The notes below the pieces were generated by a model. It saw only the letters and a list, made by a program, of their open reading frames with translations, searched no databases and was not told where the DNA came from. DNA of 50,867 bases from a virus. This document shows, piece after piece, positions 1 to 50,867 of the stretch. Position 1 is the first letter of the stretch. Each line of letters opens with the position of its first letter. The stretch covers positions 1 to 50,867 of IMG/VR virus record IMGVR_UViG_3300009374_000002. The stretch is one strand, 5' to 3'. The position numbers and the translations under genes were made by a program.

Positions 1-1
1 A

Positions 2-979
2 GTCGAAGAAAGGCCAGACGGATTTCAGGTTTACACAAAGAAGTACCTCCAATCCAGCGGCTCATTGCCTCGAACCTGGTGGGACAAGGCCGAGTATTCA
101 GCGCGGGACAATGGTACTAGGGCATTGGCTGATTTATTCGGCTCAGAAAAACCCTTTGATTTTCCCAAGGCTCCAGCTGCAGTAATGGATTCAATTCGGG
201 TTTGCCGACCTGGAGAAAATGGCCTTGTGCTTGACTACTTTGCTGGCTCCGGCACCACGGCCCATGCAGTAATCAATCTCAACAGACAAGATGACGAAGA
301 AATCGGCTTCATTCTCGTCGAGATGGGCCACTACTTCGACACCGTTCTATTACCTCGCACCAAGAAGGTCACTTTCACCCCCGAGTGGAAGGACGGAAAG
401 CCTAGGCGAATGGCCACCAAGGAGGAAGCCGAGCGGGGCCCGCGCATCGTCAAGTACATGCGCCTCGAGAGTCACGAGGACGTGCTCAATAACATAGCGT
501 TCGACGACTCGTCCGGGCAGCAGGCGCTGGGGTTCGAGGATTACCTGCTCCAGTACATGCTCAAGTGGGAGACTCGGGCGAGCGAGACGCTGCTGAACGT
601 GGAGAAACTGTCGCGACCGTTCTGCTACAAGCTCCATGTCCATGCCGACGGTCAGACACACGAGAAGGTGGCGGACATACCCGAGACCTTCAACTACTTG
701 ATCGGGTTGCACGTGCAAACGCGGCAGGTCCACGACGACGACGGTCGGCGATACCTAGTCTATCGCGGTCGGGTCGACAACAGGCAGGTCGTGGTCATCT
801 GGCGCGAGACTGAGGGTTGGCAGAAGGCGGACCTGGAGCGGGACAAGAAGTTCGTGGCCGAACGGAAACTGACTGAGGGCGCGGACGAGGTCTTCGTCAA
901 CGGCGACTCGTTCATCCCTAACGCCAAGGCCCTGGAGCCCGTATTCAAGGCCCGGATGTTCGCGTCGGTGGAAATATAG
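2..979 (+). CDS. Type III-like DNA adenine methyltransferase (Mod), C-terminal part
   Basis: The frame is open from base 2, so the true start lies left of the window; 325 residues are visible. It contains the AdoMet-binding motif LDYFAGSGTTAHAV (about bases 230-272), preceded by a KPFDFPK-type stretch. This is the arrangement of beta-class (DPPY motif first, FxGxG motif last) amino-methyltransferases such as type III Mod subunits. The catalytic DPPY half is not in view. The protein methylates adenine in DNA; whether a Res partner exists cannot be seen. A possible next start lies at 983, but its frame dies after about 55 codons. Base composition differs from the phage core, so this is a foreign flank, a moron, or an assembly join. 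Confidence 0.85.
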   Translation, partial: VEERPDGFQVYTKKYLQSSGSLPRTWWDKAEYSARDNGTRALADLFGSEKPFDFPKAPAAVMDSIRVCRPGENGLVLDYFAGSGTTAHAVINLNRQDDEEIGFILVEMGHYFDTVLLPRTKKVTFTPEWKDGKPRRMATKEEAERGPRIVKYMRLESHEDVLNNIAFDDSSGQQALGFEDYLLQYMLKWETRASETLLNVEKLSRPFCYKLHVHADGQTHEKVADIPETFNYLIGLHVQTRQVHDDDGRRYLVYRGRVDNRQVVVIWRETEGWQKADLERDKKFVAERKLTEGADEVFVNGDSFIPNAKALEPVFKARMFASVEI

Positions 980-1196
980 GCAATGGCCACACGGAGAAGG
1001 ACATCATCAGGCAACACGAACATCGCCTCCGGCTCGGCGCCTTGCTGTACCCCCTGCATGCAAGGGCTGCACCATAGCCTGCCTGCCACCTACCGGGTGG
1101 TGGGCACGGCTTATATAGCACGTAGGGACGGTGTGGCACAGGTGGTGGGATAGTAGGGTACAGGGCACAGGGGGCCGGGAACCGGTACCTCAATAA

Positions 1197-1231
1197 TAAA
1201 AAAAACAATACAGATGAAAGCATACCCCCTA
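1197..1231. repeat. A-tract/GCATACCCCCT element, copy 1
   Basis: An AATAAAAAAAA tract, then TACAG, then GCATACCCCCT. The same three parts in the same order recur at 38953-38982 beside the replication genes, with different spacing. Both copies lie in non-coding DNA. A shared regulator or origin-binding site is possible but unproven. Confidence 0.45.
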
Positions 1232-1311
1232 TACACGTTCGGCTGAATCGCCTGTTTTCAGTTCGATTGTGAGATCCATACAGATTCGAGTACCATTGTT
1301 TTTTTTTCCTT

Positions 1312-1333
1312 TATAGATATCATATTATCTATA
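1312..1333. repeat. Perfect inverted repeat in an AT-rich island
   Basis: The arms TATAGATA and TATCTATA are perfect 8-bp inverted repeats separated by six bases. They sit inside roughly 70 bases of almost pure A/T (about 1295-1365) in an otherwise GC-rich genome. This is typical of an operator, a DNA-unwinding element or a centromere-like site. The sequence does not tell these apart. Confidence 0.6.
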
Positions 1334-1824
1334 ATATCCTATATAGTAATATCTTACAGTGTTTTTCAGAAAGTTCTAATACGAGAACCGATCAGGAAAC
1401 TTGAAACGCTTCATTCGCCTTTCTTTTACCCCCTTGAGTGACTACCTCCCCCACCCCATACTGTACCACCAGCTCACGGCCACCACAGCACACCGGAAGC
1501 CATCGCCACAGCCCTGAAAACCGCTTGCCGCAGGGCATTATAAAAAGGGCCGCCAGCTGGCATGTTTTTTCACTACTAGAAGCCAGCCCCGCAGAAACTG
1601 GCACCCGGCAGCCGTGAGCAGGCACCCGAGGCCTGCGAGTTTACATAATGCTTTTTATACGAACTTCGACATGGTAGCACACTCCGTGCCAAGTTTTCTG
1701 TCAGGAGGGGGCCGGGGTCCGGCGTCAGCGATTCCGCCTCAGTACCCTACCGCCGGGTATCCCGCACACAGGCAGTCAGAGAAAAAGGGCTATTTTTCTA
1801 CCACAATAACCGGGGGCCAGCGCC

Positions 1825-2460
1825 ATGGTGCCTGAGCCCGGTAGCGTGCAGGAGGTAGGTGTGGACCCCGGTAAGCTGGGGCCGGTACGTGCGGACCCAC
1901 GCAGTGGGCGGTACAGTGAGGACGATAAGGGGGCCGTCGTCCGTAGGTTGGTGTTCCTCGGGGGTGACTGTGAGGCTATAAATGCTGAGTGCGGGGTGCC
2001 GTTGCGTACGTTGCGGGCGTGGCGGTACGAGAGCCCCGAGGCCCGTGAGGCTTATCTGGTACGCAAGGACGAGGAGTTTGTTGACAAGTTGGAGGGGGTG
2101 CAGCGGTTGCTGCTGGAGGAGTTTGAGAAGCTGGCTGCCGAGAAAGTAAAGCAGGGGCGGGTGGCTGAGGTTGCTACGGCCATTGGCATACTGGAGGACA
2201 AGCTGCGGCTGCGGGAGGGGCGGACCCAGCAGGCAGGCGGGGGTGCAGTGCGGGTTGTTATACAGCGGGAGCGGGTAGAAGTGCCGGGCAACGGCGGAAC
2301 GCCACAGGCAGGGGAGCGTGAGGCTGTGGCAATAGAGGTCGGTGAGCTTGTGCCGGAAGGGATGCGGCCGGTGGCAGGGGCAGATGAGCCTGCGGTGGCG
2401 GGTGCGGGTATAGGGTTGCGGCCGCTTGGGGACATCAGCTCAGAGGAAGATGTCTCCTGA
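1825..2460 (+). CDS. Probable terminase small subunit
   Basis: 211 residues, starting at the ATG at 1825 after a GGGGG-containing leader. Position is the main evidence: it is the first gene of the packaging operon, two genes before the large terminase. The N-terminal half has a helix-turn-helix-like stretch (about residues 38-75, with GDCEAINAECGVPLRTLRAW). A charged, probably coiled-coil segment follows (about 80-135), the usual plan of small terminase subunits, which bind DNA and recruit the large subunit. The C-terminal third is low-complexity, rich in G, V, E and P. An unrelated DNA-binding protein is the alternative. Confidence 0.65.
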   Translation: MVPEPGSVQEVGVDPGKLGPVRADPRSGRYSEDDKGAVVRRLVFLGGDCEAINAECGVPLRTLRAWRYESPEAREAYLVRKDEEFVDKLEGVQRLLLEEFEKLAAEKVKQGRVAEVATAIGILEDKLRLREGRTQQAGGGAVRVVIQRERVEVPGNGGTPQAGEREAVAIEVGELVPEGMRPVAGADEPAVAGAGIGLRPLGDISSEEDVS

Positions 2461-2672
2461 TGCGCCTCCCCACTCCCATACGTCTGGTGCTTCATGATGC
2501 CGCTGCCCACGCAACGGAGGCTCGGCAGCTGTACCGGCAAGCAGAGGAGGCAGTGGCTGACGGGGATGCAGTGGGGGCAACAATGCTGCGGGCCCGGGCA
2601 CATGTGGCGCGGGGCCGGGCAAGGGCGCTGCGGGCCCGGGTGCGGCACGTGGCTGATGGGGTAGGGAGCTGA
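2460..2672 (+). CDS. Small helical protein between terminase genes
   Basis: 70 residues. The start overlaps the previous stop (ATGA at 2460) and the stop overlaps the large terminase start at 2672, so it is translationally coupled on both sides. It is rich in Ala and Arg and predicted almost wholly helical. I do not recognise the family. The tight coupling suggests a packaging accessory role, but this is inference. Confidence 0.6.
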   Translation: MRLPTPIRLVLHDAAAHATEARQLYRQAEEAVADGDAVGATMLRARAHVARGRARALRARVRHVADGVGS

Positions 2673-3970
2673 TGGCGACGGCAACGGGGACAGTGAGGCT
2701 ACGGTTGCAGGAGTATCATCCGGGCCAAGCCAGACTCGTCTCAATACTCAACCACCCTGCTGTGCGGTACGTGGTGGCGCCGATGGGGAGGAAGTGGGGC
2801 AAGACGTCATTGGGCGTCAACTACTTGGCCGAGAAATTGGTGTGCGAGCAGACGTGGCACGGCATGCCTTGGCAAGCATTCTGGGTCGCACCCACCTACA
2901 AGTTGGCATTGATAGGACACACCCGGCTCCTTGATACCCTCGGGGACCGCCTCATACACAGACAAAGCCGTCAGGAGTTCCTCGTAGAGGCCCTCGGGCA
3001 CAACCGCTGCTGGTGGCGCAGCAGTGATAACCCTACAGGGTTGGTGGGCGAGGACCTGGACCTCGTGATATTCGACGAGTGCTCTCGGGCTGCCGAGCAC
3101 GTTTGGTTCCGGGAGCTGGCGCCGAACCTCACAGCCCGCCGGGGCAAAGCCCTCTTTATAAGCACCCCACATGGCCGCAACTGGTTCCACAGGCTGTATA
3201 GGCTCGGCATCAGTACAGAGGAGGCCCACCGGCAGTGGGTGGCGGCGACGTGTCCGACGGTGGGATCGTACGGGAACCCATACGTGGATGCGGCAGAGGT
3301 GGAGCTGGCCCGGCAGGTAATGCCGGAGGACTTCTTCCGTGAGAACTACCTTGCCGAGTTCTTGGCCGAGTCTGCAGGTGTGTTCCGTGGCGTCCGCCGG
3401 TGCGTGTACGGTGAGCTGAGGGCGCCGGAGCGGAAGCACGTGTACGTGGTGGGCTTTGATACGGCTCGGTACCAGGACTGGTCGGTACTCACAGTGCTTG
3501 ATGCCACCACCCGTCCGTATGCCGTGGTGGGGTGGGAGCGGCGGCAGGGGCAGCAGTATGAGGAGCAGGTGCGGAGGGCAGCGGAACTGGCGGATAGGTA
3601 CAACGGGGCATACGTGACGATGGATGCCACGCATGGGAGCATTGGGGACCCTATGCTGGAGGAGCTGCGCAAGATACATCCACGCAGTGGCGGGTATTAC
3701 TACACGGGGGTAAGCAAGCAAGAGTTGGTGCAGCGACTTATACTGGCCATTGAGAACCGTGAAGTGGTGTTCCCCGAGATCCCGCAGCTCTTGAACGAGC
3801 TGGAGGCGTTCGAGTACGAGCTCACCCCGGCAGGCAACGTACGGTACGGGGTGCAGACGGGGTGGAATGACGACGCAGTAAACAGCTTGGCATTGGCCGT
3901 GGTGGCAGCTGATAGTAATGCCCAACCGGCACGGGTGCGCATGCTGGATGACCCGGAGGAGGATGACTGA
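2672..3970 (+). CDS. Terminase large subunit
   Basis: 432 residues, the packaging motor ATPase and headful/cos nuclease. The Walker A variant is G39-RKWGK-T45, and Walker B is LDLVIFDE with D135/E136. The C-terminal RNase H-like nuclease carries D263 (VGFDTARYQDW), D318 (YVTMDATHG) and D400/D401 (WNDDAVNS), the expected acidic triad spacing. It lies between the small terminase and the portal, as in most tailed phages. The length is normal for this family. The start overlaps the previous stop. Confidence 0.95.
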   Translation: MATATGTVRLRLQEYHPGQARLVSILNHPAVRYVVAPMGRKWGKTSLGVNYLAEKLVCEQTWHGMPWQAFWVAPTYKLALIGHTRLLDTLGDRLIHRQSRQEFLVEALGHNRCWWRSSDNPTGLVGEDLDLVIFDECSRAAEHVWFRELAPNLTARRGKALFISTPHGRNWFHRLYRLGISTEEAHRQWVAATCPTVGSYGNPYVDAAEVELARQVMPEDFFRENYLAEFLAESAGVFRGVRRCVYGELRAPERKHVYVVGFDTARYQDWSVLTVLDATTRPYAVVGWERRQGQQYEEQVRRAAELADRYNGAYVTMDATHGSIGDPMLEELRKIHPRSGGYYYTGVSKQELVQRLILAIENREVVFPEIPQLLNELEAFEYELTPAGNVRYGVQTGWNDDAVNSLALAVVAADSNAQPARVRMLDDPEEDD

Positions 3971-3978
3971 GGTGAACC

Positions 3979-6087
3979 ATGGCGCTGCGTGACTTGTTCG
4001 GGAGGCTTCTTGATACCGTAGTCCTTGGCCCTGTACCCCATGGTGGGAAGGGCTCAAGGATTGCCGGGACCGTCCTTGACCCCTACGACCAGCAGCGGGG
4101 GGTGGGGGTTGCCAGCCGGGGTGAGCCTGAGGACTATTTGAGCACGTATGGCGTCGTCTCAATGGTCTATGCCTGCGTGTTTGAGATAGCTAACACCGTG
4201 GCCAATATACCGCTCGTCGCATACCAGCGCTCCATACGAGGCGGCGCCCGTACCCGGCTGGACGAGTCGGACCCACGGGTGCAGGCATTCTATCGGCCCA
4301 ACCCTCACGTCAGCAGGTACAGCCTGTGGGAGGGGTTGATGACGACGCTGGAGCTGTTGGGTGAAGGCGCCTTCGAGGTCGTATGGTCTGAGCGGGGCCG
4401 CCGGGTTCCCGAGCAGCTGTGGTCGATTGGAAGGCCCGATTACCTGACCATTGTGCCTGATGCAGAGACGTACATTGCCGGGTACAAGTACCAGCGCACC
4501 GGTGAGGAAGTTCCGCTGGAGCGGGACGAGGTGGTCTTCCACAGGTACCAGAACCCTATGAGTCCTATGCGGGGTCTGAGTCCGTTGGCGGCTGCCACGG
4601 ATGCCGTAATAACCGATCGGTATGCCGTGACATATAATGAAAACCTCTTGGAGCAGGGGGCACGGCCGGGCGGGTTGTTGAGCACTGATGACATGCTCAG
4701 CGACGACGAGTTCCATCGCCTGCGTATGCAGTTCAAGCAGAAACATGCGGGGCCGAAGAATGCGTTCCGCACCCTGCTGCTCGAGAAGGGGCTGAAGTGG
4801 ACGCAGGTAACGATGGCACCACGGGACTTGGAGTTCCTCAAGGGCCGGGCGTTCAACTGGAAGGAAATCCTCGCAGTATTCGGCGTGCCCCCGGCGGTGG
4901 TTGGTATATATGAGTCGATGGCGTATGCCAATGCCGTGGAGCAGCGCAAGATGTTCATTGGCGAGACAATAGTGCCCAAGTTGACCCGGTTGGCCGAGGA
5001 CCTGACGCTGTTCGTTCAGATGTTCGTCGACGACCGACTGGTGGTAGAGTTTGACCCCTATGCGTTGCCCGTGATGCAGGAGGGTAAGGCGGTGGCGCGG
5101 GAGCAGAGTAGCAAGGCGCTGCAGGCTGGGGCTATAACAGTGAACGAGTACCGGGCGGACTTGGAGAAGCCACCTATAAAGGGTGGTGATGTGCGGCTGA
5201 TACCGAGCGGGGTTGAGCAGGTAGAGGCAGGCAAGCCCCCGCAGCCTGCGGCGCCACGGGCAGTGCGGGAGGCTGCGGGGCACTGGAAGGTGCTGGCAGA
5301 TGAGGGGGCCGAGGACCTGCGGGAGTGGAAGTTGGTGCGGTGGAAGCAGTTGATGGAGGAGAAGTTGCCGTGGGAGGAGAGGCTGCGGGCTGCGGGGGGC
5401 GGGTACCTTGCGGAGCAGGGCCGGAGGGTGGTTAGTAGGCTGCGGGCCATGGGGCCGGAGGACAGTCTGTTTACCGGGGTGGCTGCCGAGGTGCTGTTGC
5501 CGGTTGAAGAGATTGCGTTGCTTGAGGAGGCATTGCGCAGCGGGGTTGCGGGTGTAGGGGGGGCGGCGGGACGGTACTGGCTGGAGCAGCTGGGTGTGGC
5601 GGATGTGTATGACTTGGACAACCCGTATGTGGTAGCACAGCTGCACAGGCTGCAGGACCAGTACAGGAAGTTCAACGACACTGGACGAGGTCTCCTGACT
5701 GCAGCCCTTACCGGCGTTGTAACAGGTGGTGGGCTGTTGGGGCATGCGGTCCGTGGGGCACGCTCGTTCTACGACGAGGCGGTATGGCGGGCGGACACAT
5801 TGGCAACGACCACAACCACCGGCATGTGGTCGGCCAGCACCCTCGGGGCAATGGTACAGGCACGGGTGCCAAGGACTAATTGGTTGACTGACCACGGGCC
5901 AAATGTGCGGGAGGCACACAGCATGGCTGAGGCCGAGTTCGGGCCGGGCACTCCCGGCATCGAAGTGGGCGAGTTGTTCCGGGTAGGTGGGGAGCTGATG
6001 GAGGCACCGGGCATGGGAGCTGACCCGGCAAACAACTGCAACTGCCATTGCTTCATAATACCCAACACCGAGGAGGTTGTTACGTGA
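3979..6087 (+). CDS. Portal protein fused to a MuF-like minor head domain
   Basis: 702 residues, much longer than a usual HK97-type portal (about 400). Residues 1 to about 390 match the HK97 portal plan (VYACVFEIANTVANIPL, then DEVVFHRYQNP and FGVPPAVVGIY). After a linker, the last 120 residues look like the Mu gpF/SPP1 gp7 head-morphogenesis domain, ending in PANNCNCHCF, which resembles the family's NCRC ending. Portal and MuF proteins are normally separate genes, so this is a natural fusion. The portal forms the dodecameric DNA gate; the MuF part would lie inside the head. It is preceded by GAGGTGAACC. Confidence 0.9.
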   Translation: MALRDLFGRLLDTVVLGPVPHGGKGSRIAGTVLDPYDQQRGVGVASRGEPEDYLSTYGVVSMVYACVFEIANTVANIPLVAYQRSIRGGARTRLDESDPRVQAFYRPNPHVSRYSLWEGLMTTLELLGEGAFEVVWSERGRRVPEQLWSIGRPDYLTIVPDAETYIAGYKYQRTGEEVPLERDEVVFHRYQNPMSPMRGLSPLAAATDAVITDRYAVTYNENLLEQGARPGGLLSTDDMLSDDEFHRLRMQFKQKHAGPKNAFRTLLLEKGLKWTQVTMAPRDLEFLKGRAFNWKEILAVFGVPPAVVGIYESMAYANAVEQRKMFIGETIVPKLTRLAEDLTLFVQMFVDDRLVVEFDPYALPVMQEGKAVAREQSSKALQAGAITVNEYRADLEKPPIKGGDVRLIPSGVEQVEAGKPPQPAAPRAVREAAGHWKVLADEGAEDLREWKLVRWKQLMEEKLPWEERLRAAGGGYLAEQGRRVVSRLRAMGPEDSLFTGVAAEVLLPVEEIALLEEALRSGVAGVGGAAGRYWLEQLGVADVYDLDNPYVVAQLHRLQDQYRKFNDTGRGLLTAALTGVVTGGGLLGHAVRGARSFYDEAVWRADTLATTTTTGMWSASTLGAMVQARVPRTNWLTDHGPNVREAHSMAEAEFGPGTPGIEVGELFRVGGELMEAPGMGADPANNCNCHCFIIPNTEEVVT

Positions 6088-6899
6088 GTAACCAAGGGGG
6101 CCAACCGGCAAGGACCGACAAGGTTCATGCCATCATAGGGGCCGGGCAGGTTGGCACTGCTCTGGCCGAGATGCTTGACGGTGAGTGTCGAGTGGAGATA
6201 ATGGACGTAAAGCGACACGAGGTGGCTGGGGTAGATGTGCTGCACCTGTGTTACCCGTGGCTCACGGTGGCAACGCTGGAGTCGTATGCTGTCGATGTGG
6301 AGACGTTCAGCCCGAGGTACACTGTCATTCATGCCACCGTGAAGCCGGGCACAACGGACAGCTTGGCCCTGATGGTGGACGGGCCGGTGGTGCATAGTCC
6401 GGTGATGGGTAAGCACCCGCACCTCGGGAGGGACATGCAGATGTATACTAAGTTCGTTGCCTCCCGTGACGGCAGTGCCCGCAAGGAGTGCGCCGGGACG
6501 TTGGAGGACTGCGGGGTGCGCACCTATATAATGAAGGACCCACGGGTAACGGAGCTGGGCAAGCTCCTGAGTACCACCCGGTTCGGTATAATACTGGCGG
6601 TGGCACAGGCCACGCAGCGGCTGCTGGACGGGATGGACAGGGCACCTGAGTACAGTGATGTGGTGCTGCAATTCCTTGAGGTCTACAATACCGGCCTCAG
6701 GGAGACGGGCAGGAGCTACTTGGAGCAGCCCATGGTTTTGCCGGGCAGGGTGGGGGGGCACTGTGTTGTGCAGAACTACAGGATACTGCGGGAGTGGGCT
6801 GGGGAGCAGAAGCACGGGTACTGGTTCGTCGAGTTGCTTGATTTCGTCGAAAGACTCAACGGCGAGTTCACCGAAGAGGTGGAGGAAGCGTCATGGTAG
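6084..6899 (+). CDS. Nucleotide-sugar dehydrogenase-like protein
   Basis: 271 residues, GTG start at 6084 with GAGGAGG seven bases upstream, overlapping the portal stop. It has an N-terminal Rossmann motif (IIGAGQVG, G19-G24), a central ELGKLLSTT helix like the family's ELAKLxxN, and a late GRVGGHC with C227. C227 would correspond to the catalytic cysteine of UDP-glucose/UDP-HexNAc 6-dehydrogenases (GxGxGGHC). That family oxidises the C6 hydroxyl of an NDP-sugar to a uronate. The protein is about 150 residues shorter than typical members and lacks the second Rossmann domain, so dehydrogenase activity is an inference. It overlaps and is coupled to the acyltransferase downstream. Confidence 0.7.
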   Translation: MSNQGGQPARTDKVHAIIGAGQVGTALAEMLDGECRVEIMDVKRHEVAGVDVLHLCYPWLTVATLESYAVDVETFSPRYTVIHATVKPGTTDSLALMVDGPVVHSPVMGKHPHLGRDMQMYTKFVASRDGSARKECAGTLEDCGVRTYIMKDPRVTELGKLLSTTRFGIILAVAQATQRLLDGMDRAPEYSDVVLQFLEVYNTGLRETGRSYLEQPMVLPGRVGGHCVVQNYRILREWAGEQKHGYWFVELLDFVERLNGEFTEEVEEASW

Positions 6900-7615
6900 A
6901 CCTTGACGAGTTTGCCCACCTCACGGTGGCACAGGAGCAGCTGCTGGTGGCCAGTGCAGCGTACCAGCCTCCGGTAGTGTACCCATGGGTCAAGCTGGGT
7001 GTTGATGTACGACTTGGACATGGTGCAGTGATGGGGGTGCTGCCCCGGCGGCCAGCGGCCAGTGCAATGACCAGAGAGATGGCAGAGCCCGAGCCGTTGG
7101 TGGTGGGCCGGGATGTGACTGTGGGCAATCGGGCGCTGGTGTATGCAGGCACGGGGCTGGGTGAGGGGGTGTATGTGGCTGACTTTGCCACGGTGCGGGA
7201 GCGGTGTCTGATTGGCGAGCTGACAATAGTGGGCAGGGGCGTGGCGGTGGAGAACGATTGCCGGGTGGGTGCCCGGTGCAAGCTGGAGACGAATGTATAT
7301 CTCACGGCATACAGCACGGTCGAGGACGATGTGTTCCTTGGCCCGTGCGTCATTACATCGAACGACAAGTCGATGGGGCGCACACCGGGCCGTGAGTTCA
7401 AGGGGCCGACGTTCAAGCAAGGGTGCCGTGTTGGTGCCGGAGCCGTCATACTGCCCGGCCTCACCATTGGTGAGGAGGCCTTGATAGGTGCCGGGGCAGT
7501 GGTAACGAAGGACGTGGGACCGCATGAGGTGTGGGTCGGCAACCCGGCCCGGCTGCTGCGCATGGTGGATGCGGCAGAGACACTGGAGGCCGTCCGAGGA
7601 GGAGATGGGCCATGA
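6893..7615 (+). CDS. Left-handed beta-helix acyltransferase
   Basis: 240 residues with at least six hexapeptide turns, including VTVGNRALVYAGTGLG, GAVILPGLTIG and ALIGAGAVVTKDV. It ends in VWVGNPARLLR, the normal end of sugar O- or N-acyltransferases of the WbpD/PglD and maltose-acetyltransferase type. It would transfer an acetyl group to an (amino)sugar. The start at 6893 overlaps the dehydrogenase-like gene and its stop overlaps the protease gene, so the two sugar genes are transcribed with the head genes. In O-antigen pathways a 6-dehydrogenase and such an acetyltransferase act on the same UDP-sugar, which makes the pairing meaningful. Confidence 0.85.
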   Translation: MVDLDEFAHLTVAQEQLLVASAAYQPPVVYPWVKLGVDVRLGHGAVMGVLPRRPAASAMTREMAEPEPLVVGRDVTVGNRALVYAGTGLGEGVYVADFATVRERCLIGELTIVGRGVAVENDCRVGARCKLETNVYLTAYSTVEDDVFLGPCVITSNDKSMGRTPGREFKGPTFKQGCRVGAGAVILPGLTIGEEALIGAGAVVTKDVGPHEVWVGNPARLLRMVDAAETLEAVRGGDGP

Positions 7616-9021
7616 GATTCACTGACTGGGCCAGCAAGCTGCGCTCTGGTGAGCGGGCTGAGAGTACGGCCGTCAAGGCAGTGGTCCGTGACACGGTGAA
7701 GGAAGTGAAGGATGACGGGGTCATAAGTATGACCTTCACCCGCCGGGTCGTGGACCGGGACAGCGAGGTAATCGAACCGGGTGGTGGCCGGTTGGATGAC
7801 TTCGCCAAGAACCCGGTGTTCCTGTGGGCGCACCAGTACCGCCAGCCAAGCATTGGCAAGGTGCTGATGCCCACGGTGGAGCAAACCGACGAGGAGGTGT
7901 TTGGCGACATCAAGTTCGATATGGCCGACCCCTTCGCTGCCCTTATTTTCGGCAAGTACCGGGGCGGGTTCCTCAATGCTTCCAGCATTGGGTTCATTCC
8001 CATCGAGTTCAGTCGTGAGCAGGCACTGGACAACCAGAAGGGTGTGACCATCACGGTATGGGACCTGCTGGAGTTGAGCGGGGTGCCTGTGCCCAGCAAC
8101 CCTGGTGCCTTGCAGCGAGAGCTGGCGCTGGCACGGGCATGTGCCCTGTGGGATAATGGCATTGAGCTGGGAGAGGATGACACGGGCCTGTACCACCTTA
8201 TGGTTGGTGCAGGTAACGATGTGCGGGTGTTGGCCGAGGAGCGGGCAGTGGTGCCGTACCGCAGCTACCCGCTGGCGGATGAGGCTGCCTCGTGGTCGTT
8301 CGGCGTGGCGGACGGGAACGTGCTGTTGGGGCCAACTGGGGCTGATTGGGAGAAATATGCCACGGTGCATGCGTGGTGTGACCCCTCGGGTGAGCGCTCG
8401 AGGGCAAAATACAAGTTGCCGCATCACAAGGTGCTGGACGGCCAGTTGAAAACGGTGTGGCGTGCTGTGGCCTCTGCCATGGCTGTACTTCTCGGCGGTC
8501 GTGGTGGGGCGGGCATACCAGAAGAAGACCGCAAGGACGTATACAACCACCTTGCGAAGCACTACGGGCAGTTCGGCAAAGAGGCGCCGGAGTTCAAGGC
8601 GTGGGATGACTTCGCTGCCGAAGAGCGGGCAGTGTACTTCTCGGGCGTGACGGACGCAGATATGGATGATGTGCGCATTGCACCCAGCCCGAAGTCATTC
8701 GCATTCGACCCTGTAACAGCCTTCCACGAGCTGCGCCAGCGTGCCGTGCATGTGGCGGAGCGGGTAGAGGCGGACGGCGTGGAGATGACGGATACGCAGC
8801 GCAGCATGGTGGCGCTGACGGTGGAGGCGCTGGAAGGTATTTTCGGTGGCAAGGTGCTGCCGGTAACGCTCGGTGGACCGGGCTTCCCGGTGGTGCCTGA
8901 GAGTGATGCGGCAGCGGTGCGTACGCTGTTGGAGGTGGAGCGGCGTGTTGATGATGCGTTGCTGACGGACGAGCTGTTGAGCTTGGAGGCACAGGTAGAC
9001 CGTGCCCGCAAGCTGGTGTGA
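7612..9021 (+). CDS. Prohead protease with extra C-terminal domains
   Basis: 469 residues, about twice a normal HK97 protease. Residues 20-190 are the protease: DRDSEVIEPGG, catalytic His in LWAHQYRQP (H74) and serine in NASSIGF (S124 or S125). Residues about 280-340 form a second conserved block (YKLPHHKV, VYNHLAKHY) that accompanies some phage proteases. The acidic, helical C-terminal part (about 370-469) may act as scaffold. It cleaves capsid delta domains during head maturation. ATG at 7612 is preceded by GAGGAG. Confidence 0.88.
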   Translation: MRFTDWASKLRSGERAESTAVKAVVRDTVKEVKDDGVISMTFTRRVVDRDSEVIEPGGGRLDDFAKNPVFLWAHQYRQPSIGKVLMPTVEQTDEEVFGDIKFDMADPFAALIFGKYRGGFLNASSIGFIPIEFSREQALDNQKGVTITVWDLLELSGVPVPSNPGALQRELALARACALWDNGIELGEDDTGLYHLMVGAGNDVRVLAEERAVVPYRSYPLADEAASWSFGVADGNVLLGPTGADWEKYATVHAWCDPSGERSRAKYKLPHHKVLDGQLKTVWRAVASAMAVLLGGRGGAGIPEEDRKDVYNHLAKHYGQFGKEAPEFKAWDDFAAEERAVYFSGVTDADMDDVRIAPSPKSFAFDPVTAFHELRQRAVHVAERVEADGVEMTDTQRSMVALTVEALEGIFGGKVLPVTLGGPGFPVVPESDAAAVRTLLEVERRVDDALLTDELLSLEAQVDRARKLV

Positions 9022-9119
9022 AGTGATAACCCGATGAGGCCTGTAACCTGTAGCCCTCGCCGTCAGGCTATGACGGCATGGTAGCAAGAAACTGAAATTA
9101 CGTTCATTGGAGGTACACG
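9022..9119 (+). promoter_or_regulatory. Capsid gene leader with hairpin
   Basis: 98 non-coding bases before the capsid gene, in a region where other genes overlap. It contains a small hairpin (GCCGTC/GACGGC around 9059-9077) and a strong GGAGG seven bases before the TTG start. It may stabilise or boost capsid mRNA. No clear promoter is seen. Confidence 0.4.
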
Positions 9120-10655
9120 TTGTTCAAGACTCTGAAAGAGGCCGTTGACTGGCTTATCGGGCAGGGTATTGACGAGGCCAAGGCGCAGGAGATGGCACCA
9201 GCGCTCGTCATCGAGGAAGCGGAGGCAGGCGGTGAAGCTGCCAAGGTAACACCGGTTCCCGACACCACACCCGAGGCCATAGCGGCCCGCATCAATGAGA
9301 AGCTCGACGAACTTGAGGGCCGCAAGGCCACGGGGTATGACGAGGAGGTCCTGAGCCGCATGGTTGAGGACCAGATCGCTGCCCGTGACGCTGCCCATCG
9401 CAAGGCTGCCGAGCAACTCGAGCCAGCGCACTATGCTAAGGTCAGCATGACCGACCTGAAGGTAGTGGATACCATGGAGCAGTTGCTGGTAACTCCCACC
9501 GAGGACCACGAGGTGCGTGAGTTCCAGCTCGCTTGTGATGACCTCTATATCCTCAACAGCGTACTTGGCTCGAAGGCACGGGCCGAGAACCTGCCGTGGG
9601 GGCCATCAGACTGGTCCAAGCTGAAGACCTTCGGTCGGGTCCACGACATGCTGGCACCAGGACGGACGAGGCTGGGCAAAGCCCTGTACTCGACGGGTGC
9701 TGGTGTCGGTGACGAGTGGGTGCCCACCGGCTTCAGTGCGCAGCTCACTGAGCTGTTTCACCTGCAGTACATGGTGGCTGCTCTGTTTGAGTCCATTCCC
9801 ATGCCTACGAACCCTTACACCCTCCCCGTCGAGGCATCCGATGCCACGGCGTATCTCGCCACGGAGTCGCAGGCCGATGAATCAACCAAGCTCCGGGCCA
9901 GCACACCGGAGACGACCAGCCTGACCTTCACTGCGGTCAAGCTGGCGGCTCGTACGGTGTTCAGTGCCGAGGTGGAGGAGGACAGCATCATTCCCATTCT
10001 GCCATGGGTACGGTTGCAGGTTGCCAAGGCCATTGCCTTCGGTGTTGAGGATGCAATCCTCAACGGTGACAGTGCAGGCACGCACCAGGACACCAACGTG
10101 ACGGGCAGCGACGACGCCCGGAAGAGTTGGTTGGGTCTGCGTGCTGCTGCCATCGATGGCACCAGCCTCACCACGTCGTTCAGCAATGCCGAGCCCACGC
10201 TCGAGTTGCTGCGCGACGTGCGGGAGTTGCTGGGCACCCGTGCAGGTGATCCCGGCAATCTTGCTCTCATCGTTTCGGCCCTCGAGTACATCAAGCTTCT
10301 GGGCATCACCCAGGTCTTGACGCTTGACCAGTATGGCCCTGCAGCCACAGTGCTGACGGGCGAGCTGGCCAAGATCGATGGCATCCCCATCGTCACGTCC
10401 GAGAAGATGCAGGACAACCTCGGCGCCAGTGGGTACTACGATGGCGTGAACACGGACCGGTCGAGCGTCATACTGGTCCATCGCCCCTCGTGGTTGCTGG
10501 GCGAGCGTACCGGCATCACCGTGCGTTCGGTGGAGGACATCGAGACGGACCAGACTAAGATGGTCAGCAAGATCCGGCAGGACTACCAGGCGGTGTTCCC
10601 GGTGACCACGGCTGCGAACAAGGTTGTGGCCCTCGGGTACAACATTGCTACGTAG
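9120..10655 (+). CDS. Major capsid protein (HK97 fold)
   Basis: 511 residues, TTG start at 9120, chosen because ATTGGAGGTACACG lies directly upstream and the N-terminus begins a good helical region. Residues 1 to about 130 are helical and charged, as in a delta/scaffolding domain removed by the upstream protease. The rest follows the HK97 capsid pattern, with a mid-protein ILPWVRLQVAKAIAFGVEDAILNGDS segment (E-loop/spine helix region) and a C-terminal VEDIETDQTKMVSKIRQDYQ block. It is the main shell subunit. The gene has more GATC sites (five) than its neighbours. Confidence 0.92.
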   Translation: MFKTLKEAVDWLIGQGIDEAKAQEMAPALVIEEAEAGGEAAKVTPVPDTTPEAIAARINEKLDELEGRKATGYDEEVLSRMVEDQIAARDAAHRKAAEQLEPAHYAKVSMTDLKVVDTMEQLLVTPTEDHEVREFQLACDDLYILNSVLGSKARAENLPWGPSDWSKLKTFGRVHDMLAPGRTRLGKALYSTGAGVGDEWVPTGFSAQLTELFHLQYMVAALFESIPMPTNPYTLPVEASDATAYLATESQADESTKLRASTPETTSLTFTAVKLAARTVFSAEVEEDSIIPILPWVRLQVAKAIAFGVEDAILNGDSAGTHQDTNVTGSDDARKSWLGLRAAAIDGTSLTTSFSNAEPTLELLRDVRELLGTRAGDPGNLALIVSALEYIKLLGITQVLTLDQYGPAATVLTGELAKIDGIPIVTSEKMQDNLGASGYYDGVNTDRSSVILVHRPSWLLGERTGITVRSVEDIETDQTKMVSKIRQDYQAVFPVTTAANKVVALGYNIAT

Positions 10656-10701
10656 CGTTCGTTGACACTGTGAACCTTCAACCGAATGGGAAACGAGAGA
10701 T

Positions 10702-11046
10702 ATGACCCTCGAATCCTTGACCAATCTCGGCTCACGTTTCGGCTGGGACAATCCGGTAGCAGGAACGCCGGACCTGAAGAGCGTGCTGACCGAGCTGCAG
10801 GGGTGGCAGGTGGATGTAATCCGTGGGGCAGATACCGCTTCGGTGGATCTGTCTATCAGTGGCATTGCCACCACGGACACCATCCTCAAGGCGCTCCGGT
10901 TCGATGTTGTGGCGGCTTCTGGGCTTCAGGAGGTCGTGGAAATTGCTGCGGCGAGCATCAAGGTTCGCTCGACTGGCAACGTCCGTGTGACTGCTGCAAC
11001 GAACAAAATCGACTTCATCGTTCTCTTCTGGTACGACAAGGCATAG
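10702..11046 (+). CDS. Small virion-associated protein, possible capsid decoration
   Basis: 114 residues following the capsid gene, with GAGAGAT before the ATG. It is rich in Ser, Thr, Val and Ile and predicted mostly beta, with no recognisable catalytic motif. Its position right after the capsid is where decoration or head-stabilisation proteins often lie. The many Ser/Thr residues would also suit a glycosylation target for the adjacent glycosyltransferase, but this is speculation. Confidence 0.55.
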   Translation: MTLESLTNLGSRFGWDNPVAGTPDLKSVLTELQGWQVDVIRGADTASVDLSISGIATTDTILKALRFDVVAASGLQEVVEIAAASIKVRSTGNVRVTAATNKIDFIVLFWYDKA

Positions 11047-11049
11047 CCG

Positions 11050-13119
11050 GTGTCTACCAGAGGCCAAGCGACGAAAGTCGATTCCCAGCAGGGGGTACCG
11101 GCCACAACCGGTGCCCCCACGTTGGGGCTCGTGATGATGGCACGGGATGAAGAGGTACGTATTGAGCAGGCACTGCGTTCTGTGGCTGGTGTCTGTGACC
11201 ATATGCTGGTGGGAGTCGACGACAAGACCGTTGACCGCACTTACGAGATTGCTGAGGCCTGTGGGGCCGAGGTCTTTTATTTCACCTTCGATGAGGATTT
11301 TTCTACCGTACGCAATATGCTGCTGACCAGATGTCCGTGTGATTGGGCACTGGTGCTGGATGGGCACGATGAGTTGAGTGCTATGTCCCGGCAGATTGTG
11401 CCTGAGGCTATCAAGACGGTGCCACTGGAAATCAATGTCATCAAGGGGCTGGTTGAAATTGACCGGGACAAGTTTGGAAACCCCGGTTGGGTCATACAGC
11501 AGCCAAGGCTGATACGCACTTCCTCGGCGGTGCATTATGTCAACGAGGTACATAATGCTTTGCACCATACTGAAGAGGAGATGGCGGAAGCCAACCAAGT
11601 TGTCATACGTGACTTCAAGCCACCTGATCGGCAGGTGGCTCGCAAGGCACAACGCAGCGACCTCAATCTGCGTTATTTCCTCGGGAAGGTGAAGGCTGAC
11701 CCACGTGACGAGAGGGCGTGGTATTATCTTGGTGCTGCCTACCTTGAGCGTGAGGAGTGGGTTGAGGCTATAGCGGCATACCGGAAATATCTGAAGTATG
11801 GCACGTGGCGCATTATGCGTGTGCGTGCCCGTATGACGGTGGCACAGTGCTACGTGCAGATGGAGAAGTACGGCAAGGCGAGGCAGGAGGCGTTGCAGGC
11901 GCTGCGGGAGGGGCCGGAGCGGGTGGAGCCGTTGCTCATGCTGGCTGCCGTTGCCGAGAAGGATGGCGACATGGGCGAGGCTATTGCATGGATGCAGCGC
12001 AGTACTAATGTACAGATGCCAGCCAAGTTCATGGAACTTGATGTGGGTGATTATACGTGGCGCCCGTGGAAAATCCTCATGCATCTGTATGTGAAGGTTA
12101 ATGCTGCCCGTGACGTGATAATGGCAGCTAATAAAGTGCTATCATACATGCCCGATGACGAGAGTGCATTGGTGGCTGGTGAGATGGCACGCAAGCATCT
12201 TGGGCTGGTTGACCGGCGTAACGCCAACACCCGTGTGGTGGTGGTTGACCACCTGGCAACATTCTCCCGGCAGATAGGTGAGGCTATATACCGGCGCTCG
12301 TGGGTGCAGCGCATAGAATTGTATGACTTGAAGCAGGCAGAAGATGCCACGCACATATTCGTCGAGTGGGCTGGCCGGAACCTGGTAGCAGCTACTGTGA
12401 ACCGTAACTCTGACCAGAGACTGGTGACCCGGTTGCATTCGTATGAGGCTTATGAGGCAACGCTGCGGCAAGTGAGGTGGAGCGAGGTGGATGCTGTTGT
12501 GTTTGTTGCCGAGCATGTGAGGGATTATGTGATGGGCCAGGTATCACACCTGCCTCTTGAACGGACACGGGTCATACCGGTGGGTGCTGACCTTGAGCGG
12601 TTTGCCTTCGAGCCGGAGGCAAGGGACATGCAGCTGGTGGCATGGATGGGTAGGTTGGCACGGGAGAAGGGTGTGCCAATGCTTGTGGAAATAGCTCGGT
12701 TGAACCCTGACCTCACTTTCGTTGTGGGTGGTGAGTTTCAGCATGGTGAGATAGAACGGTACTTATTGGAGCGGAGTCCACAGAACCTGGTGTATACGGG
12801 GTACGTAAAGAGGCCAGAGGAGTTTCTGCGAAAGCCCGGCTTCATAGTGAATACCAGTGTGCGTGAAGGCAGCCCGGTGGCGGTGGCTGAGGCGGCTGCT
12901 ATGGGGTGTGTGCCGTTGGTGCATTACTGGCCGGGTGCGCAGACGCTGTGGCCTGAGTTTATGTTTGATGGTGCCAGTGACTTCAGGCGCATGTATGACA
13001 CCGTGTTGGCGAATTATGCGAATGCTCAGCGTGGTGCTCGTGCTGTAGTAGAGGAGCGTGATGATGGGCAAAGGAACAACGAGATGTTGGTCGATGTAAT
13101 CCTTGGAGTGGAGGCCTAG
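11050..13119 (+). CDS. Bifunctional glycosyltransferase: GT2 - TPR - GT4 fusion
   Basis: 689 residues, GTG start at 11050. Residues about 25-200 form a family-2 (GT-A) domain with LGLVMMARDEE at its start and an acidic LVLDGHDE (D104-D107) in the DxD position. Residues about 205-340 are helical TPR-like repeats (AWYYLGAAYLEREEWVEAIAAY and following). Residues about 380-689 form a GT-B domain of the GT4 type, with VIPVGADLERF, MGRLAREKG and the EX7E motif EGSPVAVAE (E606/E614). Both halves look intact. It would transfer sugars from activated donors to a protein or glycan in the cytoplasm. Its place between capsid and connector genes suggests a virion substrate. Confidence 0.85.
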   Translation: MSTRGQATKVDSQQGVPATTGAPTLGLVMMARDEEVRIEQALRSVAGVCDHMLVGVDDKTVDRTYEIAEACGAEVFYFTFDEDFSTVRNMLLTRCPCDWALVLDGHDELSAMSRQIVPEAIKTVPLEINVIKGLVEIDRDKFGNPGWVIQQPRLIRTSSAVHYVNEVHNALHHTEEEMAEANQVVIRDFKPPDRQVARKAQRSDLNLRYFLGKVKADPRDERAWYYLGAAYLEREEWVEAIAAYRKYLKYGTWRIMRVRARMTVAQCYVQMEKYGKARQEALQALREGPERVEPLLMLAAVAEKDGDMGEAIAWMQRSTNVQMPAKFMELDVGDYTWRPWKILMHLYVKVNAARDVIMAANKVLSYMPDDESALVAGEMARKHLGLVDRRNANTRVVVVDHLATFSRQIGEAIYRRSWVQRIELYDLKQAEDATHIFVEWAGRNLVAATVNRNSDQRLVTRLHSYEAYEATLRQVRWSEVDAVVFVAEHVRDYVMGQVSHLPLERTRVIPVGADLERFAFEPEARDMQLVAWMGRLAREKGVPMLVEIARLNPDLTFVVGGEFQHGEIERYLLERSPQNLVYTGYVKRPEEFLRKPGFIVNTSVREGSPVAVAEAAAMGCVPLVHYWPGAQTLWPEFMFDGASDFRRMYDTVLANYANAQRGARAVVEERDDGQRNNEMLVDVILGVEA

Positions 13120-13123
13120 CGGT

Positions 13124-14149
13124 ATGAGCAAGGATATGGTGATAGGGTATCATGACCTTGTCAACGTGCGGCTGGTGAATATTCCGCACGGTTTCGAGCA
13201 GCTGTTGTATGGGGAGTTGGCGTTCCTGCAGCCTGACAATGTCACGGAGATACATGGTGAGGTGCGGTTTGTTGACAAGGTACCGGACAATGGGCCGTGG
13301 CAGCATGTGAGTAAGTTGGCCCGGTACAATGATACCATGTACTGCATCGTTGACGACAATTTCAGTAAGGTTGCGCTGCCTTTCGATGACATGGTGGCTG
13401 GTACAAGGCCATGGGTGATGTATGTGGAAGTGGGTGGTACGTGGCCGTGGTACTACATCTACGGGATACTTGAATTCTTTGTGAAGCTGTCGGCCGTCCA
13501 GGCGGGTGCTGTCTTTGCCCATGCTTCCGCATTCGCCCCGGCGGGTGGTGATGCTACGGTGGTGACGGCTTTCGCTGGCACTGGCAAGACTTCTACCATG
13601 CTGCATGCTGTGCATGGGGGAGACATGTTTCTGGCCGACGACTATGTGTTGCTGTACAAGGGGCAGGTGCTGGCGTATCCGAAGCCAATGAACCTGTACA
13701 GGTACAATGCTGATGAGTGCCCGTGGCTGTTGGATATAATCAAGGACGAAAAGGACCGTACCAAGCTGGAGGGTAGTATGTGGAGGGTGCGCAGCCCGCT
13801 GCAGACGTTCATGCCCGAGGCGAAGATTGGTTATCAGGCTCCATTGGGTACGGTGATATTCCTGACCCGTTCTGACCGCAGCACCCCTGATGTGCGTACG
13901 GTTGAGTGTAGTTGGTTGGCACGCAAGATGGCTCGGTGCCTTGCTTATGAGCGCCGGGAGTTTGATGGGTGGTACAGGACTTGGGCTTACGCACGGGTGT
14001 CTGAGCTTGATATGGTTGACAGGCTGCAGACGGCGGAAGCCAGCATACTGCGCAGCACCTTACAGGGTGCTCGCACCTTGGCTGTGGAGGTACCCGCAGA
14101 TGTACCGGCGGCGGACCTGCATGGCCTCATCAAGGAGGTATCAAAGTGA
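13124..14149 (+). CDS. HPr kinase/PEP carboxykinase-like P-loop protein
   Basis: 341 residues. ATG at 13124 is chosen over the upstream TTG at 13103 because GGAGTGGAGG lies just before it. Residues 140-160 carry a P-loop (VVTAFAGTGKTSTMLHA, G152-T156), followed by DMFLADDYVLLY, which fits the aspartate-containing second motif of HPrK-like kinases. Relatives occur beside glycosyltransferases and in peptide-modification clusters. The real substrate is unknown; it may be a sugar, a peptide or the neighbouring glycosyltransferase. The N-terminal 120 residues are not recognised. Confidence 0.7.
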   Translation: MSKDMVIGYHDLVNVRLVNIPHGFEQLLYGELAFLQPDNVTEIHGEVRFVDKVPDNGPWQHVSKLARYNDTMYCIVDDNFSKVALPFDDMVAGTRPWVMYVEVGGTWPWYYIYGILEFFVKLSAVQAGAVFAHASAFAPAGGDATVVTAFAGTGKTSTMLHAVHGGDMFLADDYVLLYKGQVLAYPKPMNLYRYNADECPWLLDIIKDEKDRTKLEGSMWRVRSPLQTFMPEAKIGYQAPLGTVIFLTRSDRSTPDVRTVECSWLARKMARCLAYERREFDGWYRTWAYARVSELDMVDRLQTAEASILRSTLQGARTLAVEVPADVPAADLHGLIKEVSK

Positions 14150-14541
14150 GACTCACATACACACCGGGGCCGGGCGCACCACAGCAGTTCCGGTACCTGC
14201 GTCACCGGTTTGAGGCCGATGGCGATTCCGTCGATGTACCCGATGATGTTGGGGTGGCTTTGATGGGGGCGCACCCCGGCGACTTCGTCCGTGGTGGCAA
14301 GGCACCACTGGCGGCACCAGCCGACAAGATGGTAGGTGGGCCGGGCGCCGTGAAGGAACCAGGCGATGAGGAGGCAGCCTACGAGGTACTGCCGGTGACG
14401 GCGGATGCTGTGGTGGCAGCCTATTCGTACAAGGTCCTCGGGAAGATGTGTAAGGACCATGGTCTGTCTGCCGGTGGCTCTGCGAAAGCACGGGCCGAGA
14501 GGCTCATGGCAGCCGGGGTTGAGTTGGAGGTGTCATCGTGA
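14146..14541 (+). CDS. Head-region protein with SAP-like C-terminus
   Basis: 131 residues, GTG start after CAAGGAGGTATCAAA, overlapping the previous stop. The N-terminal 45 residues (YTPGPGAPQQFRYLRHRFEAD) resemble small proteins found next to capsid genes. A variable Pro/Gly-rich linker follows. The last 40 residues (KVLGKMCKDHGLSAGGSAKARAERLM) look like a short SAP-type helical motif. Its role in head completion is inferred from position. Confidence 0.6.
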   Translation: MRLTYTPGPGAPQQFRYLRHRFEADGDSVDVPDDVGVALMGAHPGDFVRGGKAPLAAPADKMVGGPGAVKEPGDEEAAYEVLPVTADAVVAAYSYKVLGKMCKDHGLSAGGSAKARAERLMAAGVELEVSS

Positions 14542-14891
14542 AATCAGTTGGTCTTGAGACGCTGTTCGGTGGTAGTCCCGATGCTGTCAAGTTGGCTGAG
14601 ACCGAGGGCACGAATGCTGGAGCAACTGCTACGTTGGCGGCACCGGGTTCAGGATACCAGTATCTTGTGTACGGGTTCGGTGGCTGGTCAGACAGCTCTG
14701 CCCTCGTGACGCTGAAGTTTGGGGCAGCGACCCAGATCGAGGGGTCGCTGACGACCAACAAAGAGGAAAGCTATCACCGAGACTTGGCGGTACCGCTGCC
14801 AGCCGGTGACAATGTGGCTGTATCGTGCGTGGTATCGGCTTCAACTGCTGACTGCCATGCCATGGTCTATGCCCTGAAGGTGCCGGTGTAG
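14538..14891 (+). CDS. Small beta-rich virion protein
   Basis: 117 residues, GTG start overlapping the previous stop (GTGA). It is predicted beta-sandwich-like, with alternating hydrophobic residues, two cysteines and no catalytic motif. Size and general character resemble the protein at 10702, so the two may both coat the virion surface. No family is recognised. Confidence 0.55.
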   Translation: MKSVGLETLFGGSPDAVKLAETEGTNAGATATLAAPGSGYQYLVYGFGGWSDSSALVTLKFGAATQIEGSLTTNKEESYHRDLAVPLPAGDNVAVSCVVSASTADCHAMVYALKVPV

Positions 14892-14892
14892 C

Positions 14893-15531
14893 ATGGCAGC
14901 CGGGGATAGTTACAACCTGATAATCATTGCCCGCTTCAAGCGTGCTCTTGGCATAACGGGCAGTGGTGATGACACCCTGTTGGATGAGCTGGGCGAGGCA
15001 GCAGAGGTGTGGGTGGATAACTACTTGGGCCGCTCGCTGGCTATTGAGACGCATACCGAGTATCACGATGGTATGGGCAGGGGGCACGGTGACCTTGTGC
15101 TGTTGCACCGGCCAGTGAGTAGCGTTACGACGCTGCACGATGACGTTGACCGGGACTTTGCTTCCGCTGACCTGATAAGTAGCGATGATTACTACTTGGA
15201 CGGTGCCCGTGGTATCATACGGTTGCTGCCCTCGTTTGCTGGCCTTACTGGAGCAGGGCACTTCACTCGGGGGGTAGCCAACCTCAAGGTGGTATATGAG
15301 GCTGGGTACAACCAACAGGACAGTGGTACTGACCCCGAGGTACCGGCTGACCTTGCAATGGCCATAATGGAGGTGGGCCGGGCTCTTTATAGTGACGTCG
15401 ACAACCAGAACGAGATGGCTGTCCGTACGAACTATGGAGAGTACTCGGTTGAGTGGGTGTTGGATAGGTTGCTGCCCAATACCCGCAGGACGCTGGGATT
15501 GTACCGGCAAGTGCGGTCGTTCTCGCTGTGA
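14893..15531 (+). CDS. Head-tail connector (gp6-like)
   Basis: 212 residues. The order of an N-terminal helical segment (DDTLLDELGEAAEVWVDNYLGR), a central beta region and a C-terminal stretch (VPADLAMAIMEVGRALY) matches HK97 gp6-type connectors that bind under the portal. It follows the head genes and precedes a gp10-like gene, the standard order. Confidence 0.8.
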   Translation: MAAGDSYNLIIIARFKRALGITGSGDDTLLDELGEAAEVWVDNYLGRSLAIETHTEYHDGMGRGHGDLVLLHRPVSSVTTLHDDVDRDFASADLISSDDYYLDGARGIIRLLPSFAGLTGAGHFTRGVANLKVVYEAGYNQQDSGTDPEVPADLAMAIMEVGRALYSDVDNQNEMAVRTNYGEYSVEWVLDRLLPNTRRTLGLYRQVRSFSL

Positions 15532-16034
15532 GTGAAACGATACGTATAACGTCACCCGACCTGTTGCCGCTGTTGGAGGTGATGCGCCGTAGCGACCGCA
15601 ATGCTGTGGGCAGGTTGTTACACCAGCGCATCACTAACTCATTGCGCCGGGTGCAACGGCGAGCACGTACCGAATACTTATCAGGGCCGCCGTCACGTAC
15701 ACGTCTTGGCTGGGTAACGGGTGCATTGCGCATGAGTGTAGGGAGCGTGTTCACCGTGCGGCACAGGGGTGACTGGGTGGTTGGCGAGATGGGTACGCAG
15801 GGGCAACCACATGCTCGCATACATGAGGAGGGTGGCATCATAAGACCAAGGAGGGCCAGCATGTTGACCTTCCGCACTCGCAGTGGGCAGTGGGTTAGTA
15901 CCCGGCAGGTCCGTATGCCGAAGCGCTCATACCTTGGCAGGGCACTGCGTGACGAGGAGCTGGCCATCAATATGCAAGTTGGTGGTGCGCTGGACCGGAT
16001 AGCTCGTGCCATTGAGGGAAGGGGTGAGAGGTGA
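15528..16034 (+). CDS. HK97 gp10-like head closure/tail completion protein
   Basis: 168 residues, GTG start overlapping the connector stop. It is basic, with the GALRMSVG, ARIHEEGGIIRPRRASMLTF and late RSYLGRALRDEE pattern typical of gp10-like/tail-component proteins (IHExGGxIxP motif). It joins tail to head. Confidence 0.75.
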   Translation: MSETIRITSPDLLPLLEVMRRSDRNAVGRLLHQRITNSLRRVQRRARTEYLSGPPSRTRLGWVTGALRMSVGSVFTVRHRGDWVVGEMGTQGQPHARIHEEGGIIRPRRASMLTFRTRSGQWVSTRQVRMPKRSYLGRALRDEELAINMQVGGALDRIARAIEGRGER

Positions 16035-16495
16035 GCAACAAGCGGCAGAGTATTGTTGAGGCCTTACAGACGATACTGCAGGGTATTGATGGCACCGGCT
16101 CGTATGAGACTACTGTGCAGACGGTGGTGTTGGGGCCAGTGGATATCAATGCCAAGCGGGGTGCCGATATGCCGCTGTTGGAGGTGTATGGTGGGCCTGA
16201 GCTGAACAAGGGTGACACGATGCCCCGGCGCATACACAGTGCGCTGGAAGTACACGTCATTGGTGTGCAGAAAGTTGCCACCGATGCAGAGAAGGAAACT
16301 GAGGCCAATAAGCTGATTGCTGACGTGAAGCGTGCCATATACGCCGACCGCCAGTTGGGTCTTGGGCATACCTACGTGTTGGATGCATACGTGCGTACGG
16401 CAACGCCCATAGAGTCCGAGGTGACCAGCATAGTTATCACGGCCATGGAAATTGTCGTGCAGTACACGCACACCACAGAGGCGGCTGATATATGA
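16031..16495 (+). CDS. Tail completion protein, first of a tandem pair
   Basis: 154 residues, GTG start overlapping the previous stop. It has an early helix (SIVEALQTILQGI), a central beta region and a late stretch with ADRQLGLG. The plan is that of tail terminator/minor tail proteins at this position (DUF3168/gpU-like). The next gene has a matching layout, including ADRQLDDG at the same relative place, so the two look like diverged duplicates. Confidence 0.65.
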   Translation: MSNKRQSIVEALQTILQGIDGTGSYETTVQTVVLGPVDINAKRGADMPLLEVYGGPELNKGDTMPRRIHSALEVHVIGVQKVATDAEKETEANKLIADVKRAIYADRQLGLGHTYVLDAYVRTATPIESEVTSIVITAMEIVVQYTHTTEAADI

Positions 16496-16962
16496 GTACT
16501 ACGGTTGACTGGATAACTCGGCTCGAGCGGTTGCGTGATGTGCTTGAAGGTGACAACCGCACCGGGCACATACAGTGGCGGGCGGGCAGTGACCGCACGA
16601 ACCATGGTTGGGCGCACTTGGACGTGACGATTGTCGAGGACGAGCCCATGGGGGTATTGACGCCGATGGGTGTGCGTCGTGTCCAGAAGCAGATGCCTAG
16701 CAAGTGGGAGTGCTGGCTGGATGTGCGGGTAGAAATAATCCGGTACAATGCCAACCCCGACGAGGTTGTCGAAGACCTCGTGAACGACGTGCAGGATTTC
16801 GAGGACCGCATACTGGCGGACCGGCAGCTTGATGATGGTGAAGGTACTGCGCTGCTCGTGGACATGACGCCCAACACAGCTGACTTTGACTGGAGTAGGT
16901 TGCGGCCCGACGGTGGTGTGGCTGCAGCTATTATAAATATCAGCATGAGGGAATACGCATGA
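16492..16962 (+). CDS. Tail completion protein, second of a tandem pair
   Basis: 156 residues, ATG overlapping the previous stop. It shares layout and the ILADRQLDDGEGTALLVD segment with the preceding protein and would occupy the same tail-terminator niche. One of the two probably acts as tail terminator and the other as head-tail stopper. Assignment needs structure comparison. Confidence 0.65.
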   Translation: MSTTVDWITRLERLRDVLEGDNRTGHIQWRAGSDRTNHGWAHLDVTIVEDEPMGVLTPMGVRRVQKQMPSKWECWLDVRVEIIRYNANPDEVVEDLVNDVQDFEDRILADRQLDDGEGTALLVDMTPNTADFDWSRLRPDGGVAAAIINISMREYA

Positions 16963-17144
16963 AACGGGTAGTGCTGAAGTATGTAGGACCGGGCCGCAGG
17001 TTTGCCAACATCGATGTACCTGGTGAGGGCACGGTGCGAGTGGCGGTCAACGAGGAGGCCGAATTTCCTGAAGACATCGCCAACAATCTTCTGGACCAGG
17101 GCGGCTGGAAGAAATCACGGCGGCGCTCCAAAAAGGAGGAATAG
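16959..17144 (+). CDS. Small basic tail-region protein
   Basis: 61 residues, overlapping the previous stop. The start VVLKYVGPGRRFANIDVPGEGTV suggests a compact beta domain; the C-terminus is a run of Lys/Arg/Glu. Small proteins of this size just before the tail tube gene are common in siphoviruses. The function is unknown. Confidence 0.6.
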   Translation: MKRVVLKYVGPGRRFANIDVPGEGTVRVAVNEEAEFPEDIANNLLDQGGWKKSRRRSKKEE

Positions 17145-17147
17145 GCC

Positions 17148-18098
17148 ATGAGTATCGGTGTAGGCTTCAAGGGCCACATCGGCATCGTTGCGGAGAACAC
17201 GTGGGGTACCGAGAAAACCCCACGCACTGACTGGTTTGAGTTCATCAGTGAGTCGCTCTCTTACAACGTGCCAATGGTGCCGCTCCCGACCATACGGGGC
17301 CGCTCGAGGCGGGATTTCATCGACGGCGTTCATTACGCTGAGGGTGACATCAACACGGTGTTGTTCTTCGAGGGGCAGGAGCTGTTGTTCAAGCACCTGC
17401 TCGGTTCGGCTGTAAAGTCGGCCAATGACTCGACGTGGGACCACGAGTTCACCCCCGAGACGGATGAAATGACCGGGCTCACTATTGAGGTTGAGCGTGA
17501 CATCGAGTGCCATAACTACCTTGGCATGAAGGTGACGGGCTTGGACCTCTCTCTGGAGGTGGGTGGCTATCTCGAGGCGGCGTGGTCGTTCATCGGCAAG
17601 AGCCGTATTGTTGAGGGGACGCCGGGCACCCCATCGTATCCCGACACGTTGCCCATTCACTATGGGCAGGTGGTGTTCACTCTCAATTCGGTCACTACGT
17701 ACGTGCGGGCCTTCCGTATGTCTATCACAGCACCCTTCACTTCGGCACGTGGGAAATTGGGCAGCACGGTCACGGCTGAGCCACGACCTAGCGGTGTGTT
17801 CGCTGTAGAGGGTGAAATTGAGCTGGAGTTTGATGAGGTTGTTTCGCTGGGGCTGCATCTGGCGGGCACCGAGATACCCATCCAGCTCGTGTGTACTGGT
17901 GATACGGCAGCGGGTGCCGAGAGCTACACGCTGACGATACTCATGCCGCGGTGCAGATTGATGGACGCGGCTGACCCGCAGATCGGTGACGCTGGACCCA
18001 TTGTGTACACCATCCCCTTCATGGCGGTGTACGACAACGACACACCGGACGACGAGCTGACCATCACGCTGCGTAACCTCAACTCGGTTACGGTGTGA
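17148..18098 (+). CDS. Major tail (tube) protein
   Basis: 316 residues, ATG with GGAGGAATAGGCC upstream. The N-terminal FKGHIGIVAENTWGTEKTPR and a later VERDIECHNYLGMKVTGLDLSLE match large tail-tube proteins of actinobacteriophage-like siphoviruses. The order (connectors, tube, chaperone pair, tape measure) makes the call firm. The protein forms stacked hexamers around the tape measure. Confidence 0.85.
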   Translation: MSIGVGFKGHIGIVAENTWGTEKTPRTDWFEFISESLSYNVPMVPLPTIRGRSRRDFIDGVHYAEGDINTVLFFEGQELLFKHLLGSAVKSANDSTWDHEFTPETDEMTGLTIEVERDIECHNYLGMKVTGLDLSLEVGGYLEAAWSFIGKSRIVEGTPGTPSYPDTLPIHYGQVVFTLNSVTTYVRAFRMSITAPFTSARGKLGSTVTAEPRPSGVFAVEGEIELEFDEVVSLGLHLAGTEIPIQLVCTGDTAAGAESYTLTILMPRCRLMDAADPQIGDAGPIVYTIPFMAVYDNDTPDDELTITLRNLNSVTV

Positions 18099-18126
18099 CG
18101 GGCAGGTAACAAAGGAGGCCATACCG

Positions 18127-18600
18127 ATGAGTGGCAACGAGCAGTTCACGCCCACCCCGGCATCGCAGATACGGGGCAAGGGACAGGATGTAGTGCAAAG
18201 CCCGATGACGGAATATGTGTATCGTATCCGTCAACTGACAGCCGACGAGTTCGCAGACATCTACGAGGGGCTCCCGGCTGGCTTCATAACAGCACAGTCC
18301 CTGCCGCCCGCCGAGGTTGACGAGGCAGACCAGATAGAGGCGCTGCGTGTCATTGATAAGGTTGTGGTGGCAGGCACGGTGGAGCCACGGGTGGTGGCTG
18401 GTATAGCACCACCTGATGATGAAGAGGTGGTTGGCACTGCTGACCTTGGACTGGCAGAGACCACATGGATTGCCAGTCAGGTGCTGCGGCTGAATGGCAT
18501 TGACGTCGACCTTGGAGAAGCCCTTGCCCCTTTTTCCAGCGGGCCGGACCACTCCTTGACGGAATTGCCAAGCGATACGGAGTCCTCCCCCATAGCCTGA
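18127..18600 (+). CDS. Tail assembly chaperone, short (G-like) form
   Basis: 157 residues, ATG after AAAGGAGGCCATACCG. It is acidic, with QLTADEFADIYEGLPAGF near residue 35. It lies between tail tube and tape measure, the position of lambda gpG-type chaperones that coat the tape measure during tail assembly. Translation in zero frame ends at 18600, 22 codons past a slippery heptamer. Most ribosomes would make this form. Confidence 0.85.
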   Translation: MSGNEQFTPTPASQIRGKGQDVVQSPMTEYVYRIRQLTADEFADIYEGLPAGFITAQSLPPAEVDEADQIEALRVIDKVVVAGTVEPRVVAGIAPPDDEEVVGTADLGLAETTWIASQVLRLNGIDVDLGEALAPFSSGPDHSLTELPSDTESSPIA

Positions 18601-18740
18601 TGGGGCTGTTTGTGCGGGAGTGGCAGTTCGATGTATCGGTTGCTATGGCGGGGCTTGATGCAGAGGAGCGTGAGCGCAAGCGGCACCAGCGGGAGCTGGA
18701 CCGCAAGGGCCGCCGAAGCGGGTACCGGTTAGGAAGGTAA
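18127..18740 (+). CDS. Tail assembly chaperone, -1 frameshift (G-T-like) fusion
   Basis: Slipping back one base at 18528-18534 joins the first 136 residues to 68 residues in the -1 frame, giving about 204 in all. The new tail reads FQRAGPLLDGIAKRYGVLP, then HSLMGLFVREWQFDV, and ends in a very basic ERERKRHQRELDRKG stretch. That looks like real protein from its first residue onward, well before any start codon in that frame. The same frame also has an ATG at 18600 (46 residues), but the conserved-looking sequence before it argues for frameshifting. The stop at 18740 is one base before the tape measure start. Confidence 0.85.
18528..18534 (+). other. Programmed -1 ribosomal frameshift site (C CCT TTT)
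   Basis: In the chaperone reading frame (codons gcc cct ttt tcc) this is a canonical X XXY YYZ heptamer. Slippage leads into a 68-codon open -1 frame. GC-rich DNA follows (AGCGGGCCGGACC) and could form a stimulatory structure. The location is where lambda-like phages have the G/GT shift. Confidence 0.85.
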
Positions 18741-18741
18741 C

Positions 18742-21426
18742 ATGGCAGACCGCAGGGTCACTATCATAATACAGGCGCTGGACAAGGCCAGCGGGCAGTT
18801 TCAGAAGGTAGCCAAGAACCTCGGTGACGTTGAGAAGCAGATGCGCAAGACGTCCGTTGAGGCTGGCAAGCTGGGTCGCCAGATGGTTATTGCTGGTACT
18901 GCCATGGCCGGTGTTGGTGCTGTTGCTATAAAGATGGCTGCCGATGTGCGTGCTGGTGTCACTGAGGTCGGTACGCTCATGGACGGGGTAACGCAGGGCG
19001 AGCTGCAGGACATGCAGCGGGAGCTTCAGGACTTGGCTGTGGCTTCTGGGCAGGCGCTCAAGCCTCTCATCAAAGCCCGGTACGACATTGTGTCGGCTGG
19101 GTTCCGGTCGGCTGCTGACTCTGCCACGGTGCTGAACCAGGCGGTGCAACTTGCAACCGCCGGTGCCTCTAATGCTGCAACTTCGGCTGACATATTGACT
19201 ACTGCCCTGAATGCGTACGGTATGTCAGCCGATGAGGTTGGCCGGGTTTCTGACGTATTGTTCCAGACCGTGAAGTTTGGTAAGACCACCCTTGACCAGC
19301 TTGCTGGCAGCCTCGGTGTAGTGTTTCCCATGGCCCGTACCTCGGGCACTTCTATAGAAGAGGTCGGGGCTGCAATGTCTACCATGACGGCTGCCGGTAT
19401 AGAAACCACTCTTGCCAGCACTTCCCTGATGCGTGTGTTGCAGGCCATGGCGGCGCCTACTGGTGAGGCTGGGCAGGCGCTTGAAAAGATGGGCATCAAG
19501 ACCACCGATGCTGCGGGCAAGATGCATAACCTCATCGGGATAGTAGAACAGTTCCGTGGCCTCAGTCTCGAGGAAGTGCGTGAGCTGGTACCAGACATTA
19601 GGGCTGCCCGTGGACTGCTGGCCATGGCAAACAACATAGACACGCTGCGTGAGAGCTTTGAGGCCATGGGTGATGCAGCTGGCAGTACCGAGACGGCTTT
19701 CAACATGATGCAGGCTACCCTCCGTACCCAGCTCAACCGGGCGCTCCAGTCCGTGAAGGTCGCCCTGGTCGAGGTCGGGACGGCGCTCGAGCCGATCGCG
19801 CGGCAGTTCGCCGATGCCTTCGTCCCGGCGATGCAGAACCTGGCCGAGTTCGTCCAGGCCAACCAGGGCCTCGTCAAGACCCTCGCCGCGCTCGTGGCCG
19901 GGCTCATCGGCGCCGGCGGCGTTCTCATGGGCTTCAACCTGGCGACGAAGGCGGTCGGCGCGCTGCGGATCGCTTTCGCGCTCCTGACGTCTCACCCGAT
20001 CCTGGCCGCGATCAGCCTCATCGTCGGCGCCCTCGTGGCGCTGGAGACGAAGTTCGGGCTCGTGACCCGGATCGTCAAGGCGTTCGACGACGCCTTGAAG
20101 GGGATCAACGCCGAGGCCCGCACCCATATCGAGATCACCGGGCAGGCGGCCGACGTCATGGCCGAGTACAACCGGAAGGTCGAGGAGCTGCGGGACACGC
20201 AGCCGGAGGTCTATAACGAGCTCGGCAGGCTCGCGGACGAGCTGATAAAAAAGGGGACGAACGTCTCCCTCGCGCAGGTCATGGCCTACAACCAGATGGC
20301 CGCCGAGGGCAAGATACTGACCCAGTCGGAGCTCAAGAGACTGGACGAGGAGCGCATGGCGCAGGAGCGCGCCGTCGAGGAACGTATCCGCGCAGAGGCG
20401 CGGTTCACCGACGAGGTCTCCGCCCTGCGGCTCGACCTGCAGCGTGAGACCTGGGCGCTCCGAGGCGAGGATATGGCGCAGCTCGAGGATGAGATGCGGG
20501 AGCGGCGCCGGATGGTCGCCGACCGTTTCGACTCGGAGATCGCGCTGGCCGAGGAAGGCAGCGAGCGCCGGACGGCCCTCGAGCGCCAGAAGACCGACAC
20601 CCTGGCCCAACTGGACGAGATATACGCCCTGAAGCAGGAGGAGATCGCGAAGCGGACGGAGGCCGCCGACCGCAAGCGGCACGAGGAGAAACTGGCGCGG
20701 GAGCGCGCCACGCTCGACCAGATCAACGAGGCCTGGCTGCAGTACGCGGCGAACGACGAGCAGCGGCAGGCCGCCGAGATCGCCGCCGTGGACGCCCGAG
20801 CCGAGGCGTGGCTGGAGTACATAGACGTCCAGGTCAGGGCCGGGGAGATCGCCGCCGAGGAGGCGGAGAAACTCCGGACCATGGTGGCGCAGACGATGGC
20901 CGGGGTGCGGAGCGATGTGCAGGCTACTGCTGATGGGATGTCTGATGGGTTTGAACGAGCTGCCGGGCAGATTACAAACAACTTCACCAACATTATATTC
21001 GGCAGCATTGGTGAAGGGTTCCGGCAGGCTACCAACGAGGCCGACAGATTCTTCAGTGGCGTGATGCAGATGATATCTCAACTGGCTGCCCGACTGGCAG
21101 TGTTTCAAGCAATCAAGCTTCTGTTCCCGCAGGTGTCTGCTGGTCTTGATGTTGGCAAGTTTGTCTTCGGCATGCAGCATGGTGGGGTGGCTGGTGTTGA
21201 CCGCAGGCCGCCGGGCAGCCGGGACGTTATCCCTGCCATGCTTTCACCTGGCGAGGTGGTGTTGACACCAGCTCAGGCGTCAGCACTTGGCAGGGACATG
21301 GGCCGGGGTGGCTTGCGCCGGTTGGAACTGGATGTGACGGCTCGCACCATATTCGGCACCCATGGCGAACGGGATGCAGTGGGTAGGGAGATTGTCGAAG
21401 TGGTGAGGCCGTTATTGGAGGAGTGA
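18742..21426 (+). CDS. Tail tape measure protein (TP901-like)
   Basis: 894 residues, directly after the chaperone. Residues about 90-330 are the conserved TP901 core (ALKPLIKARYDIVSAGFRSA, AAMSTMTAAGIETTLASTSLMRVLQAM). Hydrophobic segments follow at about 375-435, then a long charged coiled coil (about 500-740). The C-terminus has GGVAGVDRRPPG and AMLSPGEVVLTPAQASALG, the usual tail-end repeat region. It sets tail length. Bases about 19737-20918 differ sharply in codon usage from the two ends, so the middle of the gene appears replaced. Confidence 0.93.
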   Translation: MADRRVTIIIQALDKASGQFQKVAKNLGDVEKQMRKTSVEAGKLGRQMVIAGTAMAGVGAVAIKMAADVRAGVTEVGTLMDGVTQGELQDMQRELQDLAVASGQALKPLIKARYDIVSAGFRSAADSATVLNQAVQLATAGASNAATSADILTTALNAYGMSADEVGRVSDVLFQTVKFGKTTLDQLAGSLGVVFPMARTSGTSIEEVGAAMSTMTAAGIETTLASTSLMRVLQAMAAPTGEAGQALEKMGIKTTDAAGKMHNLIGIVEQFRGLSLEEVRELVPDIRAARGLLAMANNIDTLRESFEAMGDAAGSTETAFNMMQATLRTQLNRALQSVKVALVEVGTALEPIARQFADAFVPAMQNLAEFVQANQGLVKTLAALVAGLIGAGGVLMGFNLATKAVGALRIAFALLTSHPILAAISLIVGALVALETKFGLVTRIVKAFDDALKGINAEARTHIEITGQAADVMAEYNRKVEELRDTQPEVYNELGRLADELIKKGTNVSLAQVMAYNQMAAEGKILTQSELKRLDEERMAQERAVEERIRAEARFTDEVSALRLDLQRETWALRGEDMAQLEDEMRERRRMVADRFDSEIALAEEGSERRTALERQKTDTLAQLDEIYALKQEEIAKRTEAADRKRHEEKLARERATLDQINEAWLQYAANDEQRQAAEIAAVDARAEAWLEYIDVQVRAGEIAAEEAEKLRTMVAQTMAGVRSDVQATADGMSDGFERAAGQITNNFTNIIFGSIGEGFRQATNEADRFFSGVMQMISQLAARLAVFQAIKLLFPQVSAGLDVGKFVFGMQHGGVAGVDRRPPGSRDVIPAMLSPGEVVLTPAQASALGRDMGRGGLRRLELDVTARTIFGTHGERDAVGREIVEVVRPLLEE
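19737..20918. other. Compositionally foreign segment inside the tape measure gene
   Basis: The segment is in frame with the rest of the gene but uses ATC for Ile and many GTC, CTC and CGG codons, whereas flanks prefer ATA, GTG and mixed codons. By eye it has 12 GATC sites in about 1.2 kb; the 17.9 kb upstream of it has about 11. It encodes the hydrophobic and coiled-coil middle. The simplest reading is homologous or illegitimate exchange with another phage's tape measure. Confidence 0.75.
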
Positions 21427-21427
21427 T

Positions 21428-23743
21428 ATGGCAGATCCTGTAATACATTTGAAAAGCCTGCCGGGTGCTACCCGTGACCATGACGTGACGTTCATGGACG
21501 AGCCGCCTTACACCTGTGAGCGGGACAATGCTGACAGTAGGTTCGAGTCCAACGAGGGTGCTATACGGGCCATGGCCCGGCGTATACGGCGGGGGCTGGG
21601 ACTGGACGATGTGTATCTGACACGGGCCAACAAGCTGGCATTGGACCAGTTGCAGGCCAGCCGGGAAGAGTTCTGTGTATCGCCACCGTGGAAGGATGGC
21701 GTGGATGTACTTACTTACTTGCCGTTGCAGAAAACGCTCAGTGACATGCTGCACAAGGACGTCCGGTCTGCAATAACGTTCACCCGCAAGTGTCAGAAGG
21801 CCTCGGCAATATCGGGCAAGTGGTTCGGCCTCGATGAGTCGGTATATGGGACAGCACCCTTCGGGATGGGCCTCCACGTCACAGATCCGTCGCAATATCT
21901 CGACTACGTCTCGTTCGAGGACAAGGTCTACATGACCGCAGACGCCTCGGACAACGCCTCAACCGACACGACACTCACGTTCAAGAATGCGGCGGCAATC
22001 GAGAGGTTCTATGTCGGCCAGTACGTCATGGTCTCGACCGAGGGGCTCGCGACCAACGTGTGGGAGCCGGCTATCATCGACTCGGTGTCGTCGAACAAGA
22101 TGGACGTCACGCTCACGACCGGGTCGACCAACTTGGGCAACACCTCCTCGTTCACCGTCGCCCAGAGAGCGTACGTCACTAACAACCTTTTCTCGGATGG
22201 CCTCCTCGAGGACTCCGGGACCGGGAGTATTACCAACTTCAACACGCCGTCTCTCGTTGAGAAAAACAAGACGATGCAAGAGACCGGGACACAGTGTCTC
22301 CGGGTCATCGGCGGTTCCGACAATGATGGCATCGAGCAAGACTTCGGCGACTACCCGGCCGGGCTCGAGTTGTTCGTGATAGCCAGAGTGAAAGTCATTC
22401 GCGGCACCATGCGGTTTCAGGTCATCAACACGACCAACGCATACGCTCCGCTCGCCCACAATCCATCCGCTGCGACTTGGACGTGGATAAGATACTCCGC
22501 ATCGGTACGGCAATCGGTCGGGACTCAAGGGTCGGGTCAAAAAGCGATGCACATGCGGTTTTTTCAGACCGGCGCGACCGAGGCCGAGTACCTCATCGAC
22601 CGCATCGAGGTCTATCAGAACTTCGTTCCCAACGGTTCATTCGAGGGAACCTACACGACCGGCGACCCGGACGCGCCGGACGAGATAGCGCCGTCGTGGG
22701 GGTCGCAAGCCACCGAGAGTGGTGACGACTTCACCAAGTCCGCCTCTGAGCATGGAGGCGCGTCGGCTCAGGGTATCGATGTAGAGGAAGCCGCTGAAGG
22801 AATCAAGACCGATTCAGCAAGTGTGTATGATGATGCGACATGGTATTGGACCGGGTGTCATTTGAAAGTGACGAGTGGTGTAGCAACGATGAACATGTCG
22901 GTCGATGGTGATGTTGGAGGCGGGGTCACGGCTAACGAGTGGACACTCATCTCCGAGTGCCTCCTCACGACCGGGTCGCAACGCATCAAGATTATGTCCG
23001 ATGGAGGGGCGGCTAATTTCTTGGTCGACGATTGCTTCGCCGTCAAGATTCCCGGCAATCCGTTCGATGATGCCTACTACGACCTTCCGGAGCCGTTGTC
23101 GACCGATGGGTATACTATATTTTGGACGTGGATGCCCGATGTGGCGAATACTGGTTATGACCAAGATGCAGCTATCTGGACTATTGCTCGCAGAGTTTTT
23201 GCTTCAAGTGACAGGGTGTATTCCACATACGATGAAAGCGCCACCACGATGGTGTTTTCGAACACCTCGACGGCAAGCGGTAACGACCAATCGAATATAG
23301 CGTCAACCACATTCAACGCCAAAGACAAAATGTTCTTTGCCATGAAGGTTGACGGGGGAACGGGGGCGATGAAGTCTTGGCGGAAAAACGGAACCGGTGC
23401 TACATCAACCGGTTCCGGGGCTGGGGCCACGATAGCTGCAGGGCTTACGAGGTTATGGTTCAGGTCCGGGAGTGGTGCTGAGTTTCATCTGTCTTCGAGG
23501 GGCACGGCGGCGTGTTTTATTGTTGTCAATGAAGTTATGTCAGATGCAGATATTGAAGCCATCCTTGACATGTTCTCTGGCGTTGATGCCGATGTGCTGG
23601 CGCTGCAGGAAGAAACGCATGGGGTGCTGTACCGGGTGGCGCCGGGGGGGGTGGATGTGGAGCCGTGGCAGTCTGATAAGTTCCACGGTCAGGTGGGGCT
23701 CGTGGAAGTTGACAGGGTTGGTGTACGTACCGCATTGCCGTAG
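21428..23743 (+). CDS. Large tail/baseplate protein with carbohydrate-binding-like domains (paralogue 1)
   Basis: 771 residues. Residues 1-150 (VIHLKSLPG, RRIRRGL, VSPPW, TYLPLQ) and the last 60 (LALQEETHG onward) match the next gene closely and are probably the virion-attachment parts. Between them lie a beta segment (about 170-260), two CBM4/9-like jelly-roll blocks (NLFSDGLLEDSG; then PNGSFEGTYTTG) and a LamG-like domain (DAYYDLPEPLSTDGYTIFWTWMP onward). It is likely an adsorption protein at the tail tip. The central part, about 21850-23570, has a different composition from the ends. Confidence 0.7.
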   Translation: MADPVIHLKSLPGATRDHDVTFMDEPPYTCERDNADSRFESNEGAIRAMARRIRRGLGLDDVYLTRANKLALDQLQASREEFCVSPPWKDGVDVLTYLPLQKTLSDMLHKDVRSAITFTRKCQKASAISGKWFGLDESVYGTAPFGMGLHVTDPSQYLDYVSFEDKVYMTADASDNASTDTTLTFKNAAAIERFYVGQYVMVSTEGLATNVWEPAIIDSVSSNKMDVTLTTGSTNLGNTSSFTVAQRAYVTNNLFSDGLLEDSGTGSITNFNTPSLVEKNKTMQETGTQCLRVIGGSDNDGIEQDFGDYPAGLELFVIARVKVIRGTMRFQVINTTNAYAPLAHNPSAATWTWIRYSASVRQSVGTQGSGQKAMHMRFFQTGATEAEYLIDRIEVYQNFVPNGSFEGTYTTGDPDAPDEIAPSWGSQATESGDDFTKSASEHGGASAQGIDVEEAAEGIKTDSASVYDDATWYWTGCHLKVTSGVATMNMSVDGDVGGGVTANEWTLISECLLTTGSQRIKIMSDGGAANFLVDDCFAVKIPGNPFDDAYYDLPEPLSTDGYTIFWTWMPDVANTGYDQDAAIWTIARRVFASSDRVYSTYDESATTMVFSNTSTASGNDQSNIASTTFNAKDKMFFAMKVDGGTGAMKSWRKNGTGATSTGSGAGATIAAGLTRLWFRSGSGAEFHLSSRGTAACFIVVNEVMSDADIEAILDMFSGVDADVLALQEETHGVLYRVAPGGVDVEPWQSDKFHGQVGLVEVDRVGVRTALP

Positions 23744-23764
23744 CAGCAGGGGGGAGTGACGAGA

Positions 23765-26047
23765 ATGGCAGATGTAGCCATACACTTGAAGAGCTTGCCG
23801 GGTGCGGATGTTGCGCATGACGTGACGTTCTACGAGGAGCCACCGTACGGTGGTGGCCGTGAGGACCGGGATACGATGGTGGGAGTGATGGATGGAGCCA
23901 TACGTACCGGAGAGCGGCGTATACGTAGGGACTTGATGTTACGGGACGTTTACTTGCAGCGGGCCGATAAACTGGCGTTGGATGACTTGGCCGAAAGCCG
24001 TGAGCGGGTGGTGGTGAGCCCGCCGTGGGATGGGGAAGACACACTTACTTACCTGCCGCTGCAGGGCACGCTGTACGACCAATGGGTTGAGGACAAGCGG
24101 GGGCAGATAACATTCGCCCGCAAGTGTACCCGTTTCAACCCCGTAACGGGTGCCCCGGTTGGATTCGATGAACCCCTCTACACTGACGCCCCCTTCGGTA
24201 AGGGCATCAACGTGGGTGATGTGATAAATGACACCCACTTTCCCAGCTTCGAGGTAAAGTCATACGTTACGGTGAACGCCAGCGACTCGGGCTCGACCAC
24301 GGTTATAACAGTCAAGGACGCCACGCACTTCTATGCCACCCAGCTCGTGATGGTTAGCACTGAGGGTGTGGCAACGAACTTGTATGAGGCGGCAAAGATA
24401 TCGAGCATTTCAGGCAACCAGCTCACACTGACAGATACTGCTGGTACTGCTGCATTGACCAATACGGCATCATTCACTCGGGCCAACCGGACGTATGTTT
24501 CGAGTAACCTCATATCTGATGGCCAGATGGAAGACTCGGGTATGGGTAGCTGGGCCGATACTGGCTCGCCTTCATTGACTCAGAAGACGGATACGATGCA
24601 GGAGACAGGCAGCCGGGGGCTGTATTGTGAAGCTGGTGATGCGAATGATGGTGTTATACAGACGCTGACATTCCAGGGCGGCACGGACTTGGTGGTTTTC
24701 ATACGGGTACGGAATATATATGTGACGGCTGGTGGTGAGCTGCAGGTGCGTTTAGAAGATCAAGAAGAGCAGTACAATGGCACAGCATGGACATGGTTGC
24801 GGTATTGTTATCAGGTTGGCGGGGCGGGTGACCAGACGTTCCGGCTCTATATAAGGCAGAACGATGGCAATGCGTTGGCCTTTGTGGTTGACCGTGTTGA
24901 GATGTATGAGAATGCTGTTGGTAATGGTGGCTTCGAAGGAGTGTATGTCGGTGGTGCCGGGAGCGATGTTGCGCCGGAATGGGCGGCTGATGGAGCGGGG
25001 ACATTCGATGAATCGGCAACCGAGCACAGTGGAGATGCGGCCCAAGATATTGATGTCGCGGCTGCGGCTCGCGGTATCGTCTCCTCGGCCAATGTGTTTG
25101 CGTCTGGGGCTTGGTATTATGTCGGAGGATATTTTCAGGTATCATCCGGCGAAGCGCTTATTTCCACTGAGTCGGCTAACGAGATTGTAGCCGAACTCGA
25201 TAGCACCGTCTATGCCTCATATGCAGTCGCTCATGCGCTATGGCTTGCGGACGCAACAGAAAAAATTAAAGTGCTTTCTGATAGCGGTGCGGCTGACTTC
25301 TTGGTTGATGACGTGTGGGCCATCCGCATCCCGGGCACCTCGTCCGACGGCGGGCCGTACGATGACGCATACTACGACCTCCCGGAGGCGCTTTCGACGA
25401 CCGGGTTCACGGTGTTTGGGATGTGGCGACCTGATTCTGCTAGAGATGCTGCTGCCATCGACCCATACATGGTCGGCTTTTCAAGAAGAACATATGACTC
25501 GAATGACAAATTCTTGGTCGTTTACGATGAGTCTGTCGGCAAACTTGTGTTCCACATGGAGGAGGATGGAAATGGCTCTGTCAGAATCGAGTTGGCTGAT
25601 TTGTTTTCGGCTGGGGACGATGTGTTCTGGGCGTATAAGATTAGTGGGGCGGCGGGGTCACAAAATGCGAAGGCGTGGTTTAAGGTCGGGAGCGATGCTA
25701 CAGTAACCGGAACTGTAGGCTCCGGGGAAACACCGACCGGAATGACTCGTATGTGGGTTGGGCGTTCTCCTGCATCTTATGGTTTCTTCGCTCGTGGTGC
25801 GCTTGTTTGCATCCTGATAGAAAACTCAGTCCTTACTGATGCCCAAGTCGAGGCGCTCCTTGACTTGTTTGCTGGCACCGACGCCAACCGACTGGCCCTG
25901 CTGGAGGAGGTGCATAGTGTTGAGTATGAGATAGAGCCGGGCAGCATGGAAGTGATACCGCAGCAGCTGGGCGGCATGTACCGTGCGAACCTTACGTTGC
26001 GTGAAGTGAGCAGGGTGGGTGAGCCGGTGAGTGTGCAGGACGCCTGA
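23765..26047 (+). CDS. Large tail/baseplate protein with carbohydrate-binding-like domains (paralogue 2)
   Basis: 760 residues. ATG at 23765 is chosen because GGGGGAGTGACGAGA precedes it and the N-terminus then aligns with paralogue 1. The plan is the same: conserved attachment N-terminus, CBM-like blocks (NLISDGQMEDSGMG; GNGGFEGVYVGG), a LamG-like block (DAYYDLPEALSTTGFTVFGMW) and conserved C-terminus (LALLEEVHSVEYEIEPG). A composition shift appears at about 25010-25860. The pair arose by tandem duplication, with later divergence of the sugar-binding middle. Confidence 0.7.
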   Translation: MADVAIHLKSLPGADVAHDVTFYEEPPYGGGREDRDTMVGVMDGAIRTGERRIRRDLMLRDVYLQRADKLALDDLAESRERVVVSPPWDGEDTLTYLPLQGTLYDQWVEDKRGQITFARKCTRFNPVTGAPVGFDEPLYTDAPFGKGINVGDVINDTHFPSFEVKSYVTVNASDSGSTTVITVKDATHFYATQLVMVSTEGVATNLYEAAKISSISGNQLTLTDTAGTAALTNTASFTRANRTYVSSNLISDGQMEDSGMGSWADTGSPSLTQKTDTMQETGSRGLYCEAGDANDGVIQTLTFQGGTDLVVFIRVRNIYVTAGGELQVRLEDQEEQYNGTAWTWLRYCYQVGGAGDQTFRLYIRQNDGNALAFVVDRVEMYENAVGNGGFEGVYVGGAGSDVAPEWAADGAGTFDESATEHSGDAAQDIDVAAAARGIVSSANVFASGAWYYVGGYFQVSSGEALISTESANEIVAELDSTVYASYAVAHALWLADATEKIKVLSDSGAADFLVDDVWAIRIPGTSSDGGPYDDAYYDLPEALSTTGFTVFGMWRPDSARDAAAIDPYMVGFSRRTYDSNDKFLVVYDESVGKLVFHMEEDGNGSVRIELADLFSAGDDVFWAYKISGAAGSQNAKAWFKVGSDATVTGTVGSGETPTGMTRMWVGRSPASYGFFARGALVCILIENSVLTDAQVEALLDLFAGTDANRLALLEEVHSVEYEIEPGSMEVIPQQLGGMYRANLTLREVSRVGEPVSVQDA

Positions 26048-29000
26048 TGCCAATTGCTGTATTGCATCCTACGGTGGCCTATTGGGCCGACGAGCGGAAC
26101 CCTGCCACCACGCATGGTGGCGAGGACACGCTGGAGCTGGATGCCAATGTAGATGACCGCAAGTATGCATATGTGAAGTTCGATTTAAGCTCCATTCCCG
26201 CCAGCGCCACCATCATTGATGCCCACCTGCGGTTGTACGTCGAGGTGGCTGCCTACACGGGTGACGCAGTAACTGTTCACCGTTGCACCACGGCGTTCAC
26301 CGAGGCCAGCACGTGGGCGTCGAAGCCCTCGGTGGCGGGGTTTGCTACCGAGGCAATGCTCAATCACCCGAAGCAGCATACGTGGGAGGACTGGGAGCAG
26401 GAGTGGAGCGGGTATGACCCACGGGGTACGTATGGGGTGCCCCGGTACTGGTGCCAGCGCATGGTCGAGGATTGGTATGACGGCACCTATGACAACCATG
26501 GATTCGCCATAATAATTGCAGACGGTGCCGATGCCTATACCTTGACGGGTCGCATAGGTGTCTATCACCTCAGGCCAATACTTGAGGTGGAGTATGCTGA
26601 AGGGGATACGTTGCCCGCCAGTGCTGGGGATGACGTGGTTGACCTTGTGGGCAGCGCACTGGATGCCTTGAACATGGGTACCGTTACTGGGCTTGATTGG
26701 GCAGTTACGTTGGAATTGGATGACGGGGACGAGGACGTGACGGGTGCGTTGGCTGGAAGCCCCATGCTGCGCAGGAAGGCCGGGTTTGTTGGGGAGCGGG
26801 CCGAGCTGGGGCGCTTTACCATGAAGCTTGAGAACGTGGACGGTCGGTACAGCCCCACCAATCGGGCCAGCCCCTTGTACCAGCGCCGGGCGTATGGGCG
26901 GACGGTGAAGATTGAGGCCACGGTGTTGGGGCAGACAGTAAGTGCGTACCAAGGCGAAATAGATGATGTGGTGCAGTACGATGATGGCACCACAGAGGTG
27001 CTGACGACCAGCGTGCTGCGCAGGAAGTTGGCCTACAGGTTGAATACCCCCATGGAGAACTATGGGGTTGACCCAATAGTACGCAGCAGCCTGGTGAAAA
27101 AGAACCCTGCTGACATATTGTATGACATTGCTCACAATTACTCGGGCCTGCCTGATACGAAGATAAATCTCAGCACACTGGTGGCGGCCAAGGCCATATG
27201 GACGGCACAGGGTGTTACGCTGAGTGCCACGTGGGATAACGAGGAGGCATGGGCTGAGTTGCTGGCGGTGGCTGAGGCGGCCATGTGTACGGTGTACCCT
27301 GATGCATTGGGCCGACTGGCCTTCAAGGTATGGGTGCCGAGCGAGCCGACCACGACGGACCTTGAGCATGCGGGAACGTTGCGGTGGCGTGAGGACACTG
27401 GGGTGGTGCACAACGTGCTGGTGCTGGGGTATGAGTGGGTGCCGCCGGGTGAGGAGGAGCCGGTTGGGGGTGAGGTGAAGATGGCCGACCGGGCCTCGTT
27501 TGATGATTATGGACAGCGGGACAAGACGATTAGCACCCGGTACATACGCACCCCTGAGCTGGCTACGAAGATGGGACAGCTGTACTTGCAGGCATTGGCT
27601 GACCCGCTGGGCAGGGGGGCAGCCGAGGGTGGTGTGGCGTGGCTGCAGCACGACCTGTTCGATGCGGTGCGTGTTGTGCGGACCGTAGATGAGCTGGACG
27701 AGTCGTGCCTTGTCACAGAGCAGCGCATTGACATATTGGGCGGCAAGGTTGGTGTGGAGTTTGTGCGGGCCAACTGGCCGCTGCCCCGGCGGGACTTTGT
27801 CAACCTGTTGGACTGGTCTACGGGGGCCGTGAGTGAGTCGTACGTGGGCTCAATGGCCAACCCCGTGGCTGATAGCATTACAGGACCAACGCTGCAGAGC
27901 GATGGTTCGATGGAATTCACCATAGGCTGGACATACGATGTGGTGGATGTACCTCACCGGGGGTTCGCCATCTTTGCCAATGCCGCCACCAGCAGTCCAG
28001 CCGGTGTGCCTACAGTAGCCAGCCACGATCTGCTGTTCTTTGTTGAGGCCAATGCCCGCAGCTACACCTTCACTGGCCTCCCGGCCAACTCCTATGTCAC
28101 TGTCATCGTGGCCGCATACCGTGGCACTACTACCCGGCCATATTATGGGACACTGGTTGGTTCGGATGCAACCCCCGACTGGACGGACGTGAACCTGGTG
28201 GGCAGCATCATAAGTGGCAGCGTGCCTACCAATGCCCCGGCCATAAGTACCGGTGCGGCTGATGCTGACCCGCTGGGCGGAACCTTCTACACGTTGGTCT
28301 GGACGTACACGCAGGGCGCCATAGAGGCCGAGGGGTTCTACCTTATAGCCAACTTCGGTGAAGCCTCGCCCGGCCTCCCGACGCTGGCTGACCATGAATG
28401 GGGCATGTATATGGACCCGCGGGTACGGACTATAACGATACCCGGCCCGAAGATGACCAAGTACACCTCGTTCGGTATTGCAGCCTATAGGCAGACCATT
28501 GTGGGGCTTGCGTACACGGCGCTGGATACACATGCGCAGTGGACTGACCTGCGGGCTGGTACTGCCAACATAATTGGTGACACGGTATATGTGGGTGACG
28601 ACGAGGATGTCACGGGCAAGAACTTGCGGGACCGGACTAAAGATGCAGCGCCTACCAATGACCCAGCTGCGGCGTCGATTGCTGTCACCGAGGAGGATGA
28701 TGGCTCGGGTCGTGTTACAGTGGGCTGGACGTATGCACAAGGTGCTCTTCCAGCCGATGGGTTGTTGCTGTTGATAAACATCAGTGATGCTGCTGATAAT
28801 GCAGCTCCAACCGTGACCTCGTTTGATATGTCCCAACAGGTAGCTGCGGCCAATGACACGTACGAAGTCATCGGATTCCCGTCAACGAAGTATTTTTATT
28901 TCGGCATCGTAGCCTACCGTGACACACTCACAGGTCGCCAGTATGGGGCAGTCATCACTTCGGCAACAGCCCCGGATTGGCAGAACTTCCAGGTGGCAGC

Positions 29001-29781
29001 AACCATAACGCTGGACGATGACGTCGAGGTAGATGGGCGCACCCTTGTTCTTATTAAGACCGATGTTGATGATGCGTTCCTTAAAACCACCAACGACACA
29101 GATGACCTTGTTGAAGGTGCTGCGAAATTCGTTACCGCCAACGAGAAGCTTGGTGCCGAGGATGCGTTCGCCCATCTGGACGATGATGGTCTGAAGGCTA
29201 CTGCCAAGATAGGTGCTACACTGGCCAGCACGGTTGAGTCAAATTCCAATGATGCATTCTTGAAATCCACCGACGACTCAAGCAATTTACCAATGGCATC
29301 CGCTCCCAGCGTTTCAGTCGATGATGTTATTGGCGAGGTTCTGATTTTCAATGACAACTTCATCACCAGCGCCGGTGGAGCAGATACCACCACGCCACCA
29401 CAGCGCACGTTCACGAGGAATACGTCCGGCGTCGAAGTGTACTATATGCTCAAGGCTGTGTTCCGGAAGCTGGCCGGGTATAACACCATGCGGTGCGTGG
29501 CGTATGTGAAGGAGTCATCAACGTGGGACACCAACCACGACTCAGACATCATGCTTCGTATAATGAATTACACTGGCCTTGTGCAGCAGTTGATTCTCAA
29601 CACCGACATCACTGGGGTTGGGGCATATACAAAGACAACTATGGACCTTGATATTTCCGGGCTTACCAATGGGGAGATATATCAGGTATGGCTCGGGTAC
29701 GAAATTGACAACAAGGTTGGTGGCAGCGGCTCCACATCAATCTACATGTGGGCACCTGTTCTTGTGGCGCGACCGGAATAG
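26047..29781 (+). CDS. Giant tail hub/fibre protein: DNRLRE - hub - FN3-like repeats - jelly roll
   Basis: 1244 residues, ATG overlapping the previous stop. Residues 1-185 are a DNRLRE-type beta domain (YAYVKFDLSSIPASATIIDAHLRLYV) found in secreted adhesive proteins. About 200-600 resemble a tail-hub protein (GELGRFTMKLENVDGRYSP-like region, ILYDIAHNYSG). Three FN3-like repeats follow, starting near 609, 722 and 864, each with a WTY, AAYR/AYR and PDW or QW signature. A repeat-like linker (DDAFLKTTNDTDD; NDAFLKSTDDSS) leads to a C-terminal jelly roll (about 1090-1244). It probably builds the tail tip and binds the host surface. Confidence 0.72.
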   Translation: MPIAVLHPTVAYWADERNPATTHGGEDTLELDANVDDRKYAYVKFDLSSIPASATIIDAHLRLYVEVAAYTGDAVTVHRCTTAFTEASTWASKPSVAGFATEAMLNHPKQHTWEDWEQEWSGYDPRGTYGVPRYWCQRMVEDWYDGTYDNHGFAIIIADGADAYTLTGRIGVYHLRPILEVEYAEGDTLPASAGDDVVDLVGSALDALNMGTVTGLDWAVTLELDDGDEDVTGALAGSPMLRRKAGFVGERAELGRFTMKLENVDGRYSPTNRASPLYQRRAYGRTVKIEATVLGQTVSAYQGEIDDVVQYDDGTTEVLTTSVLRRKLAYRLNTPMENYGVDPIVRSSLVKKNPADILYDIAHNYSGLPDTKINLSTLVAAKAIWTAQGVTLSATWDNEEAWAELLAVAEAAMCTVYPDALGRLAFKVWVPSEPTTTDLEHAGTLRWREDTGVVHNVLVLGYEWVPPGEEEPVGGEVKMADRASFDDYGQRDKTISTRYIRTPELATKMGQLYLQALADPLGRGAAEGGVAWLQHDLFDAVRVVRTVDELDESCLVTEQRIDILGGKVGVEFVRANWPLPRRDFVNLLDWSTGAVSESYVGSMANPVADSITGPTLQSDGSMEFTIGWTYDVVDVPHRGFAIFANAATSSPAGVPTVASHDLLFFVEANARSYTFTGLPANSYVTVIVAAYRGTTTRPYYGTLVGSDATPDWTDVNLVGSIISGSVPTNAPAISTGAADADPLGGTFYTLVWTYTQGAIEAEGFYLIANFGEASPGLPTLADHEWGMYMDPRVRTITIPGPKMTKYTSFGIAAYRQTIVGLAYTALDTHAQWTDLRAGTANIIGDTVYVGDDEDVTGKNLRDRTKDAAPTNDPAAASIAVTEEDDGSGRVTVGWTYAQGALPADGLLLLINISDAADNAAPTVTSFDMSQQVAAANDTYEVIGFPSTKYFYFGIVAYRDTLTGRQYGAVITSATAPDWQNFQVAATITLDDDVEVDGRTLVLIKTDVDDAFLKTTNDTDDLVEGAAKFVTANEKLGAEDAFAHLDDDGLKATAKIGATLASTVESNSNDAFLKSTDDSSNLPMASAPSVSVDDVIGEVLIFNDNFITSAGGADTTTPPQRTFTRNTSGVEVYYMLKAVFRKLAGYNTMRCVAYVKESSTWDTNHDSDIMLRIMNYTGLVQQLILNTDITGVGAYTKTTMDLDISGLTNGEIYQVWLGYEIDNKVGGSGSTSIYMWAPVLVARPE

Positions 29782-29792
29782 GAGAGAGCGGT

Positions 29793-29981
29793 ATGACAGA
29801 TTTTGTACAGATTGGCGTCTTTGCCCTTAATATCGGGATTGCGTTTGGTGGCGGCATGTTATGGCAGAAGGTACGGGGGCATGATGAGAGCCTGAAAATT
29901 GGGCGGGAGCGGATGCAGTCCATCGACGACAAGCTCGATGATGTCATCGTCGGGCTTGCGAAAATCAACGGGGGTAATTGA
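29793..29981 (+). CDS. Small membrane protein, holin-like
   Basis: 62 residues. ATG at 29793 follows GGAGAGAGCGGT. One hydrophobic segment (about residues 4-22) is followed by a charged coiled coil (MQSIDDKLDDVIVGLAKI). Small one-span proteins of this type sit next to the endolysin in many siphoviruses and act as holins or XhlA-like haemolysin proteins. The next gene is an amidase, which supports a lysis role. Confidence 0.6.
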   Translation: MTDFVQIGVFALNIGIAFGGGMLWQKVRGHDESLKIGRERMQSIDDKLDDVIVGLAKINGGN

Positions 29982-29982
29982 C

Positions 29983-30606
29983 ATGTCCGAGGAATTCCGT
30001 GTCATACTCAGCGTTGGTCATGGCAAGCGGTGGGTCGACGGGCGTCTGGAAGACTGGGAAGGCGCCGAGAACCATCGGGTCAGTCTGACCGAGCACAAGA
30101 CCTGTGCGAAGATTGCGCGCGTTCTGTACGCGATGCTAGAACCAGACCGCCGGTTCTTCGTATCTGAGCTCCCTGTCGGGAGTCTGCCATTGCGAGAACG
30201 GATACAGTTGGCCAACGAGCAGCATGGCATAGCGCCGTACAACCTGGCCGTGGAGCTGCACCTGAATGCCTTCCACCAGCAGGGACCAGATTACTGCGAG
30301 GTATACCATTGGCACACCAGTAACAAGGGCCAGGCATACGGGGATGCTTTCCTTGAGGCCATGGCCGATGCCTTGGGCATGGATGACATGCGCAGGGACG
30401 GGGTCAGTGAGCCTTTCGGTGACGAGACATGGGAGGAGAGCCGGGCCGGGTGGGTAAAGGGCACGGACATGCCTGCCCTCATCGTGGAGCCATGGTTCAT
30501 ATCAAACGACAGCCGGGCCACCGAGGCCATAGTGGGGGGACTTGTGCCCGCCACGGCATGGGCATGCTACCGGGGGCTGGCTGCCTGCACGGAGGTAGTA
30601 GAATGA
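29983..30606 (+). CDS. N-acetylmuramoyl-L-alanine amidase (endolysin, Amidase_3)
   Basis: 207 residues, ATG at 29983 preceded by GGGGG. The zinc-site pattern is H13 (SVGHG), E29 (AENHR), H93 (ELHLNA) and catalytic E169 (LIVEPWFIS), matching the Amidase_3 family that cuts the bond between MurNAc and L-Ala. No signal peptide or separate wall-binding domain is seen, so export probably relies on a holin. The stop overlaps the next gene. Confidence 0.88.
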   Translation: MSEEFRVILSVGHGKRWVDGRLEDWEGAENHRVSLTEHKTCAKIARVLYAMLEPDRRFFVSELPVGSLPLRERIQLANEQHGIAPYNLAVELHLNAFHQQGPDYCEVYHWHTSNKGQAYGDAFLEAMADALGMDDMRRDGVSEPFGDETWEESRAGWVKGTDMPALIVEPWFISNDSRATEAIVGGLVPATAWACYRGLAACTEVVE

Positions 30607-30836
30607 ATATTGCCGAGAAACTCATGGAAGATTTTCGTACGGCACAGGAAGAAGCACACAAGATCATTGTTGCTGGCGACAACAAGAAAGATGTCGACTG
30701 CATCGAGGCCATGTTTGACCCACTCAAGGGGGAACTCCGGTTCGTTAGAAACGGGGAAACAACCGACTTTTTCAAGGTCACGGAGTTAGGTGCGGTAAAG
30801 GCGCTATTGACTGCACTGACAAAGACAACCACATAG
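30603..30836 (+). CDS. Small protein of lysis operon
   Basis: 77 residues, ATG overlapping the endolysin stop. It is mixed alpha/beta, with no membrane span and no recognised motif. It is translated with the lysis genes. Function unknown. Confidence 0.6.
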   Translation: MNIAEKLMEDFRTAQEEAHKIIVAGDNKKDVDCIEAMFDPLKGELRFVRNGETTDFFKVTELGAVKALLTALTKTTT

Positions 30837-30846
30837 GAGGCATACC

Positions 30847-31293
30847 GTGGGAGATATCCTCACGACCATTGCTGATTGGGTCAGCAAGGTACCGGGCGAC
30901 GTCTGGAACCTGCTGCCTGGGCTGGGGCTGCCGGGCTGGTTGGCTTGGCTGCCGAAGGTCTTTACCGGTGGTGCTGCACTGGCAGGCATCACCCGGTTCA
31001 TTCCCGACAACTGGTGCTACCAACCCATCGTGCAGTTCTTCGACAAGCTCGGCCTTGCTGTTGGCCTCCCGCTGCGGGCGCTGGGCATTGCCATGTCCAA
31101 GGGTGGACGCAATCTGTTGGGACGGCGGCTGTGGGAGAAGATTGAGGTCAACGTATTCGAAAAGGGCATCAACCTCATCTTCCGTGCCGTAGTTGACGGG
31201 CTTGTTCTGTTCGTTCAACGCATACGAAGCAGTTGGTTGGACGGGCTGGACGCCGATGACCCCGGCGTGGGTAATACCCACCGAGTAGGCTGA
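30847..31293 (+). CDS. Membrane-associated protein of lysis region
   Basis: 148 residues, GTG start after AGGAGGCATACC. It has hydrophobic and amphipathic stretches (LPGLGLPGWLAWLPKVFTGGAALAGI about residues 24-49, and LIFRAVVDGLVLFV near 115). It could be a second holin, an antiholin or a spanin-like factor, but none can be asserted. It ends the late operon. Confidence 0.5.
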   Translation: MGDILTTIADWVSKVPGDVWNLLPGLGLPGWLAWLPKVFTGGAALAGITRFIPDNWCYQPIVQFFDKLGLAVGLPLRALGIAMSKGGRNLLGRRLWEKIEVNVFEKGINLIFRAVVDGLVLFVQRIRSSWLDGLDADDPGVGNTHRVG

Positions 31294-31328
31294 TTCGCCC
31301 AGAGGGCCGAGAAATCGGCGCACGAGAC

Positions 31329-31375
31329 AGCCCCGTGACGGCCCGAACGCCGGGGTGCTGGTATGATTGTATGCC
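31329..31375 (+). repeat. 47-bp non-coding element, copy A
   Basis: It begins AGCCCCG, contains CGAACGCCGGGG and TATGATT, and ends ATGCC. It matches 46084-46130 at 36 or more positions without gaps. CCCCG and CGGGG can pair around the centre. TATGAT resembles a -10 box preceded by TGG (extended -10), but no -35 is seen at 17 bases. It may be a second promoter class or a regulator site. Confidence 0.6.
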
Positions 31376-31519
31376 TGAATCAATGGTGATTTCTACCAGA
31401 TAAACCGTGCAGGGGCCGAGAAGCCGTGTGCCAGTGGCCACGGCTGTGGTGGGTGGCGCCGGGATAATGGCCTCCCCCGGTGTCCACCCACCCGCTTATG
31501 ACAGCAGAAATCAAACAGC

Positions 31520-31573
31520 TACACATTGCCGTACCCCTTCCCTATTATAGTGCCGCAACCAGCAACCAGAGGG
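31520..31573 (+). promoter_or_regulatory. Early promoter P1 with AACCAGCAACCAG leader
   Basis: The -10 is TATTAT (31543-31548), with TTGCCG at 31526-31531, and a weak -35 TACACA 17 bases upstream. The leader GCAACCAGCAACCAG then runs into the helicase ribosome site. Two other promoters (39054 and 42434) share the TGCCG-N11-TATNAT core and the same leader. Confidence 0.7.
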
Positions 31574-31585
31574 AGAATAGCAAGG

Positions 31586-33226
31586 GTGAGATTGGACGTT
31601 ACCGAGAACCGGTTGGTGCTGTATACCGCACACGGCGACCGTATGACGGCCAAGAGCATCCCCAATTACAGATGGGACCCCGAGAACAAGCGGTGGCAAT
31701 ACCCACTGACACGTGAGCAGTATGAGGTCATATTGGCACGGGCACCCGGCGTGCGGGTTGCGCCACGGGTGGAGCAAGCACTCGAGATGCGGGAGGCACC
31801 GTGGCGTGAGGCGGCACGTGTGAAGGAACAGCGGGACGTCGCCGTCACGGACTACAAGTTCCATACCGTACCATTCCTGCACCAGCGTATTGCATTCGCC
31901 TTTGCCCGTGAACTGCCAGCAGCAGCCCTGCTGATGGAGATGGGCACAGGCAAGACCAAGGTGGCGCTTGACCTGATAGCATGGCGCAAGAGCCGGGGCG
32001 AAGTGGACCGGGTGCTGGTGGTAGCACCCAACAGTGTGCTGGACGTATGGGTGGAGGAGGCTGCCACCCATACCCCACAGCTCACTGCCGTAGTGCTGCG
32101 GGGTGACCGCAAGAAGCGGTTGGCCCTGTTGGAAGGGAACCACGACCTGTATGTGGTGAACTATGAGGGGGTGCGGGTGCTGGTGGACGCCCTGCTCAAG
32201 CGGGGCTTCGGTATGGTGGTGGCCGATGAGTCGAGCCGCATCAAGAACCATAGTGCCCAGCAGAGCAGGTGCATGCACCGGCTGGGCAATAAGGCCACCT
32301 ACCGGCTGGCCTTGACTGGGACACCGGTTACGCAGAACCCCCTCGATATATTCAGCCAATACAAGTTTCTGGACCCCGACATCTTCGGTGGCTCATTCTA
32401 TCGCTTCCGCAGCAGGTACGCCGTCATGGGAGGGTACGGTGGCTACGAGGTCATTGAATGGGCCAATATGCCGGAGCTGCATGAGCTGGTATACAAGGTG
32501 GCCATACGGTACCGGAAGCAGGACTGTTTGGATCTGCCGGAGAAGCTGTACACCACACGCCGGGTTGAGTTGACCAAGGGGCAGGCCGAGGCATACGCAC
32601 AGATGCGTGACGAGATGATTGCATTGGTTGAAGGGCAGGTGGTTGTGGCGCCCATAGTGCTGACGAAGCTGGTGAGGCTGCAGCAGATTACCAGCGGGTT
32701 CGTCAAGACACTTGAGGGCGTCGAGGTAGAGTTGCCGGGTGACAACCCAAAGCTGAAGGCGTTGGAGGAAATACTGGACGAGGCCACAGGCAAGATTGTC
32801 GTGTGGGTACACTTCGTCCATGACTACCACATGGTGATGGACCACGCAGCCCAGGCGGGGCTGAACCCGGTGGGGCTTGCCGGTGAGGTGCCGCAGGTAG
32901 ACAGGGCGCCAGCTATTGCCAAGTTCCAGACCGATGACACGTGCCGGGTTTTCGTGGGCCAAGTGCAAACGGCCGGGCTGGGTATAACCCTGCATGCTGC
33001 CGATACGGTAGTGTATTACTCTAACCCATTCAGCCTCGAGTGGCGACTGCAGAGCGAGGACAGGACGCACAGGATTGGACAGAAGCGTAATGTGACATAC
33101 GTGGACTTGGTGGCTACCGGGACCATTGACGAGACAGTTGTGAAGATATTGAAGCGGAAGCAGAGTTTAGCCGACCTTGTTACGGGTGATAACATTGGGG
33201 CCGTGATGGATGGGGGAATAGAATGA
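31586..33226 (+). CDS. SNF2-family DNA helicase/ATPase
   Basis: 546 residues. GTG at 31586 is chosen because it follows GAGGGAGAATAGCAAG; an upstream TTG at 31526 lies inside the promoter. Motif I is MGTGKT (G120-T124), motif II is DESS (D214/E215), motif III LTGTP, and the C-terminal RecA domain has SLEWRLQSEDRTHRIGQK (motifs V/VI). Residues 1-95 form a small N-terminal beta domain. Phage SNF2 proteins remodel or translocate along DNA in replication and recombination. It starts the replication operon. Confidence 0.88.
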   Translation: MRLDVTENRLVLYTAHGDRMTAKSIPNYRWDPENKRWQYPLTREQYEVILARAPGVRVAPRVEQALEMREAPWREAARVKEQRDVAVTDYKFHTVPFLHQRIAFAFARELPAAALLMEMGTGKTKVALDLIAWRKSRGEVDRVLVVAPNSVLDVWVEEAATHTPQLTAVVLRGDRKKRLALLEGNHDLYVVNYEGVRVLVDALLKRGFGMVVADESSRIKNHSAQQSRCMHRLGNKATYRLALTGTPVTQNPLDIFSQYKFLDPDIFGGSFYRFRSRYAVMGGYGGYEVIEWANMPELHELVYKVAIRYRKQDCLDLPEKLYTTRRVELTKGQAEAYAQMRDEMIALVEGQVVVAPIVLTKLVRLQQITSGFVKTLEGVEVELPGDNPKLKALEEILDEATGKIVVWVHFVHDYHMVMDHAAQAGLNPVGLAGEVPQVDRAPAIAKFQTDDTCRVFVGQVQTAGLGITLHAADTVVYYSNPFSLEWRLQSEDRTHRIGQKRNVTYVDLVATGTIDETVVKILKRKQSLADLVTGDNIGAVMDGGIE

Positions 33227-33693
33227 AAGAGAATGTGCTGCACAAGCTGGTACTGGATAGCTGGAAGGCTGCACGTGGCCCAACCGTACCCGTGTTCAAG
33301 GTTCACGGTGGGCCATACCAGACGGCAGGGCTGCCCGACATCATGGGCTGCATCGATGGCACCATGTTGGCATGGGAGTGTAAAGTAGCACAATGCCCCC
33401 GTAGGCCGGGCACGCCGGTGCTGAAGCTGTCGTTGTTCACGGAGCTGCAGCGCCATTGGCTGGTCCGTCTCGGGACCGCTGGCGCCGATGCCGCTGGTAT
33501 TGTCCTCGTGAGTGGGTATGCGGGTGGCCCTGCAGACTACGTGCTGCTGGTGCCGTGGTATAAGCTGGAAAGCCCACGGCTGTGGGACGAGGTTGTCGTT
33601 GATGAGTGGCCTGCCAACCACGGACAGCTGGGCCGGGTGATGGACTGGGTGAAGGCACCCGGTGGCCGGTTGCTGCACATACTTAGGGGGTAA
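33223..33693 (+). CDS. VRR-NUC-like nuclease
   Basis: 156 residues, overlapping the helicase stop. The PD-(D/E)XK core is visible as GLPDIMGCIDG (D39) and WECK (E52-K54), followed by LQRHWLVRLGTAGA, the usual VRR-NUC helix. VRR-NUC proteins are structure-specific nucleases or resolvases, commonly next to SNF2 helicases in phages. An insertion (residues 55-70) is unusual. Confidence 0.8.
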   Translation: MKENVLHKLVLDSWKAARGPTVPVFKVHGGPYQTAGLPDIMGCIDGTMLAWECKVAQCPRRPGTPVLKLSLFTELQRHWLVRLGTAGADAAGIVLVSGYAGGPADYVLLVPWYKLESPRLWDEVVVDEWPANHGQLGRVMDWVKAPGGRLLHILRG

Positions 33694-33694
33694 C

Positions 33695-34057
33695 ATGCCG
33701 GACATATACATAGTGAACGATCAAGGGCACGACTTCACCCCTGCCCGTGAGCACTTGGGCGAGGGTGGGCGGTTCGTGACTCTTACAGCCGGGCGTGTCA
33801 ACATATTCGACACCGTTGCACTCATCGAGCACCTGAAGGCTGGTATGGCCAAGGCATCGCCCAATGACTTTCTGCTGCTCACAGGCAATCAGACCGTTGC
33901 CGTGCTGGCTGCCTTGATGTGGCTGGAGTGGTTCGGTGAGGCCAACCTCCTGATATGGGGTGCCAGCCTCAAGGGGTATGTGCCCCGGCACGTGACAAGG
34001 AAGCAGCTGCTGCGTGAGCCTGTGAGCTTGCAACCAACGGAGGCCAGTAATGAGTGA
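33695..34057 (+). CDS. Hypothetical protein of replication operon
   Basis: 120 residues, ATG at 33695 preceded by TAGGGGGTAAC. The N-terminus (DIYIVNDQGHDFTPA) and NDFLLLTGNQTVAVLAALMWLEWFG suggest an alpha/beta fold. Similar-looking small proteins occur between phage nuclease and primase genes. No catalytic motif is evident. Confidence 0.55.
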   Translation: MPDIYIVNDQGHDFTPAREHLGEGGRFVTLTAGRVNIFDTVALIEHLKAGMAKASPNDFLLLTGNQTVAVLAALMWLEWFGEANLLIWGASLKGYVPRHVTRKQLLREPVSLQPTEASNE

Positions 34058-34655
34058 GGAAGTAACAGTTAATACAATCGTCTTTGTCTCTCGAACAGGC
34101 ACCAAGTATCACAGAGAGGGTTGTCGGCATTTAAGCCAGAGTAAGACTCAAATGCGTCTTGGGGAAGCAAGTCAACGCTACGAACCGTGCATTGTCTGTA
34201 ATCCTCCTGTGTTGCCTCCGGTAGTACAACCGCAAAGTCAGCAGCTGGAGGAAATACAAGCCCAGCCCGAGCACTTGGGGCCAGTGGCCGACGAGTACTT
34301 CCGGCTGCGTGACCAGAAGGATGGCATCAACAAAGAGCTGGGTGATGTGAACAAGCGCATTGCCGAAGTTGAGGGCCAGCTTATACGCAGCATGGAGGAC
34401 CACGAGATTGAGCAGGTGCGCACCGACAGGGGCAGCCTCTCATTGAAGGTAGATGTGCATCCACAGGTCGTGGAGCTGGAGATGTTTGTGCGCTGGTGCA
34501 TAGAGCATGAGCGTGTAGACTATCTGCAGAAGCGCATCAACGCCGGGCCATACCGGGAGGCCCTCAAGGAGGGGTTCCCATTGCCTGACGGAACTGACTC
34601 ATACAAGAAGTCTACACTCAACATGCGCCGCCGTCCGGCGGGCTCGGGGGAGTAG
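34050..34655 (+). CDS. Zinc-finger N-terminus fused to coiled-coil phage protein
   Basis: 201 residues. Residues 15-50 hold YHREGCRHL and EPCIVCNPP, a four-ligand site common in short domains fused to nucleases and phage proteins. From about residue 75 a coiled coil begins (LRDQKDGINKELGDVNKRIAEVEGQL), followed by a compact C-terminus. The first 180 bases are AT-richer than the rest, so the zinc part looks recently attached to an older phage gene. It may bind DNA or a nuclease. Confidence 0.6.
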   Translation: MSEEVTVNTIVFVSRTGTKYHREGCRHLSQSKTQMRLGEASQRYEPCIVCNPPVLPPVVQPQSQQLEEIQAQPEHLGPVADEYFRLRDQKDGINKELGDVNKRIAEVEGQLIRSMEDHEIEQVRTDRGSLSLKVDVHPQVVELEMFVRWCIEHERVDYLQKRINAGPYREALKEGFPLPDGTDSYKKSTLNMRRRPAGSGE

Positions 34656-34678
34656 ACGTCACCAGAGGAGGCCAAGTA

Positions 34679-35440
34679 ATGGCCGCAGAAGAAAGCAACC
34701 TGCCCGCAGTACTCGGTGAGTTCGGACCGGGCAACCTGCCCGTACCCATGAGTGGCGGAGGCAGGGGGATGGATGAAATTGACGACGAGGTACTGCGTGT
34801 ACCCCGCACCAAGCTCCTCCAGCCCACCAGCGAGGAAGTAGAGGACGACGACAGGTCACCGGGCATGGTAATCAACTCCATCAGCAACGAGGTGATACCG
34901 CTTCCAGCCCGCATAGTGCCCATCGTGTTCACCAAGACCCGCATCCACTGGCGTGACCTCAAGGACGGTGGTGGCATCATCTGCCGCAGCCTTGATGGCA
35001 AGCACTGCGATGCTGACGGGGAACTGTGCCGGGAAAAGCCCGAGGGGCAGTTCGGGCCAGCACCCGAGAACGAGCCTCCGAGGTGCAGCGAGTACCTGAA
35101 CTTCCTCAGTCTCGTCGAGGGACATGCCATGCCCATCGCCGTATCGTTCAGCAAGACGAGCGCCGGGGTGGGGCGGGACTTGGCCAGCACGGCCAGGTAC
35201 CGGGGTGGCGACCTGTTCAGCTTCGAGTACACCCTGGACACCAAGAAGGTGCAGAACGAAAAGGGCACATTCTGGGTGTATACCATCGAGGCTGGACAGC
35301 GCACGCCTGCCGAGCAGTTCGAGGTGGCCGAGCAGTGGTACGAGGTGCTGCGTGGCAAGGTGGTGGACATCGATGTGGGCGAGCCGGACCTCGATGCAGA
35401 GGGCGCAGGCGACGACCCCGATTGGGTGAAAGAAAAGTAG
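34679..35440 (+). CDS. Candidate single-stranded DNA-binding protein
   Basis: 253 residues, with AGAGGAGGCCAAGTA before ATG. It has a central cysteine cluster (IICRSLDGKHC, ELCREKP, RCSEYLNF, about residues 100-142) suggesting a zinc site. An extended beta region and a very acidic tail ending DDPDWVKEK follow, as many SSB-type proteins have. It directly precedes the primase-helicase. I do not recognise a named family, so SSB is inferred from tail and location. Confidence 0.5.
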   Translation: MAAEESNLPAVLGEFGPGNLPVPMSGGGRGMDEIDDEVLRVPRTKLLQPTSEEVEDDDRSPGMVINSISNEVIPLPARIVPIVFTKTRIHWRDLKDGGGIICRSLDGKHCDADGELCREKPEGQFGPAPENEPPRCSEYLNFLSLVEGHAMPIAVSFSKTSAGVGRDLASTARYRGGDLFSFEYTLDTKKVQNEKGTFWVYTIEAGQRTPAEQFEVAEQWYEVLRGKVVDIDVGEPDLDAEGAGDDPDWVKEK

Positions 35441-35443
35441 GGG

Positions 35444-38260
35444 GTGTCCAAGGCCGATGATATCCTGTCGGCGCTGGATTACCGTGAGTTCTATGCACTT
35501 GAGCTGGGTGACCTCAAGCCAGTAGGCGACGACGAGGTACTGGCCAAGTGCCCGTTCCACGATGACCAGCACCCGAGCATGTCCGTCAACACTGCGACGG
35601 GGCAGTACCATTGCCACGCCTGTAGTGCCAGCGGCAATGCCATTGAGTATGTGAAGCGGAGGCAGGGCGTAGACAGCAAGGGCGCCCTCGCATACTTGGC
35701 CGAGCGGGCCGGTGTGGAGTTCACCGTCCAGCGTGCAATACCTGACGCCGAGGTGGCTGAACATCATGCTGACCTGCTCGGGCGGGTCAAGGTTATGGGC
35801 TGGCTGGAGCGGGAGCGTGGTATAACCAGCGAAACAGCTCGCCAGTACGAGCTTGGCTTCTACCGTGGCCGGGTCACTATACCGGTGCGTGATGTTGACG
35901 GGCAGTGCGTCAACATACGCAGATACGACCCGTCAGCCACCGGCAACGACAAGATTATCTCATGGAAGAAAGGGTACGGCACAGTACGCATGTACCCCCG
36001 CTCAGCCTTTGACAAACAGGGGCCAATGCTCATCACCGAGGGCGAGTGGGATACCTTACTGGCCGGACAGCATGGGTTCAATGCCGTCACCGCCACCGGT
36101 GGGGCAGGCACGTGGAAAGTGGAGTGGACGAAACTGTTCAGGGACCGGGACGTAGTAGTGTGTTACGACTGCGATGGGCCAGGACAGCGGGGGGCTGCCA
36201 CGGTGGGGAAGAACCTGTTGCGAGTGGCAGCCAGTGTGAGGGTGGTGAAGTTGCCCCTTACCGGAACGGGTGAGGACATAACGGACTGGTTCGTTAAGTA
36301 CAAGCACACGGCCAAGGAGTTGCAGGCACTTATTGACAGCACCGAGGAATTCAGGGCCGACCACATACCATCGGGGGAGCGTGAGTACAAGCCCCTGCAC
36401 CTGAGCCAAGCAAGCCTCGCACAGCACTACTTCGAGGGAGTGGAGCTGAACTGCGTGGTGGCTGGCAAGGACCTCATACCATACATAGTGCCCCAGACAA
36501 TCACGTTCCAGTGCGATGTAGGCCAAGGCAATATGTGCCTGAACTGCCCGGTGGGGCATGCCGGGGGCGAGCTTACCACCTCGTTCGCATACGATGACGC
36601 CGAGCTGCTCAAGATGATACAGGTCAATGACATGGCCTTGAAAGGGGCGCTGAAGCAGCATGTAGGTATACCTCGTAGGTGCGCAGCTTTCGAGTGGAAT
36701 GTGATGAAGGCCATCAACATCGAGGAGATACGACTCATACCCGAGGTGGATTGGTCGGCACAGGACACCCAATACGTAGTGCGGCACGCATACTACATTG
36801 GGCATGGCATAGAGACAAACCGCAGCTACATCATGCGTGGCATCACGCTGCCGGACCCACGCAACCAGTATGCTACCCACCTCATAGACCACGCCGAGCC
36901 ATCACTGGACACCATTGATACGTTCGAGATTACAGACGACGTGGTGCAACAGCTCTCACAATTCCAGGCGGGTGATGGTGGCATACAGGCCAAGCTGTCT
37001 GACATATACGACGACCTCGAGGCCAATGTGGTTATGATTTATCAGCGCCGGGACATGATGACTGCCATGGACTTGGTGTGGCATTCCATATTGCGGTTCG
37101 ATTTCCAGCGGCAAGAGGTACGCAAGGGGTGGTTGGAGGCATTGGTGGTTGGGGACACACGGAATGGGAAGTCGCAGACGGCCCAGCGCATGATTGAACA
37201 CTACCGGGCCGGGGAGCTGGGCACCGGGGAGAACACCTCGTTTGCTGGCCTCATTGGTGGGTTGCAGCAGATTAATAGACGCTGGTCTATACAGTGGGGC
37301 AAGATACCATTGAACGACCGCAGGCTGTTTGTGATTGACGAAGCCAGCAGCATGGACCTTGGTGACATAGGACGCATGTCGGGGGTACGTTCCTCGGGCA
37401 TTGCTGAAGTGATAAAGATTCAGACCGAGCGCACCCATGCCCGCACCCGGCTGCTGTGGATAGCCAACCCCCGGAGCGGGGAGGAGTTGAACACGTACGA
37501 CACCGGGGTAATGGCTATCAAGGAACTCATCGGCAACGTGGAGGACATTGCCCGGTTTGATATCATATTGACAGTGGCCAACAACGAGGTGGACTTGGCC
37601 ATTATAAATGCACCACGCCGGGCACAGGTGAAGCATACGTACACGAGCGAGTTGTGCCACAAGCTGGTGATGTGGGCATGGAGCCGTCAGTCGGATGACG
37701 TGGTTATGCCAACAGCCACTGTGGAGGCACTCCTCGACTATGCCTCAGACCAAGGGCGCCGATACCATCCCGGCATACCCATAGTGGAGCCTGCCGAGCA
37801 ACGTATCAAGCTGGCCAAGCTGGCCTGTGCTACGGCTGCCAGGCTATTTAGTACCGAGGACGGACACCGGTTGATGGTAGGAGCAGAGCATGCTGAGTTC
37901 GCATACCGGTTCCTTGAGGCCTGCTACCGCCGTCGCTCGCTGGCCTATGACGAGTGGTCGTATAACCAGAAGATGAGGCAAACCCTTGCCAACGAGGGGG
38001 AGCTTGAGTTGGTGCTTGACCCCTCACTGGCCCGCAGCTTGTTAGCTTATGACCAGATAAAGCTCGGGGATCTCGAGGACCTGATAGGTGACCGCACGGC
38101 TGCCAAGAACATGCGCAGCCGGTTGGTGCGCCTCCGTGCCCTGCGTCCTGTCGGGTCTTCCTTCTATAAGAAGACCCCTGCGTTCATCGATTACCTGCGT
38201 CTTAGGTTTGATGCTGTATCGGATTCGGATTCTGCTGGCGACGGCGAGGCACCCTTCTGA
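35444..38260 (+). CDS. DNA primase (CHC2-Toprim) fused to MCM-like AAA+ helicase
   Basis: 938 residues, GTG start after AGTAGGGG. The zinc finger is C36-H39-C57-C60. The Toprim domain has LITEGEWDTL and VVCYDCDGPG (about residues 190-240). Residues 320-390 hold an OB-like part with CDVGQGNMCLNC, reminiscent of the MCM N-terminal zinc region. The AAA+ part has Walker A GDTRNGKS (G570-S577) and Walker B LFVIDEASS (D632/E633), with an arginine-rich RTRLLWIANPRSG sensor stretch. It would prime and unwind at phage forks. DnaG-type primases are usually fused to DnaB-type helicases, so this pairing is unusual. Confidence 0.85.
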   Translation: MSKADDILSALDYREFYALELGDLKPVGDDEVLAKCPFHDDQHPSMSVNTATGQYHCHACSASGNAIEYVKRRQGVDSKGALAYLAERAGVEFTVQRAIPDAEVAEHHADLLGRVKVMGWLERERGITSETARQYELGFYRGRVTIPVRDVDGQCVNIRRYDPSATGNDKIISWKKGYGTVRMYPRSAFDKQGPMLITEGEWDTLLAGQHGFNAVTATGGAGTWKVEWTKLFRDRDVVVCYDCDGPGQRGAATVGKNLLRVAASVRVVKLPLTGTGEDITDWFVKYKHTAKELQALIDSTEEFRADHIPSGEREYKPLHLSQASLAQHYFEGVELNCVVAGKDLIPYIVPQTITFQCDVGQGNMCLNCPVGHAGGELTTSFAYDDAELLKMIQVNDMALKGALKQHVGIPRRCAAFEWNVMKAINIEEIRLIPEVDWSAQDTQYVVRHAYYIGHGIETNRSYIMRGITLPDPRNQYATHLIDHAEPSLDTIDTFEITDDVVQQLSQFQAGDGGIQAKLSDIYDDLEANVVMIYQRRDMMTAMDLVWHSILRFDFQRQEVRKGWLEALVVGDTRNGKSQTAQRMIEHYRAGELGTGENTSFAGLIGGLQQINRRWSIQWGKIPLNDRRLFVIDEASSMDLGDIGRMSGVRSSGIAEVIKIQTERTHARTRLLWIANPRSGEELNTYDTGVMAIKELIGNVEDIARFDIILTVANNEVDLAIINAPRRAQVKHTYTSELCHKLVMWAWSRQSDDVVMPTATVEALLDYASDQGRRYHPGIPIVEPAEQRIKLAKLACATAARLFSTEDGHRLMVGAEHAEFAYRFLEACYRRRSLAYDEWSYNQKMRQTLANEGELELVLDPSLARSLLAYDQIKLGDLEDLIGDRTAAKNMRSRLVRLRALRPVGSSFYKKTPAFIDYLRLRFDAVSDSDSAGDGEAPF

Positions 38261-38508
38261 TGGCCGCCCTGCCGCCGGGCAGATGTGAGGACATACTGAG
38301 GCCTATGGCCGAGTGGAAGAAGTTTGAGCAAGGCATGGCATGGATGGCCAAGCGATGGGGAGAGCTGGTGGCCGAGGGACGGGAGCCCGAGACAGATGCC
38401 GAGTACCAGCGGTTGCTAACCAAGTTCGAGGTGGCCGTGGTTGAGCCGCTTGAGCGTAGGTGGCAGCAGATTGTGAACTTGTACTGGCAGGAGGACCACC
38501 CGGCATGA
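38260..38508 (+). CDS. Small helical protein
   Basis: 82 residues, coupled to the primase stop and to the next start. It is helical, with several Trp residues (MAEWKKFEQGMAWMAKRWGEL). Function unknown; it is probably a replication accessory. Confidence 0.6.
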   Translation: MAALPPGRCEDILRPMAEWKKFEQGMAWMAKRWGELVAEGREPETDAEYQRLLTKFEVAVVEPLERRWQQIVNLYWQEDHPA

Positions 38509-38906
38509 CGGCTGAGCCAGATGCACGTGCAAGAATTGACGTGGGTGCCAAGGTGCCACGGGAGGACAAGAAGGCCGAGGCGCTGTTCAAGCGTCAGCTG
38601 ACTGACCTCGGACACCGGGGGGTCGACTTGGGCGACATGGATATTGCGGGCCGGGAGGGGCACACGAGGGACGTGGTGCTGGCACTGCAGGGTGAGCTGC
38701 ATGCCATGTTGGGGGAGGCAAACTGGCAGGCACCCCCGGCCGGGGAGCGGGGACCAGTGGACATGCTCAACGTTCACTGCCGTGTGGCACGGGCTACCCG
38801 GTGGCTGGTTGAGCTGGCCGTGGTGTGGGGCATGGCACCTGACGACTTGTACAGGCTGTGCGTGCTGGAAAGTGAGGCCGAAAAGGGTGGTGAGGCGAAA
38901 CCGTGA
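38505..38906 (+). CDS. Hypothetical protein closing the replication operon
   Basis: 133 residues. ATG at 38505 overlaps the previous stop. It is helical and acidic at the end (ESEAEKGGEAKP). No motif is recognised. Non-coding DNA with an A-tract element follows. Confidence 0.55.
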   Translation: MTAEPDARARIDVGAKVPREDKKAEALFKRQLTDLGHRGVDLGDMDIAGREGHTRDVVLALQGELHAMLGEANWQAPPAGERGPVDMLNVHCRVARATRWLVELAVVWGMAPDDLYRLCVLESEAEKGGEAKP

Positions 38907-38952
38907 AATCAGGCGCTTCCTCCCCTATTTCGGCGGGCGATGGCGGGGGTAA

Positions 38953-38982
38953 TAAAAAAAGATTACAGCATACCCCCTGAAA
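38953..38982. repeat. A-tract/GCATACCCCCT element, copy 2
   Basis: AATAAAAAAA, TACAG and GCATACCCCCT in the same order as at 1197-1231. It lies between the replication operon and promoter P2. Confidence 0.45.
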
Positions 38983-39053
38983 CCCGCATAGAATAAGGGC
39001 TGACAGCCCGAAAAAAAAACATCGATACAGGGCCGTTTTCTATTAGCATTTCG

Positions 39054-39124
39054 TTGGCAATATGCCGGAGAACCCCCGTATTATATAGGTGAACATGTTA
39101 CTAGCAACCAGCCAACCAGGAGGC
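39054..39124 (+). promoter_or_regulatory. Early promoter P2 with AACCAGCCAACCAGGAGG leader
   Basis: TATTAT at 39079-39084, ATGCCG exactly 11 bases upstream as in P1 and P3, and TTGGCA at 39054-39059 as possible -35 (19-base spacer). The leader AGCAACCAGCCAACCAGG is followed by AGG as ribosome site before ATG 39130. Confidence 0.7.
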
Positions 39125-39129
39125 CAACA

Positions 39130-39732
39130 ATGCAGGACGTCAACCACCAACGCCGGTTTGGAGTGGAACTTGAACTGGTTTCCACTACGAGCCGGAACGA
39201 GCTGCGCTTGGTGATTGAGCACGCACTACGGGCAGCCGGGTACGAGCGGGACGTTGTAGTGGAAGGGTACCACGGGGCCGAGTATAGCGGGTACCGGAAC
39301 TGGACCCTCGAAGAAGACGGCAGCATCATGACCATCAGCACCCACGGCACCAACGTGGAGCTGGTAAGCCCACCCCTTACGTGGGATGACCTCGATGAGC
39401 TGGAAGTAGTAATGGAGGCCATCCGCCCGCACGTTACTATCAACCGGAGCTGTGGCAACCACGTACACATGGAATTGAACCGGGACGCCGAGACGCTTCG
39501 GAACTTTTTCAAGTTGGTCGTCATCAGGGAGCCCATCCTGTACAGCACCCAGCTCTCCAGCCGGTGCAGCAACTCTTACTGCGGTGCCTTCTACGAGCGC
39601 CCTGACGTAATCATCGACATCATAGACCGCATGGACCGGGCCGCACGCAGCCGGGCACCCGCTGCACAGGTGGGCAGGTACCACTACAGTGAGGGCGCTG
39701 GCGGCACGTGGGCTGCTGCGCTTGGACCCTGA
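39130..39732 (+). CDS. Amidoligase-like protein, C-terminally short
   Basis: 200 residues. FGVELELVS at the start, VELVSPPL near residue 80 and CGNHVHMEL near 115 match the acid and His positions of the predicted amidoligase (COOH-NH2 ligase, glutamine-synthetase-like) superfamily. Members are thought to form amide or peptide bonds, and occur in phages and cell-wall loci. Family members continue past the RYH-type motif (here GRYHYS) to an EFR motif; this protein ends 14 residues later, so the catalytic C-terminus seems lost. It is the first gene after promoter P2. Confidence 0.7.
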   Translation: MQDVNHQRRFGVELELVSTTSRNELRLVIEHALRAAGYERDVVVEGYHGAEYSGYRNWTLEEDGSIMTISTHGTNVELVSPPLTWDDLDELEVVMEAIRPHVTINRSCGNHVHMELNRDAETLRNFFKLVVIREPILYSTQLSSRCSNSYCGAFYERPDVIIDIIDRMDRAARSRAPAAQVGRYHYSEGAGGTWAAALGP

Positions 39733-39768
39733 TGCTGCCAGCCATTGGCAGGGGCCGTACACGATAAC

Positions 39769-39787
39769 GGCTGCCGGTGAGGCAGCC
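39769..39787. repeat. Perfect 7-bp stem-loop
   Basis: GGCTGCC and GGCAGCC around a GGTGA loop, just after the amidoligase gene. No U run follows, so it is not a classic terminator; it may protect or shape the mRNA. Confidence 0.6.
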
Positions 39788-39806
39788 CTTGGCAGGGAGT
39801 AGAACC

Positions 39807-40025
39807 ATGTGTGTGGACGTAACGAACGACAACGAGCTGGCTGATATTGTGCAGATTTTGGAGGCAGCCGAGAGTGGTGTAATGGCTGCCCGGCGCAAGC
39901 TGGACGCAGGCGAGAACAACACAGTGGTGTTGCGGTACCTGTTTACCGCACGCCAGCGAGCAGACGAAGCACTGAAGGCCATCAAGGCCATAACCGATGT
40001 GAAACGTGACACAGGAGGGAAGTAG
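39807..40025 (+). CDS. Small helical protein
   Basis: 72 residues, ATG at 39807 with GGCAGGGAGTAGAACC upstream. It is predicted helical (ADIVQILEAAESGVMAARRKL). Function unknown; it is co-transcribed with the next gene. Confidence 0.6.
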   Translation: MCVDVTNDNELADIVQILEAAESGVMAARRKLDAGENNTVVLRYLFTARQRADEALKAIKAITDVKRDTGGK

Positions 40026-40026
40026 A

Positions 40027-40863
40027 ATGCCACACCCACGCAGACCACAGAGCGTGATGCCGATGCCGAGTGGCGCAGTGGTTGACCCGTACTTCGACGT
40101 GTGGTTCGAAGACGTGGCCACCACCAAGAGTGAGCTGCAGGTACCGGCGCAGGTGGCACTGGTTGGGAAGCCGTATGGCGAGCCCGAGGTGCTGCACGTG
40201 ATGAGCAAGAAGTATGCGCTGGCCAAGAACAGGGACGCAGTGCTGGCCACTGAGGCTGCCATGCGCAGGGCAGGGTACACGGTACAGGTACACCGGCAGT
40301 ATTGCAGCCCGACGCACTTCTACCGCCGGTACGTGATGCCGGAGGTGAGCATGCAGGTGAACGGTGACACGGACCCCGTGCTGCTGATGCTCACCATGGT
40401 GAACAGCTACGACCGCACAAGGGTGCTGAGCTTCGACCTTGGTGCATACCGGCAGGTGTGCAGCAACAGGCTGATGGTGGGCAGGAGCTACCACCACATG
40501 AGGATGAAGCACATTGGCACCATTGACCTTGTGGACACGGCCAAGGCACTGGAGCGGGCAGCCGAGGCGATGGAGCCTATGGTGGAACGGTGGCGGGCAT
40601 GGAACGAAATGACGCTGACGCCACGGCAGGCTGGCAAGCTGCTGGGTGAGGTGCCAGAGTGGTTTCCACGCCGGTACTTCGATGCTGCCGAGGTGCGGTA
40701 CAACCGCAGCGTGGAGGCCGGTGAGGAGCCTGCCACGGTGTGGGGGCTGTACAATGCCTTCACCTACGTGCTGACGCACGAGGTAGAGGGACGCAGGTTC
40801 GAACGTGCCCACGACTTGGGCATACAGTTTCACGAGTGGCTCGCCACGGTGCGGGCTGCGTAG
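40027..40863 (+). CDS. DUF932-like phage protein
   Basis: 278 residues, ATG at 40027 after AGGAGGGAAGTAGA. YRRYVMPEVSMQ, VNSYDRTRVLSFDLGAYRQVCSNRLMVG (about residues 100-155) is the hallmark of the DUF932/plasmid-phage protein family, including the CSNRL signature. The biochemical function of the family is not settled; members are common in phages near early genes. Confidence 0.75.
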   Translation: MPHPRRPQSVMPMPSGAVVDPYFDVWFEDVATTKSELQVPAQVALVGKPYGEPEVLHVMSKKYALAKNRDAVLATEAAMRRAGYTVQVHRQYCSPTHFYRRYVMPEVSMQVNGDTDPVLLMLTMVNSYDRTRVLSFDLGAYRQVCSNRLMVGRSYHHMRMKHIGTIDLVDTAKALERAAEAMEPMVERWRAWNEMTLTPRQAGKLLGEVPEWFPRRYFDAAEVRYNRSVEAGEEPATVWGLYNAFTYVLTHEVEGRRFERAHDLGIQFHEWLATVRAA

Positions 40864-40872
40864 CAAGGGGGG

Positions 40873-41745
40873 ATGAAGGTGCCGGAGTACTGGATGCCGA
40901 GACCGAACGAAGGTATGTGGCGACTACAGGTGGCCTTGCCTGTGGACCTACGGTACGACGAGGCCAGTGGCGAGGTGGTGCATGATGGTGGTGTGGATGT
41001 GGAAACGATTGAGCTGACCGCCACTTCCCTCAGTACTCTGGTGCAGTACACTGGCGAGCTGGTTGCCGAGGACATGGTGCTGGCAGTGCTGCGGGGTGGC
41101 AGTTTGGCAGGCCGGGCCAAGGCGCTGCAGCTGATGGCGAAAGCCCTGTGGGATGACTTTGGCTGCGGGGTGGACAGCATGCGGGTGGAGGGTGAATGCC
41201 TGTACGACTACGTATTTGAGGGCATGCACCACAGGCGCTTCGAACTGTTTGCCAGCCACACAATAATATGGGAGTGGGGGCCGAACGACCGGGGCAGGCC
41301 GCGGGTGCCTGATGACATGATGCTGATATGGGCGCCGGCTGAGTACTGGCAACCACCCGGCGAGACCAACCGGGTTGAGAGTGGTGCAATGAGCCACGAG
41401 GTGAGCAACCTGTTGGGTGGTGAGTACAGCTGGATGCTCCGTGCCGGTTGCCTGCCCACGCAGGCCGAGGCCACCGAGGAGCTGCGCCGGGCAGTGGAGC
41501 ACAACGTGGCAGGACCATACCAGCACCGGATGGATTGGGTGCCGCTGCCAACACTGATGTGGGACGAACCAGAGCCTGACACCCGGTTCCCGTTGTGCGA
41601 GGACAGCTTCCCTGACTGGAGCGTGCGGTGGTGGACGGCGCTGACGGGCCGTAGAAGTGATGGCACGGAACCGGGAGTCACGCCCGCCACTTGTAAGGGT
41701 AGGGGACAGTGTGCCAGAGGGGCCAATGACGATGCCCGAGACTGA
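40873..41745 (+). CDS. Hypothetical early protein
   Basis: 290 residues, ATG after GCAAGGGGGG. It has many Trp residues and an acidic-aromatic character (YVFEGMHHRRFELFASHTIIWEWGPND). No known fold or motif is recognised. The last 20 residues overlap the next gene and appear less constrained. Confidence 0.55.
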   Translation: MKVPEYWMPRPNEGMWRLQVALPVDLRYDEASGEVVHDGGVDVETIELTATSLSTLVQYTGELVAEDMVLAVLRGGSLAGRAKALQLMAKALWDDFGCGVDSMRVEGECLYDYVFEGMHHRRFELFASHTIIWEWGPNDRGRPRVPDDMMLIWAPAEYWQPPGETNRVESGAMSHEVSNLLGGEYSWMLRAGCLPTQAEATEELRRAVEHNVAGPYQHRMDWVPLPTLMWDEPEPDTRFPLCEDSFPDWSVRWWTALTGRRSDGTEPGVTPATCKGRGQCARGANDDARD

Positions 41746-42145
41746 GCCACCAATGGACCCCGACGAGTACCTGCCCCACAAGCGGTACATGGATGACCTG
41801 CCACGGAGCCACCCGGTGAACCAGAGGGACGTGCAGGCATGGGGTGAGGCCGCTGCGGTGGAGGATGCCATGGGGGCAAGGCGCCGGGTACAGCGCAGGA
41901 CAGAGACATGCCCACGGACACCCTTCGAAGCCACCGAGCTGAGCCGGGCGGTAGGGAACCGGTGGCATGTTACCACGATGCCAACGCTGCGGGAGGCCGA
42001 GGCGTTGATGAGCCGGGCACGGGACGGTGACTTCGAGGCAGCCAAGAAGGTGCTGGAGACAGTGCGCTTCAACCGGGGTGCCCGCACCGGTGAGGACGGA
42101 CAGGTGCTGCGGTTACTGGCACGTACAGTGAAGGAGATTATGTAG
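41726..42145 (+). CDS. Hypothetical early protein
   Basis: 139 residues from ATG 41726 (AGAGGGG upstream); the alternative starts at 41657/41660 lack a clear ribosome site. It begins with a Pro/Glu-rich arm, then a helical domain (PTLREAEALMSRARDGDFEAAKKVLE). Function unknown. Confidence 0.5.
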   Translation: MTMPETEPPMDPDEYLPHKRYMDDLPRSHPVNQRDVQAWGEAAAVEDAMGARRRVQRRTETCPRTPFEATELSRAVGNRWHVTTMPTLREAEALMSRARDGDFEAAKKVLETVRFNRGARTGEDGQVLRLLARTVKEIM

Positions 42146-42146
42146 A

Positions 42147-42437
42147 ATGGGAAAGCTGAATGTACTGCGGAGCGACCTGCTGGGGCAGATTGGCGACCGT
42201 GTGAATGAGTTTGACCACAGGTGGGGTGGCCCTGACCATGATAGCAAGCACAGCATGGTGGCATGGAGGGCCATATTGAGTAAGCCATTGGCCCGGTTGG
42301 ACACGGCCATTGCTACCAAAGACAGGCCGGAGTTCTTCCGTGCCCTCGTCCGTATAGCTGCCGTGGCAATGACGGCATGGTCCAGGTTCGGAGCCGACCC
42401 GGACGGGGTGACAGGTGGGCAGCAACGAAGGGCGTGA
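42147..42437 (+). CDS. Small helical protein
   Basis: 96 residues, ATG one base after the previous stop. The middle (SMVAWRAILSKPLARLDTAIATKDRPEFFRALVRIAAVAMTAWSRFG) is an amphipathic helical pair of the type seen in small phage metabolic accessory proteins. No motif is recognised. Confidence 0.55.
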   Translation: MGKLNVLRSDLLGQIGDRVNEFDHRWGGPDHDSKHSMVAWRAILSKPLARLDTAIATKDRPEFFRALVRIAAVAMTAWSRFGADPDGVTGGQQRRA

Positions 42438-42489
42438 CATTGCCGGGGGGCGGTAGTATGATGGCAATGCAACCAGCAACCAGGAGGCC
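42434..42489 (+). promoter_or_regulatory. Early promoter P3 with AACCAGCAACCAGGAGG leader
   Basis: -35 GTGACA (42434-42439), 17-base spacer, -10 TATGAT (42457-42462): the best sigma-70-type promoter in the window. The leader GCAACCAGCAACCAGGAGG (42469-42487) supplies the ribosome site for ATG 42498. Confidence 0.8.
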
Positions 42490-42497
42490 ACACGACA

Positions 42498-42716
42498 ATG
42501 GCCACAGATACGGAGTACACACCAACGCAGGCAGAGGTGGATACGGCACTGGCAGTGTTGGAGTTCATGCTGCGTGAGGAGCTGAACCGTTTGACGGGCA
42601 CGCTCACCGACAAGACAGCCATAGAGCTGTTGTCCAATGAGGCCGGGCATGCTACCGACTTGGTCAAGCAGATGACACATAGCGGATGGGAACGCTTGAG
42701 GGAACGAGAACAATGA
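42498..42716 (+). CDS. Small early protein under promoter P3
   Basis: 72 residues, helical and acidic in the middle (EVDTALAVLEFMLREELNRL). It is the first gene after a strong promoter, as expected for an early host-takeover or regulatory protein. No family recognised. Confidence 0.65.
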   Translation: MATDTEYTPTQAEVDTALAVLEFMLREELNRLTGTLTDKTAIELLSNEAGHATDLVKQMTHSGWERLREREQ

Positions 42717-42816
42717 ACCAGCCGGGCACGGGCTGTGGTAACGAGGCGGGGGTAATATGCGCTGCAGTGATGCACGCACGGGCACACAGGTGACATACCG
42801 CCTTGCTCCTAGTAGC

Positions 42817-42835
42817 ACCCCCTCGCACAGGGGGT
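42817..42835. repeat. Perfect 7-bp stem-loop before HTH gene
   Basis: ACCCCCT and AGGGGGT around CGCAC, in the 179-base gap 42717-42895. No U run follows. It could be an operator or an attenuator-like structure for the DNA-binding gene at 42896. The gap also carries an imperfect AACCAGGAACCAG leader copy at about 42878-42890. Confidence 0.55.
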
Positions 42836-42895
42836 ACCTGCTCGCCTACCGACCAATGGCCCGAGCGCCCGGCATTGTAACCAGGAACCAGTGAT

Positions 42896-43417
42896 ATGGA
42901 TAACCGACGAGTGACGTTTGGTACCCGCAACCGGTACAAGGTACGGGACAAGATGCTGTTCCGTGGCCAGCTCATGATACGTCACATGAGCTACGCCGAG
43001 CTGGGCCGGTTGCTGGGTATTACCCGTGAGCGGGTACGCCAGTATGCTGAGGGGAAAGTGATACCAACACAAGCGTGCAATGCCATGCTTGATGTGACGG
43101 GACTTACCTGCGAAGAGCTTGGTATAGAAGAATACCAGGTTGGTAGGAGGCCGAAGGCTGTGACGAACTGGCTGGCCAAGGGCTGCCCCGAGTGGCGTGG
43201 GGGACGGTTTGGTAGGGAGTACTTGACGGCATGGGAGCTGGCCTCGTTCCTCGGATACCGCTCCTACCAAGCCCAATACGCTGCACGGTGGGAGGGGATG
43301 GGGCTGCGGGTGGCCGGGTACAGGACGAGCCAGCGGGGGCCGATACGATACTTTGAGTGGCGTGTGGTGCGGGAGTGGTTGGTGGGGTACTTGGAGCCAG
43401 AGGAGGTACCGGCATGA
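42896..43417 (+). CDS. Helix-turn-helix DNA-binding protein
   Basis: 173 residues. Residues 30-55 (MSYAELGRLLGITRERVRQYAEGK) form a standard helix-turn-helix. A second block (about 105-135, LTAWELASFLGYRSYQAQYAARWEGMGL) looks like another winged or HTH module. It probably regulates early phage genes. It is the best transcription-factor candidate in the window. Confidence 0.75.
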   Translation: MDNRRVTFGTRNRYKVRDKMLFRGQLMIRHMSYAELGRLLGITRERVRQYAEGKVIPTQACNAMLDVTGLTCEELGIEEYQVGRRPKAVTNWLAKGCPEWRGGRFGREYLTAWELASFLGYRSYQAQYAARWEGMGLRVAGYRTSQRGPIRYFEWRVVREWLVGYLEPEEVPA

Positions 43418-43551
43418 CTGTGTGGACGTGGGTCATAACAGTGGCCCTCGTGGCCAGCCTCCTCACTATAGGGGGCTGCATAGGCTACGTACTCGGCCGC
43501 CTGCGGGTGGCACGTGCATGGGGGCTGCCCTTCCAGTGGTGGGTGCCATGA
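43414..43551 (+). CDS. Single-span membrane protein
   Basis: 45 residues, ATG overlapping the previous stop. One hydrophobic helix (WTWVITVALVASLLTIGGCIGYVL). It is first in a tightly overlapping row of four tiny genes. Confidence 0.6.
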   Translation: MTVWTWVITVALVASLLTIGGCIGYVLGRLRVARAWGLPFQWWVP

Positions 43552-43700
43552 CGTGGCTGCAGGGGGCCAAGGAGGGGGCGCTGGCTGCCTTGCTGGTGGT
43601 TGGCATAGTAGTGGTGCAGGTGGTGGGGGTGGTGGTAGTGCTGCCCCTGTGGGTGGCCCGCACCGTGTGGCTGTTCATTACACGCAGGGAGATACCGTGA
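43548..43700 (+). CDS. Single-span membrane protein
   Basis: 50 residues, ATG overlapping the previous stop. Hydrophobic core (ALAALLVVGIVVVQVVGVVVVLPLWV) with a basic end. It may work with its neighbour in membrane takeover or superinfection exclusion; this is inference. Confidence 0.6.
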   Translation: MTWLQGAKEGALAALLVVGIVVVQVVGVVVVLPLWVARTVWLFITRREIP

Positions 43701-43912
43701 TGCGAGTGAGCCAAGACGTACAACCAGGCCAAGTGCTGGTAGCTGCCAACGTGGGATGCGACCCTGATGCTATGCGGGCGGCAGCAGAGGTGTTGTTGGC
43801 AGCTGCCGAGGAGTTTGCTGACCAAGCCGATGCCATAGAGCTGGAGTGCATGAGCATACGGGCTGCTGTGGAGCAGCTGGTGGAGGAGGCCAAGCATGAG
43901 ATACCGAACTAG
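43700..43912 (+). CDS. Small acidic helical protein
   Basis: 70 residues, ATG sharing bases with the previous stop. Heptad-like Ala/Glu helix (MRAAAEVLLAAAEEFADQADAIELE). No motif recognised. Confidence 0.55.
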   Translation: MRVSQDVQPGQVLVAANVGCDPDAMRAAAEVLLAAAEEFADQADAIELECMSIRAAVEQLVEEAKHEIPN

Positions 43913-44126
43913 GGTAGGGGGCTTGCTGCATACTGTATGGACGTTGGTGGCGCTGTGTGGGATGACGATGGCCTACTGGTACAACAAGGTGGTGGCTGCC
44001 ATGGCATACAGCATGGGCCGTACCCTCATCGAGGGGGGCAGGGAGCATGAGCGTAGGGTGAAGCAGCTGCGGGTACGTGGTGAGGCTGCAATGAGAAGGT
44101 TGAGGGTGCCACCGTGGGCGGGATGA
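43896..44126 (+). CDS. Small membrane protein with basic tail
   Basis: 76 residues, starting inside the end of the previous gene. One hydrophobic helix (LLHTVWTLVALCGMTMAYW), then an Arg-rich tail (REHERRVKQLRVRGEAAMRRLR). Confidence 0.55.
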   Translation: MRYRTRVGGLLHTVWTLVALCGMTMAYWYNKVVAAMAYSMGRTLIEGGREHERRVKQLRVRGEAAMRRLRVPPWAG

Positions 44127-44515
44127 ATGTTGATAATTGGGTGAGTGGTAACTGGCCTTGGCAAAGCAGAGCCAAGTTGATAGAGCACATAATTGCACTC
44201 ATCAACCAGTGTACTGCACCAGAGTACTGGATGCTGTGGTGCCGGTTTGAGACGGCAGCCAAGTGGCGGGGGTGGAAAAATAAAGAGGTGGGAGTGTGGC
44301 TGATGTGGTTTAAGGATAACATCGCCAGGGAAAGGCGGGCGGCTGCCCTGGTGGGTGACAGGCGACCAGGGCGGCCCATGTCGATCAGGATGGACCATGC
44401 CCAGACCCTGTCGGACCTGATCGACGACGCTGAAGCGGCGCTGCGGCTGTATGCTGACGACGACCACGAAGGACGCCAGGCAGCGATGGCGTACCGCACG
44501 AAGTGGGGCCGATGA
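44123..44515 (+). CDS. Hypothetical protein crossing a composition boundary
   Basis: 130 residues, ATG overlapping the previous stop. The first 80 residues are Trp-rich (APEYWMLWCRFETAAKWRGWKNKEVGVWLMWF) and in phage-core codon style. From about base 44370 the style changes (GATC sites, GAC/CTG codons) and the rest is a short helical tail. The gene may be a fusion made where an imported cassette joined. Confidence 0.5.
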   Translation: MNVDNWVSGNWPWQSRAKLIEHIIALINQCTAPEYWMLWCRFETAAKWRGWKNKEVGVWLMWFKDNIARERRAAALVGDRRPGRPMSIRMDHAQTLSDLIDDAEAALRLYADDDHEGRQAAMAYRTKWGR

Positions 44516-44796
44516 TGGTGGGCGTCGGGGTCGATCACCTGCAGCAGCATGGATGGTCGCTGCGCGGCCGGAAGGTGGCTTCCTGTCACCTGGTCAGTTC
44601 CCCGGAAGCTGTTCCACGGATGCACTGGCTGGCCGGGAAGATCGGGCTGAAGCGCAGCCACTGCCACGAAGGGGTGGTGCCACACTACGACCTGACGGCC
44701 AGGCTGCGGAAGATGGCGGTCGACTTCGGTGCGCAGGAACTGTCCCGGAACGAATTCCTGCACATCATGCACCAGTGGAAGGCGATGAAGCGATGA
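44512..44796 (+). CDS. DUF4031-like protein
   Basis: 94 residues, starting in the stop of the previous gene. MHWLAGKIGLKRSHCHEG, then VPHYDLTARLRKMAVDFGAQEL, is the conserved half of the small phage/bacterial DUF4031 family. Function of that family is unknown. It lies in the imported, GATC-rich cassette. Confidence 0.6.
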   Translation: MMVGVGVDHLQQHGWSLRGRKVASCHLVSSPEAVPRMHWLAGKIGLKRSHCHEGVVPHYDLTARLRKMAVDFGAQELSRNEFLHIMHQWKAMKR

Positions 44797-45005
44797 AGTG
44801 GCCCAGGATATTCAGGCGCAGGCAGGAAGACCTGCCCTATGTCTGTTCAGACGTCACGAACTGCGGCTGGCGCGGGACGAACCCCAGGGTGGAAATCCCG
44901 CTGCACTTGTACTGCCCGCGGTGCGGTGAACCGGTCAGCTTCATGCCCGACGTCCCGGTGGTCATGCCCAGCCTGGTGAAGTACCACAGGAAGGTGACGT
45001 CGTGA
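44793..45005 (+). CDS. Small zinc-ribbon protein
   Basis: 70 residues, overlapping the previous stop. Two pairs of cysteines (YVCSDVTNCGW and LYCPRCGEP, residues about 18-50) form a zinc ribbon. It may bind nucleic acid or protein. It is part of the same imported cassette. Confidence 0.6.
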   Translation: MKWPRIFRRRQEDLPYVCSDVTNCGWRGTNPRVEIPLHLYCPRCGEPVSFMPDVPVVMPSLVKYHRKVTS

Positions 45006-45356
45006 ACCGGGAAGCGGTCAGGGACCATCCTGAAGACCGGCCTGGAATTCCTGCGGGCATGGGAACGGCTGCCGTCACCGTTCGTGGTGGCAGCCCAGGC
45101 GAAGGAGGCCATTCTCGTCACACCCACCGGCTCCCTGCTCGTGCGCACGTCCCACCAGTTCCCGGCCTCAAGGAAGCTGGGCAAGACCCACCAGAACGTG
45201 CTGGTGTTTATGAAGGGTGAAGGAGGGCGGGCAGCACGTGAGTGCCAGCGGGAGGGGGTACCGGAGGAGATAGATTGGAACCAGATGGGACCAGATGCTG
45301 GCAGGGGCAAAGCGCCTGCAGCCAGCGGCCCACTGGAGCAGGAGGAATTGCTGTAG
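45006..45356 (+). pseudogene. Remnant of a phage DNA methyltransferase-type protein (C-terminal end)
   Basis: The frame is protein-like from 45006 (GTILKTGLEFLRAWERLPSP) onward, yet it begins right after the stop of the previous gene and has no start until GTG 45081/45084. FPASRKLGKTHQNVLVFMKG near 45163-45219 resembles the C-terminal ends of phage DNA methyltransferases of the RKxGKxHQNVLVFxKG type. The catalytic part is missing. It is either a fragment left by recombination or a gene read by frameshift from GTG 45002. Confidence 0.5.
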
Positions 45357-45369
45357 AAGGAGGCCAGTG

Positions 45370-45582
45370 ATGGATACAGATAGATTGCGACACGCCACGA
45401 AGTGGGCATTACTGGGTTGCCTCGGCGTGGGGGCCATCCTGTGGGGTAGCTGCCTGCTGGACATGTGGCTCTCCGGACGTGGCTGGTCTGACCCATGGTA
45501 CCTGCCGCCGGGCATAGGGGCCATAGTGGGTGCTGTTGTGGGGTTGGTTGGTGGTGCCATTGTGGGATGGCTGGAGTACTGA
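45370..45582 (+). CDS. Two-span membrane protein
   Basis: 70 residues, ATG at 45370 after AGAAGGAGGCCAGTG. Two hydrophobic helices (LLGCLGVGAILWGSCLLDMWL and IGAIVGAVVGLVGGAIVGW). Codon style returns to that of the phage core. Role unknown. Confidence 0.65.
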   Translation: MDTDRLRHATKWALLGCLGVGAILWGSCLLDMWLSGRGWSDPWYLPPGIGAIVGAVVGLVGGAIVGWLEY

Positions 45583-46046
45583 TGGGCTACCGACCACGCA
45601 CAGGGCCACAACTACGGGGGGCGCCATTGCAGCCCGGCGAGGCAATGTTGCCGTTTGAGGAATGGCATGGCCGCCAGCGGGAGATGATGCCTGCACACAG
45701 CATAGGCCTGCTCAATGACGCCCGCCCCGGTGGGGTGCTGCATTACCCCGGCACCTTAAGGGCCAGCATGGATGAGGTGCGGGATGCTTTCACCAAGCTG
45801 GGCCGGGCCGTTGCAGTAGAGGCTGCCCCGGCTGCTGCTAAGCTATCACAAGCCATGGCAAAGCACAAGCGGTACAGACGAGGTGGGTACGTACTTACCG
45901 CAAGGGCGGGGATACCAGAGGGGCCGGTGGCACCTGCTGAACTGGATGCACAGGGCAGGTACGTACCAGACGCCACAGGCGGGCCGGTGCCGGAGGCACA
46001 GGTGCCGGACATAGTGCATATTGACCTGCCGTGGCCATTGTCATAG
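45582..46046 (+). CDS. Hypothetical early protein
   Basis: 154 residues, ATG overlapping the previous stop. It is Pro/Gly/Ala-rich, with a helical central part (MDEVRDAFTKLGRAVAVEAAPAAAKL). No family is recognised. Confidence 0.55.
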   Translation: MGYRPRTGPQLRGAPLQPGEAMLPFEEWHGRQREMMPAHSIGLLNDARPGGVLHYPGTLRASMDEVRDAFTKLGRAVAVEAAPAAAKLSQAMAKHKRYRRGGYVLTARAGIPEGPVAPAELDAQGRYVPDATGGPVPEAQVPDIVHIDLPWPLS

Positions 46047-46083
46047 CTGCGCAGGCACAAGGGGCAGGAAACGGCGCCCTGAT

Positions 46084-46130
46084 AGCCCCGACAAGGGCCG
46101 AACGCCGGGGAGCCGGTATGATTACATGCC
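46084..46130 (+). repeat. 47-bp non-coding element, copy B
   Basis: Same length and order as the element at 31329-31375: AGCCCCG, CGAACGCCGGGG, TATGATT (46117-46123), ATGCC. It lies 19 bases before the GTG of the next gene, so a promoter role is likelier here. Confidence 0.6.
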
Positions 46131-46148
46131 CTGAAGGGGAGTAGTTTC

Positions 46149-46403
46149 GTGGATATATTAGTAGACAGGGGTGAGGCACCCAATACCGAGGAGCTGGTGG
46201 AAGCGTTGGGAGTGTACCTGAAGGCAGTATTGTTCCTTCTGCCTCGTGGCATGGTTGAGTTCACGCCCGACATCCTCAAGGTCGTCAAAGCAAGCCCCGA
46301 ACAGGTACGGGTAATGCAGGCCGAGGACGGGACGGTGATAATACACTTGGCTGATAAGGATGGGCGCCCGGTAGTATGGGAGCCCACACCGAAGAAGGGG
46401 TGA
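46149..46403 (+). CDS. Small early protein
   Basis: 84 residues, GTG start with GAAGGGGAG upstream. A helical first half and a beta second half (VRVMQAEDGTVIIHLADKDGRP). Function unknown. It is the first gene after element copy B. Confidence 0.55.
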   Translation: MDILVDRGEAPNTEELVEALGVYLKAVLFLLPRGMVEFTPDILKVVKASPEQVRVMQAEDGTVIIHLADKDGRPVVWEPTPKKG

Positions 46404-46517
46404 CATGTTCTCGACCTCATGGGTACTGTTCATGTCGTGATGTTCCTTTTCGGACCCGGCGGACTGCCTCCTTGCCCTCCTTGGACTGGGCATGGAGCAC
46501 GAGGGGTGGTGGCCCTG

Positions 46518-46739
46518 ATGTTTAGCGACCTTGATGCCTTACTGATGCACCTTGCTACCCGGCGCAAGTGGGTGTTCCTCGAGACCCTGGACCCTGGTGA
46601 CGAACGAGGCCGGTGGGCCTGCAGTGCAGGGACAGACCCGTTGGAGCCGGGCAAGCTGTTTGGCGACCGGGTAGTAGGCACCGGAGCAGACCCGTTTGCT
46701 GCTGCCAATAACCTGCTGGAAAGGTTGGGACCACCATGA
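46518..46739 (+). CDS. Small early protein
   Basis: 73 residues from ATG 46518; upstream in-frame ATGs at 46419 and 46440 give a Pro/Gly-rich extension without clear support. The KWVFLETLDPGDERGRWACS segment suggests a short beta fold. Unknown family. Confidence 0.45.
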   Translation: MFSDLDALLMHLATRRKWVFLETLDPGDERGRWACSAGTDPLEPGKLFGDRVVGTGADPFAAANNLLERLGPP

Positions 46740-46999
46740 AGCCGATTAAATTCAATGCCTCGAATGCCACGCTGCAGCACCCAAGCTGCTGGCGCCCCAC
46801 GGCGGAGGAATGCAGCCCGCTGCCGGTACACAGGGATGGCGAGCATATCATAAGCTGCTGGCGCCCCACCGTGCGTGAGTGCCTACAGCTGCTGTGGCAC
46901 CGGGAGCTGTGGTTATGGGTGTGGTCTATCACCTCCCAGCCACCTGTGGCAGTGGGTACCACGTACCCGTTCAACGACCGTAACAAGAAGGAGGCCTAG
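46736..46999 (+). CDS. Conserved phage hypothetical (SCWRPT family)
   Basis: 87 residues, overlapping the previous stop. LPVHRDGEHIISCWRPTVRECLQLLWHRELWLWV, with a following QPPVAV, is a pattern I recognise from many phage genomes as a conserved small protein of unknown function. No catalytic residues are evident. Confidence 0.65.
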   Translation: MKPIKFNASNATLQHPSCWRPTAEECSPLPVHRDGEHIISCWRPTVRECLQLLWHRELWLWVWSITSQPPVAVGTTYPFNDRNKKEA

Positions 47000-47000
47000 C

Positions 47001-47285
47001 ATGAAGACGCATGAACTGAAGTCATGGCCAGAGCAATATGCTGCCACGGCCCAGGGTTACAAGACCCACGAGTGGCGCCGGGATGACAGAGGCTACGAGG
47101 TGGGGGACAGGCTGGCACTGCTGGAGTGGAACCCACGCACCGAGAAGTATACGGGCCGGGTGCAGTATAGGATGGTGAGCTGGATTACACGTGGCGCTGC
47201 CCTCGACATACCTGAGGGCTGGTGCATAATGAGCATCGTCACCCCCGACATCTGGGCCATAACCCGCCCATACCCTGGCATGTAA
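47001..47285 (+). CDS. DUF3850-like (ASCH/PUA-type) protein
   Basis: 94 residues, ATG after AAGAAGGAGGCCTAGC. HELKSWPEQYAATAQGYKTHEWRRDDRGYEVGD fits the DUF3850 family, small PUA-like RNA- or nucleotide-binding proteins common in phages. The family's exact role is unknown. Confidence 0.75.
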   Translation: MKTHELKSWPEQYAATAQGYKTHEWRRDDRGYEVGDRLALLEWNPRTEKYTGRVQYRMVSWITRGAALDIPEGWCIMSIVTPDIWAITRPYPGM

Positions 47286-47365
47286 CCGCCTATCGCCCTG
47301 AATACCTGATGTCTGAACCGGGCCCCACGCCGGGTTTGTAGATGCTCAGCACTTCATACGGGCCG

Positions 47366-47394
47366 AGGTGGCACGCATCTTCAGGGTGCCACCT
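47366..47394. repeat. Perfect 9-bp stem-loop
   Basis: AGGTGGCAC and GTGCCACCT around an 11-base loop, in the 140-base gap 47286-47425. It is 31 bases upstream of the next ATG. No U run, so likely a regulatory or mRNA-stability structure. Confidence 0.65.
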
Positions 47395-47425
47395 GAGCTG
47401 ATAACCGAAATGAGGATACTTGGAC

Positions 47426-47686
47426 ATGAACAAGCCTATGGACGAGCGGCCACTGATGCACTGCGGCTGCGTAGCACAGGCGGTGGACGGAGCCAATAGG
47501 CCAGTGTGTTTGATGCACCAGTGCAGGAAGCTGGCACGTGAGCAGGCACCGAACCTGGACGGGCGTATGGCCCGTTGCACTGACTGCCAACGCACGACGG
47601 AGAGCAGTACGTCGTTGCCGTTCTTCAAGCACCATCCTACCGGGGGCTGGGACACATACTACTGCGGCTGCCGGGGGTGGAACTGA
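47426..47686 (+). CDS. Cysteine-rich phage protein (YCGCRGW family)
   Basis: 86 residues. MHCGCVAQAV, PVCLMHQC, RMARCTDCQ and a C-terminal LPFFKHHPTGGWDTYYCGCRGW give at least eight Cys/His ligands, so one or two zinc sites. The C-terminal signature is one I recognise from phage genomes. The stop overlaps the cytosine methylase start. Confidence 0.7.
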   Translation: MNKPMDERPLMHCGCVAQAVDGANRPVCLMHQCRKLAREQAPNLDGRMARCTDCQRTTESSTSLPFFKHHPTGGWDTYYCGCRGWN

Positions 47687-47943
47687 TGACCGTCGGTGAG
47701 CTGTTCGCTGGCATCGGTGGGATAGGGTTGGGCCTTGAGCGTGCAGGTATGTCAGTGCAATGGGCCATAGAAAACGAGCCCTATGCGGCAGCAGTGTACC
47801 GGCAGCACTTCCCACACGTCCACCTCCTTGAGGAGGACATACGCACGGTTCACTTTACCCGGCTGCCGGGCGTTGACATGCTCACGGGTGGGTTCCCGTG
47901 CCAAGACATAAGCTACGCAGGGAAGGGGGCAGGCATGGACTAA
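47686..47943 (+). pseudogene. DNA cytosine-5 methyltransferase, N-terminal piece (interrupted)
   Basis: 85 residues. FAGIGGIGLGLERAG is the AdoMet motif I, AIENEPYAAAVYRQHFP motif II, and LTGGFPCQDISYAGKGAGMD the catalytic PCQ motif IV (C72). A complete enzyme needs about 250 more residues. The frame stops two bases after GMD, and matching downstream sequence (SSLWQEF...LVLVENVPALL) reappears at about 49512. The gene is therefore split by about 1.57 kb of other DNA. Without motifs VI-X it cannot be active. Confidence 0.85.
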
Positions 47944-48204
47944 TACAAAACAAAAGTGGGCGATTGCTCATAGGTGGAAGATTGACGGAAGATATACATC
48001 TGAGACAACCTACACCCTTGCGAGCAGGATGCTATTAGTGTCAATGATTGGGAATGGTTTAAATCTGCTATCTTCATTCTTGGGCTGGGTAATGATTGAA
48101 TTAAGCGGTGCCGGTGATATAGTACGATGTTGGCTACAATAAGACTTTGGAACTCCTTAGAAATTTTGGAGACCTCACCAACAAGCGCATGCCGGATTGT
48201 TTGA
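47944..48204. other. AT-rich unexplained stretch inside the interrupted methylase
   Basis: 261 bases, strongly different in composition from the core. A short plus-strand open piece (CEQDAISVNDWEWFKSAIF, ending near 48113) looks protein-like but has no start in view. A 95-codon minus-strand frame is also open. Neither is recognised. Confidence 0.4.
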
Positions 48205-49296
48205 ATGATTAAACGAACAATGAACAAAAAATTGGCTCAGGCAAAGAGTTCAAAGAAAGATGAGTTCTACACTCAGCTTCCGGACATTGAAAGGGAGTTG
48301 AAGCATTATAAGAAACATTTCAAGGGTAAGGTGGTGTACTGCAACTGTGACGACCCAAGAGTCAGCAATTTTTTCCATTACTTCTCGTATAACTTTGAGA
48401 AATTGGGTCTCAAGAAACTAATCACCACCTGCTACAAGAATCAGGAAATGGACCTATTCAGCAGACACGACTCTGAACAAGCAATCTATTTGGAATATGA
48501 CGGTGATAAGAACAGGAACAACATCCCCGACCCTGAGGAAATAGGAATCAAGCAATTGAAGGGTGATGGCGATTTTAAAAGCGAAGAATGCATCAATCTA
48601 TTGAAAAAAGCCGATATAGTGGTGACGAATCCGCCTTTCTCACTCTTCCGTGAATACGTAGCCCAACTCATAGAGCATGACAAGAAATTCGTGATTATCG
48701 GGCATCAAAACGCTATTACCTACAAAGAGGTTTTTGAACTCTTAATGGAAAATAAAATCTGGCTTGGCTATGGTTTCAAGGGTGGCGCAACACATTTCAT
48801 CACACACTACGAAGACCATGCAACTGCTGGCGACCACAGAGAAGGTATGGTTAGGGTGTCAGGCGTTCACTGGTTTACGAATCTCGATATCGCTAAGCGT
48901 CACGAAGACCTGATTCTCTATAAGACCTTTAGCCCTGAAGAATATCCCCACTATGACAACTATGACGCCATTGAAGTAGGGAAAACGAAGGATATTCCGG
49001 CAGATTACGGAGGCGTAATGGGTGTACCTATTACATTTCTTGATAAATACAATCCTAGTCAATTCGAAATTGTTGGGATTACTAAAACTTGGTTCGGTAC
49101 TGCGATAAAAAAATATCCCACGCAAATACAGGTGAATACAGATGGCCAAAGAAGCGAAGTGACTAAACTAAACGATGGGGCCACGCTGAAGATAGACTCC
49201 CCCCCTAAGAATAAGACTTATTACATGGTAGAAAATGAATACTATGTTCAATTATACGCACGTGTACTCATCAAGCGAATTGGAGACACAATGTGA
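48205..49296 (+). CDS. EcoRI-type adenine-specific DNA methyltransferase
   Basis: 363 residues (or 358 from ATG 48220); neither start has a strong ribosome site. KDEFYTQLPDIERELKHY and DIVVTNPPFSLFREYV (N142PPF145) mark the EcoRI-methylase family, which methylates adenine. Later KFVIIGHQNAITYKE and GGVMGVPITFLDKYNPSQFEIVGI are typical of it. The gene is complete and AT-rich, clearly foreign to the phage core. It overlaps the next frame (ATGTGAAC), as a methylase-plus-DUF262 pair would. Confidence 0.9.
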   Translation: MIKRTMNKKLAQAKSSKKDEFYTQLPDIERELKHYKKHFKGKVVYCNCDDPRVSNFFHYFSYNFEKLGLKKLITTCYKNQEMDLFSRHDSEQAIYLEYDGDKNRNNIPDPEEIGIKQLKGDGDFKSEECINLLKKADIVVTNPPFSLFREYVAQLIEHDKKFVIIGHQNAITYKEVFELLMENKIWLGYGFKGGATHFITHYEDHATAGDHREGMVRVSGVHWFTNLDIAKRHEDLILYKTFSPEEYPHYDNYDAIEVGKTKDIPADYGGVMGVPITFLDKYNPSQFEIVGITKTWFGTAIKKYPTQIQVNTDGQRSEVTKLNDGATLKIDSPPKNKTYYMVENEYYVQLYARVLIKRIGDTM

Positions 49297-49511
49297 ACGT
49301 AGAACCCTTGGATATTTCCGTCCGTGAACTGACGAGTGGTTATCAAGATAATGACGAAGATGGCGTTGTAGGTTACGGAGGTAAGTTGGACATCCGACCT
49401 CCTTACCAGCGGGAGTTTATTTACAAGGACAAACAGCGGGATGCTGTTATTAACACGGTCATAAACGATTATCCGCTAAACGTCATGTACTGGGCTGTGC
49501 GTGATATTGAG
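49293..49511 (+). pseudogene. DUF262 (GmrSD/DptF-like) protein, N-terminal fragment
   Basis: About 73 residues, GTG start overlapping the EcoRI-type methylase. LDIRPPYQREFIYKDKQRDAVINTV is the conserved DUF262 start, with the QRE(F/Y) motif shared by GmrS-type nucleotide-hydrolysing subunits of modification-dependent restriction systems and other defence proteins. It breaks off after MYWAVRD, and the frame runs into cytosine-methylase sequence. Loss of the rest implies no activity. Confidence 0.75.
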
Positions 49512-49728
49512 GGACAGCAATCAAGTCTTTGGCAGGAGTTTGGGCGAGCCATTCGGGTACTTCGACCCCGTCTCGTGCTCGTGGAAAACGTACCAGCTCT
49601 CCTTTCTAGAGGGCCTGACCGAGTTCTCGGGGACTTGGCCACGCCGGCCTCTGAAGGGATTAGCAAATGAAGAACACTCTCTACTACGGCGACAACCTCG
49701 AAGTCCTCAAGCTCCACATCCCGGATGA
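49501..49728 (+). CDS. Alternate-frame phage protein fragment (SWKTYQ...FSGTWPR)
   Basis: In the frame one base away from the cytosine-methylase piece, the same bases read VFGRSLGEPFGYFDPVSCSW, then KTYQLSFLEGLTEFSGTWPR. This matches my memory of a phage/metagenome protein family usually found beside cytosine methylases (SWRTSQ...FSGTWPRSGM). The similarity also stops at about 49649. It is a fragment; whether it is translated is unknown. Confidence 0.4.
   Translation: MILRDSNQVFGRSLGEPFGYFDPVSCSWKTYQLSFLEGLTEFSGTWPRRPLKGLANEEHSLLRRQPRSPQAPHPG
49512..49670 (+). pseudogene. DNA cytosine-5 methyltransferase, middle piece
   Basis: In the same frame as the DUF262 fragment: GQQSSLWQEFGRAIRVLRPR, then LVLVENVPALLSRGPDRVLGDLA. 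This is the part of a C5 methylase that follows the PCQ motif, including the ENV motif VI, and it continues the piece at 47686-47943. It ends at about 49648, where unrelated sequence (TPASEGISK) begins. Codon style differs from the N-terminal piece, so it may be from another allele. Confidence 0.75.
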
Positions 49729-50578
49729 GTCAGTCGATTTGATGTACCTAGACCCACCATTTAAATCGAACCAAGATTACAACGTGTTATTTGCTGAGAA
49801 GAATGGTTCTGACTCGGCTGCACAGATACAGGCATTTGAAGACACCTGGCGCTGGGATATGAGTGCTGCAGAGGCCTTTGAAGAGATCGTTGAGGCTGGC
49901 GGAGAAGTATCGCAGGTGATGCAAGCATTCCGGACTTTCCTTGGTTCCAATGATATGCTCGCCTATCTCTCGATGATGGCACCCAGACTCATTGAGCTTC
50001 AGCGAGTGTTAAAGCAGACGGGATCTATCTATCTCCACTGCGATCCGACAGCAAGTCACTATATCAAGGTTATGATGGATGGGATATTCGGACACAAGAA
50101 CTTCAGAAACGAGGTTATCTGGAGACGTACTGGTGCTCACGGAAGAGCAAAGAGATGGGGACCAATTCATGACACCATTCTGTTCTATACAATGTCAAAT
50201 AAGTACACATGGAACAGAGTCTTTGAGGAATATGACCCTGAATACATTGAGAAATTCTATACGAAAAATGATGAGCATGGACAATACGGGCATGTCACAC
50301 TTGATGGACCAGGTATCAGGACTGGTGACTCTGGAAAACCTTGGAGGGAGATTGATCCGACTAAGAAGGGGCGACATTGGGAGGTTCCGCCAGATAGGGC
50401 GCTTCCAGAATGGTTTGAACATCCCGATGGATATTCAAAACTGACCATACAAGAGCGTCTAGATGTCCTTGATGGACAAGGACTTATATACTGGCCGGAG
50501 CGTGGGACTGTTCCTCAATACAAGAGATACTTGGGGGTGTCTGAGGGGGGCAACTCGGGAAAGAGGTTGCGGCGATAG
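49667..50578 (+). pseudogene. Beta-class DNA adenine methyltransferase, N-terminal part (truncated)
   Basis: 303 residues. NTLYYGDNLEVLK, then DLMYLDPPFKSNQDYNVLF (D29PPF32), is motif IV of type III Mod-like enzymes; GSIYLHCDPTASHYIKVMMD and YKRYLGVSEG follow. Family members continue with DVWTDI and a C-terminal FxGSGTT motif. Here the similarity ends at YLGVSEG (base about 50547), followed by a short basic tail and stop. The missing half is not the piece at the left end of the window. Confidence 0.85.
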
Positions 50579-50695
50579 TCCAGAGGAATCGAGAACTCGA
50601 ACGAGAGTAGCCTGACGATCCCGGGGATCGACCTCTGGGCTGAAATCCTCGAGGCGGCTCTCGTCAGGGTCGAAGAATTGGAGATGACCGAATGA
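50579..50695 (+). pseudogene. C-terminal remnant of an unknown protein
   Basis: Immediately after the methylase stop the same frame reads NESSLTIPGIDLWAEILEAALVRVEELEMTE before TGA at 50695. It has no start and looks like the end of another gene whose beginning was lost at the 50548 breakpoint. The ATGA overlap with the next start is phage-like. Confidence 0.4.
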
Positions 50696-50867
50696 CTGAC
50701 CGAGTGCAGGAGATACAGGAACGGGATAACTGGAAAAGGGCGGCGCAATCGTGGCAAAAAGAATGTCACGAAACAAGAGCCAAGTGCGCCAGCATGGAGA
50801 AGGTGGTTGAGGCGGTCAGGCAGGAATGTGCGAATCACGACGCCTTAACAAAGGTGAATACGGACGG
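50692..50867 (+). CDS. Partial small coiled-coil protein
   Basis: ATG at 50692 overlapping the previous stop; 58 codons until the window ends. Helical and charged (VQEIQERDNWKRAAQSWQKE; MEKVVEAVRQEC). It looks like a small phage protein. Not recognised. Confidence 0.5.
   Translation, partial: MTDRVQEIQERDNWKRAAQSWQKECHETRAKCASMEKVVEAVRQECANHDALTKVNTD

Follow-up and report, generated by a model that had tools for sequence, protein, structure and literature searches.

A capsid-linked phage GT2-TPR-GT4 fusion protein and its proposed role in virion glycosylation

The gene at 11050-13119 of the window, the 50,867-nucleotide stretch of viral DNA analysed here (IMG/VR record IMGVR_UViG_3300009374_000002), encodes a protein in which a GT2 domain, a TPR region and a GT4 domain are joined in one chain. 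With modest confidence we assign it to the glycosylation of a virion protein, with the two transferase domains acting in some combination. Adjacency to the capsid gene is no proof of substrate; it is the recurrent linkage of a whole phage family to the genes for the major capsid protein (MCP) or TerL that makes virion glycosylation the best reading. We infer an active enzyme, a virion protein as its acceptor and both domains at work, and the sugar used is likewise a prediction. The features of the window that bear on this assignment are listed in the table.

Features of the fusion protein and its neighbours in the window
Feature	Position	Strand	Size and basis
GT2-TPR-GT4 fusion protein	11050..13119	+	689 aa, GTG start; Pfam, PHROG, profile alignment, AlphaFold, fold search
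GT2 (GT-A) domain	11131..11631	+	residues ~28-194; Pfam PF00535; GmaR and SunS matches
Helical TPR region	11635..12225	+	residues ~196-392; Pfam TPR models, AlphaFold helices
GT4 (GT-B) domain	12226..13119	+	residues ~393-689; Pfam, AlphaFold, motif columns
Putative capsid decoration protein, candidate acceptor	10702..11046	+	114 aa, beta-rich; position, homologues after MCP
Major capsid protein, other candidate acceptor	9120..10655	+	PF05065 E 8e-14; phage MCP matches
Nucleotide-sugar-dehydrogenase-like, short, GGHC motif	6084..6899	+	TIGR03026 E 2e-5 over residues 93-272, below cut-off
Left-handed beta-helix acyltransferase, NeuD/PglB/VioB-like	6893..7615	+	Hexapep E 2e-21; TIGR03570 E 2e-26, below cut-off
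P-loop protein weakly similar to HPrK-related/FomB kinases, encoded immediately after the fusion gene	13124..14149	+	E 1e-5, far below cut-off

Domain architecture and active sites

Each of the three parts of the protein has a Pfam match above its curated cut-off: Glycos_transf_2 at residues 28-110 (26.0 bits, cut-off 23.3), TPR_16 (44.1 bits, cut-off 32.7), with further TPR models spanning residues ~205-320, and, in the GT4 domain, both Glyco_trans_1_4 at residues 530-625 (36.9 bits, cut-off 27) and Glycos_transf_1 (32.3 bits, cut-off 26.4). The profiles phrog_13126 and phrog_2170 cover residues 28-379 (E 1.2e-27) and 433-625 (E 8.5e-8). The AlphaFold model, computed from a 34-sequence alignment, has a mean pLDDT of 78.9, with values mostly above 80 in GT2, mostly above 90 in the TPR region, about 60-87 in GT4 and below 50 at residues 391-434. 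This last segment lies at the N-terminal Rossmann domain of GT4, for which the Glyco_transf_4 match at residues 413-517 reaches 19.7 bits, under the cut-off of 28.5. The original prediction of two complete-looking glycosyltransferase folds joined by TPR repeats is thus borne out for the three domains, while "complete-looking" overstates the case, since GT4 has a short N-half that the model covers only in part, and the signature of the GT2 active site is changed.

The TPR region sits directly C-terminal to the GT-A domain, the arrangement characteristic of enzymes of the SunS/ThuS/GmaR type. The best single-sequence match of the GT2 domain is GmaR (E 2e-7), and SunS matches at E 0.007. In Foldseek, the top fold matches of the GT2-TPR half are SunS and ThuS (E ~1e-17), with a TM score of 0.72 on SunS 7msp; OGT and SPY (SPINDLY) come next at E 1e-9 to 1e-13, with TM scores of just 0.21-0.25. 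The analogy to enzymes that hold a protein substrate with their TPR region, on which the prediction had drawn, therefore extends to homology in sequence and fold with enzymes acting on peptides or proteins.

The active site of this half is divergent. All 33 aligned phage relatives have D-x-D-D where the window protein has D104-G-H106-D107, and GmaR and SunS align as IDAD at this site. The His-Glu pair invariant in the same 33 relatives, and kept in GmaR, is H168-N169 in the window protein. D104, D107, H168, R88 and R202 are retained. Since DGH departs from the DxD metal/donor motif, the protein is not filed as a canonical member of the SunS/ThuS/GmaR type. A DxH motif is functional in the animal GALNT enzymes, so the D106H replacement weakens the claim of GT2 activity and does not kill it. 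The window protein is homologous to the SunS/ThuS/GmaR group and would work like it, and its DxH may be a functional variant.

The GT4 domain has the canonical motifs of the C-terminal donor domain, GRLAREKG (534-541, the GRLxxEKG motif) and E606-x7-E614, the second Glu of which is replaced by Lys in 18 of 33 relatives. Its N-half lacks the GGSEE motif of the phage family and has SRQIGEA there instead. Loss of catalytic residues, which the prediction had named as evidence against itself, is thus found in part in GT2 (D106H and E169N), while the GT4 donor motifs are kept.

This distribution of motifs raises a single-step alternative, in which GT4 alone glycosylates a head protein and GT2 is a remnant or a scaffold for binding acceptor or donor. 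The replacements at two positions that are uniform among the relatives, together with an E-x7-E pair that more than half of them have lost, speak for it. It is a serious competitor, though the less likely reading, given the five retained GT2 residues, a GT-A fold modelled with good confidence and the precedent of a working DxH.

A phage family linked to capsid and terminase genes

The one other copy found of the window protein is 100% identical and comes from a single sample. A search of 50,697 phage records with the window protein gave no complete relative, only distant GT2-TPR matches, and a five-way alignment of these direct distant matches was too divergent for scanning. The family was reached via a bridge, a 567-residue Manatee Spring phage protein encoded beside its terminase gene; the viral scan from this bridge returned 218 relatives, of which 80 were kept. 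The family is large and is spread over many unrelated phages that are uncultured. They are of two types, full GT2-TPR-GT4 chains of about 735-1100 residues and shorter chains of about 550-620 residues that end between the two Rossmann halves of GT4, the missing half being in a downstream gene. The family profile matches GmaR at E 5.9e-34 and SunS at E 4.8e-28.

In profile comparison, the window protein aligns collinearly with 21 other phage proteins over residues 21-625 (hhalign, 99.7%, E 6.8e-27), so the likeness is not due to chance; identity in the alignment is 15-21%. It shares domain order and capsid/terminase neighbourhood with family members such as L090, L122 and MW202524, and differs from them in its divergence, its altered GT2 motifs, its canonical GT4 motifs and its short GT4 N-half. 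Common ancestry of the whole fusion, as judged from these alignments, is likely and not proven. Since single-sequence searches did not match the window GT4 domain to that of the family (no WGTC hit), and since this domain on its own reaches 70% probability (E 4e-5) in profile alignment, the GT4 fusion of the window protein may be separate in origin from that of the family.

After GT proteins more than 90% identical were dropped, 69 loci remain, 62 of which have at least 2.5 kb of upstream sequence. Of these 62 non-redundant viral loci, 51 have the start of the family gene no more than 2 kb downstream of an MCP gene (SU10-type, 39 loci) or of TerL (12 loci); in the other 11 neither lies within 2 kb. 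Random placement in a 40-50 kb genome would be expected to give about 5% per marker, a rough estimate made without a formal test. Since the search seeds were terminase-adjacent proteins, the MCP linkage is not built into the search. In most cases 350-750 bp and a single small gene separate the family gene from the MCP gene, and in 47 of the 69 loci, as in the window, the family gene follows a small ORF at -15 to +35 bp. These small ORFs belong to several unrelated families and do not imply a common acceptor. The complete genome MW202524 has the order MCP, 165-residue ORF, GT2-TPR-GT4, followed by more glycosyltransferase and methyltransferase genes. Its MCP is PF17236 (SU10_MCP), while that of the window is PF05065 (Phage_capsid), so two MCP families are represented among phages with this arrangement. 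The suspected link to the capsid is in this way strengthened, because phages whose MCP is of another family repeat the window's order of MCP gene, small ORF and fusion gene.

Several relatives have unusual gene structures. In L078-L087 (e.g. L008:5986-9877), the N-half of a split GT4 is fused to GT2-TPR and is followed by a groEL gene and then by a separate gene for the C-half. GT4 is likewise split in L111, L120, L123, L134 and L135, where the ORFs overlap by 4 bases, and the second protein of L134:7836-11074 combines the GT4 C-half with another GT2. The split forms are reminiscent of Alg13/Alg14, a two-subunit GT-B enzyme. In L103:7929-11288 (and L104), an intein with a splicing domain and LAGLIDADG lies within the GT4 of a 1119-residue GT2-TPR-GT4 protein.

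In one phylum, reached arbitrarily, 58 of 297 genomes contain cellular matches to the family profile, with three candidates per genome scored, and nearly all of these matches are to the GT2-TPR part. Among them, one open frame alone matches both GT4 and GT2, in the different order TPR-GT4-GT2-TPR; this is an 803-residue bacterial chromosomal protein (L178:7726-10137, minus strand), at a site without phage genes.

Neighbouring genes and candidate acceptors

The fusion gene is co-directional with the MCP gene and starts about 395 bp past its end, and the stop of the intervening ORF at 10702-11046 lies three bases upstream of it. The original prediction had this spacing exactly right; its description of the small product as a virion protein is a deduction from position and homologues. 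The product is modelled by AlphaFold as beta-rich, with a mean pLDDT of 78.5. Homologues lie directly after the MCP gene in L032, L054 and L064, with a match below threshold in L061, and the domain is tandemly repeated in L032, L054 and L061. The predicted model and the pattern of homologues fit a decoration protein and do not prove one. When the fold of the product was searched, nothing in the PDB matched below E 0.08, and the one viral hit (E 1.7e-4) was an uncharacterised phage protein.

Two sugar-metabolism-like genes, at 6084-6899 (start set from a Shine-Dalgarno sequence) and 6893-7615, sit between the portal and protease genes. No phage match was found for the P-loop protein at 13124-14149, and its functional link to the glycosyltransferase is uncertain.

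For the window's own group, 63 MCP relatives were fetched, and the downstream comparison is limited to those containing that region. The slot between MCP and head-tail connector holds a GT4 gene in L057 and a gene for a GT2-like protein in L022; glycosyltransferase genes throughout this MCP clan were considered and rejected, most inserts in the slot being other genes. Between the MCP and the GT2-like gene of L022 lies an ORF that by eye resembles a TnpB-type transposase (L022:8334-9440). The proteins of L063:8655-9395 and L069:8482-9291, which are 41% identical and whose genes overlap the beta-rich gene after MCP, look GT-A-like by eye and were not counted, since neither Pfam nor PHROG has a match for them. 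Immediately following the capsid gene region, L013:4684-6216, L062:3098-4582 and L071:8663-10105 encode phrog_1574, an N-terminal domain of uncharacterised function, joined to a methyltransferase, a layout that recalls the GT2-methyltransferase Che8 gp108.

Elsewhere in the window, 26047-29781 encodes a 1244-residue protein with an N-terminal CBM96 carbohydrate-binding domain, probably tail-associated by its position, and 48205-49296 encodes an EcoRI-type adenine methylase. An apparent C-terminal part of an N6/N4 DNA methylase at 65-979 and an apparent N-terminal part at 49667-50578 suggest, from their placement at the two ends, that the genome is circularly permuted and interrupted by a gap; the window showed no terminal repeat.

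Proposed function and comparison with known systems

The protein would be a phage-encoded cytoplasmic protein glycosyltransferase produced alongside the proteins of the head. One of these, the capsid protein or the beta-rich product of 10702-11046, would most likely be held by the TPR segment while a transferase domain adds sugar to it from nucleotide donors. In the fullest form of this scheme, GT2 would add the first sugar and GT4 would extend it into a short capsid glycan. The dehydrogenase-like and acyltransferase-like neighbours hint at a modified sugar. That both domains would be active and build a disaccharide, as originally predicted, is the weaker part of the reading, since the two-step model depends on a GT2 domain whose metal site is non-standard.

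A wider generalisation is put forward more tentatively, as a possibility somewhat short of probable. The protein would represent a widespread phage module in which a SunS/GmaR-like transferase is fused via TPR to a GT4, or to a half-GT4 completed in trans, next to the capsid gene in phages whose MCPs belong to different families, where it makes a short head glycan. The window protein would then be a divergent case, its catalysis having moved to GT4.

Assembly or modification of a polysaccharide or host-surface glycan, as by TPR capsule polymerases or serotype-converting phage enzymes, is improbable. Cps3D and Cps7D do combine TPR with two transferases (PMC11666461), and 8qoy is among the fold matches, but 8qoy fits with a TM score of just 0.23, peptide or protein glycosyltransferases come closest by both fold and profile, and the gene lies among head genes and not in a lysogeny module. 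A TPR head assembly factor with transferase domains that are no longer catalytic would accord with the position between head genes, the altered GT2 motif and the groEL genes beside the homologue in ten related loci; it is more improbable still, since nothing is missing from the donor-site motifs of GT4, and the GT2 motifs are strictly conserved across the family. Glycosylation of hypermodified phage DNA is the most remote of the readings: some phage glycosyltransferases modify DNA, according to work cited in PMC12619734, but the window genes scanned, on a contig that may be incomplete, include DNA methylases and no base-hypermodification enzyme, and the TPR protein-binding region and the SunS/GmaR homology point to proteins.

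If virion glycosylation by a recurrent, capsid-linked two-domain family is true, it would suggest that decorated capsids are common in uncultured phages, and the family gene would be a marker by which to find them. It would also supply a defined enzyme, with candidate acceptors, to express in laboratory E. coli. A small number of actinobacteriophages are reported to have glycosylated capsids, which affects antibody recognition, as PMC11256854 puts it in citing Freeman 2023. The split GT4 relatives pose a further question of enzymology.

Phage virion glycosylation (Che8), TPR-bearing protein glycosyltransferases (SunS, GmaR) and capsule enzymes with TPR and two transferases are already known. 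No description of the fused, capsid-linked GT2-TPR-GT4 family was found in the open-access papers searched, and on that literature the family looks undescribed. O-GlcNAc transferase and SPINDLY belong to GT41, not GT4; like the window protein they have TPR adjoining a GT-B fold, but they have no GT2 domain. SunS and ThuS keep the DxD motif, have no GT4 domain and act on bacteriocin peptides. In these peptide S-glycosyltransferases (PDB 7msn, 7msp, 7msk), as in the window protein, a GT2 GT-A domain is followed by a helical/TPR region. The same order of GT2 and TPR is found in GmaR, the Listeria flagellin O-GlcNAc transferase (PMC9638930; PDB 22ao), which modifies flagellin and has a linker and a MogR antirepressor domain after the TPR in place of any GT4. 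Its authors propose that the TPR region recognises the protein substrate (PMC9638930). Mycobacteriophage Che8 resembles the window phage in encoding a GT2 enzyme; the Che8 capsid is reported to carry glycans in the passages of PMC11256854 and PMC12619734 that cite Freeman 2023. However, Che8 gp108 is encoded at the right end of the genome and in scans shows a GT2 and a methyltransferase but neither TPR nor GT4, and the window protein is not a GT2-methyltransferase enzyme. The capsule polymerases Cps3D and Cps7D unite TPR with a pair of transferase domains in a single chain (PMC11666461), but they are bacterial, both of their transferase domains are GT-B and their polymer is built on a lipid anchor.
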